Positions 1 through 64,000 of a DNA stretch of 64,000 nucleotides are shown piece by piece. This stretch comes from Spirochaetota bacterium (lineage in GTDB: Bacteria; Spirochaetota; Spirochaetia; Treponematales; UBA12059), in NCBI GenBank assembly GCA_026398615.1, contig JAPLSN010000042.1:124001-188000 (forward strand), read 5' to 3'. The position numbers and the translations under genes were made by a program. The notes below the pieces were generated by a model, which ran no database searches, was not told the DNA's origin, and worked only from the letters and a program-made list of their open reading frames with translations. Position 1 is the first letter of the stretch. Each line of letters starts with the position of its first letter.

Positions 1-2
1 TC

Positions 3-122
3 CCCTTCCGCCTGTATTTTGCCAAACGTTTCTACTTCGACGATTCGAACAAGCTCAATTTTGTGGAAGGCCCCATAAACGGCCTGGACTTCGTGATCGG
101 CGTCAGCCTTCCGTTGAATTGA
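3..122 (+). CDS. bamA: C-terminal end of an outer-membrane beta-barrel protein, probably BamA (partial)
   Basis: Only the last 39 codons are in the window. They read as alternating aromatic/hydrophobic and polar residues (RLYFAKRFYF, then GLDFVIGVSLPLN), as expected for the last strands of a beta barrel. The BamA assignment comes mostly from position: bamA, skp and mutS are neighbours in treponemes, and skp and mutS follow here. BamA inserts barrel proteins into the outer membrane. The last residue is Asn, not the usual terminal aromatic, so another barrel protein is possible. Confidence 0.55.
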   Translation, partial: PFRLYFAKRFYFDDSNKLNFVEGPINGLDFVIGVSLPLN

Positions 123-248
123 CCTCATCGGGCAGAAAGCCGAACGGCAAGGTCGGCATGTGCATGTAGATCTGCGACAAGATGGAAGATGCTACGGCAG
201 GGCGACGGGATGCTTCCGGCATCCGGCACGCTGCCGGGAGGGAACGGC

Positions 249-791
249 ATGAAGAGGAAATTCCTGGCGGTCACGGTTGTCATCGCGTTATCATCGGCAT
301 TCTGCGCCGGCGCGTTCGGACAAGCGATGACCAGGATCGCGGTTCTCGATCTCGTGAGGGTTTATGACGCCTATTCCACGGATTCCGCGGCGTCCAGGGC
401 TCTCGAGGACGAAAGGGCGAAGGTGCAAACCCAGCTGGAAAAGATGCAGGCGGAGATCAACGACCTCCAGAAAAAAAAGGGAGAAGCCATCCAGTCCGGC
501 AGGCAGGATCTCATTTCGCAATATGACAAGGATATCGCGGCCAAACTCAAGAACCTGAAGGATTACTATACGGCCAAGAAACTGGAACTGGAAGAGAAGA
601 AGAAAAACCTGCTCGAATCCTCCGAGTTCGCGAAGGCTACGTATGGCGCCATCCAGCGAATCGCGGAGACGGAAGGGTATTCCATCGTGCTGACGACGAC
701 GAGTACCGATTCGATGATGAATTCGATAGTCTGGTACAGCCCTCTGATCGATATCACCGACAGGGTGATATCGGCGCTTGCTGTAAGATAG
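249..791 (+). CDS. skp: OmpH/Skp-family periplasmic chaperone
   Basis: 180 residues. The chosen ATG is preceded by GGGAGGG about 6 nt upstream and opens a signal peptide (MKRKFLAVTVV... ending near AFGQA). An in-frame start 60 nt upstream would put a polar stretch before the signal peptide and was rejected. The mature protein begins TRIAVLDLVRVYDAY, the typical OmpH/Skp first strand, followed by a long charged coiled coil (about residues 55-130, rich in K, E, Q and L). Skp-type trimers hold unfolded outer-membrane proteins in the periplasm and hand them to BamA, which fits the barrel gene just upstream. A small hairpin (CCGGCA/TGCCGG, 223-237) lies just before the ribosome-binding site. The gene ends in TAG. 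Confidence 0.85.
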   Translation: MKRKFLAVTVVIALSSAFCAGAFGQAMTRIAVLDLVRVYDAYSTDSAASRALEDERAKVQTQLEKMQAEINDLQKKKGEAIQSGRQDLISQYDKDIAAKLKNLKDYYTAKKLELEEKKKNLLESSEFAKATYGAIQRIAETEGYSIVLTTTSTDSMMNSIVWYSPLIDITDRVISALAVR

Positions 792-828
792 GGAAATACC
801 TGAACGCCGGGCGGCACCGGGATTTCAA

Positions 829-882
829 CACGACCAAGGGAATTCGGCGTCATCCCCGCCTGCCGGGATTCATGCTTGGTCG
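829..882. terminator. Inverted repeat between convergent genes
   Basis: ACGACCAAG (829-837) and CTTGGTCGT (874-882) are perfect inverted copies spanning the junction between skp (plus) and the STAS gene (minus). The 36-nt loop and the lack of a T-run make intrinsic termination uncertain. Confidence 0.3.
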
Positions 883-1364
883 TCCTTGCGCTTCTGGGAT
901 CTCAGGATCGCATGGAGGGTCGAGAAACGCCTGCGGTTGTCCTCGGATATTTCCATCAGGTTTTCATGGACATCGAGGAGCAGGTCGACGGTTGTCGGTT
1001 CCGTGGAAACGAGGTTTTCCATGGCGGGCGGGAAGGGCAGGTCCTCGTCGGACAGTATCACGAGTTTCAGTATTCCTATGGTCTTGAGGAGCGACAGGCA
1101 TTCACCCGACGTGTGTATCAGGGTTATGGGGCGTTCCGAGAATCGAAGGAAACGCTTGTTGAACCCGACGAGCAGTCCCATGAAGGTCGAATCCATGTAG
1201 CTGCATTGACCAAGATCGATGTACATGTCGTCGACGGGAGGCTTGGCTTCAAGACGGCCGAAAACCCTCGTTCGCAGTTCCGGACAAAGCGCCGCGGTTA
1301 TGTGGCCGATCGCCCGTATGTATATGTCGTTGTCCACTTCCTTGAGGAATAGCGCTTCTTCCAC
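870..1364 (-). CDS. STAS-domain protein (anti-sigma-factor-antagonist type)
   Basis: 164 residues, GTG start with GAGGGG 6 nt upstream. The first ~105 residues form a STAS fold: a beta strand (YIRAIGHITA), then YIDLGQCSYMDSTFMGLL, where the Ser after Asp is the position phosphorylated in SpoIIAA/RsbV proteins. The last ~55 residues (PPAMENLV... to KRKDDQA) form a charged helical tail not typical of SpoIIAA. Such proteins normally bind and relieve a partner-switching anti-sigma factor or kinase. No such partner gene is adjacent; the gene stands alone, convergent with skp and divergent from mutS. Confidence 0.75.
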   Translation of the reverse strand: MEEALFLKEVDNDIYIRAIGHITAALCPELRTRVFGRLEAKPPVDDMYIDLGQCSYMDSTFMGLLVGFNKRFLRFSERPITLIHTSGECLSLLKTIGILKLVILSDEDLPFPPAMENLVSTEPTTVDLLLDVHENLMEISEDNRRRFSTLHAILRSQKRKDDQA

Positions 1365-1444
1365 GAAAACCCCTCGAAAAGGGCGTGCTGAACGAGCGCG
1401 ACACCCGGACGAAACCGGAGGTCCGAGCGCGGAACGCCCTCAAC

Positions 1445-1473
1445 TTGTATCCTAGTCTAGTTTGGGGTAGAAT
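1445..1473 (+). promoter_or_regulatory. Sigma70-type promoter of mutS, near-leaderless
   Basis: TTGTAT (1445-1450), 17-nt spacer, TAGAAT (1468-1473). Only 9 nt separate the -10 box from the mutS ATG at 1483, so transcription would start within about 3 nt of the codon. There is no Shine-Dalgarno sequence. Confidence 0.6.
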
Positions 1474-1482
1474 GCAACCGTC

Positions 1483-4107
1483 ATGCCGGAAACCAGGCCT
1501 CTCATGGACCAGTACCGGGAGATCAAAGCCAGACATCGCGACGCAATCCTCTTTTTCAGGCTCGGCGATTTCTACGAGATGTTCAACGACGATGCCGTCG
1601 AGGCGAGCTCCCTTCTCAACCTCACGCTGACCCGAAGACAGGACAGCCCCATGTGCGGCATTCCGTACCACGCGGCACGTTCATACATCGCCCGGCTGCT
1701 CAAGTTCGGCAAGAAGGTCGCGGTGTGCGAACAGCTCACCCAGCCGGGGCAGGGCAAGGGCCTCATCGAACGCGATGTCGTGGAGATCATAACACCCGGT
1801 ACCGCAATGGACGAGGATTTCCTCGAAGCTTCCTCGTCCAACTACCTCGTCTGTATCGGCGTATCCGGCGCATCCTGTTCATGCGCGTTCGCGGACGTGT
1901 CGGCGGGAGAATTCGCGGCGTTTTCCTTCCCTTCCGATGACGAAGCGCGGCTCCGGCGCGAGATCCGCGCGCTTTCTCCCAAGGAAATCCTCGTACAGCA
2001 ATCCCTCCTCGAAGACGGGCTTGTCTCGCGGATAGTTTCGGAGGCAGACGGTGCCGTCCTCAACCGCTACCCTGATTGGAGTTTCGACGTTCGGAAGGGA
2101 TTCGAGCTCGTCTCCGGGCATTTCAGGACGACCACGTTGCGAGGTTTCGGTTTTGACGATGACGATCCTTCGCTCGCGTCCGCCGGCGTTCTCCTCGGAT
2201 ATCTGCTCGACAACGCGAAAAACGGCCTGCCGCATATCGATCGCCTGAGAAGGCACGACGAAAACGGCTTTGTCATCGTCGACGAATCAGCCCAGAAAAA
2301 CCTGGAGATAGACCGCAACCTCAAGGATGGGGGACGCGCCTTCACCCTCCTCGACACCCTCGACCGCACGCGGACGGCCATGGGGGCGCGAATGATGCGC
2401 TCGTGGCTGATCCGGCCGCTGAACGACCCGGAGGCGATTGCGGCCCGGTTCGACGCGGTAGAGGCGCTCTACAGGAGACAACGGACGCTCGACAAATTCC
2501 GCAACGCGCTTTCGCGCTGCCTCGACCTTGAACGGCTCGCGTCGCGGACTGCTGTGGACAAGGCCCATGCGAAAGACCTGCTCGGGATAAAGTGCTCCAT
2601 CGACGCCGGCCTCGAAGCCTTCGGCCTCGACCCGGAACTCGAACGGCACGGGATTTCCATCGGGTTCCAGACGGACAAACGGGCTGAACTGGAAGAAATT
2701 TCCTCGCTGGCCGGAAGGGCAATCGCGGAGGAACCGTCCATCGTTCTTTCGGAAGGAAACCTCATACGGCGCGGCTTCGACCCCGGACTTGACGCGTTGC
2801 ATGATCTTAAGAACGGTGCCAAGTCGGTGCTCGAGTCGTACATCGAAAAGGAGCGCGCGGAAACCGGGATACAGAACCTCCGTATCCGTTACAACCGAAT
2901 AATCGGCTACTTCATCGAAGTCTCGAAAGGTTCCCTGCCGCAGGTGCCGGGGCATTTCATCAGGCGCCAATCCATTTCCACCGGCGAACGCTATACGACG
3001 GATCGCCTCGTCGAACTGGAAACGCAGCTCAACGACGCGGACGAGCGCATCGTCGAGACGGAACGGACGCTGTTCCTGGCGGTTCGCGAAACCGTGAAAC
3101 GCTCCGTAGCCCTCCTCATCGCCTTCGCGCGGCGGATAGCGGAAGCCGATTGCCTGGCTTCCTTCGCCACGGTCTCCACCGAACGAGCCTATGTCCGGCC
3201 CGTGGTCGACGCAACGACCGGGCTCGAGATCGAGGAAGGTCGCCATCCCGTCGTCGAGGCCCATCTTCCCGCGGGCGCGTTCGTGCAGAACGATGCGTCG
3301 TTGGACGGCGATGGCCTGTCATTCGCGCTCGTCACCGGTCCGAACATGGCGGGAAAGTCGACGTATCTCAGACAGAACGCCCTCATCGTCCTGATGGCGC
3401 AGGCCGGGTGCTTCGTCCCCGCGTCCGGGGCGAAGCTGGGCGTCGTGGACCGGATTTTCTGCAGGGTGGGAGCCCAGGACAACCTGGCGCGCGGCGAGAG
3501 TACCTTTCTCGTCGAAATGCATGAAACCGCGTACATCCTGAACAACGCCACGCCGCGAAGCCTCGTCGTCATGGACGAAGTCGGCAGGGGCACGGGGACG
3601 GTGGATGGGCTCGCGATAGCCTGGGCCGTCGCCGAATGCATATTGGACAAGATCCGCTGCCGTACTCTCTTCGCGACGCACTACCACGAGCTTACCGGGA
3701 TCAAGCATCAGCGGTTCGTGAACAGATCCATGGCCGTGAACGAACGCGAGGGGGATGTCGTGTTCCTGAGGAAGGTCGTGGACGGCCCTGCGTCGGGTTC
3801 GTACGGCATCCACGTGGCACGGCTGGCAGGGCTTCCGCTCTCCGTCCTGTCGCGCGCCCAGTGCATCCGCGACGAACTCCTCGGCGTCGAACAACGCATT
3901 CCCGCGGAGGTTTCCCCCGCACCCGCGGATCGTCAGCCTACCCTGTTCACGGCCGCCGAGCTTGTGATCGACGAGTTGCGCGGCATGGACGTCGACGCCA
4001 TGACACCGCTCGAAGCCCTGAACGCGTTGGCCCGACTGTCGGCGGAGCTCGGGGGACGGGGGATCGGGACGGGGGAACGACAGGGAAAGAGGGGGAAACG
4101 GGCGTGA
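1483..4107 (+). CDS. mutS: DNA mismatch repair protein MutS
   Basis: 874 residues, full length for MutS1. It recognises mismatches and starts methyl-independent or MutL-dependent repair. The mismatch-reading Phe-Tyr-Glu motif is at residues 30-32 (LGDFYEMF). Connector, lever and clamp regions follow, then the ATPase: Walker A GPNMAGKS at about 619-626 and the Walker B/signature DEVGRGTGTVDG from about 698. The usual signature reads GRGTSTYDG; here it is GRGTGTVDG, a mild divergence. The C-terminus keeps a short helix-turn-helix region and ends in a basic tail. The ATG has no Shine-Dalgarno and lies next to a -10 box. The stop overlaps the GTG start of ispG. Confidence 0.97.
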   Translation: MPETRPLMDQYREIKARHRDAILFFRLGDFYEMFNDDAVEASSLLNLTLTRRQDSPMCGIPYHAARSYIARLLKFGKKVAVCEQLTQPGQGKGLIERDVVEIITPGTAMDEDFLEASSSNYLVCIGVSGASCSCAFADVSAGEFAAFSFPSDDEARLRREIRALSPKEILVQQSLLEDGLVSRIVSEADGAVLNRYPDWSFDVRKGFELVSGHFRTTTLRGFGFDDDDPSLASAGVLLGYLLDNAKNGLPHIDRLRRHDENGFVIVDESAQKNLEIDRNLKDGGRAFTLLDTLDRTRTAMGARMMRSWLIRPLNDPEAIAARFDAVEALYRRQRTLDKFRNALSRCLDLERLASRTAVDKAHAKDLLGIKCSIDAGLEAFGLDPELERHGISIGFQTDKRAELEEISSLAGRAIAEEPSIVLSEGNLIRRGFDPGLDALHDLKNGAKSVLESYIEKERAETGIQNLRIRYNRIIGYFIEVSKGSLPQVPGHFIRRQSISTGERYTTDRLVELETQLNDADERIVETERTLFLAVRETVKRSVALLIAFARRIAEADCLASFATVSTERAYVRPVVDATTGLEIEEGRHPVVEAHLPAGAFVQNDASLDGDGLSFALVTGPNMAGKSTYLRQNALIVLMAQAGCFVPASGAKLGVVDRIFCRVGAQDNLARGESTFLVEMHETAYILNNATPRSLVVMDEVGRGTGTVDGLAIAWAVAECILDKIRCRTLFATHYHELTGIKHQRFVNRSMAVNEREGDVVFLRKVVDGPASGSYGIHVARLAGLPLSVLSRAQCIRDELLGVEQRIPAEVSPAPADRQPTLFTAAELVIDELRGMDVDAMTPLEALNALARLSAELGGRGIGTGERQGKRGKRA

Positions 4108-5147
4108 ACGGCACAACGAGGACCGTCAAGGTCGGGAACGTCTTGATCGGGGGCGGGCATCCGACGATCGTCCAGTCCATGTGGAAGGAAGCGATCGGGC
4201 AAATCGACACGGCGCTGACAGCGAGAGTGGACGCGCTCGGAAGGCTCGGTTGCGGAATTCTCCGCTTCGCGGTTCCGGATATGGACGCAGCCGAAAGGCT
4301 CGGGGAACTGGCTGCCGTTTCGAGCCTGCCCCTCGTCGCGGACATCCATTTCGACTGGAAAATTGCCCTCCGCTGCCTCGATTTCCCGATCGCCAAGATC
4401 CGGATCAACCCCGGGAACATCGGCGCCCGCTGGAAGGTCGCGGAGCTGGCCGGCAAGGCTTCGGATAAGGGTGTGGCCATCCGTATCGGCGTCAACGGCG
4501 GTTCGATGCCAAAGGACCTTGAAGACCGCGCCGACAGGCCTGCCGCCCTCGTCGAGGCAGCCGAGCGCGAGGTTGCCGCGTTCGACGAACTGGGATTCAC
4601 GGCGCTGATCGTCTCGATGAAAGCCAGCGACGTCGACGAGACCATCCGGGCCAACCGATTGTTCGCATCGCGGCATGACATTCCACTCCATCTCGGCGTG
4701 ACCGAAGCGGGACCCGCCATCCCCGGCATCGTCAGATCCACGGCCGCCCTGTATACCCTGCTCAAGGAAGGCATCGGCGACACGATTCGCGTCTCCCTGT
4801 CGGACTCCGAGGAAAACGAGACTATCGCCGGGTCGGAGATCGTCGCCCTGGCGGATGGCGGCAGGAAGAACCCGTCCATCATCTCGTGTCCGAAGTGCGG
4901 AAGGGCCGGGTTCGATACCCATGCCTTCCTTTCGAGATGGCAGGGTCGGATCTACGCTCTCGGGAAACCGGTGACGATCGCTGTCATGGGTTGCGTGGTC
5001 AACGGGCCTGGCGAAGCCCGGCATGCCGACCTCGGCATCGCGGGAGGAGGCGGCAAGGCGATAATCTTCAGGAAGGGAGCGATCCCGCGAACGGTTCCCC
5101 TCGAAGATGCCGATAGTGAATTCGGGGAAGAACTATCCAGATTATGA
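4104..5147 (+). CDS. ispG: 4-hydroxy-3-methylbut-2-enyl diphosphate synthase (IspG/GcpE)
   Basis: 347 residues from a GTG that overlaps the mutS stop (GTGA). The frame stays open far upstream inside mutS, but homology begins only here (TVKVGNVLIGGGHPTIVQSM). IspG converts MEcPP to HMBPP in the MEP isoprenoid pathway using a [4Fe-4S] cluster. The three cluster cysteines are visible: CPKC at residues 262 and 265, and MGCVVNGPGE with Cys at 297. The TIM-barrel half has the family motifs PLVADIHFD and KIRINPGNIG. The length matches the short bacterial form. ispE and dxr are elsewhere in the window, so the organism uses the MEP route. Confidence 0.95.
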   Translation: MNGTTRTVKVGNVLIGGGHPTIVQSMWKEAIGQIDTALTARVDALGRLGCGILRFAVPDMDAAERLGELAAVSSLPLVADIHFDWKIALRCLDFPIAKIRINPGNIGARWKVAELAGKASDKGVAIRIGVNGGSMPKDLEDRADRPAALVEAAEREVAAFDELGFTALIVSMKASDVDETIRANRLFASRHDIPLHLGVTEAGPAIPGIVRSTAALYTLLKEGIGDTIRVSLSDSEENETIAGSEIVALADGGRKNPSIISCPKCGRAGFDTHAFLSRWQGRIYALGKPVTIAVMGCVVNGPGEARHADLGIAGGGGKAIIFRKGAIPRTVPLEDADSEFGEELSRL

Positions 5148-6331
5148 AAAGAATACTGGTGCTTTGCGCAATCGTCGCCTCGTCAGCCGGCATCCTGCCT
5201 CTGGCTGCCCAGAGTTCGATCTGGCTCGGATTCGAGAACGGCAAGAAGATGTTCCGGGAAGGGGATTACTCGGAGGCGCTCATCGCCTTCCGGGAAGCCG
5301 TCGCCGCCAGGCGCGATACCTACGGGAACGCCCTTCAGAAGCTCGACTCCGCGCTGTCTTCGACTCCAGCCAGAAGCGCAGGGGATTCCATGGCGAAGGT
5401 GATTTTCGCGTTCGCCGAACGCGATTTCATCGCCTCCGAGATCGCCGCGCTCGAGAAGGAGGCGGCCGGATCCTTCCGGAAAAAGCTCGAACTGATTCGC
5501 ATGAAGCGAATCGCGGACAGTTTCCGGAATTTCATCGACGCGCTTGAGATCGTCCTTGACGAGACGCCGGTCAGCGTGCTCCGCGATTCGGTCGCTGCTC
5601 TCCGGTACGAAGTCGTACGGCTCAAGTCTTTCCCCGAAGCCGAATACTGGATCGGTCTCGTCTTCATGCAGGAAGGGGAATACGAACTGGCAAGGATGCA
5701 GTTCGAGCGGGCCGAGAGCATGGCCGATTCGTACCGCGTTCCGGATGACCGGTTCACCGTGCTGTATACATTGTCATTCGTGTACCGAACGGCGGGGAAG
5801 ATGCGCGACTACGAAATGGCGCTGCTGGAAATCGCCGACGCCGATCCGCTCTTTTCCGATCAGTCGAGGCAATACCTCCGTACCAGGATGATGGAAACCC
5901 TCATCGAAGCGGGGCCGCGCGCGGGGTTCGACAAGTTCATCTCCCTCTATCGCCTGAAGTCGGCCTTCGCCCTCAGGGCATTCGATGAGCTGGGCAGCTA
6001 TTACCTGGATTCGAACCGCGATGACAGGGCCCTCCTGTATCTTGCCGCCGCCGTCGATATCGTCGCAGCGAACATCGTTGAATCGGTGAAGAGCGACGAT
6101 CCGTCGTTCGTGTATACGACGATGGCCGACCTCCTCGGCAGATCGATGCCGAAACCGGAGATCAGATCCTACGTTGAATCGGTGGACTTGTTCAGGCTCA
6201 TGTTCAGGCTCGGCGTAGCCCTCGAGCGGAAGAACGCCCTTGCGCCGGCCCGGAGCATCTACTCCGTCGTGGCGGCCGAAGGAGCCGCGGGAATCTGGAG
6301 GGACAAGTCCAGGTCCAGGCTTTCGAGGTAG
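5144..6331 (+). CDS. Exported tetratricopeptide-repeat-like protein
   Basis: 395 residues. The ATG overlaps the ispG stop (ATGA), so translation is probably coupled. An N-terminal signal peptide (MKRILVLCAIVASSAG... to LPLAAQ) is followed by helical repeats, including WLGFENGKKMFREGDYSEALIAFREAV, AEYWIGLVFMQEGEYELARMQFERAE (about 165-190) and later helix pairs. These have the alternating small/aromatic pattern of TPRs. It is probably a periplasmic scaffold. No catalytic motif was seen and the partner is unknown. The gene is followed by a convergent operon. Confidence 0.65.
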   Translation: MKRILVLCAIVASSAGILPLAAQSSIWLGFENGKKMFREGDYSEALIAFREAVAARRDTYGNALQKLDSALSSTPARSAGDSMAKVIFAFAERDFIASEIAALEKEAAGSFRKKLELIRMKRIADSFRNFIDALEIVLDETPVSVLRDSVAALRYEVVRLKSFPEAEYWIGLVFMQEGEYELARMQFERAESMADSYRVPDDRFTVLYTLSFVYRTAGKMRDYEMALLEIADADPLFSDQSRQYLRTRMMETLIEAGPRAGFDKFISLYRLKSAFALRAFDELGSYYLDSNRDDRALLYLAAAVDIVAANIVESVKSDDPSFVYTTMADLLGRSMPKPEIRSYVESVDLFRLMFRLGVALERKNALAPARSIYSVVAAEGAAGIWRDKSRSRLSR

Positions 6332-6433
6332 GCTGCACCGGGTGTCGGGCTTCGCGGAGCGATGATTCCGTGATGGCGTCGCGTCTGCAGGGGACCGGCC
6401 AAGGGCTGATCCATGCCTGGCGAACGGTCATGG

Positions 6434-6466
6434 CCGGCGTCATGAGCTTGCGGTCAATGACGCCGG
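6434..6466. terminator. Hairpin between convergent TPR and ArsR genes
   Basis: A perfect 10-bp stem, CCGGCGTCAT (6434-6443) with ATGACGCCGG (6457-6466), and a 13-nt loop. There is no T-run. Its place between two converging genes suggests a bidirectional terminator. Confidence 0.45.
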
Positions 6467-6467
6467 A

Positions 6468-6779
6468 TCAGGATTTGTGGCTTGCGAGGATGGATGAGAC
6501 CAGAGCCTTGATGAAAGGGTCCACGATCGAATAGACCCGTTTCGTCTTCTGCACTTCGGCGCTCACGATGCCGTTCTGCTTGAGAATGGACAGGTGCTGG
6601 GAGATGACGGGTTGCGGCTGCTTCATGCATTGCCACAAGTCGGTGACGCACGGATCTTCCCTCCGCGCAATCATGCAAAGCAGCCTCAGGCGGATGGGGT
6701 GGCCCACCGCCTTCAGTTTGTTCGCGTACTCGATGAGGAATTCATCACCGCACGGCTTCGTTTCGTTCATGCGCCCCAT
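6468..6779 (-). CDS. ArsR-family winged-helix repressor
   Basis: 103 residues. The winged helix runs from YANKLKAVGHPIRLRLL through the recognition helix QPVISQHLSILKQNGIV to the wing (AEVQKTKRVYSI). Two cysteines in PCVTDLWQC sit at the alpha-3 position where ArsR/SmtB proteins bind thiophilic metals or metalloids, and a further Cys is near residue 10 (KPCGDE). This suggests metal, metalloid or redox sensing, but no efflux gene is nearby. It is the third gene of a minus-strand operon, 12 bp after the PilZ gene. An alternative start lies three codons downstream (6771). Confidence 0.8.
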   Translation of the reverse strand: MGRMNETKPCGDEFLIEYANKLKAVGHPIRLRLLCMIARREDPCVTDLWQCMKQPQPVISQHLSILKQNGIVSAEVQKTKRVYSIVDPFIKALVSSILASHKS

Positions 6780-6791
6780 ACTAGACCCGCT

Positions 6792-7529
6792 TCACTTTTT
6801 TTTCAACAGGGCGCGGATCCTACGTTCAGGGCTGGCCCTTAGGTAGTCTTCGAATCCCTTCTTGTCGGTGTCCTCCATGACCAGGAAACGGAAGGCGAGG
6901 GTGTTCCCCTTCCTGACAAGCTCGGCGGAACAGCCGATGATCGACTGCCCGGCTCGCAGCGAGCAATCCTCGACCACGACGCCGACATCCAGGTCCGACG
7001 CGACGTGCTGGATGTCGGGCTTGAAGGATATGCCGGTGGCGCTGATGGTCTCGATCTTCCCGGAGACGATGGCCGACGACGAGGGGTGGTTGAAGGCGAA
7101 ATAGAAACGGTCGATGGCCGAGGGGACAAGCCTGTCGTTGCTCCGTGCGTCGTCTATCTCGACATAGCGCTTGAGCAGTTGCTGAAGCCTGGTGACCTCG
7201 GCCCTGTCATCGAGGTTCTCCCGGACGACTCCGTTCACGCCGAGGTATGCGGCCTTGGCGGCTTCCTCGAAGGGGAACAGGTCTCCCTTGAGGAGGATGA
7301 AAACGCACTTTTCCTTGCCGGATTTGCACCTGATCAACTGAATGAGGGGTTTCCAGTGCCGGGGATAGTCCTTCGCACTCATGATGACGGCTTCGGGCGA
7401 GATTTCCTCAAGGTTATCTATGGCTTTGAGCGGATTCCTGTAGCGGATCAGGTCGAAACCCAGCGGTTTCAGGTAGAATAAAAGCAGGTCGAAGATCGAG
7501 TCGCTGTCGACGATGATCAGGGCTTTCAT
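6792..7529 (-). CDS. Receiver-like plus PilZ-domain protein
   Basis: 245 residues. Residues 1-125 have the fold pattern of a response-regulator receiver (MKALIIVDSDSIFDLLLFYL, GFDLIRY, AVIMSAKDYP, FILLKGDLF), but the phospho-acceptor Asp is replaced (VIMSAKD), so it is probably not phosphorylated. The C-terminal half (DRFYFAFNHPSSSAIVSGKIETISATGISF...) resembles a PilZ c-di-GMP-binding barrel, although the RxxxR motif is not clear. The ATG overlaps the stop of the upstream secreted-protein gene (ATGA), so both are likely co-expressed. It may be a c-di-GMP or protein-interaction adaptor. Confidence 0.6.
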   Translation of the reverse strand: MKALIIVDSDSIFDLLLFYLKPLGFDLIRYRNPLKAIDNLEEISPEAVIMSAKDYPRHWKPLIQLIRCKSGKEKCVFILLKGDLFPFEEAAKAAYLGVNGVVRENLDDRAEVTRLQQLLKRYVEIDDARSNDRLVPSAIDRFYFAFNHPSSSAIVSGKIETISATGISFKPDIQHVASDLDVGVVVEDCSLRAGQSIIGCSAELVRKGNTLAFRFLVMEDTDKKGFEDYLRASPERRIRALLKKK

Positions 7530-8467
7530 TCGGTTCCCTTGTTCACGACAGTATAGCCCACGATGTACCAGATATCGTCCCGACGCCTGAGCTCGTACCC
7601 GTACTCCTTGATCATCGTGAAACCGTCGTACCGGAACTTTTCGAGCACGCGGACACTCCCGATCGTCTCCGTGTACTTGGTCTCGATGATGCGGAATTCG
7701 TCAGGGATGACGACGATGTCGGAATCGACGACACGGCGCTCGAGGTCGTTCCTGTAGCGGTCCAGCATTCGCCTGCGGCCGTCGTCGGATTCGTGATCGT
7801 AGATGCGTTTTTTCTCGGGATCGCGCTGGAGGAGCGACTCGAGGTCGAGATAGACGAAGAACTCGTTCCACCGGTTCCGCTGGCGTGCCACGAGGGATCT
7901 GCGAACCACCTCGTCCGGCGGAATACGCTCGGCCTTGATGATTTCCCCGGTTTCAGCGGAGACCGTCTCCGCCAATTCGGTGCCGGACAGCCCTGGCCGC
8001 ACGTTCAGGGTCAGGATGTTGGATTTGAGAGGTACCTGGTAGGGTGAATTTCTGGCAAGCTCGGGACTGAAGAAGCACGCGATGGTATATGCCCCAGCTC
8101 CCGGTATGGCGAGGTATGATCGGACGTCCTCCACAAAGGAGTATTCTTCGCCCGGTTCCAGCAAGATATCCCGGTAGTAGACCGCCTCGCTCGAGGAAAT
8201 AGTCCGCTTGTACGAATCGCCCCTTTCGAGCGCGCGATTGGTCATGGTGCGACCTTCGAACCAGAGCGAGAAAACCCTGTTTTCCGCCAGCTTGAAACGG
8301 AAGGGCAAGGGCGAATCGTTGAGTATGGTGATCTTGACGAAAACCGGATCGTCCGTGTAATACACCCGCTTGTCGTAGAAGCGTATGGTCGTAGTGGCCT
8401 GGGCAGCGGCCACCGCGGCGCAGGCGAAAGCGAGCAGGGCGGCGCAAAAGGTACGCTGTCGATTCAC
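7526..8467 (-). CDS. Secreted protein with an Ig-like N-terminal domain, function unknown
   Basis: 313 residues from a GTG with AAGGAG 9 nt upstream. An ATG 36 nt further up lacks a good site and would precede the signal peptide with polar residues. The signal peptide is VNRQRTFCAALLAFACAA... cut near AAAQA. The next ~130 residues (IRFYDKRVYYTDDPVFVKITILNDSP, then ENRVFSLWFEGRTM and SYLAIPGAGAYTIACFF) look like a beta sandwich of the BsuPI/transglutaminase-N type. The C-terminal part ends with a repeat-like ETIGSVRVLEKF ... WYIVGYTVVNKG. It is the first gene of the operon with the PilZ and ArsR genes. Confidence 0.6.
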   Translation of the reverse strand: MNRQRTFCAALLAFACAAVAAAQATTTIRFYDKRVYYTDDPVFVKITILNDSPLPFRFKLAENRVFSLWFEGRTMTNRALERGDSYKRTISSSEAVYYRDILLEPGEEYSFVEDVRSYLAIPGAGAYTIACFFSPELARNSPYQVPLKSNILTLNVRPGLSGTELAETVSAETGEIIKAERIPPDEVVRRSLVARQRNRWNEFFVYLDLESLLQRDPEKKRIYDHESDDGRRRMLDRYRNDLERRVVDSDIVVIPDEFRIIETKYTETIGSVRVLEKFRYDGFTMIKEYGYELRRRDDIWYIVGYTVVNKGTE

Positions 8468-8503
8468 CGTAGAACGCTCCTTGTATAGATCGATCGTTGT
8501 CAA

Positions 8504-8793
8504 TACTATTGAAAAGCGTGGAAACGATCCAGCAGGTTACGGAACCCGGATCCGGAATCCCCAAGAAGGGTCGTTGTACCCGTCATCCGGGAGGATCGGT
8601 AACTTGTCGGGATCATCATACCATGCATAACCATCCGGTCTTCCGTATGACACCCGAGGACTCCGACTGGTACATTTCCGCAGTTGTTGCCTTCTGGTTC
8701 CGCATTCAAGAAAATACCGCATCCAGTGCCGGTTTGACGAGGAAATCCCACGCTTCGTCGATGTACTCCTGATTTTATTTTCGGAACGAGGAC
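8504..8793 (-). other. Intergenic region with protein-like fragments, possible gene remnant
   Basis: There is no intact gene here. On the minus strand, short protein-like pieces occur in different frames: EYIDEAWDFLVKPALDAVF (about 8709-8767) and DGYAWYDDPDKLPILPDD continuing to a stop at about 8537. The breaks between frames suggest a decayed gene. No family is recognised. Confidence 0.25.
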
Positions 8794-11700
8794 ATGAAAC
8801 CATTATATACGACATCCATCTTCACGCGGCTTGAGTCCCACGGCCCCATCCGCGAGTTTCTGGACCGGATCGGCAAGGGCGCCTATCCGGTAGACTGCTC
8901 CCAGTCCGAGGGTGCATTCGCGGCCATGCTCGCATCCCTGGCGGTCATGCGAACCGGCACTCCCGTCCTAGCGGTCCTTCCCACCGACGCCGAAGCTGAC
9001 GCGTTCGCCAGGGACTGCGAACTGTGCGGGATGGCGGTGGAATCCTTCCCGTGGTGGCGGACGGCGGCGTACCGGCCCGTTTCGACCCGATCCCCGGTTT
9101 TCGGCGAGCGCTCGGCTGCCCTGGCGCGCGCGCTTTCCCGGGATGACGATCGACCTCGCGTCATCGTGACCGCCATGAGGGCCATCGTCACGCCGGTTCC
9201 GCCCAGGGACTATTTCGAATCCCTCATCCAGCATATACGCGTGGGAGATGGTCTCGATCCGGTCACCATCGAAGCGACGCTCGACCGGTACGGCTACGTG
9301 CGCGTGCCGAGGGTTTCGCTCCCGGGCGAATTTGCCCTCCGCGGGGAAGTCCTGGATGTATTCATGTCCGGCGACGAATATTCGATCCGCATCGTGTTCG
9401 ATTTCGACAAGGTCGAGGAAATACGCCGCTTCGATCCGGCCGATCAGTCCTCTACCAGGGAGAAGCTTCGTGAAACGGTCTTGCGTCCCGGCAAGGAGGT
9501 CGTGTGGACCCCCGAACTCGCCGGTGGACTCGCCCGCCGGCTGGCAGGGCTTCAGGGCATGGCTGGAGCCGCGGACGGGATTGCCGCCGAATTGTCGGAG
9601 CGCGGCGAACTCGAGGGAGAGGAGCTGTACTACCCCCTGGCCTTCGACAAGCCGGGCATGCTCCTCGATTACATGGATCCCTCGACGATCGTGTTCCTCG
9701 TCGACATGGAACGGCACGAGAGCCAGGAAGCCGCTTTCAAGCGCGAATTCGACGGCTTTTACAGGAAAGCCTTCCTCGATTCGCCGGTACCGCCCCCCGA
9801 GACGCAACTGCTCGACATCCGGGAATCGATCGACGCGGCGTCGCGCCTGGTCCGTTTCTATTCGCTCCAGGATTCCGCGGGCGAAGGCCGGATCGCGTTC
9901 GGCGTCGAACCGCCGCGCAGTTTTTTCGGCAACGTCACCTATTTCAAGGAGGAGCTCGGTGCCATCCTGCGCTCAGGGTACGACACGCATGTCTTCGCGG
10001 AAACCGAGCAGCAGTCGGAACGGATAGGCCAGCTGCTCAAGGATTTCGGAGTGACGGTGCACCCCGCGGGCCTGTCCTGCGGTTTTTCCATCCCCTCGGT
10101 CAAGCTCTTCCTTATCCAGGAGAACGAGATCTTCGGGCGGAGGAAACGCGTCCCGAAATCGTTGAAGACGGCCCACTCGCGGGTCATCGACAGCTTCGTG
10201 GAGCTGAATCCTGGGGACTATGTCGTCCACGTGAATTACGGCATCGGCCGCTTTGCCGCGGTCGAACGCGTGCGGGTGCTCGGCAACGAGCGGGATTACA
10301 TCAAGGTTGAGTATGCCGACGATGAAACCGTGTTCGTTCCCATCGAGCAGGCGAACCTGGTCCAGCGCTACATCGGCAACGAGGGATCGCCCCCGAGGCT
10401 GGATCGCCTGGGGTCGAAGTCATGGGAAAACCGCAAGAACAAGGTACGGAAGAGCGTCGAGGATCTCGCCGAGCGCCTGATCCGTATTTATTCCAGGCGC
10501 AAGGCGGCGAAAGGTTTCGCGTTTCCCTCCGATGGTGAATGGCAGGTTACCTTCGAAGCCGCCTTTCCCTACGAGGAGACCCCGGACCAGCTCCGCTGCA
10601 TCGACGAGGTGAAGGCCGACATGGAGAGCCGCCGGCCCATGGACAGGCTCGTCTGCGGAGATGTCGGCTACGGGAAGACCGAGATCGCCCTCAGGGCCAT
10701 ATTCAAGGCCATCATGGGCGGCAAGCAGGCGGCCTTCCTCGCTCCCACGACCATCCTGGCGGAGCAGCACTACGAAAACATGCTGGACCGTTTCCGCGAA
10801 TACCCGGTCAAGATCGCCATGCTGTCCCGGCTCGTGGACAGGAAGGACCAGAAGAAGGTACTTGCGGGCGTCGCAGAGGGGGCGATCGACGTCGTCGTCG
10901 GAACCCACCGGCTCATCCAGAAGGATGTCGCGTGGAAGGACCTCGGCCTGCTCGTCGTCGACGAAGAGCAGCGCTTCGGGGTAAAGGACAAGGAACGCCT
11001 CAAGGAACTCAGGGCCAATCTGGACTGTCTTACCCTGACGGCAACGCCCATACCGCGGACCCTGCACATGTCGCTCCTCAAGATCCGGGACATGTCCGTG
11101 CTGACGACGCCGCCCTCGAATCGCCATCCCATCCGGACCTTCGTCGAGGAATTCGGCAGCGAGGTAGTCGCCGAAGCGGTTCGCCGGGAGATCGAGCGCG
11201 ACGGGCAGATCTTCTTCCTCCACAACAGGATCGAAACGCTCGGGGAAACGTGCGCGGCGATCTCCAGGCTCGTGCCCGAGGTAATCGTGGAGACGGCCCA
11301 CGGCCGGATGGATTCGCACGAGCTCGAGGACATCATGCATCGATTCATCCACAACGGTTTCCACGTGCTCGTGTCCACGACCATCATCGAGAACGGCATC
11401 GACATCCCGAACGTCAACACGATCATCATCGACCGCGCCGACATGTACGGCATCTCGCAGCTCTACCAGCTTCGCGGCCGCGTCGGACGTTCGGACCGCG
11501 TCGCGTTCGCATACCTCCTCTATCCCGACAAGCGGGCCCTGAGCGAGCTGGCCATGAAACGGCTCCAGATCATCTCGGATTTCACGGAACTCGGATCGGG
11601 TTTCAAGATCGCCATGAAGGATCTGGAAGTCCGCGGCGCTGGCAACCTCCTCGGGCGCGAACAGTCGGGCGATATCTACGCCATCGGGTTCGACCTCTAC

Positions 11701-12201
11701 CTCAAGCTCCTCGACGAAGCCGTGGCGAAGCTGTCCCAGGAAGGATACGAACCGGAGGAGGATCCCTACCTCGAGCTCGAATATTCCGGCTTCATTCCGG
11801 ACGACTACATCACGCAGCCGACGATCAAGATGGAGATCTACAAGAAGATCGCGTCGGTTTTCTCGCAGGACGATCTCGAAGCCCTGTACCGGGAGCTCGA
11901 AGACCGTTTCGGCCCGGTGCCTGACGCGGCCGCGAGCCTCCTGGCACTGGCCGAGATACGGCTCCTGTGCAAGCGGTTGGCGGTATCTTCGCTCCGCGAA
12001 CGGCAGGGCGGGGTCACGATCGAATTCGCGAAAGTGGCCAAGGTGTCGGTGGAGCGCCTCCTGCGCCTCATGAAGGAGAGCGACAGGAAGATCAAGCTCG
12101 ATCCGAAGCGGCCCAACGTCCTCGTCATCCAGACTGGTTCGATCGGCTTGCGCGAAAAAAGCGAATTCATCAGGGAGAAACTCGCCGCGCTCATCGGCTG
12201 A
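8794..12201 (+). CDS. mfd: Transcription-repair coupling factor Mfd
   Basis: 1135 residues, normal length. Mfd removes RNA polymerase stalled at lesions and recruits UvrA. Seen in order: a UvrB-like N-terminal module (about 1-400), the RNA-polymerase-interacting domain (PGDYVVHVNYGIGRF, about 470-540), and a RecG-like translocase with Walker A GDVGYGKTEIALRA (about 622), the DEEQ box (VVDEEQRFG), TATPIPRTLHMS and the helicase motif VI region (QLYQLRGRVGRSDR). A C-terminal D7 domain (DDLEALYRELEDRFGPVP) follows. The start has a weak GAGG site 4-8 nt upstream. It converges with the MFS gene, with only 18 bp between them. Confidence 0.97.
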   Translation: MKPLYTTSIFTRLESHGPIREFLDRIGKGAYPVDCSQSEGAFAAMLASLAVMRTGTPVLAVLPTDAEADAFARDCELCGMAVESFPWWRTAAYRPVSTRSPVFGERSAALARALSRDDDRPRVIVTAMRAIVTPVPPRDYFESLIQHIRVGDGLDPVTIEATLDRYGYVRVPRVSLPGEFALRGEVLDVFMSGDEYSIRIVFDFDKVEEIRRFDPADQSSTREKLRETVLRPGKEVVWTPELAGGLARRLAGLQGMAGAADGIAAELSERGELEGEELYYPLAFDKPGMLLDYMDPSTIVFLVDMERHESQEAAFKREFDGFYRKAFLDSPVPPPETQLLDIRESIDAASRLVRFYSLQDSAGEGRIAFGVEPPRSFFGNVTYFKEELGAILRSGYDTHVFAETEQQSERIGQLLKDFGVTVHPAGLSCGFSIPSVKLFLIQENEIFGRRKRVPKSLKTAHSRVIDSFVELNPGDYVVHVNYGIGRFAAVERVRVLGNERDYIKVEYADDETVFVPIEQANLVQRYIGNEGSPPRLDRLGSKSWENRKNKVRKSVEDLAERLIRIYSRRKAAKGFAFPSDGEWQVTFEAAFPYEETPDQLRCIDEVKADMESRRPMDRLVCGDVGYGKTEIALRAIFKAIMGGKQAAFLAPTTILAEQHYENMLDRFREYPVKIAMLSRLVDRKDQKKVLAGVAEGAIDVVVGTHRLIQKDVAWKDLGLLVVDEEQRFGVKDKERLKELRANLDCLTLTATPIPRTLHMSLLKIRDMSVLTTPPSNRHPIRTFVEEFGSEVVAEAVRREIERDGQIFFLHNRIETLGETCAAISRLVPEVIVETAHGRMDSHELEDIMHRFIHNGFHVLVSTTIIENGIDIPNVNTIIIDRADMYGISQLYQLRGRVGRSDRVAFAYLLYPDKRALSELAMKRLQIISDFTELGSGFKIAMKDLEVRGAGNLLGREQSGDIYAIGFDLYLKLLDEAVAKLSQEGYEPEEDPYLELEYSGFIPDDYITQPTIKMEIYKKIASVFSQDDLEALYRELEDRFGPVPDAAASLLALAEIRLLCKRLAVSSLRERQGGVTIEFAKVAKVSVERLLRLMKESDRKIKLDPKRPNVLVIQTGSIGLREKSEFIREKLAALIG

Positions 12202-12219
12202 TCCGTGCCGGAAGCCCGC

Positions 12220-13410
12220 TCAGGAAGCGTTCCTGGAAATCATGGCGAGCTGGACGGCTGCCGCAGCGGCGAGGCATCCCGCCAGGAACAGGAAGACGAT
12301 CCTCATCGTGAAAGCCTGGTACAGGAGGCCCCCCGCGACCGATCCCACGATCTGTCCAGCGGTCAGAAGCGTTTCGTGGACCGTCATCCTCGCGTCGCGG
12401 TCGAGCGCCCCCGAAGCCCCGTAGAACATCGATCCGGAATACGAAAAGGCGAGCAGGACGCCGATGACGGGAAACGCGACGGCGTAGGCTGCCGCGCCCG
12501 GGGTGAACGCGAGGATTGCGACGAGAACCGAAAACGCCATCGCGACCGCCGGCATGAGGGCATGTCTGAAGTGCCATCCGGAAACTCGCCCGAGGATCAG
12601 GAAACCGAAAACGGTGAACACCGCCCGAAGCGAGAGGATGGCGCCGGTGACCGATTCGGAGAGTCCAAGTCCGTCGCGCGCGAACACGGGAAAGATGTTG
12701 AACACCACGCCCATGACCGCGTATGCCGCGAAAACGCCGGTCCAGGCTGGAAACCTGAGTTTCGTCGAACGGTCGACGCCCCCTGCTTCGCCCGGGGACG
12801 CGGAGCCGGCCATCGTCGCGGATTCGGGCCGTTCGAGGGCATCCTTGTAGAAGATCCTTGACAGCGACACGAAAATTCCGGCCACCAGGAAAATGCAGAC
12901 TGAAACGTGCACGGGCAGGAATTTCCCCCGCTCGCTGAGGAGACCGGCAAGGTAGGGGCTTATCACGCCTCCGAGGCTCCATGAGAAACTGAAGGCGCCC
13001 TGAGCCGCGGAAAGTTCCTCCCCCTCGATGCCGCGGGACAGCCAGCCCATGAGGGGCGGCCAGAAGAATGCCGTGATGAGCCCGAATGCTGCATATGCGG
13101 CGAAGCTCGCGGCAAGCCCCGGGTGCAGCGAGTAAAGCGAAAAGAGGGCGGCGGAGGACAATAGCATGACGGTCATGGAAACCCGCGGCACCAACCTGGC
13201 GGTCCATTTCCGGAGCATCAGGCAACTCGCGAAATACGCGATCGCCCAGACGGCGCCGAAAATACCCACCACGGAGGGTTCTGCTTTGTAGACTTCCTTG
13301 ACGATGAAGAGAAGACCGAGATTGACGAGTCCGATGCCCAGGCTGTTCAGGAAGGCGCTCGGAACGATGATGGCCAATCGGCCGAAGCGGGCAAAGCGGA
13401 GGGTCGGCAT
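12220..13410 (-). CDS. Major facilitator superfamily permease
   Basis: 396 residues. The ATG is preceded by AAGGAA. The frame is open further upstream, but that part lacks hydrophobic segments. About 12 membrane helices are visible: from RLAIIVPSAFLNSLGIGLV at the N-terminus, through SMTVMLLSSAALFSL, ASFAAYAAFGLITAFFWPP and a central charged loop (residues ~200-220, GSASPGEAGGVDRS), to the second six-helix half ending FLFLAGCLAAAAAVQLAM. This is the 6+6 MFS pattern. No substrate signature is recognised. The gene stands alone between mfd and the ion channel. Confidence 0.8.
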   Translation of the reverse strand: MPTLRFARFGRLAIIVPSAFLNSLGIGLVNLGLLFIVKEVYKAEPSVVGIFGAVWAIAYFASCLMLRKWTARLVPRVSMTVMLLSSAALFSLYSLHPGLAASFAAYAAFGLITAFFWPPLMGWLSRGIEGEELSAAQGAFSFSWSLGGVISPYLAGLLSERGKFLPVHVSVCIFLVAGIFVSLSRIFYKDALERPESATMAGSASPGEAGGVDRSTKLRFPAWTGVFAAYAVMGVVFNIFPVFARDGLGLSESVTGAILSLRAVFTVFGFLILGRVSGWHFRHALMPAVAMAFSVLVAILAFTPGAAAYAVAFPVIGVLLAFSYSGSMFYGASGALDRDARMTVHETLLTAGQIVGSVAGGLLYQAFTMRIVFLFLAGCLAAAAAVQLAMISRNAS

Positions 13411-13511
13411 GATGGTTCCTTGCTGCCCGGCGGGGCCGATCCAGACTAGAACAGGATGCCGGCCCGGGTCAATGCCGCGGGTTCTCCGGCGAGTCTCGGG
13501 CGGAATCCGCT

Positions 13512-13541
13512 TTGACAAGGATGGGGGCGTGAACCTACAAT
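13512..13541 (+). promoter_or_regulatory. Consensus sigma70-type promoter, near-leaderless
   Basis: TTGACA (13512-13517), 18-nt spacer, TACAAT (13536-13541). The ATG of the channel gene follows the -10 box by 7 nt and no Shine-Dalgarno is present, so the mRNA probably begins at or next to the start codon. Confidence 0.7.
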
Positions 13542-13548
13542 CGACTGT

Positions 13549-15444
13549 ATGAGACACTACGGCTTGAAAGACCGGTTGCGGTACCGCTTCGATGAATTCA
13601 TGGCGCGCGGGACCCCCGCCCTCATCGCGGGACTGGCGGTTTTCTCGGTCATCGTCATCTTCCTGGGCGGCGTGCTGGTGGTCGGACTTTCCATCACAGA
13701 CGGGGAGGGGAACTCCATCTCGTTCGCGGAGGCCCTTTGGTCCAGCCTCATGCGTACCCTGGACGCAGGCACCATGGGCGGGGATACCGGCTGGGGCTTC
13801 CGCTTCGTCATGTTCATCGTCACCGTCGGCGGCGTGTTCATAATCTCGGCCCTCATCGGCATCCTCAACAACGCCCTCGAAACCAAGCTCGACGAACTCC
13901 GCAAGGGACGTTCGCCCGTCGTCGAACGGGACCATACCGTCATCCTCGGCTGGTCCGGGGAGGTGTTCTCCATCATCGAGCAGCTCGTGGAAGCCAACCT
14001 GAACAGGAGACGGCCGTGCATCACAATCCTGTCCGAGCGCGACAAGCTGGAGATGGAGGAGGATCTGGCAGCGCGCATTGCCGACCGCCGGAACACCAAG
14101 ATCGTCTGCCGAACCGGTTCTCCGATCGACATCGACGATGTCGGCATCGTCAACATCGCGCAGGCGCGCAGTGTCATCATCCTTCCGGAAGGCGAGAACG
14201 CGGACTCGGCGGTCATCAAGACCCTGCTCGCCGTGTCGAAAAGCGGCTTCAGGGCCGACGGCTCGCAGGCCGTGGTGGCCAGGCTCGCCGGGCGGGAGTA
14301 CCTCCTTCCCGCGAAGATCGCGTCAGCGAACCGGGTGACGGCGGTGCTCGTCGACGAGATCATACCCCGCGTCGTGGCTCAGACCTGCCGGCAAGCCGGC
14401 CTTTCCAACGTGTACGTCGAGCTCCTCGATTTCGAAGGATCCGAAATCTATTTCAGCGACGCTTCGGGCCTGGAAGGGAAAACCTATCGCGACGCGATTT
14501 CCGGCTACGATACGAGCGCGATCATCGGGCTCATCGACAGCGCGGGCGTCCCGCGGGTGAATCCCCCGATGGACACGCGCATCGGCAAGGGGTGGAAGGT
14601 GATCGCGGTTTCGGAAGACGATGACACCGTGATTCCCGACCGGTCCCCGCATGCGGTCCGCGAGGACCTTATCGTGAAGGAACCCGTTCCGCGACTCGAA
14701 ATTCCCGAGCGGTTCGTGATAATCGGCTGGAACCGGAGGGTTCCGTCTATCATCAGGGAACTGGACAATTACGTCGCCAAGGGAAGCGAAATCCTCGTCC
14801 TGGGGTCCAACCTGGACGCTGCCCGGTCCATCAGCGCCGAGGTGGCGTCGCTGGACAAGATCACGGTCAAGTACATCCAGGGCGACACCACCGACCGGGA
14901 GACGCTCGAATCGATCGGACTCGATGCCTCCGACCACGTCATTGTCATGTGCGATGACGTCGATTATCCGCCGGAAGAGGCCGACTCCCGGACCCTCGTG
15001 ACGCTCATCCATGTTCGCGACATCGCGATGAAACACTCGTTGGCCTTCTCCCTCACGAGCCAGATCCTGGACATCAGGAACCGCGCGCTCGCCGAGGTCG
15101 CCGAAGCCGACGATTTCATCGTGAGCGACCGAATCCTGAGCCTCATGGTAGCCCAGCTCTCGGAAAACCCCGAACTGGAGCCGGTCCTCGGCGACCTCTT
15201 CGACGCCGAAGGCTCGGAGGTCTACATCAAGCCCTCGTCCGATTACGTCTTTCCGGGCGCCAGGATGGATTTCTACACGGTCGCCGTTGCGTGCGCGGCG
15301 CGCGGGCATACGGCGATCGGGTACCGGAAGATTGCCGATGCAAGGAATGCGGACAAGGCATACGGCATCGTCGTCAATCCGAGGAAGTCGGAAACCGTAT
15401 CGTTCTCGGAAGGAGACGGCATCATCGTGATTGCCGAAGACTGA
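13549..15444 (+). CDS. CASTOR/POLLUX-type ion channel with RCK (TrkA-N) domains
   Basis: 631 residues. Two hydrophobic segments at the N-terminus (about 24-54, ALIAGLAVFSVIVIFLGG; about 85-108, FRFVMFIVTVGGVFIISALIG) flank a pore-loop-like stretch (SLMRTLDAGTMGGDTGW). Two Rossmann-type RCK modules follow: HTVILGWSGEVFSIIEQL (about 128) and RFVIIGWNRRVPSIIREL (about 389). This is the layout of the CASTOR/POLLUX family, whose plant members are nuclear-envelope cation channels. Bacterial members are presumed K+ or Ca2+ channels gated by ligands on the RCK ring. The gene is probably transcribed from its own promoter as a leaderless mRNA. ligA follows at once. Confidence 0.8.
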   Translation: MRHYGLKDRLRYRFDEFMARGTPALIAGLAVFSVIVIFLGGVLVVGLSITDGEGNSISFAEALWSSLMRTLDAGTMGGDTGWGFRFVMFIVTVGGVFIISALIGILNNALETKLDELRKGRSPVVERDHTVILGWSGEVFSIIEQLVEANLNRRRPCITILSERDKLEMEEDLAARIADRRNTKIVCRTGSPIDIDDVGIVNIAQARSVIILPEGENADSAVIKTLLAVSKSGFRADGSQAVVARLAGREYLLPAKIASANRVTAVLVDEIIPRVVAQTCRQAGLSNVYVELLDFEGSEIYFSDASGLEGKTYRDAISGYDTSAIIGLIDSAGVPRVNPPMDTRIGKGWKVIAVSEDDDTVIPDRSPHAVREDLIVKEPVPRLEIPERFVIIGWNRRVPSIIRELDNYVAKGSEILVLGSNLDAARSISAEVASLDKITVKYIQGDTTDRETLESIGLDASDHVIVMCDDVDYPPEEADSRTLVTLIHVRDIAMKHSLAFSLTSQILDIRNRALAEVAEADDFIVSDRILSLMVAQLSENPELEPVLGDLFDAEGSEVYIKPSSDYVFPGARMDFYTVAVACAARGHTAIGYRKIADARNADKAYGIVVNPRKSETVSFSEGDGIIVIAED

Positions 15445-15451
15445 CCCGGAG

Positions 15452-17365
15452 ATGGCTGGGAAAAAGGACCGCGTCGGGGAGCTCGAGCGCCTCATCTCGT
15501 ATCACCAGGACCGGTATTACAACGGGCATCCCGAGATCAGCGACGCCGAATTCGACGCGCTCTGGGACGAGTTGGCTGCGCTCGATCGATCGAACCCGCT
15601 CCTTGCCAGGGTCGGAGCCGATTTCGCGGACGGATTTCCCAAGGCCAGGCACCTCCTTCCCATGGGAAGCCAGGAGAAGGCATCGGATCCGGAAGCCTTC
15701 ATCAAGTGGGCGGTCAAGGCAGGCCACGGGAAATTCCTTGTCCAGTACAAGCTGGATGGCGCGAGCATCGAGCTCCAGTATGCGGACGGCTTCTTCCGGA
15801 AGGCGGTGACCCGGGGCAACGGCGAGATCGGCGACGACATCACGCCGAACGCGGCCCGGATGCGCGGGGTTCTGCCGACCCTTCCGGCGCGGTTCACCGG
15901 GGGCGTGCGCGGCGAAGTCATGATGACCCGGGACGTGCACGACGCGCTCTACCCGGACAAGGCGAACTGCCGGAACGCCGCCAACGGCCTCATGAAGCGG
16001 AAGGACGGCAGCGGCAGCGAAAACCTCCGGGTCATGGTATACGATGCGGAATCCTCCGACCTCGCCTCGCCGTTCGCGACCGAGACGTCCAAGATGGAAT
16101 GGCTGTCACGTATGGGATTCGAAACCGTGCCCATGACCGTCTGTGACGGACCTGATTCCGTGATCGAGCATCGCGCGCACGTCATGGACATGCGGGAATC
16201 GCTCCAGTACGATATCGACGGGCTCGTCGTGAAGGGCGACGAGATCGATCCCGCGGACATGCGGCGGGCGAGGCCGGAAAAGCAGATCGCGTTCAAGTTC
16301 TCGCTCGAGGAAGCGGTTTCGACCGTTTGCGGCGTCGAGTGGAGCGAATCGGGAAGCCTGTATACCCCCATCGGGATCGTGGAGCCCGTCCGCCTCGCCG
16401 GTACGACCGTGCAACGCGCCAACCTCTGCAACCCGGGCCTGATCCGCGCCATGGACCTGCGGATCGGAAGCCGCGTCGTCATCACCAAGCGCGGCGAGAT
16501 AATCCCGAAGATAGAATGCCTCGTGGAGAATCCGCCGGACGCGGTGCCCATCGGGATGCCAGGAAGCTGTTCGTGCGGAACGGCGCTCGTCGACGAGGGA
16601 ACGCGCCTGTATTGCCCGAACCCGGCCTGCCCGAAAAGAATCCTGCACCGGGTGGAGAAGTGGCTCTCAGTGCTGGATGTACGGGACTTCGGGCCGGTGG
16701 TGGTCCGCAAGCTATTCGATTCGGGACGGATTTCCTCCATCCCCGACCTCTACGGCATCGGAAAGGACGAGCTTGCCGGATACGAACGCATGGGCCCGAC
16801 GCTCGCCGCCAAGATACTCAGGAACCTGCGTGTCAGATCGCGCGTGAGCCTTGCGGCCTTCATCGCCGGTTTCGACATCGAAGGAATCGGCGAAACCATC
16901 GCCCAGAAGGCTGTCTCCGCCGGATTCGATACCCTCGAAAAACTGCGTTCGGCGACCGTCGAAGACCTTTCCCTCATCGAGGGCTTCGGTGACATAACGG
17001 CAGCGGCGTTCGTCGCGGGCCTTTCATCCGCATGCCCGGAAATGGACGCGTTGCTCGCCTCGGGTATGGTGACGATCTCCCCGCCCGTCGCGGGCGGGCC
17101 GCTGTCGGGGATGAGCTTCTGTTTCACCGGTGAACTCAGATCGATCAAGCGAAGCGAGGCCGAAGCCCTCGTGAAGAGCTCAGGCGGGCAGACGCGTTCG
17201 TCGGTCTCGAAGGGGCTCTCATTCCTGGTGACGAACGATACTGGATCGGGCTCGGATAAAAACAGGAAAGCCGGCAAGCTTGGCATTCCTGTTATCGATG
17301 AAGGCAGTTTCCTCAAGCTGGCAAAGGATGGCGTATGGACGGAAAGAGTTCCCGGGGGCTCATAG
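15452..17365 (+). CDS. ligA: NAD+-dependent DNA ligase LigA
   Basis: 637 residues from the ATG; a TTG seven codons earlier (15431), inside the channel gene, is the alternative start. LigA seals nicks using NAD+. Domain Ia has the Tyr-rich SYHQDRYYNGHPEISDAEFD. The adenylated lysine is in KLDGAS (Lys100). The OB fold includes GSRVVITKRGEIIPKI. The zinc finger has four cysteines (CSCG ... CPNPAC). Helix-hairpin-helix repeats include IAGFDIEGIGETIAQKA and IEGFGDITAAAF. A BRCT domain covers the last ~80 residues (GMSFCFTGELRSIKRSEAE). It is slightly shorter than the ~670-residue norm. Its 3' end overlaps the next gene by 31 bp. Confidence 0.95.
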   Translation: MAGKKDRVGELERLISYHQDRYYNGHPEISDAEFDALWDELAALDRSNPLLARVGADFADGFPKARHLLPMGSQEKASDPEAFIKWAVKAGHGKFLVQYKLDGASIELQYADGFFRKAVTRGNGEIGDDITPNAARMRGVLPTLPARFTGGVRGEVMMTRDVHDALYPDKANCRNAANGLMKRKDGSGSENLRVMVYDAESSDLASPFATETSKMEWLSRMGFETVPMTVCDGPDSVIEHRAHVMDMRESLQYDIDGLVVKGDEIDPADMRRARPEKQIAFKFSLEEAVSTVCGVEWSESGSLYTPIGIVEPVRLAGTTVQRANLCNPGLIRAMDLRIGSRVVITKRGEIIPKIECLVENPPDAVPIGMPGSCSCGTALVDEGTRLYCPNPACPKRILHRVEKWLSVLDVRDFGPVVVRKLFDSGRISSIPDLYGIGKDELAGYERMGPTLAAKILRNLRVRSRVSLAAFIAGFDIEGIGETIAQKAVSAGFDTLEKLRSATVEDLSLIEGFGDITAAAFVAGLSSACPEMDALLASGMVTISPPVAGGPLSGMSFCFTGELRSIKRSEAEALVKSSGGQTRSSVSKGLSFLVTNDTGSGSDKNRKAGKLGIPVIDEGSFLKLAKDGVWTERVPGGS

Positions 17366-17943
17366 CCCTGTTGGTCGTTTTTTTCACGGTTGCGGCGATC
17401 CTCCTCGGGGTCACCGTCGTCGCGTCGTTCCAGAAAGCCGAGATTCGCGAACTCGAGGCCACGGTGCGCCGTCTCGGGGCGGAATCCGTTCCGATGCGCT
17501 TCGTGATCGAAGAACGCTCGCCGGACTCCATGTCCGTACTCGTGAAATTCTACGATACGGCCGGCGGGGAGGTCGGGCAGCTCGAAGCGAAGCTGCCGGG
17601 GCGCGAACTTTCGGTCGACGTCCTCATCGTACCCTACCGGGGCGCATACGTGGCATTCCCGTACCGCATTTTCTCGGACAGCATCGCACCCAAGGACGGC
17701 ACGGCGCTCCCGCGCGCCTACGGGAAAGGCGGATTCCCCGCGACGGTGCCGCTTCCGACCTCCGAAAAGGCGAAAGCCGAGATCACCTCGCTATTCAATG
17801 CCGTCGCATCCGGCGGCCCGCTTCCCGTCGAGGCGTTCGGGAACGCGGTTCACGAGATCGGGAAGCTCGCGGCCTTCGAGACGGGCATGGTGTACCGCGT
17901 CGTCGTTCGACCCAAGGGCGGCGTCGAGATTGTGGAGGACTAG
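17335..17943 (+). CDS. Membrane-anchored protein of unknown function, paralogue A
   Basis: 202 residues, ATG with AAAGGA upstream. One N-terminal membrane segment (GLIALLVVFFTVAAILLGVTVV) is followed by a short coiled stretch (FQKAEIRELEATVRRL) and a soluble domain containing AFPYRIFSDSIAPKDG and ending AVHEIGKLAAFETGMVYRV. The next gene has matching segments in the same order (LPYRVFSDEVAQDSG, AVHRIMKPGDTFTVW), so the two are diverged tandem copies. The topology is probably N-in with the domain outside the cytoplasmic membrane. I do not recognise the family. The gene overlaps the end of ligA. Confidence 0.6.
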   Translation: MDGKSSRGLIALLVVFFTVAAILLGVTVVASFQKAEIRELEATVRRLGAESVPMRFVIEERSPDSMSVLVKFYDTAGGEVGQLEAKLPGRELSVDVLIVPYRGAYVAFPYRIFSDSIAPKDGTALPRAYGKGGFPATVPLPTSEKAKAEITSLFNAVASGGPLPVEAFGNAVHEIGKLAAFETGMVYRVVVRPKGGVEIVED

Positions 17944-17944
17944 G

Positions 17945-18847
17945 GTGCACGCGGAACGGTTCAAGACCATCCTGTACGCGTTCGCGGACGCGCTCGAGTT
18001 ACTGACCATGACCCCCGTCGGGTTGGCGCTGCTCGCCGGGATCATAGGTTCGGCATTCGTGCTTTCCGTGTGGAACGGCGTCCGGGAACGTTCGCTCGCC
18101 TGCGAAGCCGCCGGGAAGAAGCTGGGCATCGGCGAGGGCACGTTCGTCATGTTCCGCGAGCTCGCGGCGATCCTGGGCAAGATATTCACGGCCGGCCCGG
18201 TCCTTCTCGCGGTCGCGCTCGGTGGCGTGGCAGTGCTCGGCGTCGCTGATTCGCTTCGCAAATTCGACGAGATCGAAGCCGACCGGAAACGCATCAAGGA
18301 ACTCTCGGCGGTGGTCCGCAACCTGGATCGCCGATATCGCATCGCCGAGTTGCGTGCGCTGGCACGGAAGGACGGCAGGACGAAACTCTCCCTGGCCTTC
18401 TACGGCGGCGGTTCGGAAGAGGTCGCCCGGACGCAGGAACTGGAGATCGCGGGGACGGATATCTTTCTCGACGCCATCGTATGCAACTTCGACTACAGCG
18501 AAATCGAAACTGGCAAGCGCATCAATCTCGCGCTCCCGTACAGGGTGTTCAGCGACGAAGTGGCCCAGGATAGCGGCATCGCGCTGGAACTTTTCGACGC
18601 GAAGGGCGTACCCTATGCCTACCGCAGGCCCTCGGGCGAAATCTACGGGATCGGCCCGGAGGATTACGACCGTCGGCTCGAGGAACTCTCGGTTATCATG
18701 GAAGACAACGATGCGAGCCGACAGAACGGCCTAGTGCGGAGCTTGTATGGCAGCGCTGTCCACCGTATCATGAAGCCCGGCGACACCTTCACCGTCTGGG
18801 TGGAGCAGACAGGAGGACTCGTGATCAAGGATCCTCGGGGATTCTGA
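17945..18847 (+). CDS. Membrane protein of unknown function, paralogue B
   Basis: 300 residues from a GTG just after the stop of paralogue A. Two hydrophobic segments (about 20-40, PVGLALLAGIIGSAFVLSV; about 80-100, AGPVLLAVALGGVAVLGV) come before a coiled stretch (IEADRKRIKELSAVVRNLD) and a soluble domain. That domain shares the order and wording of paralogue A's (INLALPYRVFSDEVAQDSG, then SAVHRIMKPGDTF). The extra N-terminal ~100 residues are absent from paralogue A. Function unknown; the conserved pairing suggests that the two products form a complex. Confidence 0.6.
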   Translation: MHAERFKTILYAFADALELLTMTPVGLALLAGIIGSAFVLSVWNGVRERSLACEAAGKKLGIGEGTFVMFRELAAILGKIFTAGPVLLAVALGGVAVLGVADSLRKFDEIEADRKRIKELSAVVRNLDRRYRIAELRALARKDGRTKLSLAFYGGGSEEVARTQELEIAGTDIFLDAIVCNFDYSEIETGKRINLALPYRVFSDEVAQDSGIALELFDAKGVPYAYRRPSGEIYGIGPEDYDRRLEELSVIMEDNDASRQNGLVRSLYGSAVHRIMKPGDTFTVWVEQTGGLVIKDPRGF

Positions 18848-18915
18848 GGGCATTGACGGGATTGAAACCGAACGCAGCCGCCTTCCCGCCCGGGATGCGC
18901 GGAAACGGGGTGAAC

Positions 18916-19221
18916 ATGGGGAAAGCTGCCGATTCGACCTGGTACCGGGATGATGCGGACACGATGCTCATCGAGGTGAAAGCCATACCGGGAGCACAGG
19001 TATCGAGCATAGACGGGATACGGAACGGCGTGCTGTTGGTACACGTCGCCGCGGCGCCTGAAAAAGGCAAGGCCAACGCCGAACTTGTAAAGTTTTTTTC
19101 AAAGTCGCTCGGTTGCGCCAAGTCGGAGATCGAGCTGGTCAGGGGAGAGACCTCGAGGAACAAGCTCGTCCGCCTCTCCTTCGAAGCATTCGGTGCCCTC
19201 AAGGCCATCATCAGGCCCTGA
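18916..19221 (+). CDS. DUF167 (YggU-type) protein
   Basis: 101 residues from the ATG at 18916; in-frame starts at 18853 (TTG) and 18895 are possible, but the family normally has ~95-100 residues. It has the family's core: LIEVKAIPGAQVSSIDGI, LLVHVAAAPEKGKANAELVKFFSKSL and IELVRGETSRNKLVRL. The function of this small widespread family is not established. It follows the paralogue pair by 68 bp and precedes the argS promoter. Confidence 0.8.
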   Translation: MGKAADSTWYRDDADTMLIEVKAIPGAQVSSIDGIRNGVLLVHVAAAPEKGKANAELVKFFSKSLGCAKSEIELVRGETSRNKLVRLSFEAFGALKAIIRP

Positions 19222-19228
19222 AACCGTA

Positions 19229-19258
19229 TTGCGCAAGCGCTCATCCGCGGTATATACT
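19229..19258 (+). promoter_or_regulatory. Probable argS promoter
   Basis: TTGCGC (19229-19234), 18-nt spacer, TATACT (19253-19258), about 77 nt before the argS start codon. Confidence 0.5.
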
Positions 19259-19335
19259 CGTGCATCCCCTGACAGGCTGCCGATGGACCCGCTTTCGACT
19301 TTGTCAGCGGCCGCCAATGCGCGCAAGGAGATTCC

Positions 19336-21105
19336 GTGAACGATATCAAGGCCGCGTGGAGAGCACTCGTCGCAGAAGCCCTCGCGTCGTGCATGAACGC
19401 GAAAGGGCTTGCCGGGGAACCGGTCTCCGCCGATGCCGTCATCGTCGAAATCCCGCCGAAACCGGAACTCGGAGACCTGGGCTTCCCCATGTTCCAGTAC
19501 GCGAAAATCTTCCGCTCCTCGCCACCTGCGATAGCCAAGGCCGTCGCCGCGGCGCTCGGGGGTATGGCTGGGGCGGCTGCGCTCGGGCGGGCGACGGCCG
19601 AAGGCCCGTATGTCAACGTGCTCCTCGATCGTGTCTCCGTCGCGGCCGCGACGCTCGAAGCGGTGCAGGCCACAGGAAGTGCATATGGAAAGACAGACAA
19701 CCTGGCCGGCCGGCGAATCATGGTCGAATTTTCCTGCCCGAACACCAACAAGCCCCTGCACCTCGGGCATTTGCGCAACAACGCCCTCGGCGAGAGCGTT
19801 TCCCGCATCCTCAAGGCCAATGGTGCGGAGGTGCGGAAAGTCAATCTCATCAACGACCGGGGCGTCCACATCTGCAAGAGCATGCTGGCGTACATGAAGC
19901 TCGGGAACGGTGCCACCCCGGAATCCGCCGGCATGAAGAGCGATCATTTCGTGGGTCATTACTACGTGCGCTATGGCGAGCTCGCCGACGGAGCGGCCGG
20001 CGGGGAGAGTGATGCCCAGGAGCTGCTCCGGAAATGGGAATCGGGCGATCCTGAAACCCTCGAACTCTGGAAGCGAATGAACGACTGGGCGGTCAGCGGC
20101 ATCGAGACTACATACCGGCGGACGGGAATTTCATTCGACGACGTTTATTACGAGAGCAAGACCTACCAGGCCGGCAAGGACGAAGTCCTGGCGGGGCTTG
20201 AACGGGGGCTTTTCTACCGCGACGGCGACGGCGCGGTCTGGGTCGATCTCGAGGATATCGGACTCGACAAGAAAGTATTGTTGCGCAAGGACGGTACGAG
20301 CATTTATATCACGCAGGATATCGGGACGGCGATAAAGCGCCACGCCGATTGGCCGTTCGACCGCCTCGTGTACGTCGTGGCCAGCGAGCAGCAGTACCAT
20401 TTCCGTGTCCTTTTCGCGGTCCTCGAACGGCTCGGGAATGCTTGGGCGAAGGACCTCCATCACCTGTCGTACGGACTCGTAAACCTCCCCGAAGGCCGGA
20501 TGAAGACGCGCGAGGGCACCGTCGTGGATGCCGACGCCCTCCTGGACGAACTCATCGCCATGGCGAGGGATGAAATCGCAGCGAAAGGACGGGAGGACAT
20601 CATCGAGGACCCCGACGCCGTCGCTGAAAAGGTGGCTCTCGGAGCCCTGCATTTCTATCTCCTCCACGCGACCCCGGCGAAGGACATGCTTTTCAACCCG
20701 AAGGAGTCGCTTTCGTTCAACGGGGCCACGGGGCCGTACATCCAGTACATGGGCGCCCGGATATCCTCCATGATCGCCAAGGACGCTTCGGGCGAAGGGA
20801 AAGCCCGAAGCGGCGCGGTGAAACCTGGCCTGCTCGCGGCCGACGCCGAGTGGGTCCTGGTGCGGAGGGTCGCGACCTTTCCCGACATCGTTGCCCAGGC
20901 AGGGGCCGAATGCAATCCCGCCGTCATCGCCGGGTTCCTCTACGACCTGGCAGGCGAATTCAGCACATACTACCACGGCAACCCGATACTCACGGCTCAG
21001 GATCCCGATACCTCGGCCACGCGGCTGGCCCTCGCCACCGCCGTTGGCCGGATACTCCGGAACGGATGTGAACTCGTCTGCATACCCTTCCTTGAAGCCA
21101 TGTGA
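19336..21105 (+). CDS. argS: Arginyl-tRNA synthetase
   Basis: 589 residues, GTG start with AAGGAGA 5-10 nt upstream. A class I synthetase that charges tRNA-Arg. The N-terminal tRNA-recognition domain includes IPPKPELGDLGFPMFQYAK. The HIGH-type motif is HLGHLRNNALGES (after SCPNTNKPL, about residue 130). The late GRMKTREGTVVDADALL takes the place of the KMSKS loop. The C-terminal anticodon-binding helices include GFLYDLAGEFSTYYH. Length is normal. Confidence 0.96.
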   Translation: MNDIKAAWRALVAEALASCMNAKGLAGEPVSADAVIVEIPPKPELGDLGFPMFQYAKIFRSSPPAIAKAVAAALGGMAGAAALGRATAEGPYVNVLLDRVSVAAATLEAVQATGSAYGKTDNLAGRRIMVEFSCPNTNKPLHLGHLRNNALGESVSRILKANGAEVRKVNLINDRGVHICKSMLAYMKLGNGATPESAGMKSDHFVGHYYVRYGELADGAAGGESDAQELLRKWESGDPETLELWKRMNDWAVSGIETTYRRTGISFDDVYYESKTYQAGKDEVLAGLERGLFYRDGDGAVWVDLEDIGLDKKVLLRKDGTSIYITQDIGTAIKRHADWPFDRLVYVVASEQQYHFRVLFAVLERLGNAWAKDLHHLSYGLVNLPEGRMKTREGTVVDADALLDELIAMARDEIAAKGREDIIEDPDAVAEKVALGALHFYLLHATPAKDMLFNPKESLSFNGATGPYIQYMGARISSMIAKDASGEGKARSGAVKPGLLAADAEWVLVRRVATFPDIVAQAGAECNPAVIAGFLYDLAGEFSTYYHGNPILTAQDPDTSATRLALATAVGRILRNGCELVCIPFLEAM

Positions 21106-21119
21106 TCCGTCGAGGCAGG

Positions 21120-21149
21120 TTGACAAGAAACCGCTTTATATAGTATAAA
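21120..21149 (+). promoter_or_regulatory. Promoter of the rplU operon
   Basis: A consensus TTGACA (21120-21125), 18-nt spacer, TATAAA (21144-21149). It gives a leader of about 110 nt before rplU. Confidence 0.65.
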
Positions 21150-21163
21150 ACCGCGCCCATGGG

Positions 21164-21252
21164 TCGTCTCATGGCGATCCCTCTGGGGATGGTCATGAGA
21201 CGATTCCCGGTCGAACAGTTCGTGGAAATCCGTTCGCGCAAAGTGCGCGAAC
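21164..21252 (+). ncRNA. Candidate r-protein leader RNA upstream of rplU
   Basis: Two strong hairpins lie in the leader. The first pairs TCGTCTCATG (21164-21173) with CATGAGACGA (21195-21204) over an inner ATCCC/GGGAT helix. The second pairs GTTCGCGC (21232-21239) with GCGCGAAC (21245-21252) and ends 4 nt before the GAGGT ribosome-binding site. This layout suits autoregulation by L21 or a co-operonic protein. Confidence 0.5.
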
Positions 21253-21266
21253 CATCGAGGTAACAC

Positions 21267-21578
21267 ATGTACGCAGTCGTCGAAGTGCAGGGCAAGCAAT
21301 ACCGCGCCGAAAAGGGCGCCACCATCCGAGTCGACCGCATCGAGGGAGACAAGGGCGCCAAGGTCGATTTCGACTCCGTGCTATTGCTTTCCGGGGATGC
21401 GGTCAAGGTCGGCAGCCCTTACGTGGAAGGCGCTTCGGTCAAGACCGTCATCGCCGACCAGACCAAGGGCGACAAGATCATTGTATTCAAGTACAAGGCC
21501 AAGAAAGACTACCGGCGCAAGCACGGGCACCGGGAGAAGTACACTCTCCTCATGGTCGAGGAGATCGTCGGCGCGTAG
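21267..21578 (+). CDS. rplU: 50S ribosomal protein L21
   Basis: 103 residues, full length. Starts MYAVVEVQGKQYRAEKGATI and contains the conserved YKAKKDYRRKHGHREKYT near the C-terminus, the bL21 signature that binds 23S rRNA. The ribosome-binding site is GAGGT. First gene of rplU-prp-rpmA; it ends in TAG, 7 nt before prp. Confidence 0.97.
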   Translation: MYAVVEVQGKQYRAEKGATIRVDRIEGDKGAKVDFDSVLLLSGDAVKVGSPYVEGASVKTVIADQTKGDKIIVFKYKAKKDYRRKHGHREKYTLLMVEEIVGA

Positions 21579-21585
21579 ACTCTCC

Positions 21586-21918
21586 ATGATTTCGATCCGT
21601 GTCGTCCTGGATCCCAGCGGGGTTGCCTCGGCGGTGGAAGCCCTCGGGCACGCGTCGGGCAAGGCACGGGGCGAAAATGTCGCGTGCGGCGCGGTCACCG
21701 TCCTCGTGAGGACGGCGTATGAAGCGTTCGCGGCGGAACCCGGGATCGAGCTTGCCGCGAGCGCGCCGGGGCCCGGCGAATTGCGATTCGCCGTAAAGCG
21801 ATACGGGGTTTCCGCGCGCGATGCCGCCAGGGCAATTTCGGGTTTCCTGACGATCGGGCTGTCGGGCGTCCAACGGGAATATCCCGGGGCCGTCCATTTG
21901 ACGATAGAAACGGCCTGA
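21586..21918 (+). CDS. prp: Ribosomal-processing cysteine protease Prp
   Basis: 110 residues. The family motif is visible: GHASGKARGENVACGAVTVL, with the catalytic pair His22 and Cys34. The position between rplU and rpmA is the classical one. In Firmicutes Prp removes an N-terminal extension from L27. Here the rpmA start shows no such extension (see rpmA), so its substrate in this organism is uncertain. No Shine-Dalgarno is obvious; it may be translated by coupling to rplU. Confidence 0.85.
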   Translation: MISIRVVLDPSGVASAVEALGHASGKARGENVACGAVTVLVRTAYEAFAAEPGIELAASAPGPGELRFAVKRYGVSARDAARAISGFLTIGLSGVQREYPGAVHLTIETA

Positions 21919-22044
21919 TCGCTTTGAAATGATTTCCGGCGTCTTCGGATGTCCGGCGCGCCGCGCGGTCCGCGCGGCCATAGATACATCGGCGAGCCGA
22001 CCCAGGCCGGCGCCCGGTATACGAACGACAGCATGGAGGGGAAA

Positions 22045-22287
22045 ATGCCACATAAAGGCGTGAACGGTCGGGATTCCAATCCTCAGCATCTCGGTGTGAA
22101 GCGATACGGCAGCGAATTCGTCACCGCCGGAGCCATCGTGGTACGGCAGCGCGGCACGAAGATCCATCCCGGCCTCAACATGGGGATCGGGAAGGACGAT
22201 ACGCTCTACGCGCTCATCGACGGCAAGGTATTCTTCAAGGAATACCGCGGCCGCAAGTACGCGGGCATCGAACCTGTCCTGGACTGA
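22045..22287 (+). CDS. rpmA: 50S ribosomal protein L27 with shortened N-terminal tail
   Basis: 80 residues from an ATG with GGAGGGG 4 nt upstream. The core is typical ([42 protein letters not shown]). The tail that reaches the peptidyl-transferase centre normally reads AHKKGGGSSRNGRDS; here it is [11 protein letters not shown], about five residues shorter and without the glycine run. The C-terminus is extended by [15 protein letters not shown]. No MLxLNLQFF-type Prp cleavage extension is encoded upstream in frame. A terminator-like hairpin follows. Confidence 0.93.
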
Positions 22288-23579
<1,292 letters not shown>

Positions 23580-23580
<1 letters not shown>

Positions 23581-24155
23581 TGAGACTCCTCGTGATGGGG
23601 GGATCGTTCAATCCGGTGCACTTGGGGCATCTCATTCTCGCCGAGGAGGCGATGTTCCTGGCTGGCTACACACACGTGCTCCTGGTTCCCTCCTTCAATC
23701 CGCCGCACAAGGCCATCCTCGACGATCCCGGGGCGGGTGCGCGCCTCGAGATGCTCGCTGCGGCGTGCGCAGGCGATCCGTCCCTGCTCGTGGACGGCTG
23801 CGAAGTGACGAGGGGCGGCATCTCCTATACCATCGATACGTTACGCGACATCAAGACCCGCTACGATCTGGAAGGCAAGCCGGGTTTGCTCATCGGGGAC
23901 GATCTCATTCCGGGCTTCACCGCATGGCGGGAACCCGGGGCGATCGTCCGGGAGGCGGAAATCATATGCGCCCGCCGTACCTCGCCGAAGCAGCTGCCGT
24001 TCCCCTTTCCCCACCGCTACCTGGAAAATTTGCTCCTGCCGGTCTCGAGTTCGTTGGTGCGTGCCCGCATCGCCTCGGGGCGCGGGTTCAGGCGGCTCGT
24101 CCCGGAACCGGTATGGAAGATCATCGAGTGCAGAGGGTACTATCGTGCTCGATGA
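23580..24155 (+). CDS. nadD: Nicotinate-nucleotide adenylyltransferase NadD
   Basis: 191 residues; the ATG overlaps the obg stop by one base. The nucleotidyltransferase motif is GGSFNPVHLGHL (about 7-18); FNPPHK and the C-terminal VSSSLVRARI (the ISSTxIR equivalent) are also present. It makes deamido-NAD from nicotinate mononucleotide and ATP. It overlaps yqeK by 11 bp in the obg-nadD-yqeK-LCP-rsfS operon. Confidence 0.94.
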
Positions 24156-24783
24156 TGCCCCGAGCCGCGAATCGACACCGGCAGCCCTCACGGAAGCCTT
24201 CCTCGAGGATCCTGCCATCCTCCGTCTGTCGGAAGCGGTAGCTTCGTCGCTCTCGCCGGGGCGCCTTCGCCATTCGGAAGGCACCGCGCGGACGGCTGCC
24301 GGCTTTGCGTACCGGCTCGGGCTGGATCCATGGAAGGCGTTCTATGCCGGGTTGGCGCACGACATGTGCAAGGAGTTCGACCCCGGTGCGCAAGCGGGCC
24401 TGGCACGCGAGTATCACGGCGAACTGCCCGATGCGGTGTTCGCAAACGGGAAACTTCCGCATGGACCGGCGGCTGCCGTACGTCTCGCGCGGGATTTCGG
24501 GATGTACGATCCTGAAATCCTCGAAGCTGTCGCCTATCACACGATCGGACGGAGAAACATGGGGGATCTTGCCTTGGCGGTGTACTGCGCCGACAAGGTC
24601 GAACCGGGGCGGCGCGACGTCCCGGGCTCCGTTCTGTCCGCCTGCGCCACCGCGGGAATCGTCGAGATGGGTTTCATCGTCGTGGGGGACCTTATACGCT
24701 GGTATCTCGAACGGGGAGTTCGCGTTGCGCCTGAAACGGTTTTCCTGTACAATGATCTCCTATCGAGGCTCGGAGTCCAATGA
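24145..24783 (+). CDS. yqeK: HD-domain hydrolase YqeK (bis(5'-nucleosyl)-tetraphosphatase type)
   Basis: 212 residues from a GTG preceded by GAGGG. HD metal ligands are visible: RLRHSEGTARTA, FYAGLAHDMCKE and VAYHTIGR. YqeK proteins hydrolyse Ap4A symmetrically, and the neighbour nadD is the usual context. The first 25 residues (LDDAPSRESTPAALTEA) are a non-conserved lead. The stop overlaps the next ATG (ATGA). Confidence 0.88.
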   Translation: MLDDAPSRESTPAALTEAFLEDPAILRLSEAVASSLSPGRLRHSEGTARTAAGFAYRLGLDPWKAFYAGLAHDMCKEFDPGAQAGLAREYHGELPDAVFANGKLPHGPAAAVRLARDFGMYDPEILEAVAYHTIGRRNMGDLALAVYCADKVEPGRRDVPGSVLSACATAGIVEMGFIVVGDLIRWYLERGVRVAPETVFLYNDLLSRLGVQ

Positions 24784-25961
24784 AGCGGCACTTGCTTGAC
24801 AAGAGTTCCCTGTTCCTGATCGCGATCGTCGCGGTCGTGGTGGCCGTATCGCTCGCATTTTTCCTGATCCTCAGGACGAACAGGATCGACGAGGCCATCA
24901 AGGGAGACCGCATCATCAATATCCTGATCGTCCTCGAACGTGACGGGAAACCCGTCGCCACCGAGCTGTTCCTCTATTATGCGTCCACCGGAAGGGGTGC
25001 CTTCCTCGACATCCCGGGCGAAACGGGCCTGATCATCAAATCGATGAACCGGGTGGACCGGATAGATGCGGTCTATAAGCCGGACGATCCGACACCTTAC
25101 GTTTCCGAAGTGGCCGGGCTCGTCGACGCCGAGCTGCCGTATTACATCGTGTGCAACGGGGAACAGTTCAGGCGGCTTGTCGATCTCCTCGATGGGCTGT
25201 CCGTGTTCATCCCCAATCCGGTCGACGCACAGAGTGGCGACAGCCGCGTGCTCCTGCCCTCGGGCGCGGTAACCCTCGACGGAGACAAGATGGCGGCGTA
25301 CGGCCTTTTCCCGCTGCCCGACGAACCCGAGAACGACCGGATCGAGCGCAGGCAGAAGATGATACAGGCGCTGTTCAGGAAGATAGGGGATCGTGAAGAG
25401 TACGTTTCGCGGAAGGACATGTTTCCGCACTTGTACCGGAACATCCGGACGAATATCGACCGGGAGTCCCTGCGGCGGCTGTTCATGGAATTCGCCCGTT
25501 TGGACGTGGACCGGATCGTCATGCAGAAGACGACCGGGGTTACCACCAAGGTGGACGGGAAGGAGCTCCTCGACCCCCTCTGGGACGGGGAACTTGTCAA
25601 GGATATCGTCAAGCAGACCCTGAATGCATTGGCCAGCTCCGACACGTTTTCGGTCGAGGACAAGATTTTCAGGATCGAGATACTGAACGGAACGGACGCC
25701 CGCGGCTTGGCGAAGAAGACAGCGGACATATTCCAGAGCTTCGGATACGAAGTCGTCTCGGTGGAAAACGCCGAGCGCCAGGATTACGAAAACACGACGA
25801 TTTTCGACAGGTTCGGCAACGATGGAGCGGCGGGGACCATCGCCGGTGTCATTCGTTGCACCGAAACGAAAACCGGCAGCTATGAAGGCCGACAGGATTC
25901 GATAGCGGATTTCCAGATATTGCTCGGGAAGGATTTCAATGGAAGATATTGCGATTACTGA
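24780..25961 (+). CDS. LytR-CpsA-Psr (LCP) family protein with LytR_C domain
   Basis: 393 residues. One N-terminal membrane anchor (LFLIAIVAVVVAVSLAFFLIL) leads to an external LCP domain: INILIVLERDGKPVATELFLYYA, a divergent lipid-phosphate pocket around IKSMNRVDRIDAVY, and DGDKMAAYGLF. A LytR_C domain near the end has RIEILNGTDARGLAKKTADIFQSFGYEV. In Gram-positives LCP enzymes transfer teichoic acid or glycans to peptidoglycan. Here the acceptor glycan is unknown. The canonical LCP arginines are not all recognisable, so activity is uncertain. It overlaps rsfS by 23 bp. Confidence 0.75.
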   Translation: MKRHLLDKSSLFLIAIVAVVVAVSLAFFLILRTNRIDEAIKGDRIINILIVLERDGKPVATELFLYYASTGRGAFLDIPGETGLIIKSMNRVDRIDAVYKPDDPTPYVSEVAGLVDAELPYYIVCNGEQFRRLVDLLDGLSVFIPNPVDAQSGDSRVLLPSGAVTLDGDKMAAYGLFPLPDEPENDRIERRQKMIQALFRKIGDREEYVSRKDMFPHLYRNIRTNIDRESLRRLFMEFARLDVDRIVMQKTTGVTTKVDGKELLDPLWDGELVKDIVKQTLNALASSDTFSVEDKIFRIEILNGTDARGLAKKTADIFQSFGYEVVSVENAERQDYENTTIFDRFGNDGAAGTIAGVIRCTETKTGSYEGRQDSIADFQILLGKDFNGRYCDY

Positions 25962-26319
25962 ACGCAGGCGGCTCGCCGCTTCGGTCGCCAGGATACTGGC
26001 GACCCATAATGGGCAGGAGACCGTCCTCCTGGACCTGTCAGGCATGACGTCATGGACCGATTTTTTCGTCGTCACAACCGCGACGAGTTCGACTCATCTC
26101 AGGGGCTTGCTTCGCAACGTGCTTGACGAAACGAAGCCGCTCGGGCTCGATCCCTTCCGGAAACCCCAGCTCTCGGATGATGACGAATGGTGCCTCGTGG
26201 ATTTCGGCTGGATCGTGGTTCACATCATGAGCGAAGGAGCCCGCGCATTCTACGAACTCGAGAGACTCTGGTTCCAGGCGGAACGGCTCGATATCCCTGC
26301 GCCAGCTTCGGGGGAATGA
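25939..26319 (+). CDS. rsfS: Ribosomal silencing factor RsfS
   Basis: 126 residues, normal size. Conserved pieces: VLLDLSGMTSWTDFFVVTTATSSTHLRGL, then DEWCLVDFGWIVVHIMSEGARAFYELERLW. RsfS binds L14 and keeps 50S subunits from joining 30S during starvation. Last gene of the obg operon; a hairpin follows 36 bp later. Confidence 0.93.
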   Translation: MEDIAITERRRLAASVARILATHNGQETVLLDLSGMTSWTDFFVVTTATSSTHLRGLLRNVLDETKPLGLDPFRKPQLSDDDEWCLVDFGWIVVHIMSEGARAFYELERLWFQAERLDIPAPASGE

Positions 26320-26355
26320 ACGAATCCCGTTTCACGGCGATGCCTGAAACGGAAC

Positions 26356-26384
26356 GGCCGCCATTCCCCGTGGGGAAGGCGGCC
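26356..26384. terminator. Hairpin between convergent rsfS and acidic-protein genes
   Basis: GGCCGCC (26356-26362) pairs with GGCGGCC (26378-26384), with an inner CCCC/GGGG helix (26366-26375). There is no T-run. Its place between converging genes suggests a terminator. Confidence 0.45.
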
Positions 26385-26430
26385 GCCTGCTATTGCACAC
26401 GGTCCGGACCGCGTGGCAAGAACCGGACGA

Positions 26431-26754
26431 TCACTCGTCGAAGTCGTCGTAGTCCAGGTCGTCACTGTACTCGAACTCTTCTTCGTCCGTGCTGTCCTCT
26501 TCCCCATCTTCAAAATCATCTTCAAAATCGTCTTCCTCGTCTTCGAAACCTTCATCCAGGTCGTCGACGTCTTCTTCTTCGTCTTCGTAGTCCTCGAAAT
26601 CCTCTTCGTCCTCGAAATCGTCTTCGAAGTCCTCGTTGATACCGTCACCGAAAAACAGGAAGGGGATCGATCCGGTGGAAGTCGGCGTGGCAACGGGCTG
26701 GAGCGCGAGCTCCATGGAACTGTCTTTCGGCGATTCGCCGAATACCGAAGTCAT
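26431..26754 (-). CDS. Small hyperacidic protein, function unknown
   Basis: 107 residues. The ATG is chosen because AGGGAGG lies 8 nt upstream; two earlier in-frame starts lack such a site. The first ~45 residues are ordinary (MTSVFGESPKDSSMELALQ, GSIPFLFFGDG). The remaining ~60 are almost only Asp, Glu, Phe and Tyr in short repeats such as DDFEDEEDFEDYEDEEEDVD. The coding strand is a GAA/GAT-rich quasi-repeat. It has a consensus promoter of its own. Possible roles include DNA mimicry, cation binding or interaction with a basic partner. No family is recognised. Confidence 0.6.
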   Translation of the reverse strand: MTSVFGESPKDSSMELALQPVATPTSTGSIPFLFFGDGINEDFEDDFEDEEDFEDYEDEEEDVDDLDEGFEDEEDDFEDDFEDGEEDSTDEEEFEYSDDLDYDDFDE

Positions 26755-26843
26755 ATCGATATCCTCCCTTGAGATCGCTCGTACCATGATGAAGCCATCT
26801 TGAGTCAGAAGAGTCAAGCCACCCGGCCTCGCATTACAACGAA

Positions 26844-26873
26844 AATCTAGAAGAGACTCGCGCGTTCTGTCAA
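26844..26873 (-). promoter_or_regulatory. Promoter of the hyperacidic-protein gene
   Basis: On the minus strand: TTGACA (26873-26868), 18-nt spacer, TAGATT (26849-26844), about 90 nt before the chosen ATG. Confidence 0.55.
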
Positions 26874-26980
26874 CTATGTTCCGTCATGAAACGTCAAATA
26901 GCTACATCCGGACTTTAGCCGGGAAACGGCCGCAATCGTTGACATCCGGTTGAATATGGATGAAGAGGGAAAAAATTCGA

Positions 26981-27000
26981 GGTAAATTCGCGGTAAATTC
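26981..27000 (+). repeat. Direct repeat GGTAAATTC, period 11 bp
   Basis: GGTAAATTC occurs at 26981-26989 and again at 26992-27000, one helical turn apart, just upstream of the promoter at 27008-27036. It could be a tandem binding site for a regulator. Confidence 0.4.
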
Positions 27001-27007
27001 CCCAAGG

Positions 27008-27036
27008 TTGCTTTTCCCGGGAACCAGGACTAGAGT
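27008..27036 (+). promoter_or_regulatory. Promoter of the NadC-like fragment gene and ispE, near-leaderless
   Basis: TTGCTT (27008-27013), 17-nt spacer, TAGAGT (27031-27036). The next ATG (27042) follows after only 5 nt. Confidence 0.5.
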
Positions 27037-27041
27037 GGCGT

Positions 27042-27416
27042 ATGAATTCCGCCGATTCTAAAGCCCTGCTCGAACTTGCCTTGGACGAGGATCCTGGCGA
27101 TATCGGGGAGGTCATGACCCGAGTGATCTGTGATTCCGAATCGGTGAGCGCGGACCTTGTCGCCAAACAGGAAAGCATCGGCGGCAAGCCCGACCCGGCC
27201 CGGGAAGCTGTGCACTCGGTGCGGCGCATCCGGCACGTCTGCGATACGACCGACAGGGCCATCGGAACATCCCTCCTGGACTACATCCGGACCTTCCCCA
27301 TCATCAAGGTGGATCCGGGAGAACGGTTTCCCAAAATCCATGAAACCTGCCCCGACGCAGGCATGGAATTACGGAAGGAACCGATACCCGCCATTACATC
27401 CGGGGATAAACCATGA
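27042..27416 (+). CDS. NadC N-terminal-like short protein
   Basis: 124 residues. The first ~48 (ALLELALDEDPGDIGEVMTR, then SADLVAKQESIGGKP) resemble the start of quinolinate phosphoribosyltransferase, which normally reads like LALAEDLGxGDVTT ... ARLVAKExGVxAGLP. The rest, including DYIRTFPIIKVDPGERFPK, does not continue into the NadC catalytic barrel, and full NadC is ~280 residues. It may be a remnant or a repurposed domain. The stop overlaps the ispE start (ATGA), so it is probably translated and coupled to ispE. Almost no ribosome-binding site is visible. Confidence 0.5.
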   Translation: MNSADSKALLELALDEDPGDIGEVMTRVICDSESVSADLVAKQESIGGKPDPAREAVHSVRRIRHVCDTTDRAIGTSLLDYIRTFPIIKVDPGERFPKIHETCPDAGMELRKEPIPAITSGDKP

Positions 27417-28297
27417 AACCAGCCAGGGGCATGATCGAATCCCATGCGAAACTCAACCTTCACCTGTCCGTCCTCGGCGTCAGGCCAGACGGCTACCACG
27501 AGATCGAGAGCCTCTTCCAGGCGATTTCCCTCGCGGACCGTATCGAGTACGAGCTGGAAGATGGCGACGGGATCGAGATCCACGGGGTTTTCGACTGCGC
27601 ACAGGCGGACAACACGATGGCCAAGGCCGCGAGGGAATTCTCGCGCGTGTCGGGTTCGCGGTTCATGCTGCGTCTCCGCGTGGAGAAGGAGATTCCGGCG
27701 GGGTCGGGAATGGGTGGGGGTTCCTCCAATGCCGCCGCGGTGCTTGCCGTCCTGAACCGCGCTTCCGCGCATCCCCTCGACGTTGCCGAACTCGCGGCGG
27801 TCGGCGCCGCGATCGGTTCGGATGTTCCTTTTTTCCTTCAAGCAGCTGCCGCGTATGTGGGCGGCAGCGGCGAATTCGTTCATCCCATTCCGGCCAGGGT
27901 AGATTTTTCCCTGGTCATTGTGATGCCCGGCTTCCCGATATCCACACGGGAAGCGTTTTCCGTCCTCGATGGCGCCCGGAAGGTCGCCGGTTCGTCGCTT
28001 CTGGTGAAGTACGGCATCGATGCATTGTCGGCGCAATACCGTCGACCGGTCGCGGAATGGAATTTCCGTAACGATTTTTTCAAGGTCCTCGCGCCGATCC
28101 ATGTCGAGCTGAATCGAATTGGCGAAGCTCTGACCGCAACCGGCGCGTCCTTTTCGGCCATGACCGGATCGGGTAGTACCATGTTCGGTGTTTTTAATGG
28201 AAGGATCGATGCGGAGAACGCGGTTCGGGCTCTCGAAAGCTCCGGATTTCGGGCTTTTTCAGTCTCACCGCTTGCGAAGATTCCCGGACTTCGGTAG
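27413..28297 (+). CDS. ispE: 4-diphosphocytidyl-2-C-methyl-D-erythritol kinase (IspE)
   Basis: 294 residues; the ATG overlaps the preceding stop, and another in-frame ATG lies six codons on (27431). A GHMP kinase of the MEP pathway. It has SHAKLNLHLSVLGVRPDGYHEIES, the ATP loop PAGSGMGGGSSNAAAVL (about 100) and the C-terminal AMTGSGSTMFGVF. Its TAG stop forms part of the -10 box of the spoVG promoter. Confidence 0.93.
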   Translation: MKPARGMIESHAKLNLHLSVLGVRPDGYHEIESLFQAISLADRIEYELEDGDGIEIHGVFDCAQADNTMAKAAREFSRVSGSRFMLRLRVEKEIPAGSGMGGGSSNAAAVLAVLNRASAHPLDVAELAAVGAAIGSDVPFFLQAAAAYVGGSGEFVHPIPARVDFSLVIVMPGFPISTREAFSVLDGARKVAGSSLLVKYGIDALSAQYRRPVAEWNFRNDFFKVLAPIHVELNRIGEALTATGASFSAMTGSGSTMFGVFNGRIDAENAVRALESSGFRAFSVSPLAKIPGLR

Positions 28298-28300
28298 AAT
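28272..28300 (+). promoter_or_regulatory. spoVG promoter inside the ispE 3' end
   Basis: TTGCGA (28272-28277), 17-nt spacer, TAGAAT (28295-28300). The first three bases of the -10 box are the ispE stop codon. Confidence 0.6.
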
Positions 28301-28340
28301 ATCCGCGCGCGGAATCAACGCCGTCGAGGAGTGGCGTGGC

Positions 28341-28616
28341 ATGACGATCACCGACATCCGTGTCCGCAAGGTTGCCAATGAGGGCAAGCTGAAAGCCTAC
28401 GTAACCGTGACGTTTGATGACTGCTTCGTCGTCCACAACGTCAAGCTTATCGAGGGCAAGACCGGAATCTTCATCGCCATGCCGAGCAGAAAGACGAAAG
28501 CCGGTGAGTTCAAGGATATCGCGCATCCGATCACGCCGGATTTCCGAACCACGCTGCAGGATGCCATCCTGGACGCCTTCGCGCAGGCAGAACGCCACGA
28601 ACCGGCTGTAGAGTGA
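28341..28616 (+). CDS. spoVG: SpoVG-family nucleic-acid-binding regulator
   Basis: 91 residues. MTITDIRVRKVANEGKLKAYVTVTFDDCFVVHNVKLIEG and IFIAMPSRKTKAGEFKDIAHPI are the family signature. SpoVG proteins bind DNA and RNA and regulate gene expression; in Borrelia SpoVG is a DNA/RNA-binding regulator. The ATG is chosen for family homology and a GAGGA upstream, rather than the in-frame extension into ispE. Confidence 0.94.
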   Translation: MTITDIRVRKVANEGKLKAYVTVTFDDCFVVHNVKLIEGKTGIFIAMPSRKTKAGEFKDIAHPITPDFRTTLQDAILDAFAQAERHEPAVE

Positions 28617-28640
28617 CGGAGTAGCGGCGCCGAATGACGC

Positions 28641-28712
28641 TGGGACGTAGACAAGTGGTAAGTCAGCGGGTTTTGGCTCCGCCATTCGCAGGTTCGAATC
28701 CTGTCGTCCCAA
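28641..28712 (+). tRNA. tRNA-Gln (anticodon TTG)
   Basis: A 72-nt cloverleaf. The acceptor stem is TGGGACG/CGTCCCA with discriminator A. The D arm has GGT in its loop. The anticodon stem is GCGGG/TCCGC with loop TTTTGGC (anticodon TTG). The T arm is GCAGG-TTCGAAT-CCTGT. The 3' CCA is not encoded. Confidence 0.93.
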
Positions 28713-28743
28713 TTTCAGTACTTTGCACGCAAAGGAGTTTTGA

Positions 28744-29514
28744 ATGAGTCAACCCGTTCTTTCCGCCAACAAGCGGGAGCTCACGACGAAAGGCGGTCTG
28801 AACAGCCTGCGTCGCGAAGGGCGCATCCCCGCAGTAGTCTATAACAGGCACGGCACGGCTACCCCGATCTCCATCCTGGCCAAGGAGTTCGAAAAAGAGA
28901 CGGCCCATGCTTCCGAGAGCACCATCTTCAAGCTCTCGATCGATGGCACGACTGCGGAAGCCTTCATCAAGGACCGTCAACTGGATTGGATCAAGGGTTC
29001 CGTCGTCCACGTCGATTTCTTCGAAGTGGAAAAGGACCAGATGCTCCATGCCAAGGTTTCCATCCATCTGGTCGGGGTGCCGATCGGCGTCCGCAACGGA
29101 GGAATCCTCGAAAACCCGGCCCATGAGATCGAAGTCGAATGTCTTCCTGGGGACCTTCCGCCCAAGATCGAAGTGGATGTCACGGATCTCGAAGCCAACC
29201 ACTCCCTCCATGTCCGCGACATCAAGCTCGCACCCGGAGTCAAGGTTCTCACATCGGGTGATCTCGTTTTCGCTGTCGTCAAGTTCGCCAAGATCGAAGT
29301 CGAACCGGTAGTTGAAGTCGCGGAAGTCGAGGCAGAGGCAGCAATAGAAGGCGCCCCGGCGACGGACGAGAAATCGGCGACGGACAAGACTGCAACGGAC
29401 AAGACTGCAACGGACAGGACTGTAACGGACAGGACTGCAACGGACAGGGCTGTAACGGACAGGACTGCAACGGACAGAACTGCAACGGACAGGGCTCCCA
29501 AAAAGAAAGGCTGA
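28744..29514 (+). CDS. rplY: 50S ribosomal protein L25/CTC with repetitive C-terminal tail
   Basis: 256 residues. The N-terminal 5S-rRNA-binding domain (LSANKRELTTKGGLNSLRREGRIPAVVYN) and the TL5/CTC domain (VHVDFFEVEKDQMLHAKVSI, ECLPGDLPPKIEVDV, VTDLEANHSLHVRDI) are typical. After about residue 195 there is an acidic linker, then eight 5-residue repeats of the TATDK/TATDR type from a 15-bp DNA repeat, ending PKKKG. The gene lies 31 bp after tRNA-Gln and ends at a strong terminator. Confidence 0.95.
   Translation: MSQPVLSANKRELTTKGGLNSLRREGRIPAVVYNRHGTATPISILAKEFEKETAHASESTIFKLSIDGTTAEAFIKDRQLDWIKGSVVHVDFFEVEKDQMLHAKVSIHLVGVPIGVRNGGILENPAHEIEVECLPGDLPPKIEVDVTDLEANHSLHVRDIKLAPGVKVLTSGDLVFAVVKFAKIEVEPVVEVAEVEAEAAIEGAPATDEKSATDKTATDKTATDRTVTDRTATDRAVTDRTATDRTATDRAPKKKG
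29380..29499 (+). repeat. Eight copies of a 15-bp tandem repeat in the rplY 3' end
   Basis: The unit ACGGACAAGACTGCA and close variants repeat eight times without gaps. Most changes are A/G or C/T, some of them altering K/R, T/A or A/V. The unit length keeps the frame, so copy-number changes would only lengthen or shorten the tail. Confidence 0.9.
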
Positions 29515-29540
29515 ACCTTTTCCCGTTCATGCCATGACGA

Positions 29541-29571
29541 CGAGAGCGGGTCAACCCGCTCTCGTTTTTTT
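29541..29571 (+). terminator. Rho-independent terminator after rplY
   Basis: A perfect stem, CGAGAGCGGGT (29541-29551) with ACCCGCTCTCG (29554-29564), followed by seven T (29565-29571). Confidence 0.93.
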
Positions 29572-29591
29572 CTTTTCGTACGGAGCTTGAC

Positions 29592-30995
29592 ATGGATCAC
29601 GTGGAGACAATCCTGTCCGGGGCATTGAAGCGGTACGGATGTGCGCGCCAGCCGTGCATGGTCGCCTGTTCGGGAGGGCCTGATTCCACGGCCTTGCTGT
29701 TGGCGACCTGCGCCCTGCGCGAGGAACTCGGCCTTGTACTCTCAGCCTGCTGGGTAGATCATGGACTCCGTCCACGGCGGGAGCTCGACGCGGAGCGTAG
29801 GCTGGTTGAAACTGCCTGTGATCGTCTCGGCGTGCGGCTCCATGTCGTTTCGGCTCATCCCGGCCAGATCGAGTCCGAGGCCCGCAGAACCGGATCGGGT
29901 ATCGAAGCCGCTGCCCGTTTTTTCCGCTACGGATCTTTCGAGAGGATTGCCGAAGCTACGGGTGTTTCCCGTATTCTGACCGCGCATACTGCCGACGACC
30001 AGATGGAAACCGTCCTCATGCGCCTGTTCAGGGGTTCGGGCGCGGGCGGACTCCACGGTATCCCCGCGCTGCGGGGACGGTTCGTCCGTCCCTTCCTTGA
30101 CCTGTCGAAACGCGAACTCCTTGAATACCTTGCAACCCGGGACATGGCCTGGAGCCGGGATTCCACGAACGATGGTATTGACTTCACCCGCAACCGCGTG
30201 CGCGCCGTGCTCATGCCGGCGATCGAAACGGTTTTCCCCGGCTGGGCATCATCGATTGCACTGCTGGCTGAAAAAAGCGCGATCGACGAATCGGCGCTCT
30301 CGAACCTGTCGGACGGCATGATCGACATCATCGCCGGGAATGGCACGGCGAGCTGCCGCATCGATTCGTTCAGCCCTGCCCCGGCTGCCGTGCGCTTGAG
30401 GGCGCTGCAGCGGATGTGCGAGCGCGCTGGCGCCGGGGAACTGGGATTCAGGTCGGTACGACCCCTGCTGTACGGGGCGATTGCGGAAGGAATGTCAGTC
30501 GACGGTCATGGGTACCGGGTGAGGAACGAGGGAGGTCGACTCGTCCTCACGCGGGGGAAGGGAATCTGCGTGACCAAGGGAGCCGGGTATTGCAGGGAGT
30601 TCCGGTCCGCTTCCGAAATCGGGGACCACGACGCGGGAGGCATGGCATTCGGTGATGTGCCGGTGGTTTCCTGGATCACCGGAATGCCGGAAACCTGGCA
30701 TGGCATCCGGGAAGACGCGTTCCGCTTTCCCCTCCTGGTTCGCAGCCGCAAGCCCGGGGATACGATAGACCTGCCGCTTGGCCACAGGCTTCTGGACAAG
30801 GTTCTTATGGACCTGGGGATTCCGCCAGCCCTTCGTGATATCGTCCCCGTCCTCGAGGACCCCGACGGTATCGTCGCTATCATGGGGTCCGCGACTGGTG
30901 GCCGCGATTACCGCCGGTTCAATGCCTCGCTGGACAATACCGTCGTGTCTCGATATCTTATTGTTCGATTCCGGTCGGACAGCTCGTTCGCGTGA
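29592..30995 (+). CDS. tilS: tRNA(Ile)-lysidine synthase TilS
   Basis: 467 residues. The PP-loop SGGPDS is at about 27-32 and the second motif region is ILTAHTADDQMETVLMRLFRGSG (about 130-150). The C-terminal substrate domain has PLLVRSRKPGDTIDLPLGHRLLDKVLMDLGIP. TilS makes lysidine at C34 of the AUA-reading tRNA-Ile and is essential. It starts 20 bp after the rplY terminator and is followed by ftsH, the common tilS-ftsH pair. Confidence 0.93.
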   Translation: MDHVETILSGALKRYGCARQPCMVACSGGPDSTALLLATCALREELGLVLSACWVDHGLRPRRELDAERRLVETACDRLGVRLHVVSAHPGQIESEARRTGSGIEAAARFFRYGSFERIAEATGVSRILTAHTADDQMETVLMRLFRGSGAGGLHGIPALRGRFVRPFLDLSKRELLEYLATRDMAWSRDSTNDGIDFTRNRVRAVLMPAIETVFPGWASSIALLAEKSAIDESALSNLSDGMIDIIAGNGTASCRIDSFSPAPAAVRLRALQRMCERAGAGELGFRSVRPLLYGAIAEGMSVDGHGYRVRNEGGRLVLTRGKGICVTKGAGYCREFRSASEIGDHDAGGMAFGDVPVVSWITGMPETWHGIREDAFRFPLLVRSRKPGDTIDLPLGHRLLDKVLMDLGIPPALRDIVPVLEDPDGIVAIMGSATGGRDYRRFNASLDNTVVSRYLIVRFRSDSSFA

Positions 30996-31029
30996 TCGCT
31001 TTTTCGAGGCAAAAGGAGCGTTCTTCTCG

Positions 31030-32892
31030 ATGAATCCCGAAAACCCCAATAATTCACCTCAACGTCCGGGGGACAATCCCGTTCGAGGCAACAAGCTTGC
31101 CCTAATCCTGTTCCTGGCGCTCATCGCGATGTCGGTCGGCCTCTTCTTCATGAACGACCGTACGAAAACCGCGAGTGTCATTCCATATTCGGCCTTCCTC
31201 ACCTATCTGGACAGCGGAACCGTCCAGGAGGTGACCATCGTGGACAACCGGGAGATCATCGGCGAAATCCGCAGCTCCAACGGCACGACGGAACGCTTCA
31301 GCACGACCATTCCCTACGTGGATCCCGAACTGGTGCCCATGCTCAGAAACAAGGGCGTCAAGGTATCCGGTGCCGAAAAGGCGATGAGCGTCTGGCAGAT
31401 CCTCTTCGAGACCCTGCCCCTCTTTCTCGGCTTCTTCATCCTGTGGTTGATATATCGCCAGGCCCAGAACAACAACAAGGCCTTTTCTTTCGGCAGGAGC
31501 AAGGCGAAGCGCTATACCGATCCCATCAAGAAAACCACTTTCGAGGATGTCGCTGGACAGGTAGAAGCCAAGTACGAGCTGTCCGAGGTCGTCGATTACC
31601 TCAAGAATCCCCAGAAATTCGTCAAGATGGGAGCCAGGATCCCGAAGGGCGTCCTTTTGGTCGGCATGCCCGGAACCGGGAAGACCCTGCTCGCAAAGGC
31701 CGTGGCCGGGGAAGCGGACGTGCCGTTTTTCCACATGTCGGGCTCCGATTTCGTCGAGATGTTCGTCGGCGTCGGTGCGAGCAGGGTGCGCGACCTCTTC
31801 GAGCAGGGCCGCAGGAGCGCTCCCTGCATCCTTTTCATCGACGAGCTGGACGCAGTCGGCCGGACGCGCGGCGCCGGGTACGGCGGCGGCCATGACGAGC
31901 GCGAACAGACCCTCAACCAGATGCTCGTCGAGATGGACGGTTTCGATACCAAGGACGGCGTCATCATACTGGCCGCGACGAACAGGCCTGATGTCCTCGA
32001 TCCCGCGCTGCTCCGTCCCGGACGTTTTGACCGGCAGGTCATGGTCGCCATGCCCGACGTTCAGGAGCGCGAGGCCATCCTCTCGATCCACATGAAGAAG
32101 GTTCCCGTCGACATCGATGTCGACGTGAAACGCGTAGCCCGGTCCACGCCGGGCACGAGCGGCGCTGACCTGGCCAACCTCGTCAACGAGGCGACCCTGT
32201 TCGCCGTCAGGAAGGGAAAGACGACGGTCGACATGGCCGATTTCGAGGACGCGCGGGACAAGATACTGATGGGAGTGGCGCGGAAGAGCCTTTTCATCAC
32301 CGACGAGGAGAAGAAATCGACGGCGATCCACGAATCGGGCCACGCGCTCCTCCACTACTATCTCGATCACGTCGATCCCCTGCACAAGGTCACCATCATC
32401 CCGCGGGGACGGGCGCTCGGCCTGGCCCTGTCGCTCCCGGAGCGGGACCAGTATTCGTACGCCCGGGCGCGCCTCCTCGACCAGCTCGTCATCTTCTACG
32501 GAGGATACGCGGCCGAGTCCCTCGTCTACGGCGAAACGACGACCGGTACGGCCCAGGACATCCGCCAGGCCACCGACATCGCCCGGAAGATGGTGTGCGA
32601 GTGGGGCATGGCAGAAACGATGGGCCCCATCGCATACGGACAGGAAGAAGAGCCCATCTTCATCGGCAAGGAAATCGCCCGCCACAAGGACTATTCCGAG
32701 CAGACCGCCCGCCATCTCGACGAGGCCATCAAGGCGCTCCTGGACAACGGTCTCAGGCGCGCAATCGATATACTGGGTACCAACATCGACAAGCTGAAAC
32801 GCTTGGCCGAGGAGCTCATGGTGAAGGAAACCTTGCTCGACGAGGATATCCGCCGCCTGTTCGGCTTCGAAGCGCGGGTCGTCAAGAATTGA
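31030..32892 (+). CDS. ftsH: ATP-dependent zinc metalloprotease FtsH
   Basis: 620 residues from an ATG with AAAGGAG ~11 nt upstream; the frame is open upstream but only as a shadow of tilS. An inner-membrane protease: membrane helix 1 ([19 protein letters not shown]), a periplasmic domain, helix 2 ([19 protein letters not shown]), the AAA domain with Walker A GMPGTGKT (about 212-219), Walker [13 protein letters not shown] and [21 protein letters not shown], and the zinc site HESGH (434-438). It degrades membrane and short-lived cytosolic proteins. Confidence 0.97.
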
Positions 32893-32893
32893 C

Positions 32894-34846
32894 ATGCGGG
32901 GCGGCCGGTCGTTCGTTTCGATAAGCCTGTCAGCGATCCTGCTGTTCTCCATGGCCGGGTTTGCGGGGGCACAGGATCGGGACGTCGATGGCGCCCTGGC
33001 CCAGCGCTACGCCGAACTCGCCCGTGGAGCCGTAGCGGCAGGCAGGTTCGACGACGCGTTCTTCTTCGCGGAGCTGTCCCTCGAGTATGACGCATCTTCC
33101 TCGGATGTCCAGCTGCTCGCCGCGAGGATCGTACTCAGGCTCAGGCGGCCGATACGCGAGGCGGAAACGCATCTCCTCGCCGCCCTGGCGTCGGACCGTT
33201 TCACAAGGGAAAACCCGCTGGAAGCTCGGAAGACGCTTGCCGTTCTCCTGTGCAGGATGAAACGCTACGACGATGCGATCAGACTCCTTGAAGGGCACCG
33301 CGACGACACCGATGTGCTGTACACGGAAACCGTCTGTCTTCGATTTCTCGGGTTGCGGGAAAGGTATCTCGCCGACGTATCCGACGCGATGCACCTGTTC
33401 CCCTCCGATGTCCGTTTTCCCGCCCTTTTCCTGTCAAGCCTGTCCCGCGACCCGGAGGGATCATCACCATCGGCCGCCGAGCGGGAAATCCTCGACCGCC
33501 TTCTGAAACGGCTTCCCTTCCTGAAACGTCTCGATGCGGACCTGCCCCTTGCGGCCGCCGCATTCATGGCCGATCCGGAAACGCGGCGGTCGACGGTGCT
33601 CGAATACCGTGCCGGAGGGAGGAAAAGTCCCGTCTCCACGCGCCTGGCGCTGGAAAACGGGATTCTCGCCGAATATGACGCGTTGGCTGAACTGCTTTCA
33701 TTCGGCCAGCTTTCCTGGGACGACATCCAGTCCTTCAAGGAAGCGCTTTCATCCGACGACGCGGCGAAGGCCTTCGGCGAAGCGTTCCTGCTGTATGACG
33801 GAGCGATCTCGGGCGATCTCAACGGGGACGGAATCTGCGAGACCGAGACGCGTTATCTCTCCGCTTCGATCGTTTCCTGGCGCCTGGATTTCGATCAGGA
33901 CGGGATCGCCGAAGTGGCCGCCGCATTCTCGGAAAATCTTCCTTCCTCGGTACGCATTTCCGGGAACCTCGGACGGCCGGATGTCCGGGCCGATGCTGCG
34001 GGGAAGGATCTGCTCGTTGAATACGATCCGTACCCCTTCGTCTCGAGGATCGTCAGCGTCGATCATGAGAAAATCAGGGCTTTTGCCTTCGAGGCGGATG
34101 CGTATTCGCTCGACTTGTTTTCCCTGGACGTCATCGCATCGGGGCGCAAGGGCAATGCGGATGCTTTCGCGTACGCCCCGGTGTTCCACGCGGACAGGGT
34201 CCCCTTTGAATCCTCGTTCGTCCAGCTCGCCTCGAGGATAGGTGACAAGCTCAATGATCGCGAAACCCTCTACGGCATGGCGGGGGGGGCGCCCGTCTCG
34301 GCCGAATCGAGGCGGGACGGATACGAGCGGAGCCGCGTCCGGTACCGGGACGGGCGCCCGGTTTCGGAAACGGTCGACCTGGACGGGGACGGCGTGGACG
34401 AAGCCAGGATCGGATACCTGACGGGAAACGACGGTGCACAGGTCAGGGGCGTGTTCGAACTGGACGCGGATTTCGACGGCCTCTTCGAGTACCGGGAACT
34501 TCTCGTGGCGCCCTGGACGCGCTCATGGGATTTCAACGCCGACGGACACTGGGACGCAGTCGCAGAACCCCTGCCCGACGGGGGAGAGCGGCGGGAATTC
34601 TCGAGCCGGATGGATGGGATACTCGATACCGCCATCGTGGCCCGGAACGGGCGCATCGTCACGATGTTCCGGGGAGGGAAGGCCTTGAACTTCACCGGGG
34701 ATTCGGGAGGCCTTGTCACCTGGATCGGAGAAAAACCGTTTGACTTCGGGAAAGATATGCCGTCTACCGGAGCGGGATATCGTTACGGCGTCCGGTTCTC
34801 GGTTGTTTCGTTTGGAGACCAGGTATTCGCAGAGGTGCATCGATGA
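32894..34846 (+). CDS. Exported TPR protein with EF-hand-like calcium loops
   Basis: 650 residues. The signal peptide ends near GFAGAQ. The N-terminal ~130 residues are helical repeats of TPR type (GRFDDAFFFAELSLEYD, then MKRYDDAIRLLEGH). Five DxDxDG-type loops then occur: DLNGDGICE and DFDQDGIAE (about 315-345), and DLDGDGVDE, DADFDGLFE and DFNADGHWD (about 495-560), each followed by a beta strand. This is the pattern of VCBS/dockerin-type calcium loops. It starts 2 nt after ftsH, and its stop overlaps the next ATG (ATGA), so the three genes are probably one operon. The function is unknown; a periplasmic or surface role is likely. Confidence 0.6.
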   Translation: MRGGRSFVSISLSAILLFSMAGFAGAQDRDVDGALAQRYAELARGAVAAGRFDDAFFFAELSLEYDASSSDVQLLAARIVLRLRRPIREAETHLLAALASDRFTRENPLEARKTLAVLLCRMKRYDDAIRLLEGHRDDTDVLYTETVCLRFLGLRERYLADVSDAMHLFPSDVRFPALFLSSLSRDPEGSSPSAAEREILDRLLKRLPFLKRLDADLPLAAAAFMADPETRRSTVLEYRAGGRKSPVSTRLALENGILAEYDALAELLSFGQLSWDDIQSFKEALSSDDAAKAFGEAFLLYDGAISGDLNGDGICETETRYLSASIVSWRLDFDQDGIAEVAAAFSENLPSSVRISGNLGRPDVRADAAGKDLLVEYDPYPFVSRIVSVDHEKIRAFAFEADAYSLDLFSLDVIASGRKGNADAFAYAPVFHADRVPFESSFVQLASRIGDKLNDRETLYGMAGGAPVSAESRRDGYERSRVRYRDGRPVSETVDLDGDGVDEARIGYLTGNDGAQVRGVFELDADFDGLFEYRELLVAPWTRSWDFNADGHWDAVAEPLPDGGERREFSSRMDGILDTAIVARNGRIVTMFRGGKALNFTGDSGGLVTWIGEKPFDFGKDMPSTGAGYRYGVRFSVVSFGDQVFAEVHR

Positions 34847-36651
34847 ATTCCCGTTCCGCCGTCATGCTGCTGTGTTCTTTCCTTTCGTTCTCCTGCAGCA
34901 CCGATCCCCACCGTTCTCCTTCAGATCCATTACGCTACCTGGAGCTCAAGTCCTCCCAGCTCGACAAGTTATCCGAGACCGAACCCGCAGCGGCGATCGA
35001 GGCCGCGCTCGCCCTGGAACGGGGGGGGGGCCTGGAATCGGTCGATTCTGAACGCATCGTCGCCGCATCGGTGGACAGGCTGGTCGAGCGGAAAAACTCC
35101 GCCTTGAAGGACGGGGACATCGGTGCCGCGATTTCCCTCTTCAAGAGCTTGTCATCGCTCTCCGCTGTCGGCATCAGAGTGCCGCCCCCGGGTCACGATG
35201 AGTCGTCCCTCGTCCTCCGCCTGGCCGACAAATTCTGGCAGGACGGCGAGAAGACGCGAGCGCTCCTCGTCTTCCTCGACGCGGTCGAACCCTTCGCGTC
35301 GGGCGAGGCACGGAAAGGAGATCCGGCGACCAGGATCGACCGTGACCTGCTCGCAACCTGGTCAGTAAGGGCCTTCGAGTGCAGCAACCGTTTTGTCCTG
35401 CGGATCATCCATGCCGTCGATCCTTCTGCCGTTACACCGGACGCCATCGCCTGGGCAACGAAGAACGATACCATCCCCGAGATGGTCAAGGGCACCGTCA
35501 CAATCTGGGTGAATCGGGGCATCAAAGTCGAAAAAGGCGTCGGTACTCCCGACCGCGTGATCGGCAGCGGTTTCTTCGTGGACTCGAGAGGCTACCTTCT
35601 CACGAATTATCATGTCATCGAAAGCGAAGTAGATCCCACGTACGAAGGGTATTCCCGACTGTACGTCAGGCTTCCCTCGAAGCCCGAGGAACGGATTCCC
35701 GCCAAGGTGGTCGGATGGGACAGGGTTTTCGATCTCGCCCTGCTCAAGATCGAGATGAAACCGGACTACGTCTTTTCGTTTTCAGGGCGGAGGGTCTTCC
35801 AGGCGGGCGACAGGGTGTTCGCCATCGGATCGCCGCTCGGGCTCGAGAATACCGTCACTGCAGGTATCGTGTCAGCGACGGGCCGACGTTTCCTGCAGCT
35901 CGGTGACACGATCCAGGTGGACGCGGCGATCAATCCCGGGAATTCCGGAGGCCCCTTGCTGGACGCGGACGGCGAACTCGCGGGGATCGTGTTTGCGGGC
36001 GCCGAACGCTACGAGGGACTCAACTTTGCGGTCGCAAGTCCATGGATCGTAAAGCGGCTTCCGGCTCTCTACCGGGGAGGAGAAGCCACGATCGCCTGGC
36101 TGGGCTGTTCGGTCGAGGAAACGCCACGCGGGCTGGAGGCGGTCTATGTACATCCGGACGCAATCGGCGTTTTCCTGCCCGGCGATATCCTCGTGTCCAT
36201 CCGCGGCGTCGAGGTAAAAGCCTTGTCCGAAGCCCAGGCTCTCCTGCTCGACTCTTCGCCGGGCGAGCTGCTTGACTGCGTTGTCATTCGCGGTGAGCGT
36301 CAGCTGATGCTTCTTTCCCTGGCCCGTACCCGCCCGTTCTCCCCGCTGGAAACCGCTGCCGGGAAGGACTCGCGCATGAACATCATGCCGGTCGCATTCG
36401 GAATGTTCCTGGAAACGCGGGAGGCGAACTTCCTGGAGCCGGACAGTTTCACCGTCATGCGGGTGCTTCCGGGCAGCCCGGCGGATGAAGCCGGATTGAG
36501 CGAAAACGACCCCATCGTGGTGAAGAACCTCATCGTCGACGACGACCAGCGGTACCTCCTGCTCCAGCTCTATGTGAAACGGAGAAAAGCGGGCTTCCTG
36601 GAAAGCATCATCCAGATTCCCGCGTCGCTGGACAGCGAAAAATTCCTCTGA
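34843..36651 (+). CDS. Lipoprotein trypsin-like serine protease (HtrA/Deg type)
   Basis: 602 residues. A lipobox (LSFSC, Cys about 18) ends the signal peptide. An N-terminal helical region of ~170 residues precedes a chymotrypsin-fold protease with all three catalytic residues: His257 (LLTNYHVIE), Asp297 (VFDLALLKI) and Ser368 (NPGNSGGPLLD). Two PDZ-like segments follow: around PGDILVSIRGVEVKALSEAQ (about 447) and VLPGSPADEAGLSENDPIVV (about 545). Deg proteases degrade damaged envelope proteins. The long N-terminal helical part is unlike E. coli DegP. Confidence 0.8.
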   Translation: MNSRSAVMLLCSFLSFSCSTDPHRSPSDPLRYLELKSSQLDKLSETEPAAAIEAALALERGGGLESVDSERIVAASVDRLVERKNSALKDGDIGAAISLFKSLSSLSAVGIRVPPPGHDESSLVLRLADKFWQDGEKTRALLVFLDAVEPFASGEARKGDPATRIDRDLLATWSVRAFECSNRFVLRIIHAVDPSAVTPDAIAWATKNDTIPEMVKGTVTIWVNRGIKVEKGVGTPDRVIGSGFFVDSRGYLLTNYHVIESEVDPTYEGYSRLYVRLPSKPEERIPAKVVGWDRVFDLALLKIEMKPDYVFSFSGRRVFQAGDRVFAIGSPLGLENTVTAGIVSATGRRFLQLGDTIQVDAAINPGNSGGPLLDADGELAGIVFAGAERYEGLNFAVASPWIVKRLPALYRGGEATIAWLGCSVEETPRGLEAVYVHPDAIGVFLPGDILVSIRGVEVKALSEAQALLLDSSPGELLDCVVIRGERQLMLLSLARTRPFSPLETAAGKDSRMNIMPVAFGMFLETREANFLEPDSFTVMRVLPGSPADEAGLSENDPIVVKNLIVDDDQRYLLLQLYVKRRKAGFLESIIQIPASLDSEKFL

Positions 36652-36717
36652 ACTGCCGTTCGGCGGCCGCGGTCCCGAGCCGAGACCGTCCCGAGCCAAG
36701 ATAGTTCGTTCCATTGC

Positions 36718-36745
36718 TTGCGGAACATCAATTCACGCTTATAGT
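36718..36745 (+). promoter_or_regulatory. Candidate promoter of the chemotaxis operon
   Basis: TTGCGG (36718-36723), 16-nt spacer, TATAGT (36740-36745), about 70 nt before the STAS gene. Confidence 0.4.
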
Positions 36746-36817
36746 ATGATTTGTATTTCTCGCTGTCACGGAAGCATCATGTCCGGAGTTTCCTCGACCA
36801 TAGTAAGGAAGGGGCCA

Positions 36818-37162
36818 ATGGAAAATGCAAGGCTTCAAACGGTCCTCGAGATTCATGGTTCCCTGGGGATAGAATCGGTACGGGAACTGGCCTCCGGGTT
36901 TTCGCGCGCCATCCGTGAAACCGGCGACATCCATGTCGTCCTCTCCAACATCAGCGACATCGAATTGACCGGAATACAGCTCTTGTATGCCGCAGCGAAA
37001 GAAGCCGCGATGGCGGGAAAACGGATAACCTTCAGCGGGATCCTGGACTCCAGGATCACGATCAAGCTTGCGAGTGCGGGTTTCTTGAAGGAACCCTTGA
37101 CGGATGCGGCAGATCTTCATAAGCGCCTGGCGGGATTCCCGGTTCCGGAGGAAGCGAAATGA
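36818..37162 (+). CDS. STAS-domain protein of the chemotaxis operon
   Basis: 114 residues. The ATG follows AAGGAAGGGG; earlier in-frame ATGs (36746, 36779) lack a comparable site. The STAS fold is VLEIHGSLGIESVRELASGFS, then VVLSNISDIELTGIQLLYAAAKEA, where Thr stands at the usual phospho-Ser position, and RITFSGILDSRITIKLASAGF. Similar small STAS proteins occur at the head of che operons. The role is unknown. The stop overlaps the cheA ATG (ATGA). Confidence 0.75.
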   Translation: MENARLQTVLEIHGSLGIESVRELASGFSRAIRETGDIHVVLSNISDIELTGIQLLYAAAKEAAMAGKRITFSGILDSRITIKLASAGFLKEPLTDAADLHKRLAGFPVPEEAK

Positions 37163-39342
37163 TCGATAAATTCCGGACCGCCTTCAAGGAAGAAGCGGAA
37201 GAACTGCTTGGCCAGCTTGAAAACGCCCTGCTGGAAATCGAATCGTCGCCGGAAGATCCCGAGCTCATCAACGCGGCGTTCCGCGCCGTGCACACGATCA
37301 AAGGATCGGCAGGGATGTTCGGATTCGAGGCCATCGCCCAGTTCGCGCATGGATTCGAAAACCTCATGGACTTGATAAGAAACGGCAAGCTGTCCGTCGA
37401 CAAGGAAATCGTCAATCTGTGCCTCCGCGCCCGGGACCACATCAAGCAGATGCTCGGTGAGGACGGCAAACCCGGCACTGAGCTCACGATCGTTTCAGAA
37501 AGCCTTTCCGCGGAGATCCGGGCCATCACGGAATTGAAAACGGTCGAACCGTCAGGCAAGATCCATGCCGACAAGGTTCTTCCCCCGTCAGCCGGGAATG
37601 CTGCCGAGAAGACCGGGGCTGGATCCGACGGGGTGCCCGGAAACCGACGCGAAACCGATGATTCAAGTCCCGCCGAGGAAATGACCTACCGCATACGCCT
37701 GACCCCATCTCCGGAAATTTGCAGGGACGGGACGAAAGTCCTCAAGCTTGTCCAGGAACTGTCAGGGCTCGGCGATTGTACTTCAGCGCCCAATGTTTCA
37801 TTGATCCCGCGCCTGTCCGCGCTGGATCCCGAAAAAGCGTACTGCAATTGGGATTTCATCCTGACGACGTCGAAATCCGTGGAATCGATGCGGGAAATTT
37901 TCCTTTTCGTAGAGGACAAGTGCGAACTTGCGGTCGATCGGGTATACGCCGCCGACGGAAACGAGGCCGTCAAGAAACTGGGGGAGATACTGGTTGATCG
38001 CGGGCTGGTTTCCCGGGATACCGTGACCGACGCGCTACAGTCGGGAAAGAAATTGGGCGAAGTCCTTGTCGAAAACAAGGTTGTGACGGAGCAGCAACTC
38101 GGCGCCGCGCTCGCGGAGCAGGAACATTTCAAGAAGGTGCAGGAAAAGCGGGCTGAACCCGGAATGTCGGCAGCATCCATCCGCGTTGCCAGCGAAAAAC
38201 TGGATTTCCTCGTCGATCTCGTGGGTGAACTCGTGACGCTCCAGGCCCGGCTCTCCAGGACAGGCGCCGTCCTCGGCGATTCGGAGCTGAACTCCATCGC
38301 CGAGCAATTCGACCGGCTCATCTCCCAACTCCGCGACAACACGATGAGCATCAGGATGCTGCCGATCGGATCCACGTTCAACAGGTTCCGCAGGGTAGTC
38401 AGGGACCTGTCGATGGACCTCGGCAAGGACGTCGAGCTGGTGACCGATGGCGGGGAGACGGAGCTCGACAAGACCGTCATCGAAAGGTTGAACGATCCGC
38501 TTATCCACATCATCCGCAATTCCCTGGATCATGGTATCGAGGATCCGAAGATGCGCGTTTCGGCCGGAAAGCAGCGGAAGGGCACGATACTGCTTTCCGC
38601 AATGCACTCGGGTGCGCACGTCCTCATCAAGGTGTCGGACGACGGCGCCGGCATAGACGTCGAAGCGGTCAGGCGCAAAGCCGTCGAACGGGGCATAGTC
38701 CCGTCGGGACAGGAACTCTCCGAGCAGGAAATCCACCAGATCATTTTCCAGCCCGGTTTCTCCACGGCGCCGACGGTGACCAGCGTATCGGGGCGAGGCG
38801 TCGGGATGGACGTCGTGAAGCGGGAGATCGATACCCTGGGAGGAACGGTGCTGGTCTCGAGCGAACGAGGCCGCGGAACGACCATCACCCTGAAGATACC
38901 GCTCACCCTCGCGATCATCGAAGGATTGCTCGTGGCGGTCGGAAGCGAGCATTTCGTCATTCCACTGGCATCCGTGGAGGGATGCATCGAGATCGATTCT
39001 TCCCTGGTCGACGGTTCCGGCGGCCGGGACATCATCCAGTACAGGGGCGAATTGCTTCCCTTCATCCACCTCAGGCGTTTCCTCTCCGTTCCAGGCGAAT
39101 CACCTAAGATTCCTCAGATCGTCATCGTCAACGCCCTCGATTCGAAGGTCGGGTTCGTGGTGGACCAGGTCATCGGTGACAACCAGACGGTGATCAAGCC
39201 GCTGGGACGCATGTACAAGGACGTGGACGGCATCTCCGGCGCCACGATCCTCGGGGACGGGACGGTAGCCCTCATCATCGACGTCAACAGGCTGGCGATG
39301 GCGGTTCACCAGGATTCCGCCGGGCGCAGCAAGGCGGGATGA
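37159..39342 (+). CDS. cheA: Chemotaxis histidine kinase CheA with an inserted MshEN-like module
   Basis: 727 residues. The HPt domain has phospho-His45 (AVHTIKGSAG). A P2-like region covers about 175-260. Then comes a stretch unusual for CheA (about 272-323): LGEILVDRGLVSRDTVTDAL followed by LGEVLVENKVVTEQQLGAAL, two copies of the motif of type II secretion/MshEN N-domains. Dimerisation (SEKLDFLVDLVGELVTLQ), the kinase N box (HIIRNSLDHGIED), G boxes (SDDGAGID, SGRGVGMDVV) and the CheW-like P5 domain follow. CheA phosphorylates CheY and CheB under receptor control. Confidence 0.95.
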   Translation: MIDKFRTAFKEEAEELLGQLENALLEIESSPEDPELINAAFRAVHTIKGSAGMFGFEAIAQFAHGFENLMDLIRNGKLSVDKEIVNLCLRARDHIKQMLGEDGKPGTELTIVSESLSAEIRAITELKTVEPSGKIHADKVLPPSAGNAAEKTGAGSDGVPGNRRETDDSSPAEEMTYRIRLTPSPEICRDGTKVLKLVQELSGLGDCTSAPNVSLIPRLSALDPEKAYCNWDFILTTSKSVESMREIFLFVEDKCELAVDRVYAADGNEAVKKLGEILVDRGLVSRDTVTDALQSGKKLGEVLVENKVVTEQQLGAALAEQEHFKKVQEKRAEPGMSAASIRVASEKLDFLVDLVGELVTLQARLSRTGAVLGDSELNSIAEQFDRLISQLRDNTMSIRMLPIGSTFNRFRRVVRDLSMDLGKDVELVTDGGETELDKTVIERLNDPLIHIIRNSLDHGIEDPKMRVSAGKQRKGTILLSAMHSGAHVLIKVSDDGAGIDVEAVRRKAVERGIVPSGQELSEQEIHQIIFQPGFSTAPTVTSVSGRGVGMDVVKREIDTLGGTVLVSSERGRGTTITLKIPLTLAIIEGLLVAVGSEHFVIPLASVEGCIEIDSSLVDGSGGRDIIQYRGELLPFIHLRRFLSVPGESPKIPQIVIVNALDSKVGFVVDQVIGDNQTVIKPLGRMYKDVDGISGATILGDGTVALIIDVNRLAMAVHQDSAGRSKAG

Positions 39343-39348
39343 TCGACG

Positions 39349-40218
39349 ATGACTGCCGGCCCTGTCGATGACGATCGCATCCTGAAGCCTACCATTCTCT
39401 CGGAGGCCGAATTCCGCAGGCTTGCGGCGTATATCGAGACGGAACTGGGCATCCGGATGCCCTCCGTCAAGAAGATCATGCTCGAGAGCCGTCTCCAGAA
39501 ACGTCTCAAGCTGCTCGGATTCAAGAACTATTCCGATTACATGGAGTTCATCTTTTCCGGGAGTGAAGGCCGTGAAGAACTCGTCAACATGATCGATGCA
39601 GTCACTACCAACAAGACGGACTTCTTCCGGGAGCCGGATCATTTCGATTTCCTCGCGGGCACCATCCTGCCGGAATTGACCGAATCGGGCGTCACCCAGC
39701 GCAGGACGGTGCAGATATGGTCCGCCGGCTGCTCGACCGGAGAGGAACCCTATACGATCGCGATGATCGTCGCCGATTACTGCGACCGGGCTGTATCGGT
39801 CCCCTACCGCATCATCGCTTCGGACCTCTCCACGAAGGTGCTCGACTCCGGTCGCGCCGCTATCTACGGGGAAGAGAAAGTCACGATGGTCTCCGATTCG
39901 TTCAAGAAGCGCTTCATGCTCAAGGGGAAGGACAGGCTCGCGGGGTTCGTCAAGATGAAGCCGGAGTTGCGGAACAGGATAGATTTCGTCAGGATCAATT
40001 TCATGGACGCGACCTATCCCGTCCCGCGGGACATCGATGTCGTATTCTGCAGGAACGTCATCATCTATTTCGACCGGAAAATCCAGGAAGCCATGCTGGG
40101 GAAGATTTGCGGCTACCTGAGATCGGGCGGCTACCTCGTCCTCGGTCATTCCGAAACGCTGACAGGAATGCAATTGCCGCTTGCCAACGTCGTGCCGACT
40201 ATTTACCGACGGCTATGA
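39349..40218 (+). CDS. cheR: Chemotaxis protein methyltransferase CheR
   Basis: 289 residues. It methylates glutamates of chemoreceptors using SAM. The N-terminal helical domain has [16 protein letters not shown], and [15 protein letters not shown] follows. The SAM-binding motif is [17 protein letters not shown] (about 122), and [13 protein letters not shown] and GYLVLGHSE are also present. The spacing to cheA is 6 bp. Confidence 0.95.
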
Positions 40219-40241
40219 ATGCAGGGAAAGGGAGCGTAACC

Positions 40242-41324
40242 ATGGCCAACCGCATCAGGGTGATGATAGTCGACGATTCCGCGGTGGTCCGGCAGACCCT
40301 GAAGGATCTCCTCGATTCGGATTCCTCGATCATCACGATCTCCGTCGCTTCGGACCCCCTTTTCGCCCTCAAGAAGATGGAAACCGAATTGCCCGACGTC
40401 ATCGTCACCGACCTGGAAATGCCGCGCATGGACGGGCTCACCTTCATCCGCACCGTCATGGAGAGGACGCCGATTCCCATGGTGGTCTGCTCGTCGAAAT
40501 CGGAACAGGGCTCGGACAACGCGATGAAGGCGATGGAATACGGCGCGGTCGAGATCATCCAGAAACCCAAAATCGGCACGAAGGAATTCCTCGAGGAAAG
40601 CCGCGTGGAAATCTGCGACGTGGTCAAGGCCGCGTTTCTCTCGAGACGGGTCATCCACAAGCGCGCCGAGAAGCCGGTCATCCACGAAGTCGCGCCGAAA
40701 CTGACCGCCGATGTCATCATGCCCAAGCCTGATCCCCTGCGCACGTCCATAGAGACCACCGAACGAATCGTGATCGTCGGTGCGTCCACGGGCGGTACCG
40801 AGGCTCTCAAGGATTTTCTCGAAGTCCTTCCGGAAGATACTCCCGGCATCGTGATCGTCCAGCATATGCCCGAACATTTCACGGCGGCGTTCGCGAAGAG
40901 GCTCGACGGAATCTGCCGCGTCTCGGTGAAGGAAGCCGAGAATGACGATACCGTCGTGCGTGGCCGGGCGCTGATCGCGCCCGGCAACAGGCACACGTTG
41001 CTCAAACGATCCGGAGCGCGCTACTATGTCGAAGTCAAGGAAGGCCCGCTCGTGTGCCGGCACCGTCCGAGCGTCGACGTCCTGTTCCGGTCGGCCGCCA
41101 GGTACGCCGGAAAGAACGCCGTCGGTGTCATCATGACCGGCATGGGCGACGACGGCGCCAGGGGAATGAAGGAATTGCACGATTCCGGAGCGTTCACGAT
41201 AGCCCAGGACGAAATGTCGTGCGTCGTGTTCGGGATGCCGAACGAAGCCATCAAGCTCGGCGGCGTCGATGTCGTACTGCCGTTGCACAAGATCGCGGTG
41301 GAGGTCATGGGCCGATCCCGCTGA
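40242..41324 (+). CDS. cheB: Chemotaxis response regulator methylesterase CheB
   Basis: 360 residues from an ATG with AGGGAG 8 nt upstream; another in-frame ATG overlaps the cheR stop (40215). The receiver domain has the acceptor Asp in [14 protein letters not shown]. The esterase domain has the Ser-His-Asp triad: [19 protein letters not shown] and [12 protein letters not shown]. It demethylates and deamidates receptor glutamates and, with CheR, provides adaptation. Confidence 0.94.
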
Positions 41325-41343
41325 GAGTACCGAGGAGGATGGA

Positions 41344-41712
41344 ATGGCGAAGAAGATCCTGGTGGTGGACGATTCCGCAGCGATTCGGCAGAGCATTTCA
41401 TACATCCTGACGCAGGAGGGCTACGAGACGACCGAGGCCAAGGACGGTCTCGAGGCCTGCCAGATGCTGGACAATATCGAGCGGCTGGACTTGATCATCA
41501 CCGACGTCAACATGCCGAACATGGACGGGATTACCTTCATCCGCAAGGCGCGGGATGCGGTGAAGTTCAAATTCGTCCCGATTCTCGTCCTCACGACGGA
41601 ATCGCAGGGCACGAAGATGAATGAAGGCAAGGAAGCCGGAGCTACGGGATGGATCGTCAAACCGTTCAGCGCCGACAAGCTGCTCGAAGTTGTCAAGAAA
41701 GTGATCGAATGA
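41344..41712 (+). CDS. cheY: Chemotaxis response regulator CheY
   Basis: 122 residues, a single receiver domain. The Asp pair VVDDSAAIRQ, the phospho-acceptor Asp54 (LIITDVNMPNMDG), Thr in LVLTTESQG and Lys in WIVKPFSADKL are all in place. A strong GAGGAGG lies upstream. It probably switches the flagellar motor. The stop overlaps the cheW start (ATGA). Confidence 0.92.
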   Translation: MAKKILVVDDSAAIRQSISYILTQEGYETTEAKDGLEACQMLDNIERLDLIITDVNMPNMDGITFIRKARDAVKFKFVPILVLTTESQGTKMNEGKEAGATGWIVKPFSADKLLEVVKKVIE

Positions 41713-42212
41713 TGTCGGACGCCGTTTCCACCGAACGGGGAAAGCATCTCGCATTCGCCCTTGGAAGCGGGAATTTCGCCATCGATGTCGCAAGGGTGGA
41801 AGTCGTACTCGAGATGCAGCCCATCACGCGCGTCCCGAGATCCAAGTCCTTCCTCCGCGGCGTGACCAACCACCGTGGAAGCGTGATCCCGATCGTGGAC
41901 TTGAAGATGCGTTTCGGCATGGGCGCTTCGGAAATCTCTCCGGCGACGAGCATCATCGTTCTCCAGCTCGGGTATGGCGGGGAAATGTTCACTGTGGGCC
42001 TTCTCGCGGACGGGGTTCGGGAAGTCGTCGACCTTTCCGATGCCGGCATCGAAAAGGCCCCGTCCATCGGGGGGAGGATCGACGAGTCGGTCATCGAAGG
42101 CATTGCCAAGGATGACTCTGGCGGCTTCGTGATCATCATCGACATCGACGAAGCGTTCAAGGATGCCGGGATCCATGGGTCAGGAACAGTTCCGGGAGTC
42201 ATGGCAGGTTGA
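41709..42212 (+). CDS. cheW: Chemotaxis coupling protein CheW
   Basis: 167 residues. The CheW fold: KHLAFALGSGNFAIDVARVEVVLEM, then PITRVPRSKSFLRGVTNHRGSVIPIVDL, and FTVGLLADGVREVVDL. It links CheA to receptors. The first ATG overlaps the cheY stop; the second (41712) is also possible. The start of the next gene overlaps or adjoins its stop. Confidence 0.93.
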   Translation: MMSDAVSTERGKHLAFALGSGNFAIDVARVEVVLEMQPITRVPRSKSFLRGVTNHRGSVIPIVDLKMRFGMGASEISPATSIIVLQLGYGGEMFTVGLLADGVREVVDLSDAGIEKAPSIGGRIDESVIEGIAKDDSGGFVIIIDIDEAFKDAGIHGSGTVPGVMAG

Positions 42213-42214
42213 GC

Positions 42215-44089
42215 ATGGCTACTCAAGCGGCGCGATCGAGCATCCTGATCGTCGAGGACGAAACCATCGTCGCGCTCGACATGCGCCTCAAGCTGGAATC
42301 CTTGGGCTATGTGGTGACGGGTCTGGCCGCGACCGGCGAGCAGGCCATAGCTTCGGTCAGGGAAAAACTTCCCGGACTCGTGCTCATGGATGTCAAGCTC
42401 AAGGGCGATGTCGACGGGATCGCCACCGCCGAGGTCATCCGCGCGGAGCAAGATGTGCCCATCGTGTTCGTCACGGCGTTCACCGACGAGACGACCCTCG
42501 ACAGGGCGAAACGCGTCAGTCCCTACGGGTACATCGTCAAGCCGTACCACGACCGGGAACTGCGAATCGCGATCGAGCTCGCGGTGTACAAGCACGACTA
42601 TGAGCGAAGCATGAAGCAGGCCGTCGAGGCATCAGAGAACGCGTCGAAGCTGAAAACGATCTTCATGTCCAATGTCAGCCATGAATTGAAGACGCCGCTC
42701 AACAGCATCATGGGATTCACCGAACTCGCGCTGGACAGGATAACCGACCCCGATACGAGGGATTTCATCGTCATGATCAAGCAGGGCGCGGTTTCGCTTC
42801 GCTACCTGATTGAATCCATCCTGGAGTTCACGATGCTCGAGGAAGGGAAACTCGGGCCGCTCTACACCGAGTGCGACCTGCGGAACGCCGTCTTTTCCGC
42901 GCTTGTCGCGCTCGCACCCGCTGCATACGGGAAGGGCATCGAATTGAGCTGGTACGTCTCACCCGACGTCCCGGTTTCGATCCGCACCGACGACGCCAAG
43001 CTCAGGAAGGTCCTTTTCGCCATCGTGGAGAATGCCGTCAAATACACCGAACGCGGCTACGTCCGGGTACGGATCGATGCGGAACTGGACTGTGAATCCC
43101 CGAAGATCCTGTTCAGGATCGAGGATACCGGCATTGGCATATCCGAAGGAAACAGGAGCATGTTGTTCTCCGCTTTCACGCAGATCGATGGGGCCATGAC
43201 GCGATCCGCGGGCGGCACCGGCATCGGCCTCGCGTTCACGAAAAAACTGCTTGCCGTGATCGGCGGTACCATCGGTTTCGACGACCGGCAGGGCGGGGGA
43301 TCGGTATTCACGGTCGATCTGCCGTTCGACCCGTCGACGGCAAGGAGCATCGATCGTCCAAGGCTGTGCCGTTCGGCGATCCTGATCGGATTTCATGAGC
43401 CGACAGGAGGGGATCTTGCCGACACGCTCGCGAACTGGGGCGTCCGGGTCGGGCGGGCGGATTCCCTGGCAGAGATCCCCGAATCGAGCTCCGACGGAGA
43501 GACTGTTTGTTTCATCGATGAAGAGGAAGCGGACAGGTACTGTTCTCGATCATTTTCCGGTGATCGTGCTGATTTTCCAGGGGGTCTTCCTGCGCGATTG
43601 ATCGCCGGATGCAGGATTGGCAGGGTCCTGCGCTCGAGCCTCCAGAAGAGCGGTTTTCCCGCCATTTTCCATCCGATGCCGTTCGACGAAGCCATCCTGT
43701 TGAACGCCATTTCCAGCATGGATTTGAGGAAATCCGCGATCCCAAGCGGCGAAACGGGAAACATGCGTACTGAGAAGCGCATCGGGGAAGCGGGCGGGCA
43801 CTCCGCGGTCAGCGCGGACGAGGGCACCGTCCGCACCCGGGAAAGCGAATCCAGGACAGGGCTGTCTTCGAGCCCGGAATTGCAAGATTTCGCTGACACC
43901 ATGCTGCCGATCATAAATCGCCTGGACTGGGCCGGCATCGAACGCGGAGCCAGGGACTATTGGTTCCGGCGGAAATCCGACACGGAAAGCATGTGTTCCA
44001 GGATCGCTTTCGAAATATTGCTCGTAGCACGCCGGAGCGACAAGAACGCCCTGCAGGATATCGCGGAACGGATCAGGAAGGCGCTGTAG
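42215..44089 (+). CDS. Receiver-histidine kinase with degenerate C-terminal region
   Basis: About 624 residues; a TTG overlapping the cheW stop (42209) is the alternative start. A receiver at residues 1-125 has Asp in LVLMDVKLKGDVDG. The HisKA domain has the H box FMSNVSHELKTPLNSI. The HATPase has N (LFAIVENAVKYTERGYV), G1 (EDTGIGI) and G2 (AGGTGIGLAF). The C-terminal ~230 residues look like a decayed receiver and a helical module (ELQDFADTMLPIINRLDWAG) without a clear acceptor. There is no membrane segment. It is the seventh gene of the chemotaxis operon and may respond to che signalling. Confidence 0.85.
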   Translation: MATQAARSSILIVEDETIVALDMRLKLESLGYVVTGLAATGEQAIASVREKLPGLVLMDVKLKGDVDGIATAEVIRAEQDVPIVFVTAFTDETTLDRAKRVSPYGYIVKPYHDRELRIAIELAVYKHDYERSMKQAVEASENASKLKTIFMSNVSHELKTPLNSIMGFTELALDRITDPDTRDFIVMIKQGAVSLRYLIESILEFTMLEEGKLGPLYTECDLRNAVFSALVALAPAAYGKGIELSWYVSPDVPVSIRTDDAKLRKVLFAIVENAVKYTERGYVRVRIDAELDCESPKILFRIEDTGIGISEGNRSMLFSAFTQIDGAMTRSAGGTGIGLAFTKKLLAVIGGTIGFDDRQGGGSVFTVDLPFDPSTARSIDRPRLCRSAILIGFHEPTGGDLADTLANWGVRVGRADSLAEIPESSSDGETVCFIDEEEADRYCSRSFSGDRADFPGGLPARLIAGCRIGRVLRSSLQKSGFPAIFHPMPFDEAILLNAISSMDLRKSAIPSGETGNMRTEKRIGEAGGHSAVSADEGTVRTRESESRTGLSSSPELQDFADTMLPIINRLDWAGIERGARDYWFRRKSDTESMCSRIAFEILLVARRSDKNALQDIAERIRKAL

Positions 44090-44161
44090 CTGTTCCCGGA
44101 TGATGCATCCAGCCCTTCAACGGCTAGCCAACGGTATTTCCGGTATGGAAAAGGGGGAATA

Positions 44162-44569
44162 ATGAAGATCCTTGTCGCTGAAGATGATTTTGGAAGCAGG
44201 AAGATGATGCAGCGTTTCCTGGAAAGCTATGGCGAAGTCGATGTCGTCGTCGACGGGGAGGAAGCCGTACAGGCTTTCAAGCTTTCATGGGAGGAGCAAA
44301 CCCCATACTCGGTGATCTTCATGGACATCATGATGCCGAAGATGGACGGGCATGAAGCCATCAAGTATATCAGGGCATACGAGCAGTTGATGAGCGTCAG
44401 CCCGGTCGACGAGGTGAAGATCGTGATGGCAACCGTGCTCGAGGATCCCAAGAATGTCATCGAGGCATATTATAAAAGTGGCGCCACAAGCTACCTGGTC
44501 AAGCCGATCGACCGCGAACGGCTGAAGGAAGAAATGGGTCGGCTCGGAATCACCGAAAAGGCGCAATAG
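44162..44569 (+). CDS. CheY-like response regulator
   Basis: 135 residues. An acidic pair (VAEDDFGSRKMM), the acceptor Asp in SVIFMDIMMPKMDGHEAI, the Thr position in KIVMATVLEDPKNV and Lys in SYLVKPIDRERL are present. The site GGGGGAA lies upstream. It follows the receiver-kinase by 72 bp and is its likely partner. Confidence 0.88.
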   Translation: MKILVAEDDFGSRKMMQRFLESYGEVDVVVDGEEAVQAFKLSWEEQTPYSVIFMDIMMPKMDGHEAIKYIRAYEQLMSVSPVDEVKIVMATVLEDPKNVIEAYYKSGATSYLVKPIDRERLKEEMGRLGITEKAQ

Positions 44570-44795
44570 CCCCCGATCCGATGAGCAGCCCGCAAGGCGC
44601 ATTCTCGAGATCGATGGCATTGGAGGCGGCGTACGATCGTTTCCCGCGGGGAATGCGCACATCGATGGTTTTCAGATTCCAGGACGGTCGTTCGGACAGG
44701 ATAAGGAGGGGGAAGCGATCAGCGACGAAGCGAAACCCCACCTGGCAAGCAACGGCGCGCTCGACGCGATTCCAGCGGCGGGAATCCTGCCGCGT
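44570..44795. other. Intergenic region without a supported gene
   Basis: Short open frames exist on both strands, but none has a convincing start site or family signature. A plus-strand frame is open through the whole region up to 45242, with no start codon before 44982; it is mostly the mirror image of the minus-strand remnant described next. Confidence 0.5.
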
Positions 44796-45032
44796 TCAAC
44801 GGATTCCGAAATCGGCATAGAATCCAAGATCGGGCAACTTGCCTCCGATGGACGTGGGGTCAGCTTCCAGGAAGAGGGAAAGGAGCGTCGCCACCCGTTT
44901 GGCTGCCTTGGGTGCAGGTTCGAACACGTAGGCCGAGCGCGGGATCGCCGCAGAGGCGGCGGCCGCTCTCAGCCCGAAATCGTGTTTTTCCGCGAGCGTT
45001 CCCGCTTCCGCCGGGTTCAGGGACGCCTTCGT
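44796..45032 (-). pseudogene. C-terminal remnant, resembling a periplasmic substrate-binding protein
   Basis: A minus-strand frame open from an upstream stop at 45033 to a TGA at 44796, with no start codon. It reads as real protein: AEKHDFGLRAAAASAAIPRS, SAYVFEPAPKAAKRVATLL and LEADPTSIGGKLPDLGFYAD. The ending resembles the last residues of NMT1/SsuA-type ABC-transporter binding proteins; this is recalled similarity, not a search. The 5' part would lie where the mcsA promoter now is, so the gene seems truncated. Confidence 0.45.
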
Positions 45033-45050
45033 TCAGACCGGGAGCGTTCC

Positions 45051-45080
45051 GTGACACCGGCCGGCCAATTCGGTTATACT
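45051..45080 (+). promoter_or_regulatory. Promoter of the mcsA-mcsB-clpC cluster, near-leaderless
   Basis: GTGACA (45051-45056), 18-nt spacer, TATACT (45075-45080). The mcsA ATG (45087) begins 6 nt after the -10 box. No CtsR-type heptad repeats were seen. Confidence 0.6.
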
Positions 45081-45086
45081 CGGATC

Positions 45087-45242
45087 ATGGTGTGTGAACG
45101 ATGCGGCAGCGCCGAAGCCGTCATTTACATCCGGAACGGCACGACGGGCGATCCGGGCGGGCAGAGGCTGTGCTCGTCCTGCGCCTCCCTTCGGGGAATA
45201 CGCGCGACATCCGGCGGGACGGTTTCGCTCGATCTCGATTAG
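45087..45242 (+). CDS. mcsA: McsA-like N-terminal zinc-finger peptide, ended by an amber codon
   Basis: 51 codons to a TAG. MVCERCGSAEAVIYIRN and RLCSSCASLRG make the first CxxC-CxxC zinc finger of McsA, the activator of the arginine kinase McsB. Family McsA proteins are ~170-185 residues. After the TAG the same frame continues as LLAGSGRDPADRAVCPACAL then GCAVCAATFPGLVARR, which is McsA's second zinc finger (45285-45350), and then runs into the McsB homologue. So the peptide is either a truncated McsA or the first part of a product made by readthrough. There is no Shine-Dalgarno sequence; the start is next to a -10 box. Confidence 0.7.
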   Translation: MVCERCGSAEAVIYIRNGTTGDPGGQRLCSSCASLRGIRATSGGTVSLDLD

Positions 45243-45332
45243 CTTCTGGCGGGATCCGGCCGGGATCCCGCCGACCGTGCTGTCTGTCCTGCCTGCGCAT
45301 TGGGGGCTTCCGATTTCGAAAACGGGGGAAGG

Positions 45333-46532
45333 ATGGGATGCGCCGTCTGTGCAGCCACATTCCCCGGCCTGGTCGCGCGGAGGATGGAACGATCGGGAAA
45401 CTCCAGGCGAAGTCCGAACGCCCTTTCGCCTGCATCCGGAGGCGCCGAACGGCAAGAAAGTCGGACGCGGACAGACGAACGGCCGCAACCATCGATACTC
45501 CGCCGCTTTTCCCATGCCGGCGTTCGCGATGCCTGCGACTACGATATCGTCGTGAGGACGAGGGTGGTCGTCGGAAGGAATCTCGAGCGCTTTCCCTTTC
45601 CCTGGCGCCAGGATTCGCGGACGGCCGAAGCTTCTTTACTCGCAGTGGCCGCCACGCTCGGGACCTTGCCGGGCTTTGGTCGTTTCGACCTTGCGCTGGC
45701 GAGCACCACGGAACGGAGGGCGTTCGTGGAGCGCGGGCTCCTGCGGGAATCCTATGCGTTTTCCAGCGCCGCTGCCTTGTACCAGTCCGGCGATGAACCC
45801 CTTTTCTGCGTCGTCAACGATGACGATCATGTAGACATACTGGCCGAACTGCCCGGGGCCCGCATTGACGAGACTTCGACCTTGGCGCTTTCGGTCGCTG
45901 ACGCGTTCGAGGCGCGGGAGCGAGTGGCATTTACCCCGGATTTCGGGTACCTGGCGGCCGAACCGGAACGCTGCGGTGACATGATCCGCGTTTCGGCGCT
46001 GCTTCATCTAGCCGGATTGCATGCCGCAGGTTTGATCGATCGCACCGTCAAGGCAGCGCTGGAATCCGATCTCGAGGTGACGGGACGGTATTCCGGACAT
46101 GAATCATCGATGGCAGACCTGTACGAGTTCGTACCGGCCCGAACCAGGCTGGGCGGCGGGAAGAAGACCATGGAGGGATTCAGCCGGGCGATTTCGGAAA
46201 TAACCAGGGCTGAGCGTGAAGTGCGGAAGCGCCTGTTGTCCAAGAACCGCGATGGCGTGGAAGACATGGTTTTCCGCGCCTACGGAACCCTGCGGTATGC
46301 GCGTACGATGGACTTCGATGAAGCCGTCGACGCGGCGTTCCGGCTCCGCCTGGGGCATTATCTGGGGATCGTGGGCGGACTCCAACCCGGGGATTTCACG
46401 GATTTTCTCTGTTCGCTGCAGCCCGCAGGTTTGCTATATTATCACATGAAAGGCGAAACCGAAGCCGATGGAAAGGCCAGGGCGCGCATCCTGCGCGATG
46501 CGGCGTCCCGGATCCGGATCGAAGGAGCTTGA
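45333..46532 (+). CDS. mcsB: McsB-like protein (protein-arginine kinase homologue, active site degenerate)
   Basis: 399 residues from an ATG with GGGGG nearby; the frame is open back to 45243, so the true start is uncertain (TTG at 45300, ATG at 45384). Homology to McsB starts at DYDIVVRTRVVVGRNLERFPFPW and continues through VNDDDHVDIL, GYLAAEPERCGDMIRVSALLHL, MVFRAYGTLRYARTMDFDEA and LGHYLGIVGGL. Several phosphagen-kinase motifs are changed: NEEDHLR reads NDDDHVD, SCPTNxGTGLR reads AEPERCGDMIR, and RGxYGE reads TGRYSGH. It is probably a pseudokinase or has altered activity. clpC follows 4 nt later. Confidence 0.75.
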   Translation: MGCAVCAATFPGLVARRMERSGNSRRSPNALSPASGGAERQESRTRTDERPQPSILRRFSHAGVRDACDYDIVVRTRVVVGRNLERFPFPWRQDSRTAEASLLAVAATLGTLPGFGRFDLALASTTERRAFVERGLLRESYAFSSAAALYQSGDEPLFCVVNDDDHVDILAELPGARIDETSTLALSVADAFEARERVAFTPDFGYLAAEPERCGDMIRVSALLHLAGLHAAGLIDRTVKAALESDLEVTGRYSGHESSMADLYEFVPARTRLGGGKKTMEGFSRAISEITRAEREVRKRLLSKNRDGVEDMVFRAYGTLRYARTMDFDEAVDAAFRLRLGHYLGIVGGLQPGDFTDFLCSLQPAGLLYYHMKGETEADGKARARILRDAASRIRIEGA

Positions 46533-46536
46533 TGCC

Positions 46537-49032
46537 ATGTTCAAGGGTTTGACCCAGCGAGCCCAACGCGTCCTGTCGCAGCTGGCGCAGGAAGAAGCCA
46601 AGCGTTTCAGGGCCGACCAGCTCACTCCGGAGCATGTCCTGCTTGCCCTCATCCGCGAGGGCGACGGGGTGGGCATCCGCGTCCTCCGCAACCTCAAGAT
46701 CGATACCACGGAACTGCGGATAGAGCTCGAGCGGAATTCCTCGTTCAAGCGCGGAAACTTCGTCCTTGGCGACCTGCCCATCTCGAAACGGGTCAAGATG
46801 CTCCTCGAGCTGGCGGCCGAGGAAGCGAGGCTCATCGACAGCGAGTACATCGGCACCGAGCACCTCGTCATCGCGGCGGCGCGGGAGAGCGACAGCGTAT
46901 TCGAAGCCTACCTGGGGAAATACGGCATCTATTTCGAACAGATCAGGGGCGCGGTGAAATTCATCGCTGCCGCGAGGGAAGAAGCCCGTTCCGACCGTGC
47001 CACGGCCAGGGAAACGACGCATGACCTTCCCCAATCCGCCGTCCGGACTCCGCTTCTCGACGAATTCGGCCGCGACCTTACGGCCGTCGCGCGCGACGGT
47101 CGCATCGACCCGGTCATCGGGAGGGAACGCGAGATCCGCAGGATCATACGGATCCTGTCGCGGCGGACAAAGAACAATCCGGTTCTTATCGGGGAGCCCG
47201 GCGTCGGGAAGACCGCCGTCGTCGAAGGACTTGCCATGAGGATCAATGCGTGCCTCGTACCGGAGCGTCTCGCCTCCAAGCGCCTTGTTGCCCTGGATAT
47301 CGCCTCGGTGGTCGCCGGCACCAAGTACCGGGGGGAATTCGAGGAACGGCTCAAGCGCATCATGAAGGAAATCAGCGCGGCCGGCAACGTCATACTGTTC
47401 ATCGACGAGCTCCACACGGTGATCGGGGCTGGTAGCGCCGAAGGAACGATAGACGCTTCGAACATGCTCAAGCCGGCGCTGTCGCGCGGAGAGATCCAGT
47501 GCATCGGCGCCACGACCCTCGACGAATACCGGAAGTACTTCGAAAAGGACGCTGCCCTCGAGCGCCGATTCCAGAGCGTCCTCGTCGAGGAACCATCGCT
47601 GGACGAAACGGTCGCGATCCTCTCCGGCATCAGTTCCCGCTACGAGCAGTATCACGGCGTCGACTACGCGCGGAGCGCCATCGAAGCCGCGGCGGAATTG
47701 TCGAAGCGCTACGTGACCGACCGCTTCCTGCCGGACAAGGCCATCGACCTTCTCGACGAGGCGGGATCCCTGAAAAAGATCGATTCCCTCATCGATCCGC
47801 CCGAATTGCCGTCGATCGAGGAGGAAATCCGGAGGTTGTCCGATGAGAAACTCGTGCTCGTATCGTCGCAGGACTACGAGCGGGCCGCTCAAGTGCGGGA
47901 TCGGGTCAGGGTGCTTCGTGCGAAGCTGGAGGCGCTCAAGTCCGAATGGGGAGGGGCCGCTCCCGGTTCGCGCCCGCTCGTCACCGATGATGACATAAAG
48001 GCAGTCCTTTCGGACATGACCGGAATACCGCTTTCCCGGCTCGAAACGAGCGAGTCGGAACGGCTGCTCTCCCTCGAGGGGCAAATCGCCAGGAGGGTAG
48101 TCGGACAGGAAGAGGCGATCGCCGCCCTCGCGAGGTCAGTGCGCAGGTCCAGGGCGGGCATTTCCGATCCGCGGCGCCCCCTCGGATCCTTCATTTTCCT
48201 GGGCCCCACGGGCGTAGGGAAGACGCTTGTGGCCAAGACCCTTGCGGAGACCCTCTTCGGTTCACCCGACGCGCTGATACGGATCGACATGTCCGATTTC
48301 ATGGAAAAGCATAACGCGTCCCGCCTGGTCGGAGCTCCGCCCGGTTACGTCGGATACGACGAAGGCGGCATGCTCACGGAGAAAGTCAGGAGGCGGCCCT
48401 ACAGCGTCGTCCTGTTCGACGAGATGGAAAAAGCCCATCCTGACGTGCTCAACCTCCTGCTTCAGCTTCTCGAGGAAGGGGAACTCAGGGACAGCCTCGG
48501 CCACGTGGTGTCGTTCAGGAACAGCGTCATCATCATCACGAGCAACGCGGGAGCTCGCGACCTGGCGCGGGGCACCGTCCTCGGTTTTCGTGTGGAAGAT
48601 CCCCGGTTCGACGAAAAGTCCATCAAGGAAGCAGCGATGTCGGCGGTGAAAAGGACTTTCAACCCGGAATTCCTCAACAGGCTCGACGAGATCATCGTGT
48701 TCCATCCGCTCTCGAAATCCCAGGCTCGGAAGGTCCTGGACATCATGATCGACGAGCTGGCTTCGCGGCTCATCTCGAAGGGAGTGGTGTTCGAAGTCAC
48801 CGAGCGAGCGAGGGACATGCTGGTGGAAAAAGGGTACGACATCACATACGGCGCGCGGCCCATGCGCGCTCTCCTTCGCAGGGAGATCGAGGACAGGCTT
48901 GCAGAGGATTTCATCGGAGGCTTGTGCAAGCCGGGATCCACGGTGAAAGCTGAACTGCGGGACGGGACGATACGGGTGACGGTTCACGCCGGGAAAAAAC
49001 CCGATGCTGCCCCGGCACCGGTCGGAGTCTGA
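46537..49032 (+). CDS. clpC: ATP-dependent Clp protease ATP-binding subunit ClpC
   Basis: 831 residues. The N-terminal repeat domain ([20 protein letters not shown]) is the docking site for McsB-type adaptors. AAA1 has Walker A GEPGVGKT and AAA2 has GPTGVGKT. Between them is a UVR-type middle segment ([17 protein letters not shown]) that marks ClpC rather than ClpB. Arginine fingers and the C-terminal D2 region ([19 protein letters not shown]) are intact. ClpC unfolds substrates for ClpP. It directly follows the McsB homologue, as in the Firmicutes ctsR-mcsA-mcsB-clpC operon, but no ctsR gene is present. Confidence 0.96.
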
Positions 49033-49105
49033 ATTCCCCGGCGGGTTCGAAGGAATGAACAACCTTCCAGTTCGAGGAAATGGTGCATGATCTCATGCCC
49101 GGTTC

Positions 49106-49171
49106 CCCTGTATCCGCATGCGATGCCCGGATTAATCGGGGGCGCATGCGATGCATTTCAGATGCATTTCA
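49106..49171. repeat. Palindrome cluster and tandem 11-bp repeat upstream of the helicase gene
   Basis: CGCATGCG palindromes occur twice, flanking CCCG...CGGG (about 49114-49150), so the stretch can fold as a hairpin that may end clpC transcription. GATGCATTTCA then occurs twice in tandem (49150-49160, 49161-49171). Confidence 0.5.
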
Positions 49172-49194
49172 CATGAAGGCGAAGGGATGCCGGT

Positions 49195-49223
49195 TTGAAT
49201 ATGCCGCCCTGAACGAATAGAAT
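49195..49223 (+). promoter_or_regulatory. Promoter of the DEAH helicase gene
   Basis: TTGAAT (49195-49200), 17-nt spacer, TAGAAT (49218-49223), about 35 nt before the start codon, with AAAGGAA in the leader. Confidence 0.6.
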
Positions 49224-49258
49224 CGAAGAAGCGCATCAGCGGACGCGAAAGGAACGGC

Positions 49259-51796
49259 ATGGATCCGAAAATGCTCCCGGTCTATCTGCAAAAGAACCGG
49301 ATACTCGAAGCCCTCGAGAAGAACCAAGTGATCGTCGTGGAGAGCCCTACGGGATCGGGCAAGACGACGCAGCTACCGGTGATTTTCCACGAAGCCGGCT
49401 ACGGCCGGAACGGCGTCATCGGCGTCACGCAACCGAGGCGCATCGCTGCGATCTCGGTGAGCGAGTTCATCGCCAGGCAGCTCGGCGTCAGTATGCCGGG
49501 GATTGTCGGATACAAGATGCGGTTCGAGGACCTCACCGAACAGGGCACCGTGATCAAGATCATGACGGACGGCATCCTCCTTCAGGAAATGAAGCTTGAT
49601 CCCGGCTTGAGCCGATACTCCGTCATCATGGTTGACGAAGCCCATGAGCGCAGCCTCAACATCGATTTCATCCTCGGGCTCCTCAAGCGCGTGCTCGAAG
49701 CCAGGCCGGAATTCAAGGTCATCGTATCCAGTGCGACGATCAACGCGGAAGTTTTCAGCGCGTATTTCGGGGATTGCCCCATCGTCAAGATCGAAACCCA
49801 GATGTACCCTGTCACGTTGGTTTACGATCCGCCCGCATCAGCTGTCCCGTCCTCAGGCGACGATCGTCCCGGGCAGGCCGCTTCGACCGGGGAAGCTCTC
49901 ATCCAGAAAATCGAAGGCATCGTCACGAGGATCATATCCGAACGCAGGGAGGGAGACATCCTCATATTCCTGCCCGGCGAACGGATGATCAAGGATTGCA
50001 TCCAGAAACTGCTCCTTAGCGAGGTACGCAGGTCGCTCCATATCATCCCGCTGTACGCCAGGCTGGGCAAGGACGAGCAGGAACGTGTTTTTGAAAAGGC
50101 ACCGTTCGGGAAAACCAAGGTCATCGTTTCCACCAACATCGCCGAGACTTCGGTGACGATCGACGGCGTCACGAGCGTGCTCGATTCCGGGCTTGCCAAG
50201 CTCAATTTCTACAATCCCAAAACCTTCACCGCGAGCCTCGTGGAAGTGCCCACGTCGAAAGCTTCGTCCAACCAGCGGAAGGGAAGGGCGGGCCGAACCC
50301 GACCCGGTTCCTGCTATAGACTGTACGGTCGGGACGATTTCGAGAATCGCCAGCTCTTCACGATGGAAGAGATCTACCGGACGGACCTTTCGGAAGTCGT
50401 GCTCCGGATGGCGGAACTCGGCATCGACGATTTCGAACGCTTTGATTTCGTGTCCAAGCCGTCGAAATCCGGCATCGCGGGTGCGGTGGATACCCTCAAC
50501 CTGCTCGATGCACTGACCCCAGACCGGAAACTGTCCAGGGTCGGCGAGCTGATGTGCAAGTTCCCGCTGCTCCCGCGCCACAGCCGAATGATCGTCGAGG
50601 CGATCCTGGCCTACCCTTCCGTCGTCGAGGAGGTGGTGATTGCGGCAGCCTTCCTTTCCAACCAGGGTCCCTTTGTCCTGCCTCCCGGAGAGGAGATGGA
50701 AGCCAGGCGCGCGCATCACGCCTTCCGCGACCCGGCAGGCGATTTCGTTTCCTATCTCACGATTTTCAAGGCCTTCAAGGATGCGAAGATCAAGGCCAAA
50801 TTCTGCGAGCGAAACTATCTGGACGAACGGACGATGCTCGAGATCCACCGCGTGAAGGAACAGATCGAGCTGATCGTGTCCGATATCGGCATTCCCGTTT
50901 CGTCCGGAGGTCCCACCGAAGACTACCTGTGCGCCGTGAGCAGGGGACTCATACAGTTCGTCTGCGTCAAGCAGGACCGCGGCCTCTTCCGGAGCCTGAC
51001 CGCCGACCGCATCCAGATCCATCCCGGGTCTGTGATGTACAAGGAAAATCCTCAGTTCATCGTCGCCGGGGAAATCGTCCGCACGACGCGCATGTACGCG
51101 ATGAGCGTATCGCCGCTGCAGAAGCACTGGCTGGCGAAGATATCGCCGATGGTCGCCCAGGGACTCCTCGGAAAGGCCGCGGCTGAAGTCCACGTGAAGA
51201 AGCGCGCGGAAGTCGCAGCGGCCAAGGAAAAACGCGATTTTACCAACAGGGTGAAGATCGGCAGCGAAGTCTTCGACATCGAGATGGAGAAGAAGAAGCG
51301 CAAGTGCGTCGTTCTCGAATGGCCGCGGCTCAAGAAGATCCGCGAGGAGCTGGCAGGGCTCGACCTGTCCACATACCGCGGTCTCAAGGGAACCGTCCGC
51401 TCGGGCGGTGCGTCCCTGCTCGATGGAGAAAAGCTCGACGTCATACTCAAGATCGCCGGGTGGCTGGACCTGGACAGGGATCTCGATCGCGACTGGCCGA
51501 GAAAAAGGAACTTTGACGCGGCCGAAGAATCGGCCGCACTCGTGGCGTGCCTCGATCACGTCCTCCAGGTCACGCGCTGGAAGCCCAAGAGCAGGGAGCT
51601 CGGTTTCGTCGCGCTGTTCTCGGACGCTTCGGGCGTGTATTGGTTCCGGGTGTCGCGCGGCTTTCACACGGCGCTCAACGAGAGTATCGCGGCCCTGGAA
51701 TCCATGGCCGACGATCTCGGCGACAAGGCGACGGCCGAAGAGAAGGAAAAGATCAGCGCGCTCTATCGCAGATTATCGACCTTCTTCGAGCGCTGA
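49259..51796 (+). CDS. DEAH-box ATP-dependent RNA helicase, HrpA/HrpB-like
   Basis: 845 residues, ATG with AAAGGAA upstream. Helicase motifs in order: Walker A ESPTGSGKTTQLP (about 29), VTQPRRIAA (Ia), the DEAH box MVDEAHERSLNID (about 125), VSSATINAEVF (III), VSTNIAETSVTIDGV (V) and NQRKGRAGRTRPGSCYRLY (VI). A helicase-associated (HA2) region follows. The length is nearer HrpB (~820) than HrpA (~1300), but the C-terminal ~200 residues do not look like HrpB's. Likely an RNA or RNP remodelling enzyme. Confidence 0.88.
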   Translation: MDPKMLPVYLQKNRILEALEKNQVIVVESPTGSGKTTQLPVIFHEAGYGRNGVIGVTQPRRIAAISVSEFIARQLGVSMPGIVGYKMRFEDLTEQGTVIKIMTDGILLQEMKLDPGLSRYSVIMVDEAHERSLNIDFILGLLKRVLEARPEFKVIVSSATINAEVFSAYFGDCPIVKIETQMYPVTLVYDPPASAVPSSGDDRPGQAASTGEALIQKIEGIVTRIISERREGDILIFLPGERMIKDCIQKLLLSEVRRSLHIIPLYARLGKDEQERVFEKAPFGKTKVIVSTNIAETSVTIDGVTSVLDSGLAKLNFYNPKTFTASLVEVPTSKASSNQRKGRAGRTRPGSCYRLYGRDDFENRQLFTMEEIYRTDLSEVVLRMAELGIDDFERFDFVSKPSKSGIAGAVDTLNLLDALTPDRKLSRVGELMCKFPLLPRHSRMIVEAILAYPSVVEEVVIAAAFLSNQGPFVLPPGEEMEARRAHHAFRDPAGDFVSYLTIFKAFKDAKIKAKFCERNYLDERTMLEIHRVKEQIELIVSDIGIPVSSGGPTEDYLCAVSRGLIQFVCVKQDRGLFRSLTADRIQIHPGSVMYKENPQFIVAGEIVRTTRMYAMSVSPLQKHWLAKISPMVAQGLLGKAAAEVHVKKRAEVAAAKEKRDFTNRVKIGSEVFDIEMEKKKRKCVVLEWPRLKKIREELAGLDLSTYRGLKGTVRSGGASLLDGEKLDVILKIAGWLDLDRDLDRDWPRKRNFDAAEESAALVACLDHVLQVTRWKPKSRELGFVALFSDASGVYWFRVSRGFHTALNESIAALESMADDLGDKATAEEKEKISALYRRLSTFFER

Positions 51797-51815
51797 CCGG
51801 GGTTGCGCCTGTCGG

Positions 51816-52517
51816 CTACGCGGTGCGCACCATCCTGATCTCCAGGACCTGTCGTCCTTCTTTCTCGGCGCGTTGTTCGAACTTGGTGACGGGCCTCCGT
51901 GCAGTCCGTTCCGTCCATGACGAGCCCGACACGTTCGAGAGGCCGGGCGTCGAGCTCAATTCGGCCAGGGCGAAATCAGCGTATTCGCTCCAGTCGGTCA
52001 TGAAATGTATGTAGCCACCCGGTTTGAGCCGCGAGACGAGCAGCTCGGTGAATGGTCGACGCACCAGTCTCCGCTTGTGATGGCGTTTCTTGGGCCAGGG
52101 GTCGGGGAAGAAGATATGGAAACCGTCCACGCTTTCCGGAAGGAGCATTTCAGCGACGACCTCAACCGCGTCGTGGTGAAGAATCCTGATGTTCCGCAAG
52201 CCCCGGGCTTCGATCTCCGACAGCAGCTTGCCGACTCCCGGCGTATGAACCTCGATCCCGAGAAAGTCCGTACCGGGATCGGACTCGGCGATAGCCGCGG
52301 TGCTGATGCCCATCCCAAAACCGATTTCCACGACGATCCTGGCCTCGCGCCCGAAGATCGCCGGAAAGTCGAGCACGGGTTTGCCGTCGCAGGGGACACA
52401 ATACCTGGAAGCCAGCGTTTCGAAAGACCGGCGTTGCGACTCCGTCATCCGGCCGGCCCGGAGGGCGTAGGTATGGATCCCTCGCGGGAAGGGCGTCACT
52501 CGATTTTCTTCGGCCAT
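51816..52517 (-). CDS. trmB: tRNA (guanine-N7-)-methyltransferase TrmB
   Basis: 233 residues. It forms m7G46 in tRNA. SAM motif IVVEIGFGMGISTAAIAE; the family motif GFHIFFPDPWPKKRHHKRRLV; and C-terminal FMTDWSEYADFAL. The extended frame upstream (to 53258) belongs to other genes. The start overlaps the lipoprotein gene by 22 bp in the hisS-lipoprotein-trmB operon. No Shine-Dalgarno is clear, so coupling is likely. Confidence 0.93.
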   Translation of the reverse strand: MAEENRVTPFPRGIHTYALRAGRMTESQRRSFETLASRYCVPCDGKPVLDFPAIFGREARIVVEIGFGMGISTAAIAESDPGTDFLGIEVHTPGVGKLLSEIEARGLRNIRILHHDAVEVVAEMLLPESVDGFHIFFPDPWPKKRHHKRRLVRRPFTELLVSRLKPGGYIHFMTDWSEYADFALAELSSTPGLSNVSGSSWTERTARRPVTKFEQRAEKEGRQVLEIRMVRTA

Positions 52518-53191
52518 GAATACCATCCCGTATCGGCAGCGGGATCGTAGGAGTACACGACCACGCTCGCGGCGGCGTTTTTCCACTCGGGCGAACCGTA
52601 CAACGCGTCCAGCTTCGTGATGCCCGGCTTGACCGTCGCTCCGACTATCGTTTCGCCTGAACCATCGAGGAATAGAAGGGTGTTCTGGGGGTGTGGCGAC
52701 GAGATCACCGCTTCCCCGCCGGAAATGGACAGGGTCGGGAAGTGCGGGGGATCGGTTGCGGGCGAGGCCACGGAGAATTGGCGTTCCGCCCGCTCGCCGC
52801 TCCCGTCGATGAGTGCAAGCCGGTAACGGCCGCGCGGTATTGATGCGCCGTCCGCAGGGGCGATGCCGGACGTTCCGATCCAGGTATCCGATCCTTCCTC
52901 CCGCTTGAGCCAGGTTTCCGGGGTGAATTTCCAGAAGAGTTCCTCGGCGTCGTTGATGACATAGAAGGATTCCAGGTCGCCGTAGCCGTCCTGGTCGCGG
53001 ACCGATACGAACACCGAAAGGGTTTCGAGCCGTCCGGCCACGTTGTCGGCAGGGGCGACGGAGATGCGCGCCTGGATGCCGACCAGTTCGGGCGGGTTCG
53101 ACGAACAACCCGCCAGCGACACGGCAGCGAAAAACGCGGAAACCGCGACCAGCGCATGCACTCGGGCGCTGGAAAACTTTCGGCGTCTCAT
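52496..53191 (-). CDS. Lipoprotein of unknown function
   Basis: 231 residues. The signal sequence MRRRKFSSARVHALVAVS... ends in the lipobox SLAGC. The mature part is beta-rich: SVFVSVRDQDGYGDLESFYV, LFWKFTPETWLKREEGSDTW, GRYRLALIDGSGERAERQF and TGWYSWPKKIE. This suggests tandem Ig-like or fibronectin-type sheets. The start overlaps the hisS stop by 4 nt. No family is recognised; orthologues beside hisS would be worth checking. Confidence 0.65.
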   Translation of the reverse strand: MRRRKFSSARVHALVAVSAFFAAVSLAGCSSNPPELVGIQARISVAPADNVAGRLETLSVFVSVRDQDGYGDLESFYVINDAEELFWKFTPETWLKREEGSDTWIGTSGIAPADGASIPRGRYRLALIDGSGERAERQFSVASPATDPPHFPTLSISGGEAVISSPHPQNTLLFLDGSGETIVGATVKPGITKLDALYGSPEWKNAAASVVVYSYDPAADTGWYSWPKKIE

Positions 53192-54492
53192 GCTCCGCGC
53201 TGGATGAAGGCGGCTGCGTCCGATGCCGAGGAGAACTCGTTGCTCTGCCTCGTGACAAGGTTCTTGACGACGAAGGTGCCGCGCTCCGCTTCTTCGGAAC
53301 CCATCATGACGCCGTAGGAGATTCCCTTGCGTTCCGCGTACGCGAACTGCGCCGCGATCTTCTTCCGCTCGGGATAGACCTCGCATGCGGTCCCGCAGGC
53401 GCGAAGCTCAGCGGCCAGTTTCCGGTATGCGCCGGCGGATCCGTCGTCCGAATAGAGTATGAGCGCTTTCGTGTAACCGGACCTGGAACCGGACCGGCCG
53501 AGGACTTCCATCGCCGCGATGAGCCGGTCGAGTCCGACGGAAGCCCCGACACCGGGAAGCTTCTGTCTTGTATAGAGCGACGCGAGGTCGTTGTATCTGC
53601 CTCCCGAGCATACCGATCCGATTTCCGGCAGCCTGTCGAGGAAGGTCTCGAACACGACGCCCGTGTAGTAATCGAGACCCCGGGTGATGGAAGGATCCAG
53701 GATGACGCGTTGTCCGATCCCCGTTGCCTCGGCGAGACCGAGAACGGCGGCCACGCGAACGGAATCCTCGCTCTTCCCTCCGGCGAGACTGGTGATCTTT
53801 TCGAGGGTTGCCGAGGAATCGTTCTCGCGGCGGATGAAATCGAGGATTTTCCCCGCCGTCGCGTCGCCGACGAATCCGGCAAGCAGTTTTCCGGTTTCAT
53901 CGCCTCCGAGCTTTCCGAGCTTGTCGACGATCCGGAGCACGTCGACGGATTTGTCCCGTGCCCCGGCTGATTCGAGGAAACGGTTGAATATGCCGCGATG
54001 ATTGAATCTGACGCTGTAGTCGCCGACGTCGAGGGCTCCCATCGACGCGCAAATGGTCTCCATGATGTCGAAATCCGCGGACGGGCAATCCACGCCGACG
54101 ATATCGAAATCGCATTGCGTGAATTCCCGGTATCGGCCCCGTTGCGTGTTTTCGCCCCGCCATACCTTGGCGATATGATAGCGCTTGAAGGGAAGGTAGA
54201 GCTCGCCGTAATGCTCGGCCATGAAGCGCGCGAAGGGTACGGTCAGGTCGAAACGGAGGGCGACTTCGCGATCACCGTGATCCCTGAAGCGGTAGACCTG
54301 CTTTTCGGTCTCGCCGCCGCACTTTCCAAGAAGGATTTCGGCGTATTCGAGCGCCGGCGTATCGATGGGAACGAAACCCATGCCTCGAAAAACGCGGACG
54401 AGGGCGTCCGCAAGCTCGGCGCGCTCGATCTCCGCTTCGGGGAGAGAATCGCGGAATCCCTTGAGAACCCTGGGCTGGATCATGTCTTCCAT
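53188..54492 (-). CDS. hisS: Histidyl-tRNA synthetase
   Basis: 434 residues. Class II synthetase: motif 1 region IQPRVLKGFRDSLPEAEIER, motif 2 AKVWRGENTQRGRYREFTQC, the His-specific ITRGLDYYTGVVFE, and motif 3 in GASVGLDRLIAAME. The C-terminal anticodon domain has KALILYSDDGSAGAYRKLA. Two starts are possible (54492, or MIQP at 54483); GGGAGG lies 11 nt before the first. Full length. Confidence 0.95.
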   Translation of the reverse strand: MEDMIQPRVLKGFRDSLPEAEIERAELADALVRVFRGMGFVPIDTPALEYAEILLGKCGGETEKQVYRFRDHGDREVALRFDLTVPFARFMAEHYGELYLPFKRYHIAKVWRGENTQRGRYREFTQCDFDIVGVDCPSADFDIMETICASMGALDVGDYSVRFNHRGIFNRFLESAGARDKSVDVLRIVDKLGKLGGDETGKLLAGFVGDATAGKILDFIRRENDSSATLEKITSLAGGKSEDSVRVAAVLGLAEATGIGQRVILDPSITRGLDYYTGVVFETFLDRLPEIGSVCSGGRYNDLASLYTRQKLPGVGASVGLDRLIAAMEVLGRSGSRSGYTKALILYSDDGSAGAYRKLAAELRACGTACEVYPERKKIAAQFAYAERKGISYGVMMGSEEAERGTFVVKNLVTRQSNEFSSASDAAAFIQRGA

Positions 54493-54617
54493 GGCGATGC
54501 GAACCTCCCGCGAACGGCATTATGGACGAGCTGGCGCCGTTTGCACAAGCTGCCGGCGCGGACCCGCCCGGTTCGGAAGAACTTGACATGACCGCGGCAA
54601 TTCCTGAAGATGCATGC

Positions 54618-55409
54618 ATGTTGCTCGCTATCGACGTCGGGAACTCCAACATCGTGGGAGGCGTTTTCGGCGGCGCGGAACACGCGCGGAAACTCCTCCG
54701 GACCTTCCGTCTCCGGACGGTCTACAAGAAAACGGAAGACGAATACCACGCGGTGGTCCGCGCCATCTTCGATGAGCACGGGCTGTCCCCGGACGAGATC
54801 GATGCCGTCGTCATCGGTTCCGTGGTGCCGCCGCTGACGAACGCCATCGAAGTCATGGCGCGGCGGCTTTTCAAGGTCGAACCTCTGACCGTGTGTCCGC
54901 CCGTCTACCCGCGTCTTCCCGTCAGGGTGCTGGCAGCCGACGAGATCGGAACAGACCTGGTCGCCGATGCGGTCGCAGCCTACTCGCGTGTCCGCGGTGC
55001 GTGCATCATCGTGGATTTCGGGACGGCGCTTACGTTCACGGGTGTTTCGGGGGACGGTACCATCATGGGTGTGGCCATAGCGCCAGGCCTCGGCACGGCT
55101 GTCCAGTCCCTGTCCCGCGATACCGCGCAGCTCCCCGACGTGCCGCTCTCGGCGCCGCCGTCGGTCATGGGCACGAATACGATCCAGGCCATCCAGTCCG
55201 GCATCGTGTTTGGGTTCACGGGACTCGTCGAGGGCATCGTGGGCAGGATGAAACGCGACCTCGGCACAGAAGCGCGCGTGATCGCCACGGGGGGACTCTG
55301 CCGCATCATCTCGCCGATCACGACGATATTCGACGAAGTGGATGCCGATCTCACCCTGGAAGGGCTCGCGATCATCGGCGACATCGTCGCAGGGACCGGC
55401 GGGGCATGA
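54618..55409 (+). CDS. coaX: Type III pantothenate kinase (CoaX)
   Basis: 263 residues. The ATG at MLLAIDVGNSNIVGGVF is chosen because that strand is the family N-terminus; earlier in-frame starts add a non-conserved lead. ASKHA motifs: DVGNSN, VVIGSVVPPL, IGTDLVADAVAAY, CIIVDFGTALTFT and VIATGGLCRII. It phosphorylates pantothenate, the first CoA step. Divergent from hisS. Confidence 0.92.
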   Translation: MLLAIDVGNSNIVGGVFGGAEHARKLLRTFRLRTVYKKTEDEYHAVVRAIFDEHGLSPDEIDAVVIGSVVPPLTNAIEVMARRLFKVEPLTVCPPVYPRLPVRVLAADEIGTDLVADAVAAYSRVRGACIIVDFGTALTFTGVSGDGTIMGVAIAPGLGTAVQSLSRDTAQLPDVPLSAPPSVMGTNTIQAIQSGIVFGFTGLVEGIVGRMKRDLGTEARVIATGGLCRIISPITTIFDEVDADLTLEGLAIIGDIVAGTGGA

Positions 55410-55441
55410 TTCAAGGCGGAATCTGCTTGCGCGGAGGCGCG

Positions 55442-55885
55442 TCAGGACTGGAGAAGTTCGGAAAGTTCGTCGCGGGATACAACCTCGACGTCGAACATCT
55501 CCCCGTCTACGAGTTCGTTGAGCGAGTTCCTGATCTCGTCGGTCATACCCCTCAGGGACTGGTACATGGCCTGGAGCTCATCCTTGGACCCTTCCAGCGC
55601 CCTGCCCAGGTCGCTGGAACCCGATGACAGGTCGGACACGATGTCCGTGAGGTCCGTCGCCGTTCCGAGAAGGAGCTTGAGGTATTCCGGCCGCTCCACA
55701 ATGCGGGTGTTCGCCATGAGCGAGTCCCTGATGTTCCGCATCGCTTCGTTCGCGAACCTGACGTCCGAGAGGATGCGCGCTGCGTAGTAGTCGGGATCGA
55801 TCTCAATCTTCAGGGCATCGCGTACCGTCCTCACGATCCGATGGATGAAGTAGATGTCGTCCTGGTAGTGAATCTTCTGAGCCAT
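55442..55885 (-). CDS. Small helical protein, function unknown
   Basis: 147 residues; the ATG has AAGGAAG upstream. It is almost entirely helical: KIHYQDDIYFIHRIVRTVRDAL, FANEAMRNIRDSLMANTRI, then a heptad-like stretch (LTDIVSDLSSGSSDLGRAL, DELQAMYQSLRGMTDEI), and an acidic end (VVSRDELSELLQS). There is no signal peptide. I do not recognise the family. It is divergent from the rpsF operon. Confidence 0.6.
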   Translation of the reverse strand: MAQKIHYQDDIYFIHRIVRTVRDALKIEIDPDYYAARILSDVRFANEAMRNIRDSLMANTRIVERPEYLKLLLGTATDLTDIVSDLSSGSSDLGRALEGSKDELQAMYQSLRGMTDEIRNSLNELVDGEMFDVEVVSRDELSELLQS

Positions 55886-56033
55886 CGCTTCCTTATCGGC
55901 AACCGTGGAGTCCGGGTTGATACTCTCCGGCAGTTCGTGTCGCCGCACCCGGATGGAAGCCCTCCGTAATGGCGCGACTTGCGGGGAATCGGCCGGGAAG
56001 CGGTGAAAACCCCTCCTGAACAATGCCAAACGC

Positions 56034-56062
56034 TTGAAGTTGCGGCCGTTTTCTGGTAACAT
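56034..56062 (+). promoter_or_regulatory. Promoter of the rpsF operon
   Basis: TTGAAG (56034-56039), 17-nt spacer, TAACAT (56057-56062). It leaves a leader of about 85 nt. Confidence 0.5.
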
Positions 56063-56075
56063 ACGCAGCCTCTTT

Positions 56076-56110
56076 ATCCGCCCGAAGGCACATCGGTAAT
56101 GGGGGCGGAT
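56076..56110 (+). ncRNA. Candidate S6:S18-binding leader element
   Basis: ATCCGCCC (56076-56083) pairs perfectly with GGGCGGAT (56103-56110), closing a 19-nt loop that contains GAAGG and CATCGG, in the rpsF leader. The known autoregulatory S6:S18 motif sits in this position in many bacteria. The identification is by place and general shape only. Confidence 0.4.
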
Positions 56111-56154
56111 CGCACCGGCGGCTTGGCCGTCGGTATAGACCAAAGGGAGGAACC

Positions 56155-56436
56155 ATGAGGTCCTACGAACTCGTAACGATCTTTCCATCGGAGGAAGATC
56201 TCTTCCACCAGGGAAAGGAATCGGTTTCCGCCGAGCTCCTGAAGCACGGCGGAGTCATCGTCAAGGAAGAAGATATGGGAGAGCGCCAGCTCCAGTATCC
56301 CATCCAGAAGCGTCCCCGCGGACACTACATCCTGTTCAATGTAAATCTTCCGACCGACAAGATCGTCCTGGCGGAGAAGACCTTCAAGCTCAACCCGAAC
56401 ATCCTCAAATACCTGTTCGTCCGGGTAGAAGCTTAA
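56155..56436 (+). CDS. rpsF: 30S ribosomal protein S6
   Basis: 93 residues, GGGAGG upstream. MRSYELVTIFPSEEDL, YPIQKRPRGHYILFNVNLP and LKYLFVRVEA are the bS6 signature. It pairs with S18 in the 30S platform; rpsR is two genes downstream. Confidence 0.96.
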   Translation: MRSYELVTIFPSEEDLFHQGKESVSAELLKHGGVIVKEEDMGERQLQYPIQKRPRGHYILFNVNLPTDKIVLAEKTFKLNPNILKYLFVRVEA

Positions 56437-56458
56437 GCCAGCGGAACGGGGGGTAACC

Positions 56459-56935
56459 ATGGCCGACGTCAATGTCGTCGTACTGGTCGGGCGCCTTACC
56501 AGGGATGCCGAACTGAAGTACACGAATTCCGGCATTGCGGTCTGCAAATTCGCGATCGCCATCAATACGAGGAAAAAGCAGGGCGACCAGTGGGTCGACG
56601 AGCCGAATTTCTTCGACGTCGTCTTCTGGGGCAAGGCCGGCGAAGCCGTCAACCAGTATCTCACCAAGGGCAAGCTCGTGGCCGTGGAAGGCGAACTCCG
56701 TCAGAACCGGTGGGAGCAGGACGGGCAGAGTCGCAGCAAAGTCGAGATCAGCGCCAACAACGTCCGCTTGCTCGGCGGCGGTTCTGGAGGCCCCCAGGGA
56801 GCCAACAGCGATCGCAGCGTCAGAAGCGAACGTCAGGACCACCCCGATACCCAGGCCAAGACCCCGAGCGCAAGTCCCTCCGGAAGGGGCGATGCTCCGC
56901 CCCCCGACGATTTCAACGACGATATCCCATTCTGA
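56459..56935 (+). CDS. ssb: Single-stranded DNA-binding protein
   Basis: 158 residues. The OB fold covers residues 1-105 ([65 protein letters not shown]). A low-complexity linker leads to the acidic tip DDFNDDIPF, which recruits repair and replication partners. Confidence 0.96.
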
Positions 56936-56954
56936 ACCTACGAGGAGAACGAAT

Positions 56955-57284
56955 ATGTCCGACATGAAAGAAAACCGTGAGGAAATCCGCGCGCCCCGCT
57001 CATCGGAAGGCGGAGAGGGCGAGTCCCGCCGCGAACCCGAAGAGCGTTCCGGCAGCCGTGGCCCCCGCAAGGGCGGATTCTTCAGGAAGAAAGTCTGCAA
57101 GTTCTGCGCGCAGAAGATGAAGATCGATTACAAGGATCCCGACACCCTCCGCCGTTTCATCACCGAACGCGGAAAGATACTTCCGCGCAGGATCACCGGT
57201 TCCTGCTCGAAGCATCAGCGCCGACTTGCCGTCGCGATAAAGCGTTCGCGTTCGCTCGCGATGCTTCCCTACGTGGCGAAATAA
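56955..57284 (+). CDS. rpsR: 30S ribosomal protein S18 with N-terminal extension
   Basis: 109 residues, GAGGAG upstream. The core [20 protein letters not shown], then [20 protein letters not shown] is bS18 and keeps cysteines. About 40 charged, Glu/Arg/Gly-rich residues precede it ([19 protein letters not shown]), longer than the usual ~75-residue protein. Confidence 0.95.
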
Positions 57285-57321
57285 GCGGATCCCGGACGGC
57301 GGACGCACGGGAGTACGAGCC

Positions 57322-58296
57322 TTGGAAGAACGGCGAGTCTTCAACCTACGCAAGATGTATCCTCTTATCATGGGAGCCGTATCGGCTGCCATGTACATGT
57401 CTGCGTTCGCGACCGCCATCTACCTCGTTCCGCTCCAGGCGACGAGAGCGAGGGGCGGCAGGAAGCCGTTCGTTGCCGCCGCCGCCGTAGCGTTTTCATG
57501 TATCGCCATTTTTTCCGGCCTGGTCCTCAGCCGGGCTGGCGTCGTATCGGCAGTCCCCCTGGTTCTGTCCATGCTTTCCCCGGCCGCCATCGCCGGAGGG
57601 ATCGTGCTCCTGAACGGCGGTTTCCTGCGCGGACGTCCGTTCGCGGAACGTCTCATGGTCTCGGGCGCAATGAGTTCCATCGCGATGCTCCCGATCATCC
57701 TGTCGTTCCAGTCGGATCCCGAGCTGAAATCCGCTTTCCGCGAGATGATCAGCGCCATGCTCAGGTCGGCCGGTGAAGAAAACCTCGGTGAGCCCGAGCT
57801 GGCAGCGCTCTTCGAAGCGGCCGTCCGGATCACGAATGCATCGTTCGGTTTCGTAGTTACGAGTCTCTTGTACCTGAATTACTGGATCGGAACCCGTGCC
57901 GGCGGCCGGGCGGCGAAGGATGGATCCCTGATGCCCCGCATCCCGGAGCTGACGGTAGGCCGCTTCCTGATCTGGCCATTGCTCGTCTCCTGGGCTTGCA
58001 TCCTCGCGACGCGGTTCATGCCCATCCCCGTGTTCGAGGCGGTTGCGTGGAATATCGCCCTCGTCCTCGCGTTCGGCTACGCGCTGCAGGGCTCCGGCGT
58101 GATCGCTTTCGTCCTGGCGAGGCTTAACCCCCCGCTTCCGCTGCGCATCGCGTTCGTATTCGCGGTCGCCCTCATGGCGACCAACGGCATCGCGCTCGTC
58201 GTTGCGGCGAGCGTTCTGACCCTGCTCGGAGTAACCGAAACCTGGGTCCCTTACAGACAAACCAAAGGAGTTGACCATGAAGGTAATCCTGAATAA
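57322..58296 (+). CDS. DUF2232/YybS-like polytopic membrane protein
   Basis: 324 residues from a TTG with GGGAG 10 nt upstream. About eight hydrophobic helices: MYPLIMGAVSAAMYMSAFATAIYL, FVAAAAVAFSCIAIFSGLVL, AVPLVLSMLSPAAIAGGIVL, MSSIAMLPIILSF, SFGFVVTSLLYLNYWIG, FLIWPLLVSWACILATRF, NIALVLAFGYALQGSGVIAF and IAFVFAVALMATNGIALVV. YybS-like genes lie between rpsR and rplI in many bacteria. The function is unknown. Its end overlaps the rplI start. Confidence 0.75.
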   Translation: MEERRVFNLRKMYPLIMGAVSAAMYMSAFATAIYLVPLQATRARGGRKPFVAAAAVAFSCIAIFSGLVLSRAGVVSAVPLVLSMLSPAAIAGGIVLLNGGFLRGRPFAERLMVSGAMSSIAMLPIILSFQSDPELKSAFREMISAMLRSAGEENLGEPELAALFEAAVRITNASFGFVVTSLLYLNYWIGTRAGGRAAKDGSLMPRIPELTVGRFLIWPLLVSWACILATRFMPIPVFEAVAWNIALVLAFGYALQGSGVIAFVLARLNPPLPLRIAFVFAVALMATNGIALVVAASVLTLLGVTETWVPYRQTKGVDHEGNPE

Positions 58297-58846
58297 TGAC
58301 GTTCCCAACCTCGGTGAGATCGGGGACGTGAAAGAGGTAGCGAAGGGCTACGCGCGTAACTATCTCCTTCCCCGAATGCTCGCGTTCGTCTTTAACGACA
58401 AGACGGCCGGCATGTTCCAGAAACGGCAAGCCGAGATCGAGGGGCGGAAAGCGGCCAAGCGTCAGGCCAGCTTTTCCTTCAGGGAAAAGCTCGAGGCGGA
58501 GGAACTCCTGTTCGATCTGCCCGCCGGGCTCAACGGCAAGCTCTTCGGCGCTGTCACCAACGTCACGGTCGCCGACGAACTTCTCAAACGCGGCATTGAA
58601 CTCGACCGCAAGAAGATCGAGATTCCCGGCAGGTCCATCAAGAGCATCGGCAATTACAAGATCGCGATCAAGCTCTACGAGAAGGAAGAAGCGATCCTCC
58701 GGCTTGCCGTAAAGGGCCATGTCGAAAAGAAGGCAGAACCCCAGCACGAGCCGAAGCACCACAAGCACCATGAACGGCACGACGAAAATCCCGCTCAGGA
58801 CGCCACGGCTCCAGCGATCCAAGAGCCGCCGAAGACCGAACTGTAA
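58277..58846 (+). CDS. rplI: 50S ribosomal protein L9 with His-rich tail
   Basis: 189 residues; AAAGGAG 7 nt upstream of the ATG. The N domain MKVILNNDVPNLGEIGDVKEV, then GYARNYLLPRMLA, the connecting helix and the C domain (LFGAVTNVTVADELLKRGIELD, SIGNYKIAIKLYEKEEAIL) are standard for ~150 residues. A tail of ~35 residues (HEPKHHKHHERHDEN...) is unusual and may bind metal. Confidence 0.95.
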   Translation: MKVILNNDVPNLGEIGDVKEVAKGYARNYLLPRMLAFVFNDKTAGMFQKRQAEIEGRKAAKRQASFSFREKLEAEELLFDLPAGLNGKLFGAVTNVTVADELLKRGIELDRKKIEIPGRSIKSIGNYKIAIKLYEKEEAILRLAVKGHVEKKAEPQHEPKHHKHHERHDENPAQDATAPAIQEPPKTEL

Positions 58847-58868
58847 CGTTACCTGAAGCCGCGAGAAC

Positions 58869-60209
58869 ATGGCGCTCCAGTCGTTGCGCGACAAGATACC
58901 TCCCCACAACGCGGAGGCCGAACGCGCGACGCTGGGCGCCGTGCTTCTCGATCCGGACGCGATCCAGACTGTGCTCCGGTTCCTCAGGCCCGACGATTTC
59001 TACGTCAACGCCAACAAGTCCATTTTTTTCGCGGTCATTTCCCTTTTTGAAAAAGGGCAGAAGGCCGACCTCATCACGCTCATCGACGAGCTCAAGCTGC
59101 TCGGGCGAATCGACGAAGCCGGCGGACCCGGCTACGTGGCGGCGTTGACGGATTCGGTGCCTTCCAGCGCCAACGTCGAATACTATGCGAAGATCGTGCG
59201 CGAAACCTCGGTTCGGCGTTCGCTCATCCGGCTCTCCCAGCACGTCTCGGCGAAGTCGTTCGACGAGACAGTGGACTGCGGGCTCGTACTCGACGAGGCG
59301 CAGCAGCGCATCTTCGAGATCAGCCAGAACCGCCAGACCCTCACCTACAAGTCCATTCGCGAACTGCTTCCCGACACAATGAAGACGATCGAGACGCTTT
59401 ACAGGACGAAGAACCAGTATTCGGGGATCGCAAGCGGCTTCGACCACCTGGACGCGATGACGAGCGGTTTCCAGAACTCCGAGTTCATCATCATCGGTGC
59501 CCGCCCCTCTGTCGGCAAGACCGCATTTGCCCTCAACATCGCCTCGAACATCGCCATCCGCGGCAAGCATCCGACCGCATTCTTCACGCTCGAAATGACC
59601 GATATGGCCATCACCCAGCGCATCCTTGCCAGCGAGGCGCGGATCAATTCCAAACGGATCCAGAGCGGTCTTATCAAGCAGAGCGAACTTCACGACCTCA
59701 TGGAAGCGGCCGGCAGGATCTACGAAGCCCCTCTCTACATCATTGACATGCCGAACATGCCGCTCCTGGACTTGCGGACCATGGCGCGGCGCCTCAAGTC
59801 GGAGAAGAAGGTCGAGATCATCTTCATCGATTACCTGACGCTCGTCACGCATGAAAATACCGATATCCCGAGGTGGGAGCAGATATCGAGCATCAGCCGG
59901 TCGCTCAAGGCCCTGGCCCGCGAACTCAGGATTCCCGTCGTGGCCCTGTCGCAGCTGACCCGCACCGCGGAAGGCAAGGAGCCGACGCTCGCGGACATCC
60001 GCGAATCGGGGTCGATAGAACAGGACGCCGACCTCATCATGTTCATCCACCGGAACCGGGAGACCGACAAATCGGAGGACGAGCGACCGGCAGCCAGCCC
60101 GACGAAACTCCTCATCTCCAAACAGCGCAACGGCCCGGTCGGCACAGTCAACATCGTCTTCATCCCTCAGTATACGCGCTTCGAAGCCGTTGAAAACAGA
60201 CCGCACTGA
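58869..60209 (+). CDS. dnaB: Replicative DNA helicase DnaB
   Basis: 446 residues. The N-terminal helical domain (PPHNAEAERATLGAVLLDPDAI) leads to the RecA-fold motor with Walker A IGARPSVGKTAFALN (about 210), EMTDMAITQRILA, Walker B VEIIFIDYLTLV and LSQLTRTAEGKEPTLADIRE. It unwinds DNA at the replication fork. No intein is present. Confidence 0.96.
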   Translation: MALQSLRDKIPPHNAEAERATLGAVLLDPDAIQTVLRFLRPDDFYVNANKSIFFAVISLFEKGQKADLITLIDELKLLGRIDEAGGPGYVAALTDSVPSSANVEYYAKIVRETSVRRSLIRLSQHVSAKSFDETVDCGLVLDEAQQRIFEISQNRQTLTYKSIRELLPDTMKTIETLYRTKNQYSGIASGFDHLDAMTSGFQNSEFIIIGARPSVGKTAFALNIASNIAIRGKHPTAFFTLEMTDMAITQRILASEARINSKRIQSGLIKQSELHDLMEAAGRIYEAPLYIIDMPNMPLLDLRTMARRLKSEKKVEIIFIDYLTLVTHENTDIPRWEQISSISRSLKALARELRIPVVALSQLTRTAEGKEPTLADIRESGSIEQDADLIMFIHRNRETDKSEDERPAASPTKLLISKQRNGPVGTVNIVFIPQYTRFEAVENRPH

Positions 60210-60263
60210 GATTACACTGGATATGGCGCAAGATCGGAACGCGCTCCATGGAGGCAGTCCCGG

Positions 60264-60557
60264 ATGGGTATCAAAGAACGCTATGACTTCAGCATCCTGA
60301 CGAACGAATCCGAACAACTGGTGATCGCGGAGTTGGACGAAGAACTGAAAAACGCGGAAGAGCGCGGTATCTGCGTCTGCGATGAATGCGTCCTGGATAT
60401 GGCCGCTCTTGCGTTGAACATGCTGAAGCCGCATTACCGCGTATCCCTGCTCGGAACCATGTACGCGCAGGCCGTCGTGGAAAATCACGTCGAGGAAGTC
60501 AAGCGCGCCGTTACCATGGCTGTCGCGAAAGTCCACAGCAATCCATCGCACGACTAG
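60264..60557 (+). CDS. ComFB-family protein
   Basis: 97 residues. NESEQLVIAELDEELKNAEE, then ICVCDECVLDMAALALNMLKPHYRVS matches the ComFB layout (Cys37, Cys39 and Cys42, then the ALN-L-PxY segment). ComFB is encoded with the competence DNA-uptake helicase in Bacillus; cyanobacterial members bind cyclic dinucleotides. The role here is unknown. The gene stands alone after dnaB. Confidence 0.8.
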   Translation: MGIKERYDFSILTNESEQLVIAELDEELKNAEERGICVCDECVLDMAALALNMLKPHYRVSLLGTMYAQAVVENHVEEVKRAVTMAVAKVHSNPSHD

Positions 60558-60670
60558 ATCCCCCGAATCCAGGTGGAGCTTCCGGGCAAATCGGTGAATA
60601 GCCCGGGAACGATGAGCCCGCACCGACCGGATTCCGGTTCCGGTAAAACACTGGACAGCAATGCGCCCAC

Positions 60671-61288
60671 CTAGCGTTCTTCAGCCGTCTCCAGGACGCG
60701 GACGGAACGGTACGGACCCCGCGCTATGAGGTCATAGGGCGGCTTCGACCGGTACGATGCCTGGTCCGCAGCGATTTCCGAGTAGGTTTCGGACGGGACC
60801 CGTATGATCCCCGTTTCGCCTTCCTTCATCCCGATGATATGGAATACGAGTTTCCCTTCTTCCATCCCGTGATAGCGGACGCTGATGTCGGCGTCCGGTG
60901 AGGATTCCATCGCACGGCGGAGCAGGAAGTATTTCAAGACCTCGATGGGGAAGGGTTCAAGCCCTTCGGAGGCAAGGGATACCCGTTCCACCAACTCATC
61001 GTAGCCGATCAGGATGTCGCAGGCAGAAGGGACGGCCGCGGCTCCGGCGTAGCAGGAAGCGCGCTCGGATTCCGGGAGGACGAAGACATCGATGCAAAGT
61101 GAGGCGGAACGGATGCGGACGGGCAGCTCTGGCTTGAGCACCGTGCCGCAGGACGGACAGACGACGGTGAAAAATGTTCCCTCCATGATCGTGGCGCGTT
61201 CGCCGGGATTCGCATCGAGATCGACTTCGTCGGGCAGGTCCGCATCGATCGTCTTTTCACACAAACACGTGATGGATTTCATGATCAC
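60671..61288 (-). CDS. CpXC-domain protein
   Basis: 205 residues (MIMK start; MKSITC at 61282 is the alternative). The N-terminal KSITCLCEKTIDADLPDEVD and TFFTVVCPSCGTVLKPELP form a two-part CxC/CPxC zinc ribbon of the CpXC type. The remainder (DILIGYDELVERVSLASEGLEP, LKYFLLRRAMES, RSVRVLETAEER) is a non-catalytic alpha-beta domain. The function is unknown. It is 83 bp downstream of rseP on the same strand. Confidence 0.75.
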   Translation of the reverse strand: MIMKSITCLCEKTIDADLPDEVDLDANPGERATIMEGTFFTVVCPSCGTVLKPELPVRIRSASLCIDVFVLPESERASCYAGAAAVPSACDILIGYDELVERVSLASEGLEPFPIEVLKYFLLRRAMESSPDADISVRYHGMEEGKLVFHIIGMKEGETGIIRVPSETYSEIAADQASYRSKPPYDLIARGPYRSVRVLETAEER

Positions 61289-61371
61289 CGTACCTTTCGC
61301 CCAATCGGCGTTCGGGATATTCCCCGATTCAGGACGCGTCGTTCCGTGCCTGGTTTCGCTATGCCAGCCAA

Positions 61372-62724
61372 TCAGTTCCGCGTAAAGAACAGCACGTCTG
61401 CCAGGGTCGACATGACGAAGATGGCCAGGATGAACGTGAACCCGACCATCTGATACCTCATGATGGTTCTCAACCGCAGGGGCTTTCGCCGCAATCCTTC
61501 CACCGCGAAAAGGACAATCTGGCCACCATCGAGGGCGGGGATGGGCAGCAGGTTCATGATGAAGAACCCGATGGAGAGCAGGGCCAGGAAATTGAACGCC
61601 GAGGTGAGTCCGTCGACGACCCCGGTTTCGAAGCCTTGCGATGCGACTTCACCCACCATGTACGTGATCCGTGCAGGGCCGGAAACCGCGGAAACAAGGT
61701 CGACGCCCGAAAAAAGCGAAGCAAAACCTTTGAGGGTCAGGGAAATCGTCCTGACGGTTTCCCCGAATCCACGTGCCACCGCGAGTCCGATAGTGCTTTC
61801 CCGGTCGACGAACCGGTCCAGCTTGAACCCGACTCCCAGTATGGGAGCGCCGTTCCTGCTGTCCAGGAGGGCGACCCGCTTTTCAATCGGGACGCCCCGC
61901 CTGACGACGACGATCGGGAGAGAGCTGCCCGCGTTCGCAAGCAGGTCCGAGAGTTCCGCTGCGTGTCGAACCGGTTTGCCGGCGGCGGAAATGAACAAAT
62001 CACCGGGCTCGATTCCCGCGAATGCCGCGGCACTTCCCGGCTTGACCGATTCGATGAGCGGGTCCACCCAGGAACGGACGCCGATCATGCCGATGCCGCG
62101 TTTGCGGTCGAGGCGCGGTGTGACGGCCACAGTCAGATCGGCAGCGTTCCGCCGGACGAGCATTGAAAGCGGCTTCGACGGGGAGACTGCGATGATTTCC
62201 TGGACTTTGGAAAAATTCGCCATTGCGGTGCCGTCTATGGTGAGGATCAAGTCGCCGGTCATCAGTCCTGCTTCATCGGCGGGAAAACGTTCGCTCCCCG
62301 CGCTTTCGCTTGCGAGCACGATACGGGTTCCGGGAGAACTGTACTTGATGCCGACACCGTATACGACAGAAAAAACGATGATGGCGAACAGGAGGTTGAA
62401 AACAGGTCCGGAGGCCGAAATGAGCATCCTTCTCCATATCGAAGCTCCGTAGAACGTGCCGGGTTCGCGCGGCATCTCGGCATCTCCCCGCTCCACCGCG
62501 CGCCGGTAGGAGTCCTCGCCCTTCATGGCGCAGAATCCTCCGATGGGAAACACGGAAATGCGGTAATCCGTGCCGCCCCGGGTGAAACCCGCGAGCCTCG
62601 GCCCCCATCCGATGGAAAACGCTTCAACCGCCACGCCGAGCGACTTGGCGGCGATGAAATGCCCGAATTCGTGGACGAATACCACGATCCCCAATCCGAA
62701 TAGCCCAAGCAGCACGGTCAGCAT
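61372..62724 (-). CDS. rseP: RseP-type site-2 zinc metalloprotease
   Basis: 450 residues. [23 protein letters not shown] has the zinc motif HEFGH (His18, His22) in the first membrane helix. A PDZ-like part follows (PADEAGLMTGDLILTIDG), then a second one (PGSAAAFAGIEPGDLFISA). The C-terminal MNLLPIPALDGGQIVLF supplies the third zinc ligand (Asp). It cleaves membrane-spanning anti-sigma factors or remnant signal peptides. It overlaps dxr by 7 bp. Confidence 0.94.
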   Translation of the reverse strand: MLTVLLGLFGLGIVVFVHEFGHFIAAKSLGVAVEAFSIGWGPRLAGFTRGGTDYRISVFPIGGFCAMKGEDSYRRAVERGDAEMPREPGTFYGASIWRRMLISASGPVFNLLFAIIVFSVVYGVGIKYSSPGTRIVLASESAGSERFPADEAGLMTGDLILTIDGTAMANFSKVQEIIAVSPSKPLSMLVRRNAADLTVAVTPRLDRKRGIGMIGVRSWVDPLIESVKPGSAAAFAGIEPGDLFISAAGKPVRHAAELSDLLANAGSSLPIVVVRRGVPIEKRVALLDSRNGAPILGVGFKLDRFVDRESTIGLAVARGFGETVRTISLTLKGFASLFSGVDLVSAVSGPARITYMVGEVASQGFETGVVDGLTSAFNFLALLSIGFFIMNLLPIPALDGGQIVLFAVEGLRRKPLRLRTIMRYQMVGFTFILAIFVMSTLADVLFFTRN

Positions 62725-63884
62725 CGCTGTATTCCTTCCATTGTCGTGACGGCAGCCCCGCGCGCCGCACGGTCGATTTCGATGATGTCGTCCAGTCCGT
62801 CGACCAGCATCGGCCAGGATGACTCGAGCGTTCCCGCGACGACCCTGTAGATGCCGGTATAGCCCAGGATCCCCGTCATGAACGCTTCCACCGCGATCTC
62901 GTTCGAGGCGTTGTACGCGATGCACGCCCCTTCCCCGGCCCTGAGGGCTCCGTACGCGGCGTCGAGGAGAGGGAAGCGGACCGGATCGGGCCGTTCAAAG
63001 TCGAGGCTGATTCCTGCCAGATCCAGTATTCCGTACGGGCAGGTCCGACGTTCCGGCCAGGCGAGGGCGTTGAAAATCGGGGCCCTCATGTCCGGAGCGG
63101 AGAGCTGTGCGTACAATGCGCCATCCTTGGTGCGGACTAACGAGTGGACGATGCTCTGCGGATGGATGACGACGTGGACTCGTTCGGCCGGCACCCCGAA
63201 CAACCTTACGGCTTCGATGACCTCGAGCCCCTTGTTCGCCATGGTCGACGAGTCGACGCTAATCTTCCGGCCCATGTTCCAGGTGGGGTGGGCCACCGCG
63301 TCTTCGAGTTTGACGCGATCGAGTTCGCCAACGGGCCGATTCCTCAATCCTCCCCCGGATGCCGTCAGGATGATCTCCTCCACATCGCCCGGATCCATCC
63401 GCTCCAGAAGCCGGGAAACGGCCGCATGTTCGGAATCCAGGGGCAGGACACATGTGCCATTGGACATCGCTGTGGCAAGCACCAGGCGTCCGGCCATCAC
63501 GATGGATTCCTTGTTGGCGAGGGCCAGGTTCTTGCCCGATGACAGCGCCGTCAACGAAGGTTCGAGGCCGGCTGAACCTGCGATTCCGTTGACGACGATA
63601 TCCGCGGTCGTCGTGGCGATCATAAAGAGAAGTTCCTCCCTGCCGGAGAAAGCCACGCGGGAGGAGGTGGAGCGCCTGCCCGACAGGCAAAGCCTCGCAT
63701 TGTCATGCCCCCGGGCGAGGTCGACGAGGCCGTCCTCGTCCGTGTGGGACGACATCGCCGATATCTCGAATTCGTCGGGATGCGCAGCGACGACATCCAT
63801 GGTCTGTCGCCCGACGGATCCCGTGGCTCCGAGAAGGATCACCCGCTTCCTGCGGTTCCCGGCAACCTGTTTTTTCCCCGTCAC
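62718..63884 (-). CDS. dxr: 1-deoxy-D-xylulose 5-phosphate reductoisomerase
   Basis: 388 residues from a GTG that overlaps the cdsA stop (GTGA). NADPH site [16 protein letters not shown]; catalytic-loop motifs [43 protein letters not shown] and [12 protein letters not shown]; metal and substrate residues in [11 protein letters not shown]. Second step of the MEP pathway, together with ispE and ispG in this window. Confidence 0.95.
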
Positions 63885-64000
63885 AGTATTCCGAAAATCC
63901 TGACGAGGATCAAAAAAACCGGAGCCGCGAAGAGCACGTTGTCGAAGGAATCCAGGAATCCACCCCTGCCGGGCATGATCGACCCCGAATCCTTGATTCC
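63881..64000 (-). CDS. cdsA: Phosphatidate cytidylyltransferase CdsA, C-terminal end (partial)
   Basis: Only the last 39 codons are inside the window. They read [20 protein letters not shown], then [17 protein letters not shown], matching the CdsA signature (S-x-x-K-R-x-x-x-K-D-x-x-x-x-x-P-G-H-G-G end), with the usual His of the GHGG segment read here as Arg-Gly-Gly. It makes CDP-diacylglycerol. The rseP-dxr-cdsA order is the standard one, read from cdsA. Confidence 0.88.

What the first reader, a model, noticed from the sequence alone, without database searches (positions are those of the whole stretch)
45087..46532. McsA zinc fingers and McsB share one reading frame interrupted by an amber codon
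Seen: ATG at 45087, TAG at 45240-45242 and the McsB-like frame are all in the same phase, and no other stop occurs up to 46530. The part before the TAG is McsA zinc finger 1. The part after it gives LLAGSGRDP, CPACAL and GCAVCAATFPGLVARR, which match McsA's linker and second zinc finger, and it continues into McsB. Known: McsA and McsB are separate proteins in Firmicutes. Inference: either a McsA-McsB fusion hit by a nonsense mutation, or programmed readthrough of the amber codon. McsA's UVR part is missing. Other genes here end in TAG (rplU, skp, ispE), so TAG is not a sense codon.
Basis: partly seen in the sequence, partly recalled or inferred. Interest (0 to 1): 0.75.

Follow-up and report, generated by a model that had tools for sequence, protein, structure and literature searches.

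The report
McsA–McsB fusion cut by stop codon
In this spirochaete genome two stress-protein genes that are usually separate are joined into one, as in at least eight related genomes, but here a single TAG stop codon cuts the joined gene near its start; it is most likely a recent knock-out mutation or a sequence error, and deliberate read-through of the stop is possible but unsupported.

Summary
ATG 45087, TAG 45240-45242 and TGA 46530 share one frame with no other stop. McsA zinc finger 1 lies before the TAG; zinc finger 2 and an McsB domain lie after it. Eight uninterrupted McsA-McsB fusions occur in a sister family of the same order, at least three of them also without the UVR segment. At the amber column none of 37 relatives has a stop (34 sense codons, 3 gaps). 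Sequence after the TAG is about as conserved, relative to zinc finger 1, as in relatives. The genome uses TAG as an ordinary stop (58 of 320 genes sampled), has an intact RF1 gene, and shows no PylS and no tRNA with anticodon CUA. No ATG, GTG or TTG precedes the first cysteine pair of finger 2. Best reading: a fusion gene hit recently by a nonsense mutation, or a consensus error; these cannot be told apart here. A strong hairpin 5 nt after the TAG (-23.5 kcal/mol) is the one feature that keeps read-through open. By-product: McsB in this order has almost universally lost the catalytic cysteine and other active-site residues, so it is probably a pseudokinase.

The parts
45051..45080 (+). promoter-like GTGACA-18 nt-TATACT ending 6 nt before the ATG (leaderless start)
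   Evidence: sequence; a TATAGT-like box sits 6-9 nt before the mcsA start in most relatives
45087..45239 (+). first open stretch, 51 codons: McsA zinc finger 1 (C3, C6, C29, C32)
45240..45242 (+). in-frame amber codon TAG, inside the McsA linker
   Evidence: no relative has a stop at this column
45248..45272 (+). perfect 10-bp hairpin GGCGGGATCC-GGCCG-GGATCCCGCC, 5 nt after the TAG
   Evidence: only perfect copy in the genome
45285..45350 (+). McsA zinc finger 2 (C67, C70, C85, C88)
   Evidence: pLDDT 82-97 in the model of the read-through frame
45381..45530 (+). linker; UVR segment missing, largely predicted disordered
45534..46529 (+). McsB domain (phosphagen-kinase fold), active-site residues largely replaced
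46530..46532 (+). TGA stop of the fusion frame
46537..49032 (+). clpC, next gene, same strand, 4 nt after the TGA
   Evidence: Clp_N, AAA, AAA_2, UVR, ClpB_D2-small matches; sequence

Best explanation
The locus is an mcsA-mcsB fusion gene at the head of a clpC operon in a spirochaete. Intact, it would make one protein: McsA zinc fingers 1 and 2 tethered to a catalytically degenerate McsB, probably a non-kinase partner or adaptor of ClpC. One codon in the linker between the fingers has become TAG, either as a recent real nonsense mutation or as a consensus error of the assembly. If real, RF1 terminates there, leaving a 51-residue zinc-finger peptide and little or no McsB. Shown: the frame, the fusion in relatives, TAG used as a stop, loss of active-site residues. 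Inferred: recency, loss of function, adaptor role.
For: Uninterrupted homologous fusions in eight genomes of sister family f4. At the amber column 34 of 37 relatives have a sense codon and 3 a gap; conservation after versus before the amber is 0.88 for the window, 0.78-1.13 for relatives, so finger 2 was under constraint until recently. All eight zinc cysteines kept. TAG ends 58 of 320 genes in 464 kb, and coding-like continuation after TAG (8/58) is not clearly more frequent than after TGA (21/220) or TAA (8/42). RF1 with PAT and GGQ motifs; no PylS; 42 tRNAs found, none with anticodon CUA. The gene is dispensable in the order: 190 of 394 genomes match, 138 of 198 good ones.
Against: The strong hairpin 5 nt after the TAG is an unlikely coincidence: 0 of 320 stops and 6 of 12,200 coding windows in this genome fold as well. 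No second inactivating change has accumulated in the following 429 codons.
Confidence: 0.8

Rival explanations
1. Programmed or tolerated read-through: some ribosomes insert an amino acid at UAG, helped by the hairpin 5 nt downstream, giving a short zinc-finger peptide plus a small amount of full fusion protein.
For: Perfect 10-bp hairpin right after the TAG, z -3.56, rarer than 1 in 1000 coding windows in this genome; downstream frame and zinc cysteines intact; finger 2 has no start codon of its own before its first cysteine pair; the read-through product gives a confident model.
Against: No suppressor tRNA, no PylS, intact RF1; no other sign of TAG read-through; neither the TAG nor a hairpin at that place occurs in relatives, though several have other hairpins of -22 to -25 kcal/mol in the same linker. 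The five bases after the TAG are CTTCT; in E. coli reporters high G and low T after the stop favour read-through, and TAG reads through less than TGA (PMC11126739).
Confidence: 0.1
2. Gene fission: a 51-residue finger-1 peptide and a separately started McsB are both made, the latter by re-initiation or internal initiation at TTG 45300, ATG 45333 or ATG 45384.
For: In-frame starts exist after the TAG; codon use is typical again only in the McsB domain.
Against: All three starts cut or lose finger 2, whose four cysteines are nevertheless conserved. ATG 45384 has its GGAGG directly abutting and ATG 45333 has only a G-rich stretch close by; the nearest starts are 57 and 90 nt after the stop. Low codon scores in the finger-2 region are not diagnostic, since low GC3 there also occurs in intact fusions.
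Confidence: 0.07
3. TAG is a sense codon in this organism.
For: None beyond this locus.
Against: TAG terminates 58 of 320 genes; RF1 intact; no CUA tRNA.
Confidence: 0.01

Closest known systems
McsA (protein-arginine kinase activator, B. subtilis / S. aureus)
   Same: two four-cysteine zinc fingers in order; located before mcsB and clpC
   Different: interrupted by TAG between the fingers, no UVR segment, continues in frame into McsB; scores far below the NCBIfam cut-off
McsB (protein-arginine kinase; PDB 6FH1, 6TV6, 8GQD, 8WTC)
   Same: same fold over the whole domain (TM-score 0.81-0.86 by target length for full-length McsB chains); followed by clpC
   Different: of six active-site residues of G. 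stearothermophilus McsB only R29 is kept; C168 is Glu, R126 Asp, E122 Asp, R31 Val, and the loop position of E213 is Gly
Uninterrupted McsA-McsB fusions of sister family f4 (G028, G041, G059, G065, G068, G071, G101, G107)
   Same: same domain order, same kind of start signal, some without UVR
   Different: no stop codon; about 25-31% identity over the fusion
Viral-type stop-codon read-through with a 3' RNA structure
   Same: UAG followed within a few nt by a stable hairpin
   Different: no evidence of read-through, not conserved, bacterial gene without a known suppressor

Membership tests
McsA | two CxxC...CxxC zinc fingers | tested here: met
   all eight cysteines present across the TAG
McsA | C-terminal UVR segment | tested here: not met
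   profile match ends at position 110 of 182; absent in the alignment
McsA | score above NCBIfam NF053706 cut-off (210 bits) | tested here: not met
   30.6 bits for the joined frame
McsB | phosphagen-kinase fold of McsB | tested here: met
   PF00217 2.8e-14, PDB McsB 1e-29 by sequence, structure match 7.9e-24
McsB | active-site residues R29, R31, E122, R126, C168, E213 (listed in PMC12387690) | tested here: not met
   only R29 kept; the E213 column lies in a loop and is less sure
McsB | score above NCBIfam NF053707 cut-off (500 bits) | tested here: not met
   124 bits; no genome of the phylum sample passes it either
McsB | arginine phosphorylation of proteins | not testable with these tools
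   needs biochemistry
programmed stop-codon read-through | purifying selection on the downstream frame while the stop is conserved | tested here: inconclusive
   downstream frame conserved, but no relative shares the stop; no other genome of the same genus turned up
programmed stop-codon read-through | decoding tRNA or recoding machinery | tested here: not met
   no CUA tRNA among 42, no PylS; the tRNA set is not complete (no Ile tRNA seen)
programmed stop-codon read-through | 3' RNA structure close behind the stop | tested here: met
   hairpin 5 nt after TAG; function untested

The most novel reading that the evidence does not exclude
A chromosomal bacterial gene that uses regulated UAG read-through, promoted by a hairpin 5 nt downstream and without a dedicated suppressor tRNA, to set the ratio of a free McsA zinc-finger peptide to a full McsA-McsB pseudokinase adaptor of ClpC.
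Probability: 0.08. Interest if true: 0.75.

Novelty: new variant of a known kind. Interest (0 to 1): 0.33.

Why it matters
The stop codon itself is probably an ordinary inactivating change. What lasts is the context: an McsA-McsB fusion architecture for which the paper searches found no description, in an order whose McsB appears to have lost its kinase chemistry while staying next to clpC. That would make McsAB here a natural test of what McsB does for ClpC without arginine phosphorylation. If read-through were shown, it would be a rare recoded bacterial gene that uses neither pyrrolysine nor selenocysteine.

Tried and rejected
Sense TAG, Pyl or suppressor decoding: rejected. UVR segment hidden in another frame by a frameshift: reading the other frames between 45380 and 45540 showed no UVR-like sequence (by eye). 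Hairpin as a repeat element: no other close copy in the genome. Hairpin conserved at the same place in relatives: not seen. Origin of the fusion: grouping the window McsB with the f4 fusions is not rejected (p-AU 0.37), nor is grouping it with f1 (0.18), so one or two fusion events cannot be decided. Decay after the TAG judged from codon use: low scores in finger 2 and linker, but some intact fusions show low GC3 there too. CtsR search negative, but its control missed B. subtilis, so it was not used. A scan of genome contigs with the window's McsB found no relative; with a relative's McsB it found only RA.bin110 and Treponema sp. AS27yjCOA_177. The fusion alignment was too diverse for that scan.

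Full report
Observation. The frame from ATG 45087 holds 51 codons, TAG at 45240-45242, 429 further open codons and TGA at 46530. The first part is McsA zinc finger 1; the second carries zinc finger 2 and then an McsB domain. Read as one frame, the McsA profile match covers positions 1-110 at E 2.6e-7. clpC follows at 46537. This is the only McsB and the only convincing McsA in the genome.

Relatives. A search of 99 related genomes found McsB in 56; 394 genomes of the order gave 190 with a match. In family f1, to which the window's genome belongs, mcsA and mcsB are separate, overlapping genes in different frames wherever both could be read. In sister family f4, eight genomes have one uninterrupted McsA-McsB frame: G028, G041, G059, G065, G068, G071, G101, G107. 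G065, G028 and G059 lack a recognisable UVR segment, as the window does. At the amber column the 37 relatives have Asp, Glu, Ser, Ala and other residues (34) or a gap (3), never a stop, and some of their codons are one substitution away from TAG. Two of the relatives are named Treponema sp. AS27yjCOA_177 and Spirochaetes bacterium RA.bin110, so this is a spirochaete.

Is the downstream part decayed? All eight zinc cysteines are intact. The ratio of conservation after and before the amber is 0.88 for the window and 0.78-1.13 for relatives. So the frame after the TAG was translated together with finger 1 until recently, or still is (inference). No ATG, GTG or TTG lies in frame between the TAG and the first cysteine pair of finger 2, so an intact finger 2 needs passage through the TAG.

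Can the cell read TAG? RF1 is present with PAT and GGQ motifs; PylS is absent. Of 42 tRNA genes none has anticodon CUA; the set is not quite complete, since no isoleucine tRNA was seen. In 464 kb, TAG ends 58 of 320 genes. Coding-like continuation in frame follows 8 of 58 TAG, 21 of 220 TGA and 8 of 42 TAA stops, so TAG does not stand out.

The hairpin. A perfect 10-bp stem, GGCGGGATCC-GGCCG-GGATCCCGCC, starts 5 nt after the TAG (-23.5 kcal/mol, z -3.56). None of 320 stops and 6 of 12,200 coding windows in this genome fold as well. However, linkers of several relatives contain hairpins of -22 to -25 kcal/mol at other places, and the hairpin was looked for after the TAG was known. It is suggestive, not evidence of function.

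McsB as a pseudokinase. Using the active-site list for G. stearothermophilus McsB in PMC12387690, the window keeps R29 only. C168 is missing in all 38 McsB sequences of the order tabulated and in nine of ten more. Among 30 high-scoring McsBs from the wider phylum, 27 keep C168, all keep R29, R31 and R126, and 28 keep E122; that set is biased toward the best-scoring members. The fold is nevertheless kept: the read-through frame models at mean pLDDT 82.5 and matches solved McsB structures. No paper in the library was found on an McsB pseudokinase or an McsA-McsB fusion; subscription journals are mostly not held.

Promoter. A -10-like TATACT ends 6 nt before ATG 45087, with GTGACA 18 nt further up. 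Most relatives have TATAGT 6-9 nt before the mcsA start. Such boxes close to the start indicate leaderless genes (PMC3160421). The start signal of the interrupted gene is thus intact, which fits a recent stop or a sequence error better than an old pseudogene.

Verdict. Fusion gene: well supported. Interruption: most likely a recent nonsense substitution or a consensus error; which of the two needs the reads. Read-through is possible, at about one in ten.

Noticed in passing
window 45534-46529; L002-L030, L076-L083, L092, L093: McsB of the whole order lacks the catalytic Cys168 equivalent (all 38, 9 of 10 more) and mostly other active-site residues, while 27 of 30 high-scoring McsBs elsewhere in the phylum keep it: probably an order-wide pseudokinase beside clpC.
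   Followed up: partly
window 45075-45080 and mcsA upstream regions in L002-L028, L092, L093: A TATAGT/TATACT box lies 6-9 nt before the mcsA start in most relatives, so the mcsA-mcsB-clpC transcript is probably leaderless across two families.
   Followed up: partly
L009, L011, L013, L021, L076, L078, L092, L093: Eight uninterrupted McsA-McsB fusion proteins, all in one family of the order; in four (G068, G071, G041, G107) a UVR-like segment is still visible between finger 2 and McsB.
   Followed up: yes
order-wide: No mcsAB match in 60 of 198 good genomes of the order, so the system seems to have been lost repeatedly.
   Followed up: no
L035 2504-2593 (G000 contig C1): ARAGORN calls an odd tRNA with four-base anticodon cgag near the Pro and Arg tRNAs; probably a false positive.
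   Followed up: no
The built-in control genome of B. subtilis did not ring for McsB (NF053707) or CtsR, although B. subtilis is known to have both; absence results for these families in that tool should be treated with care.
   Followed up: no
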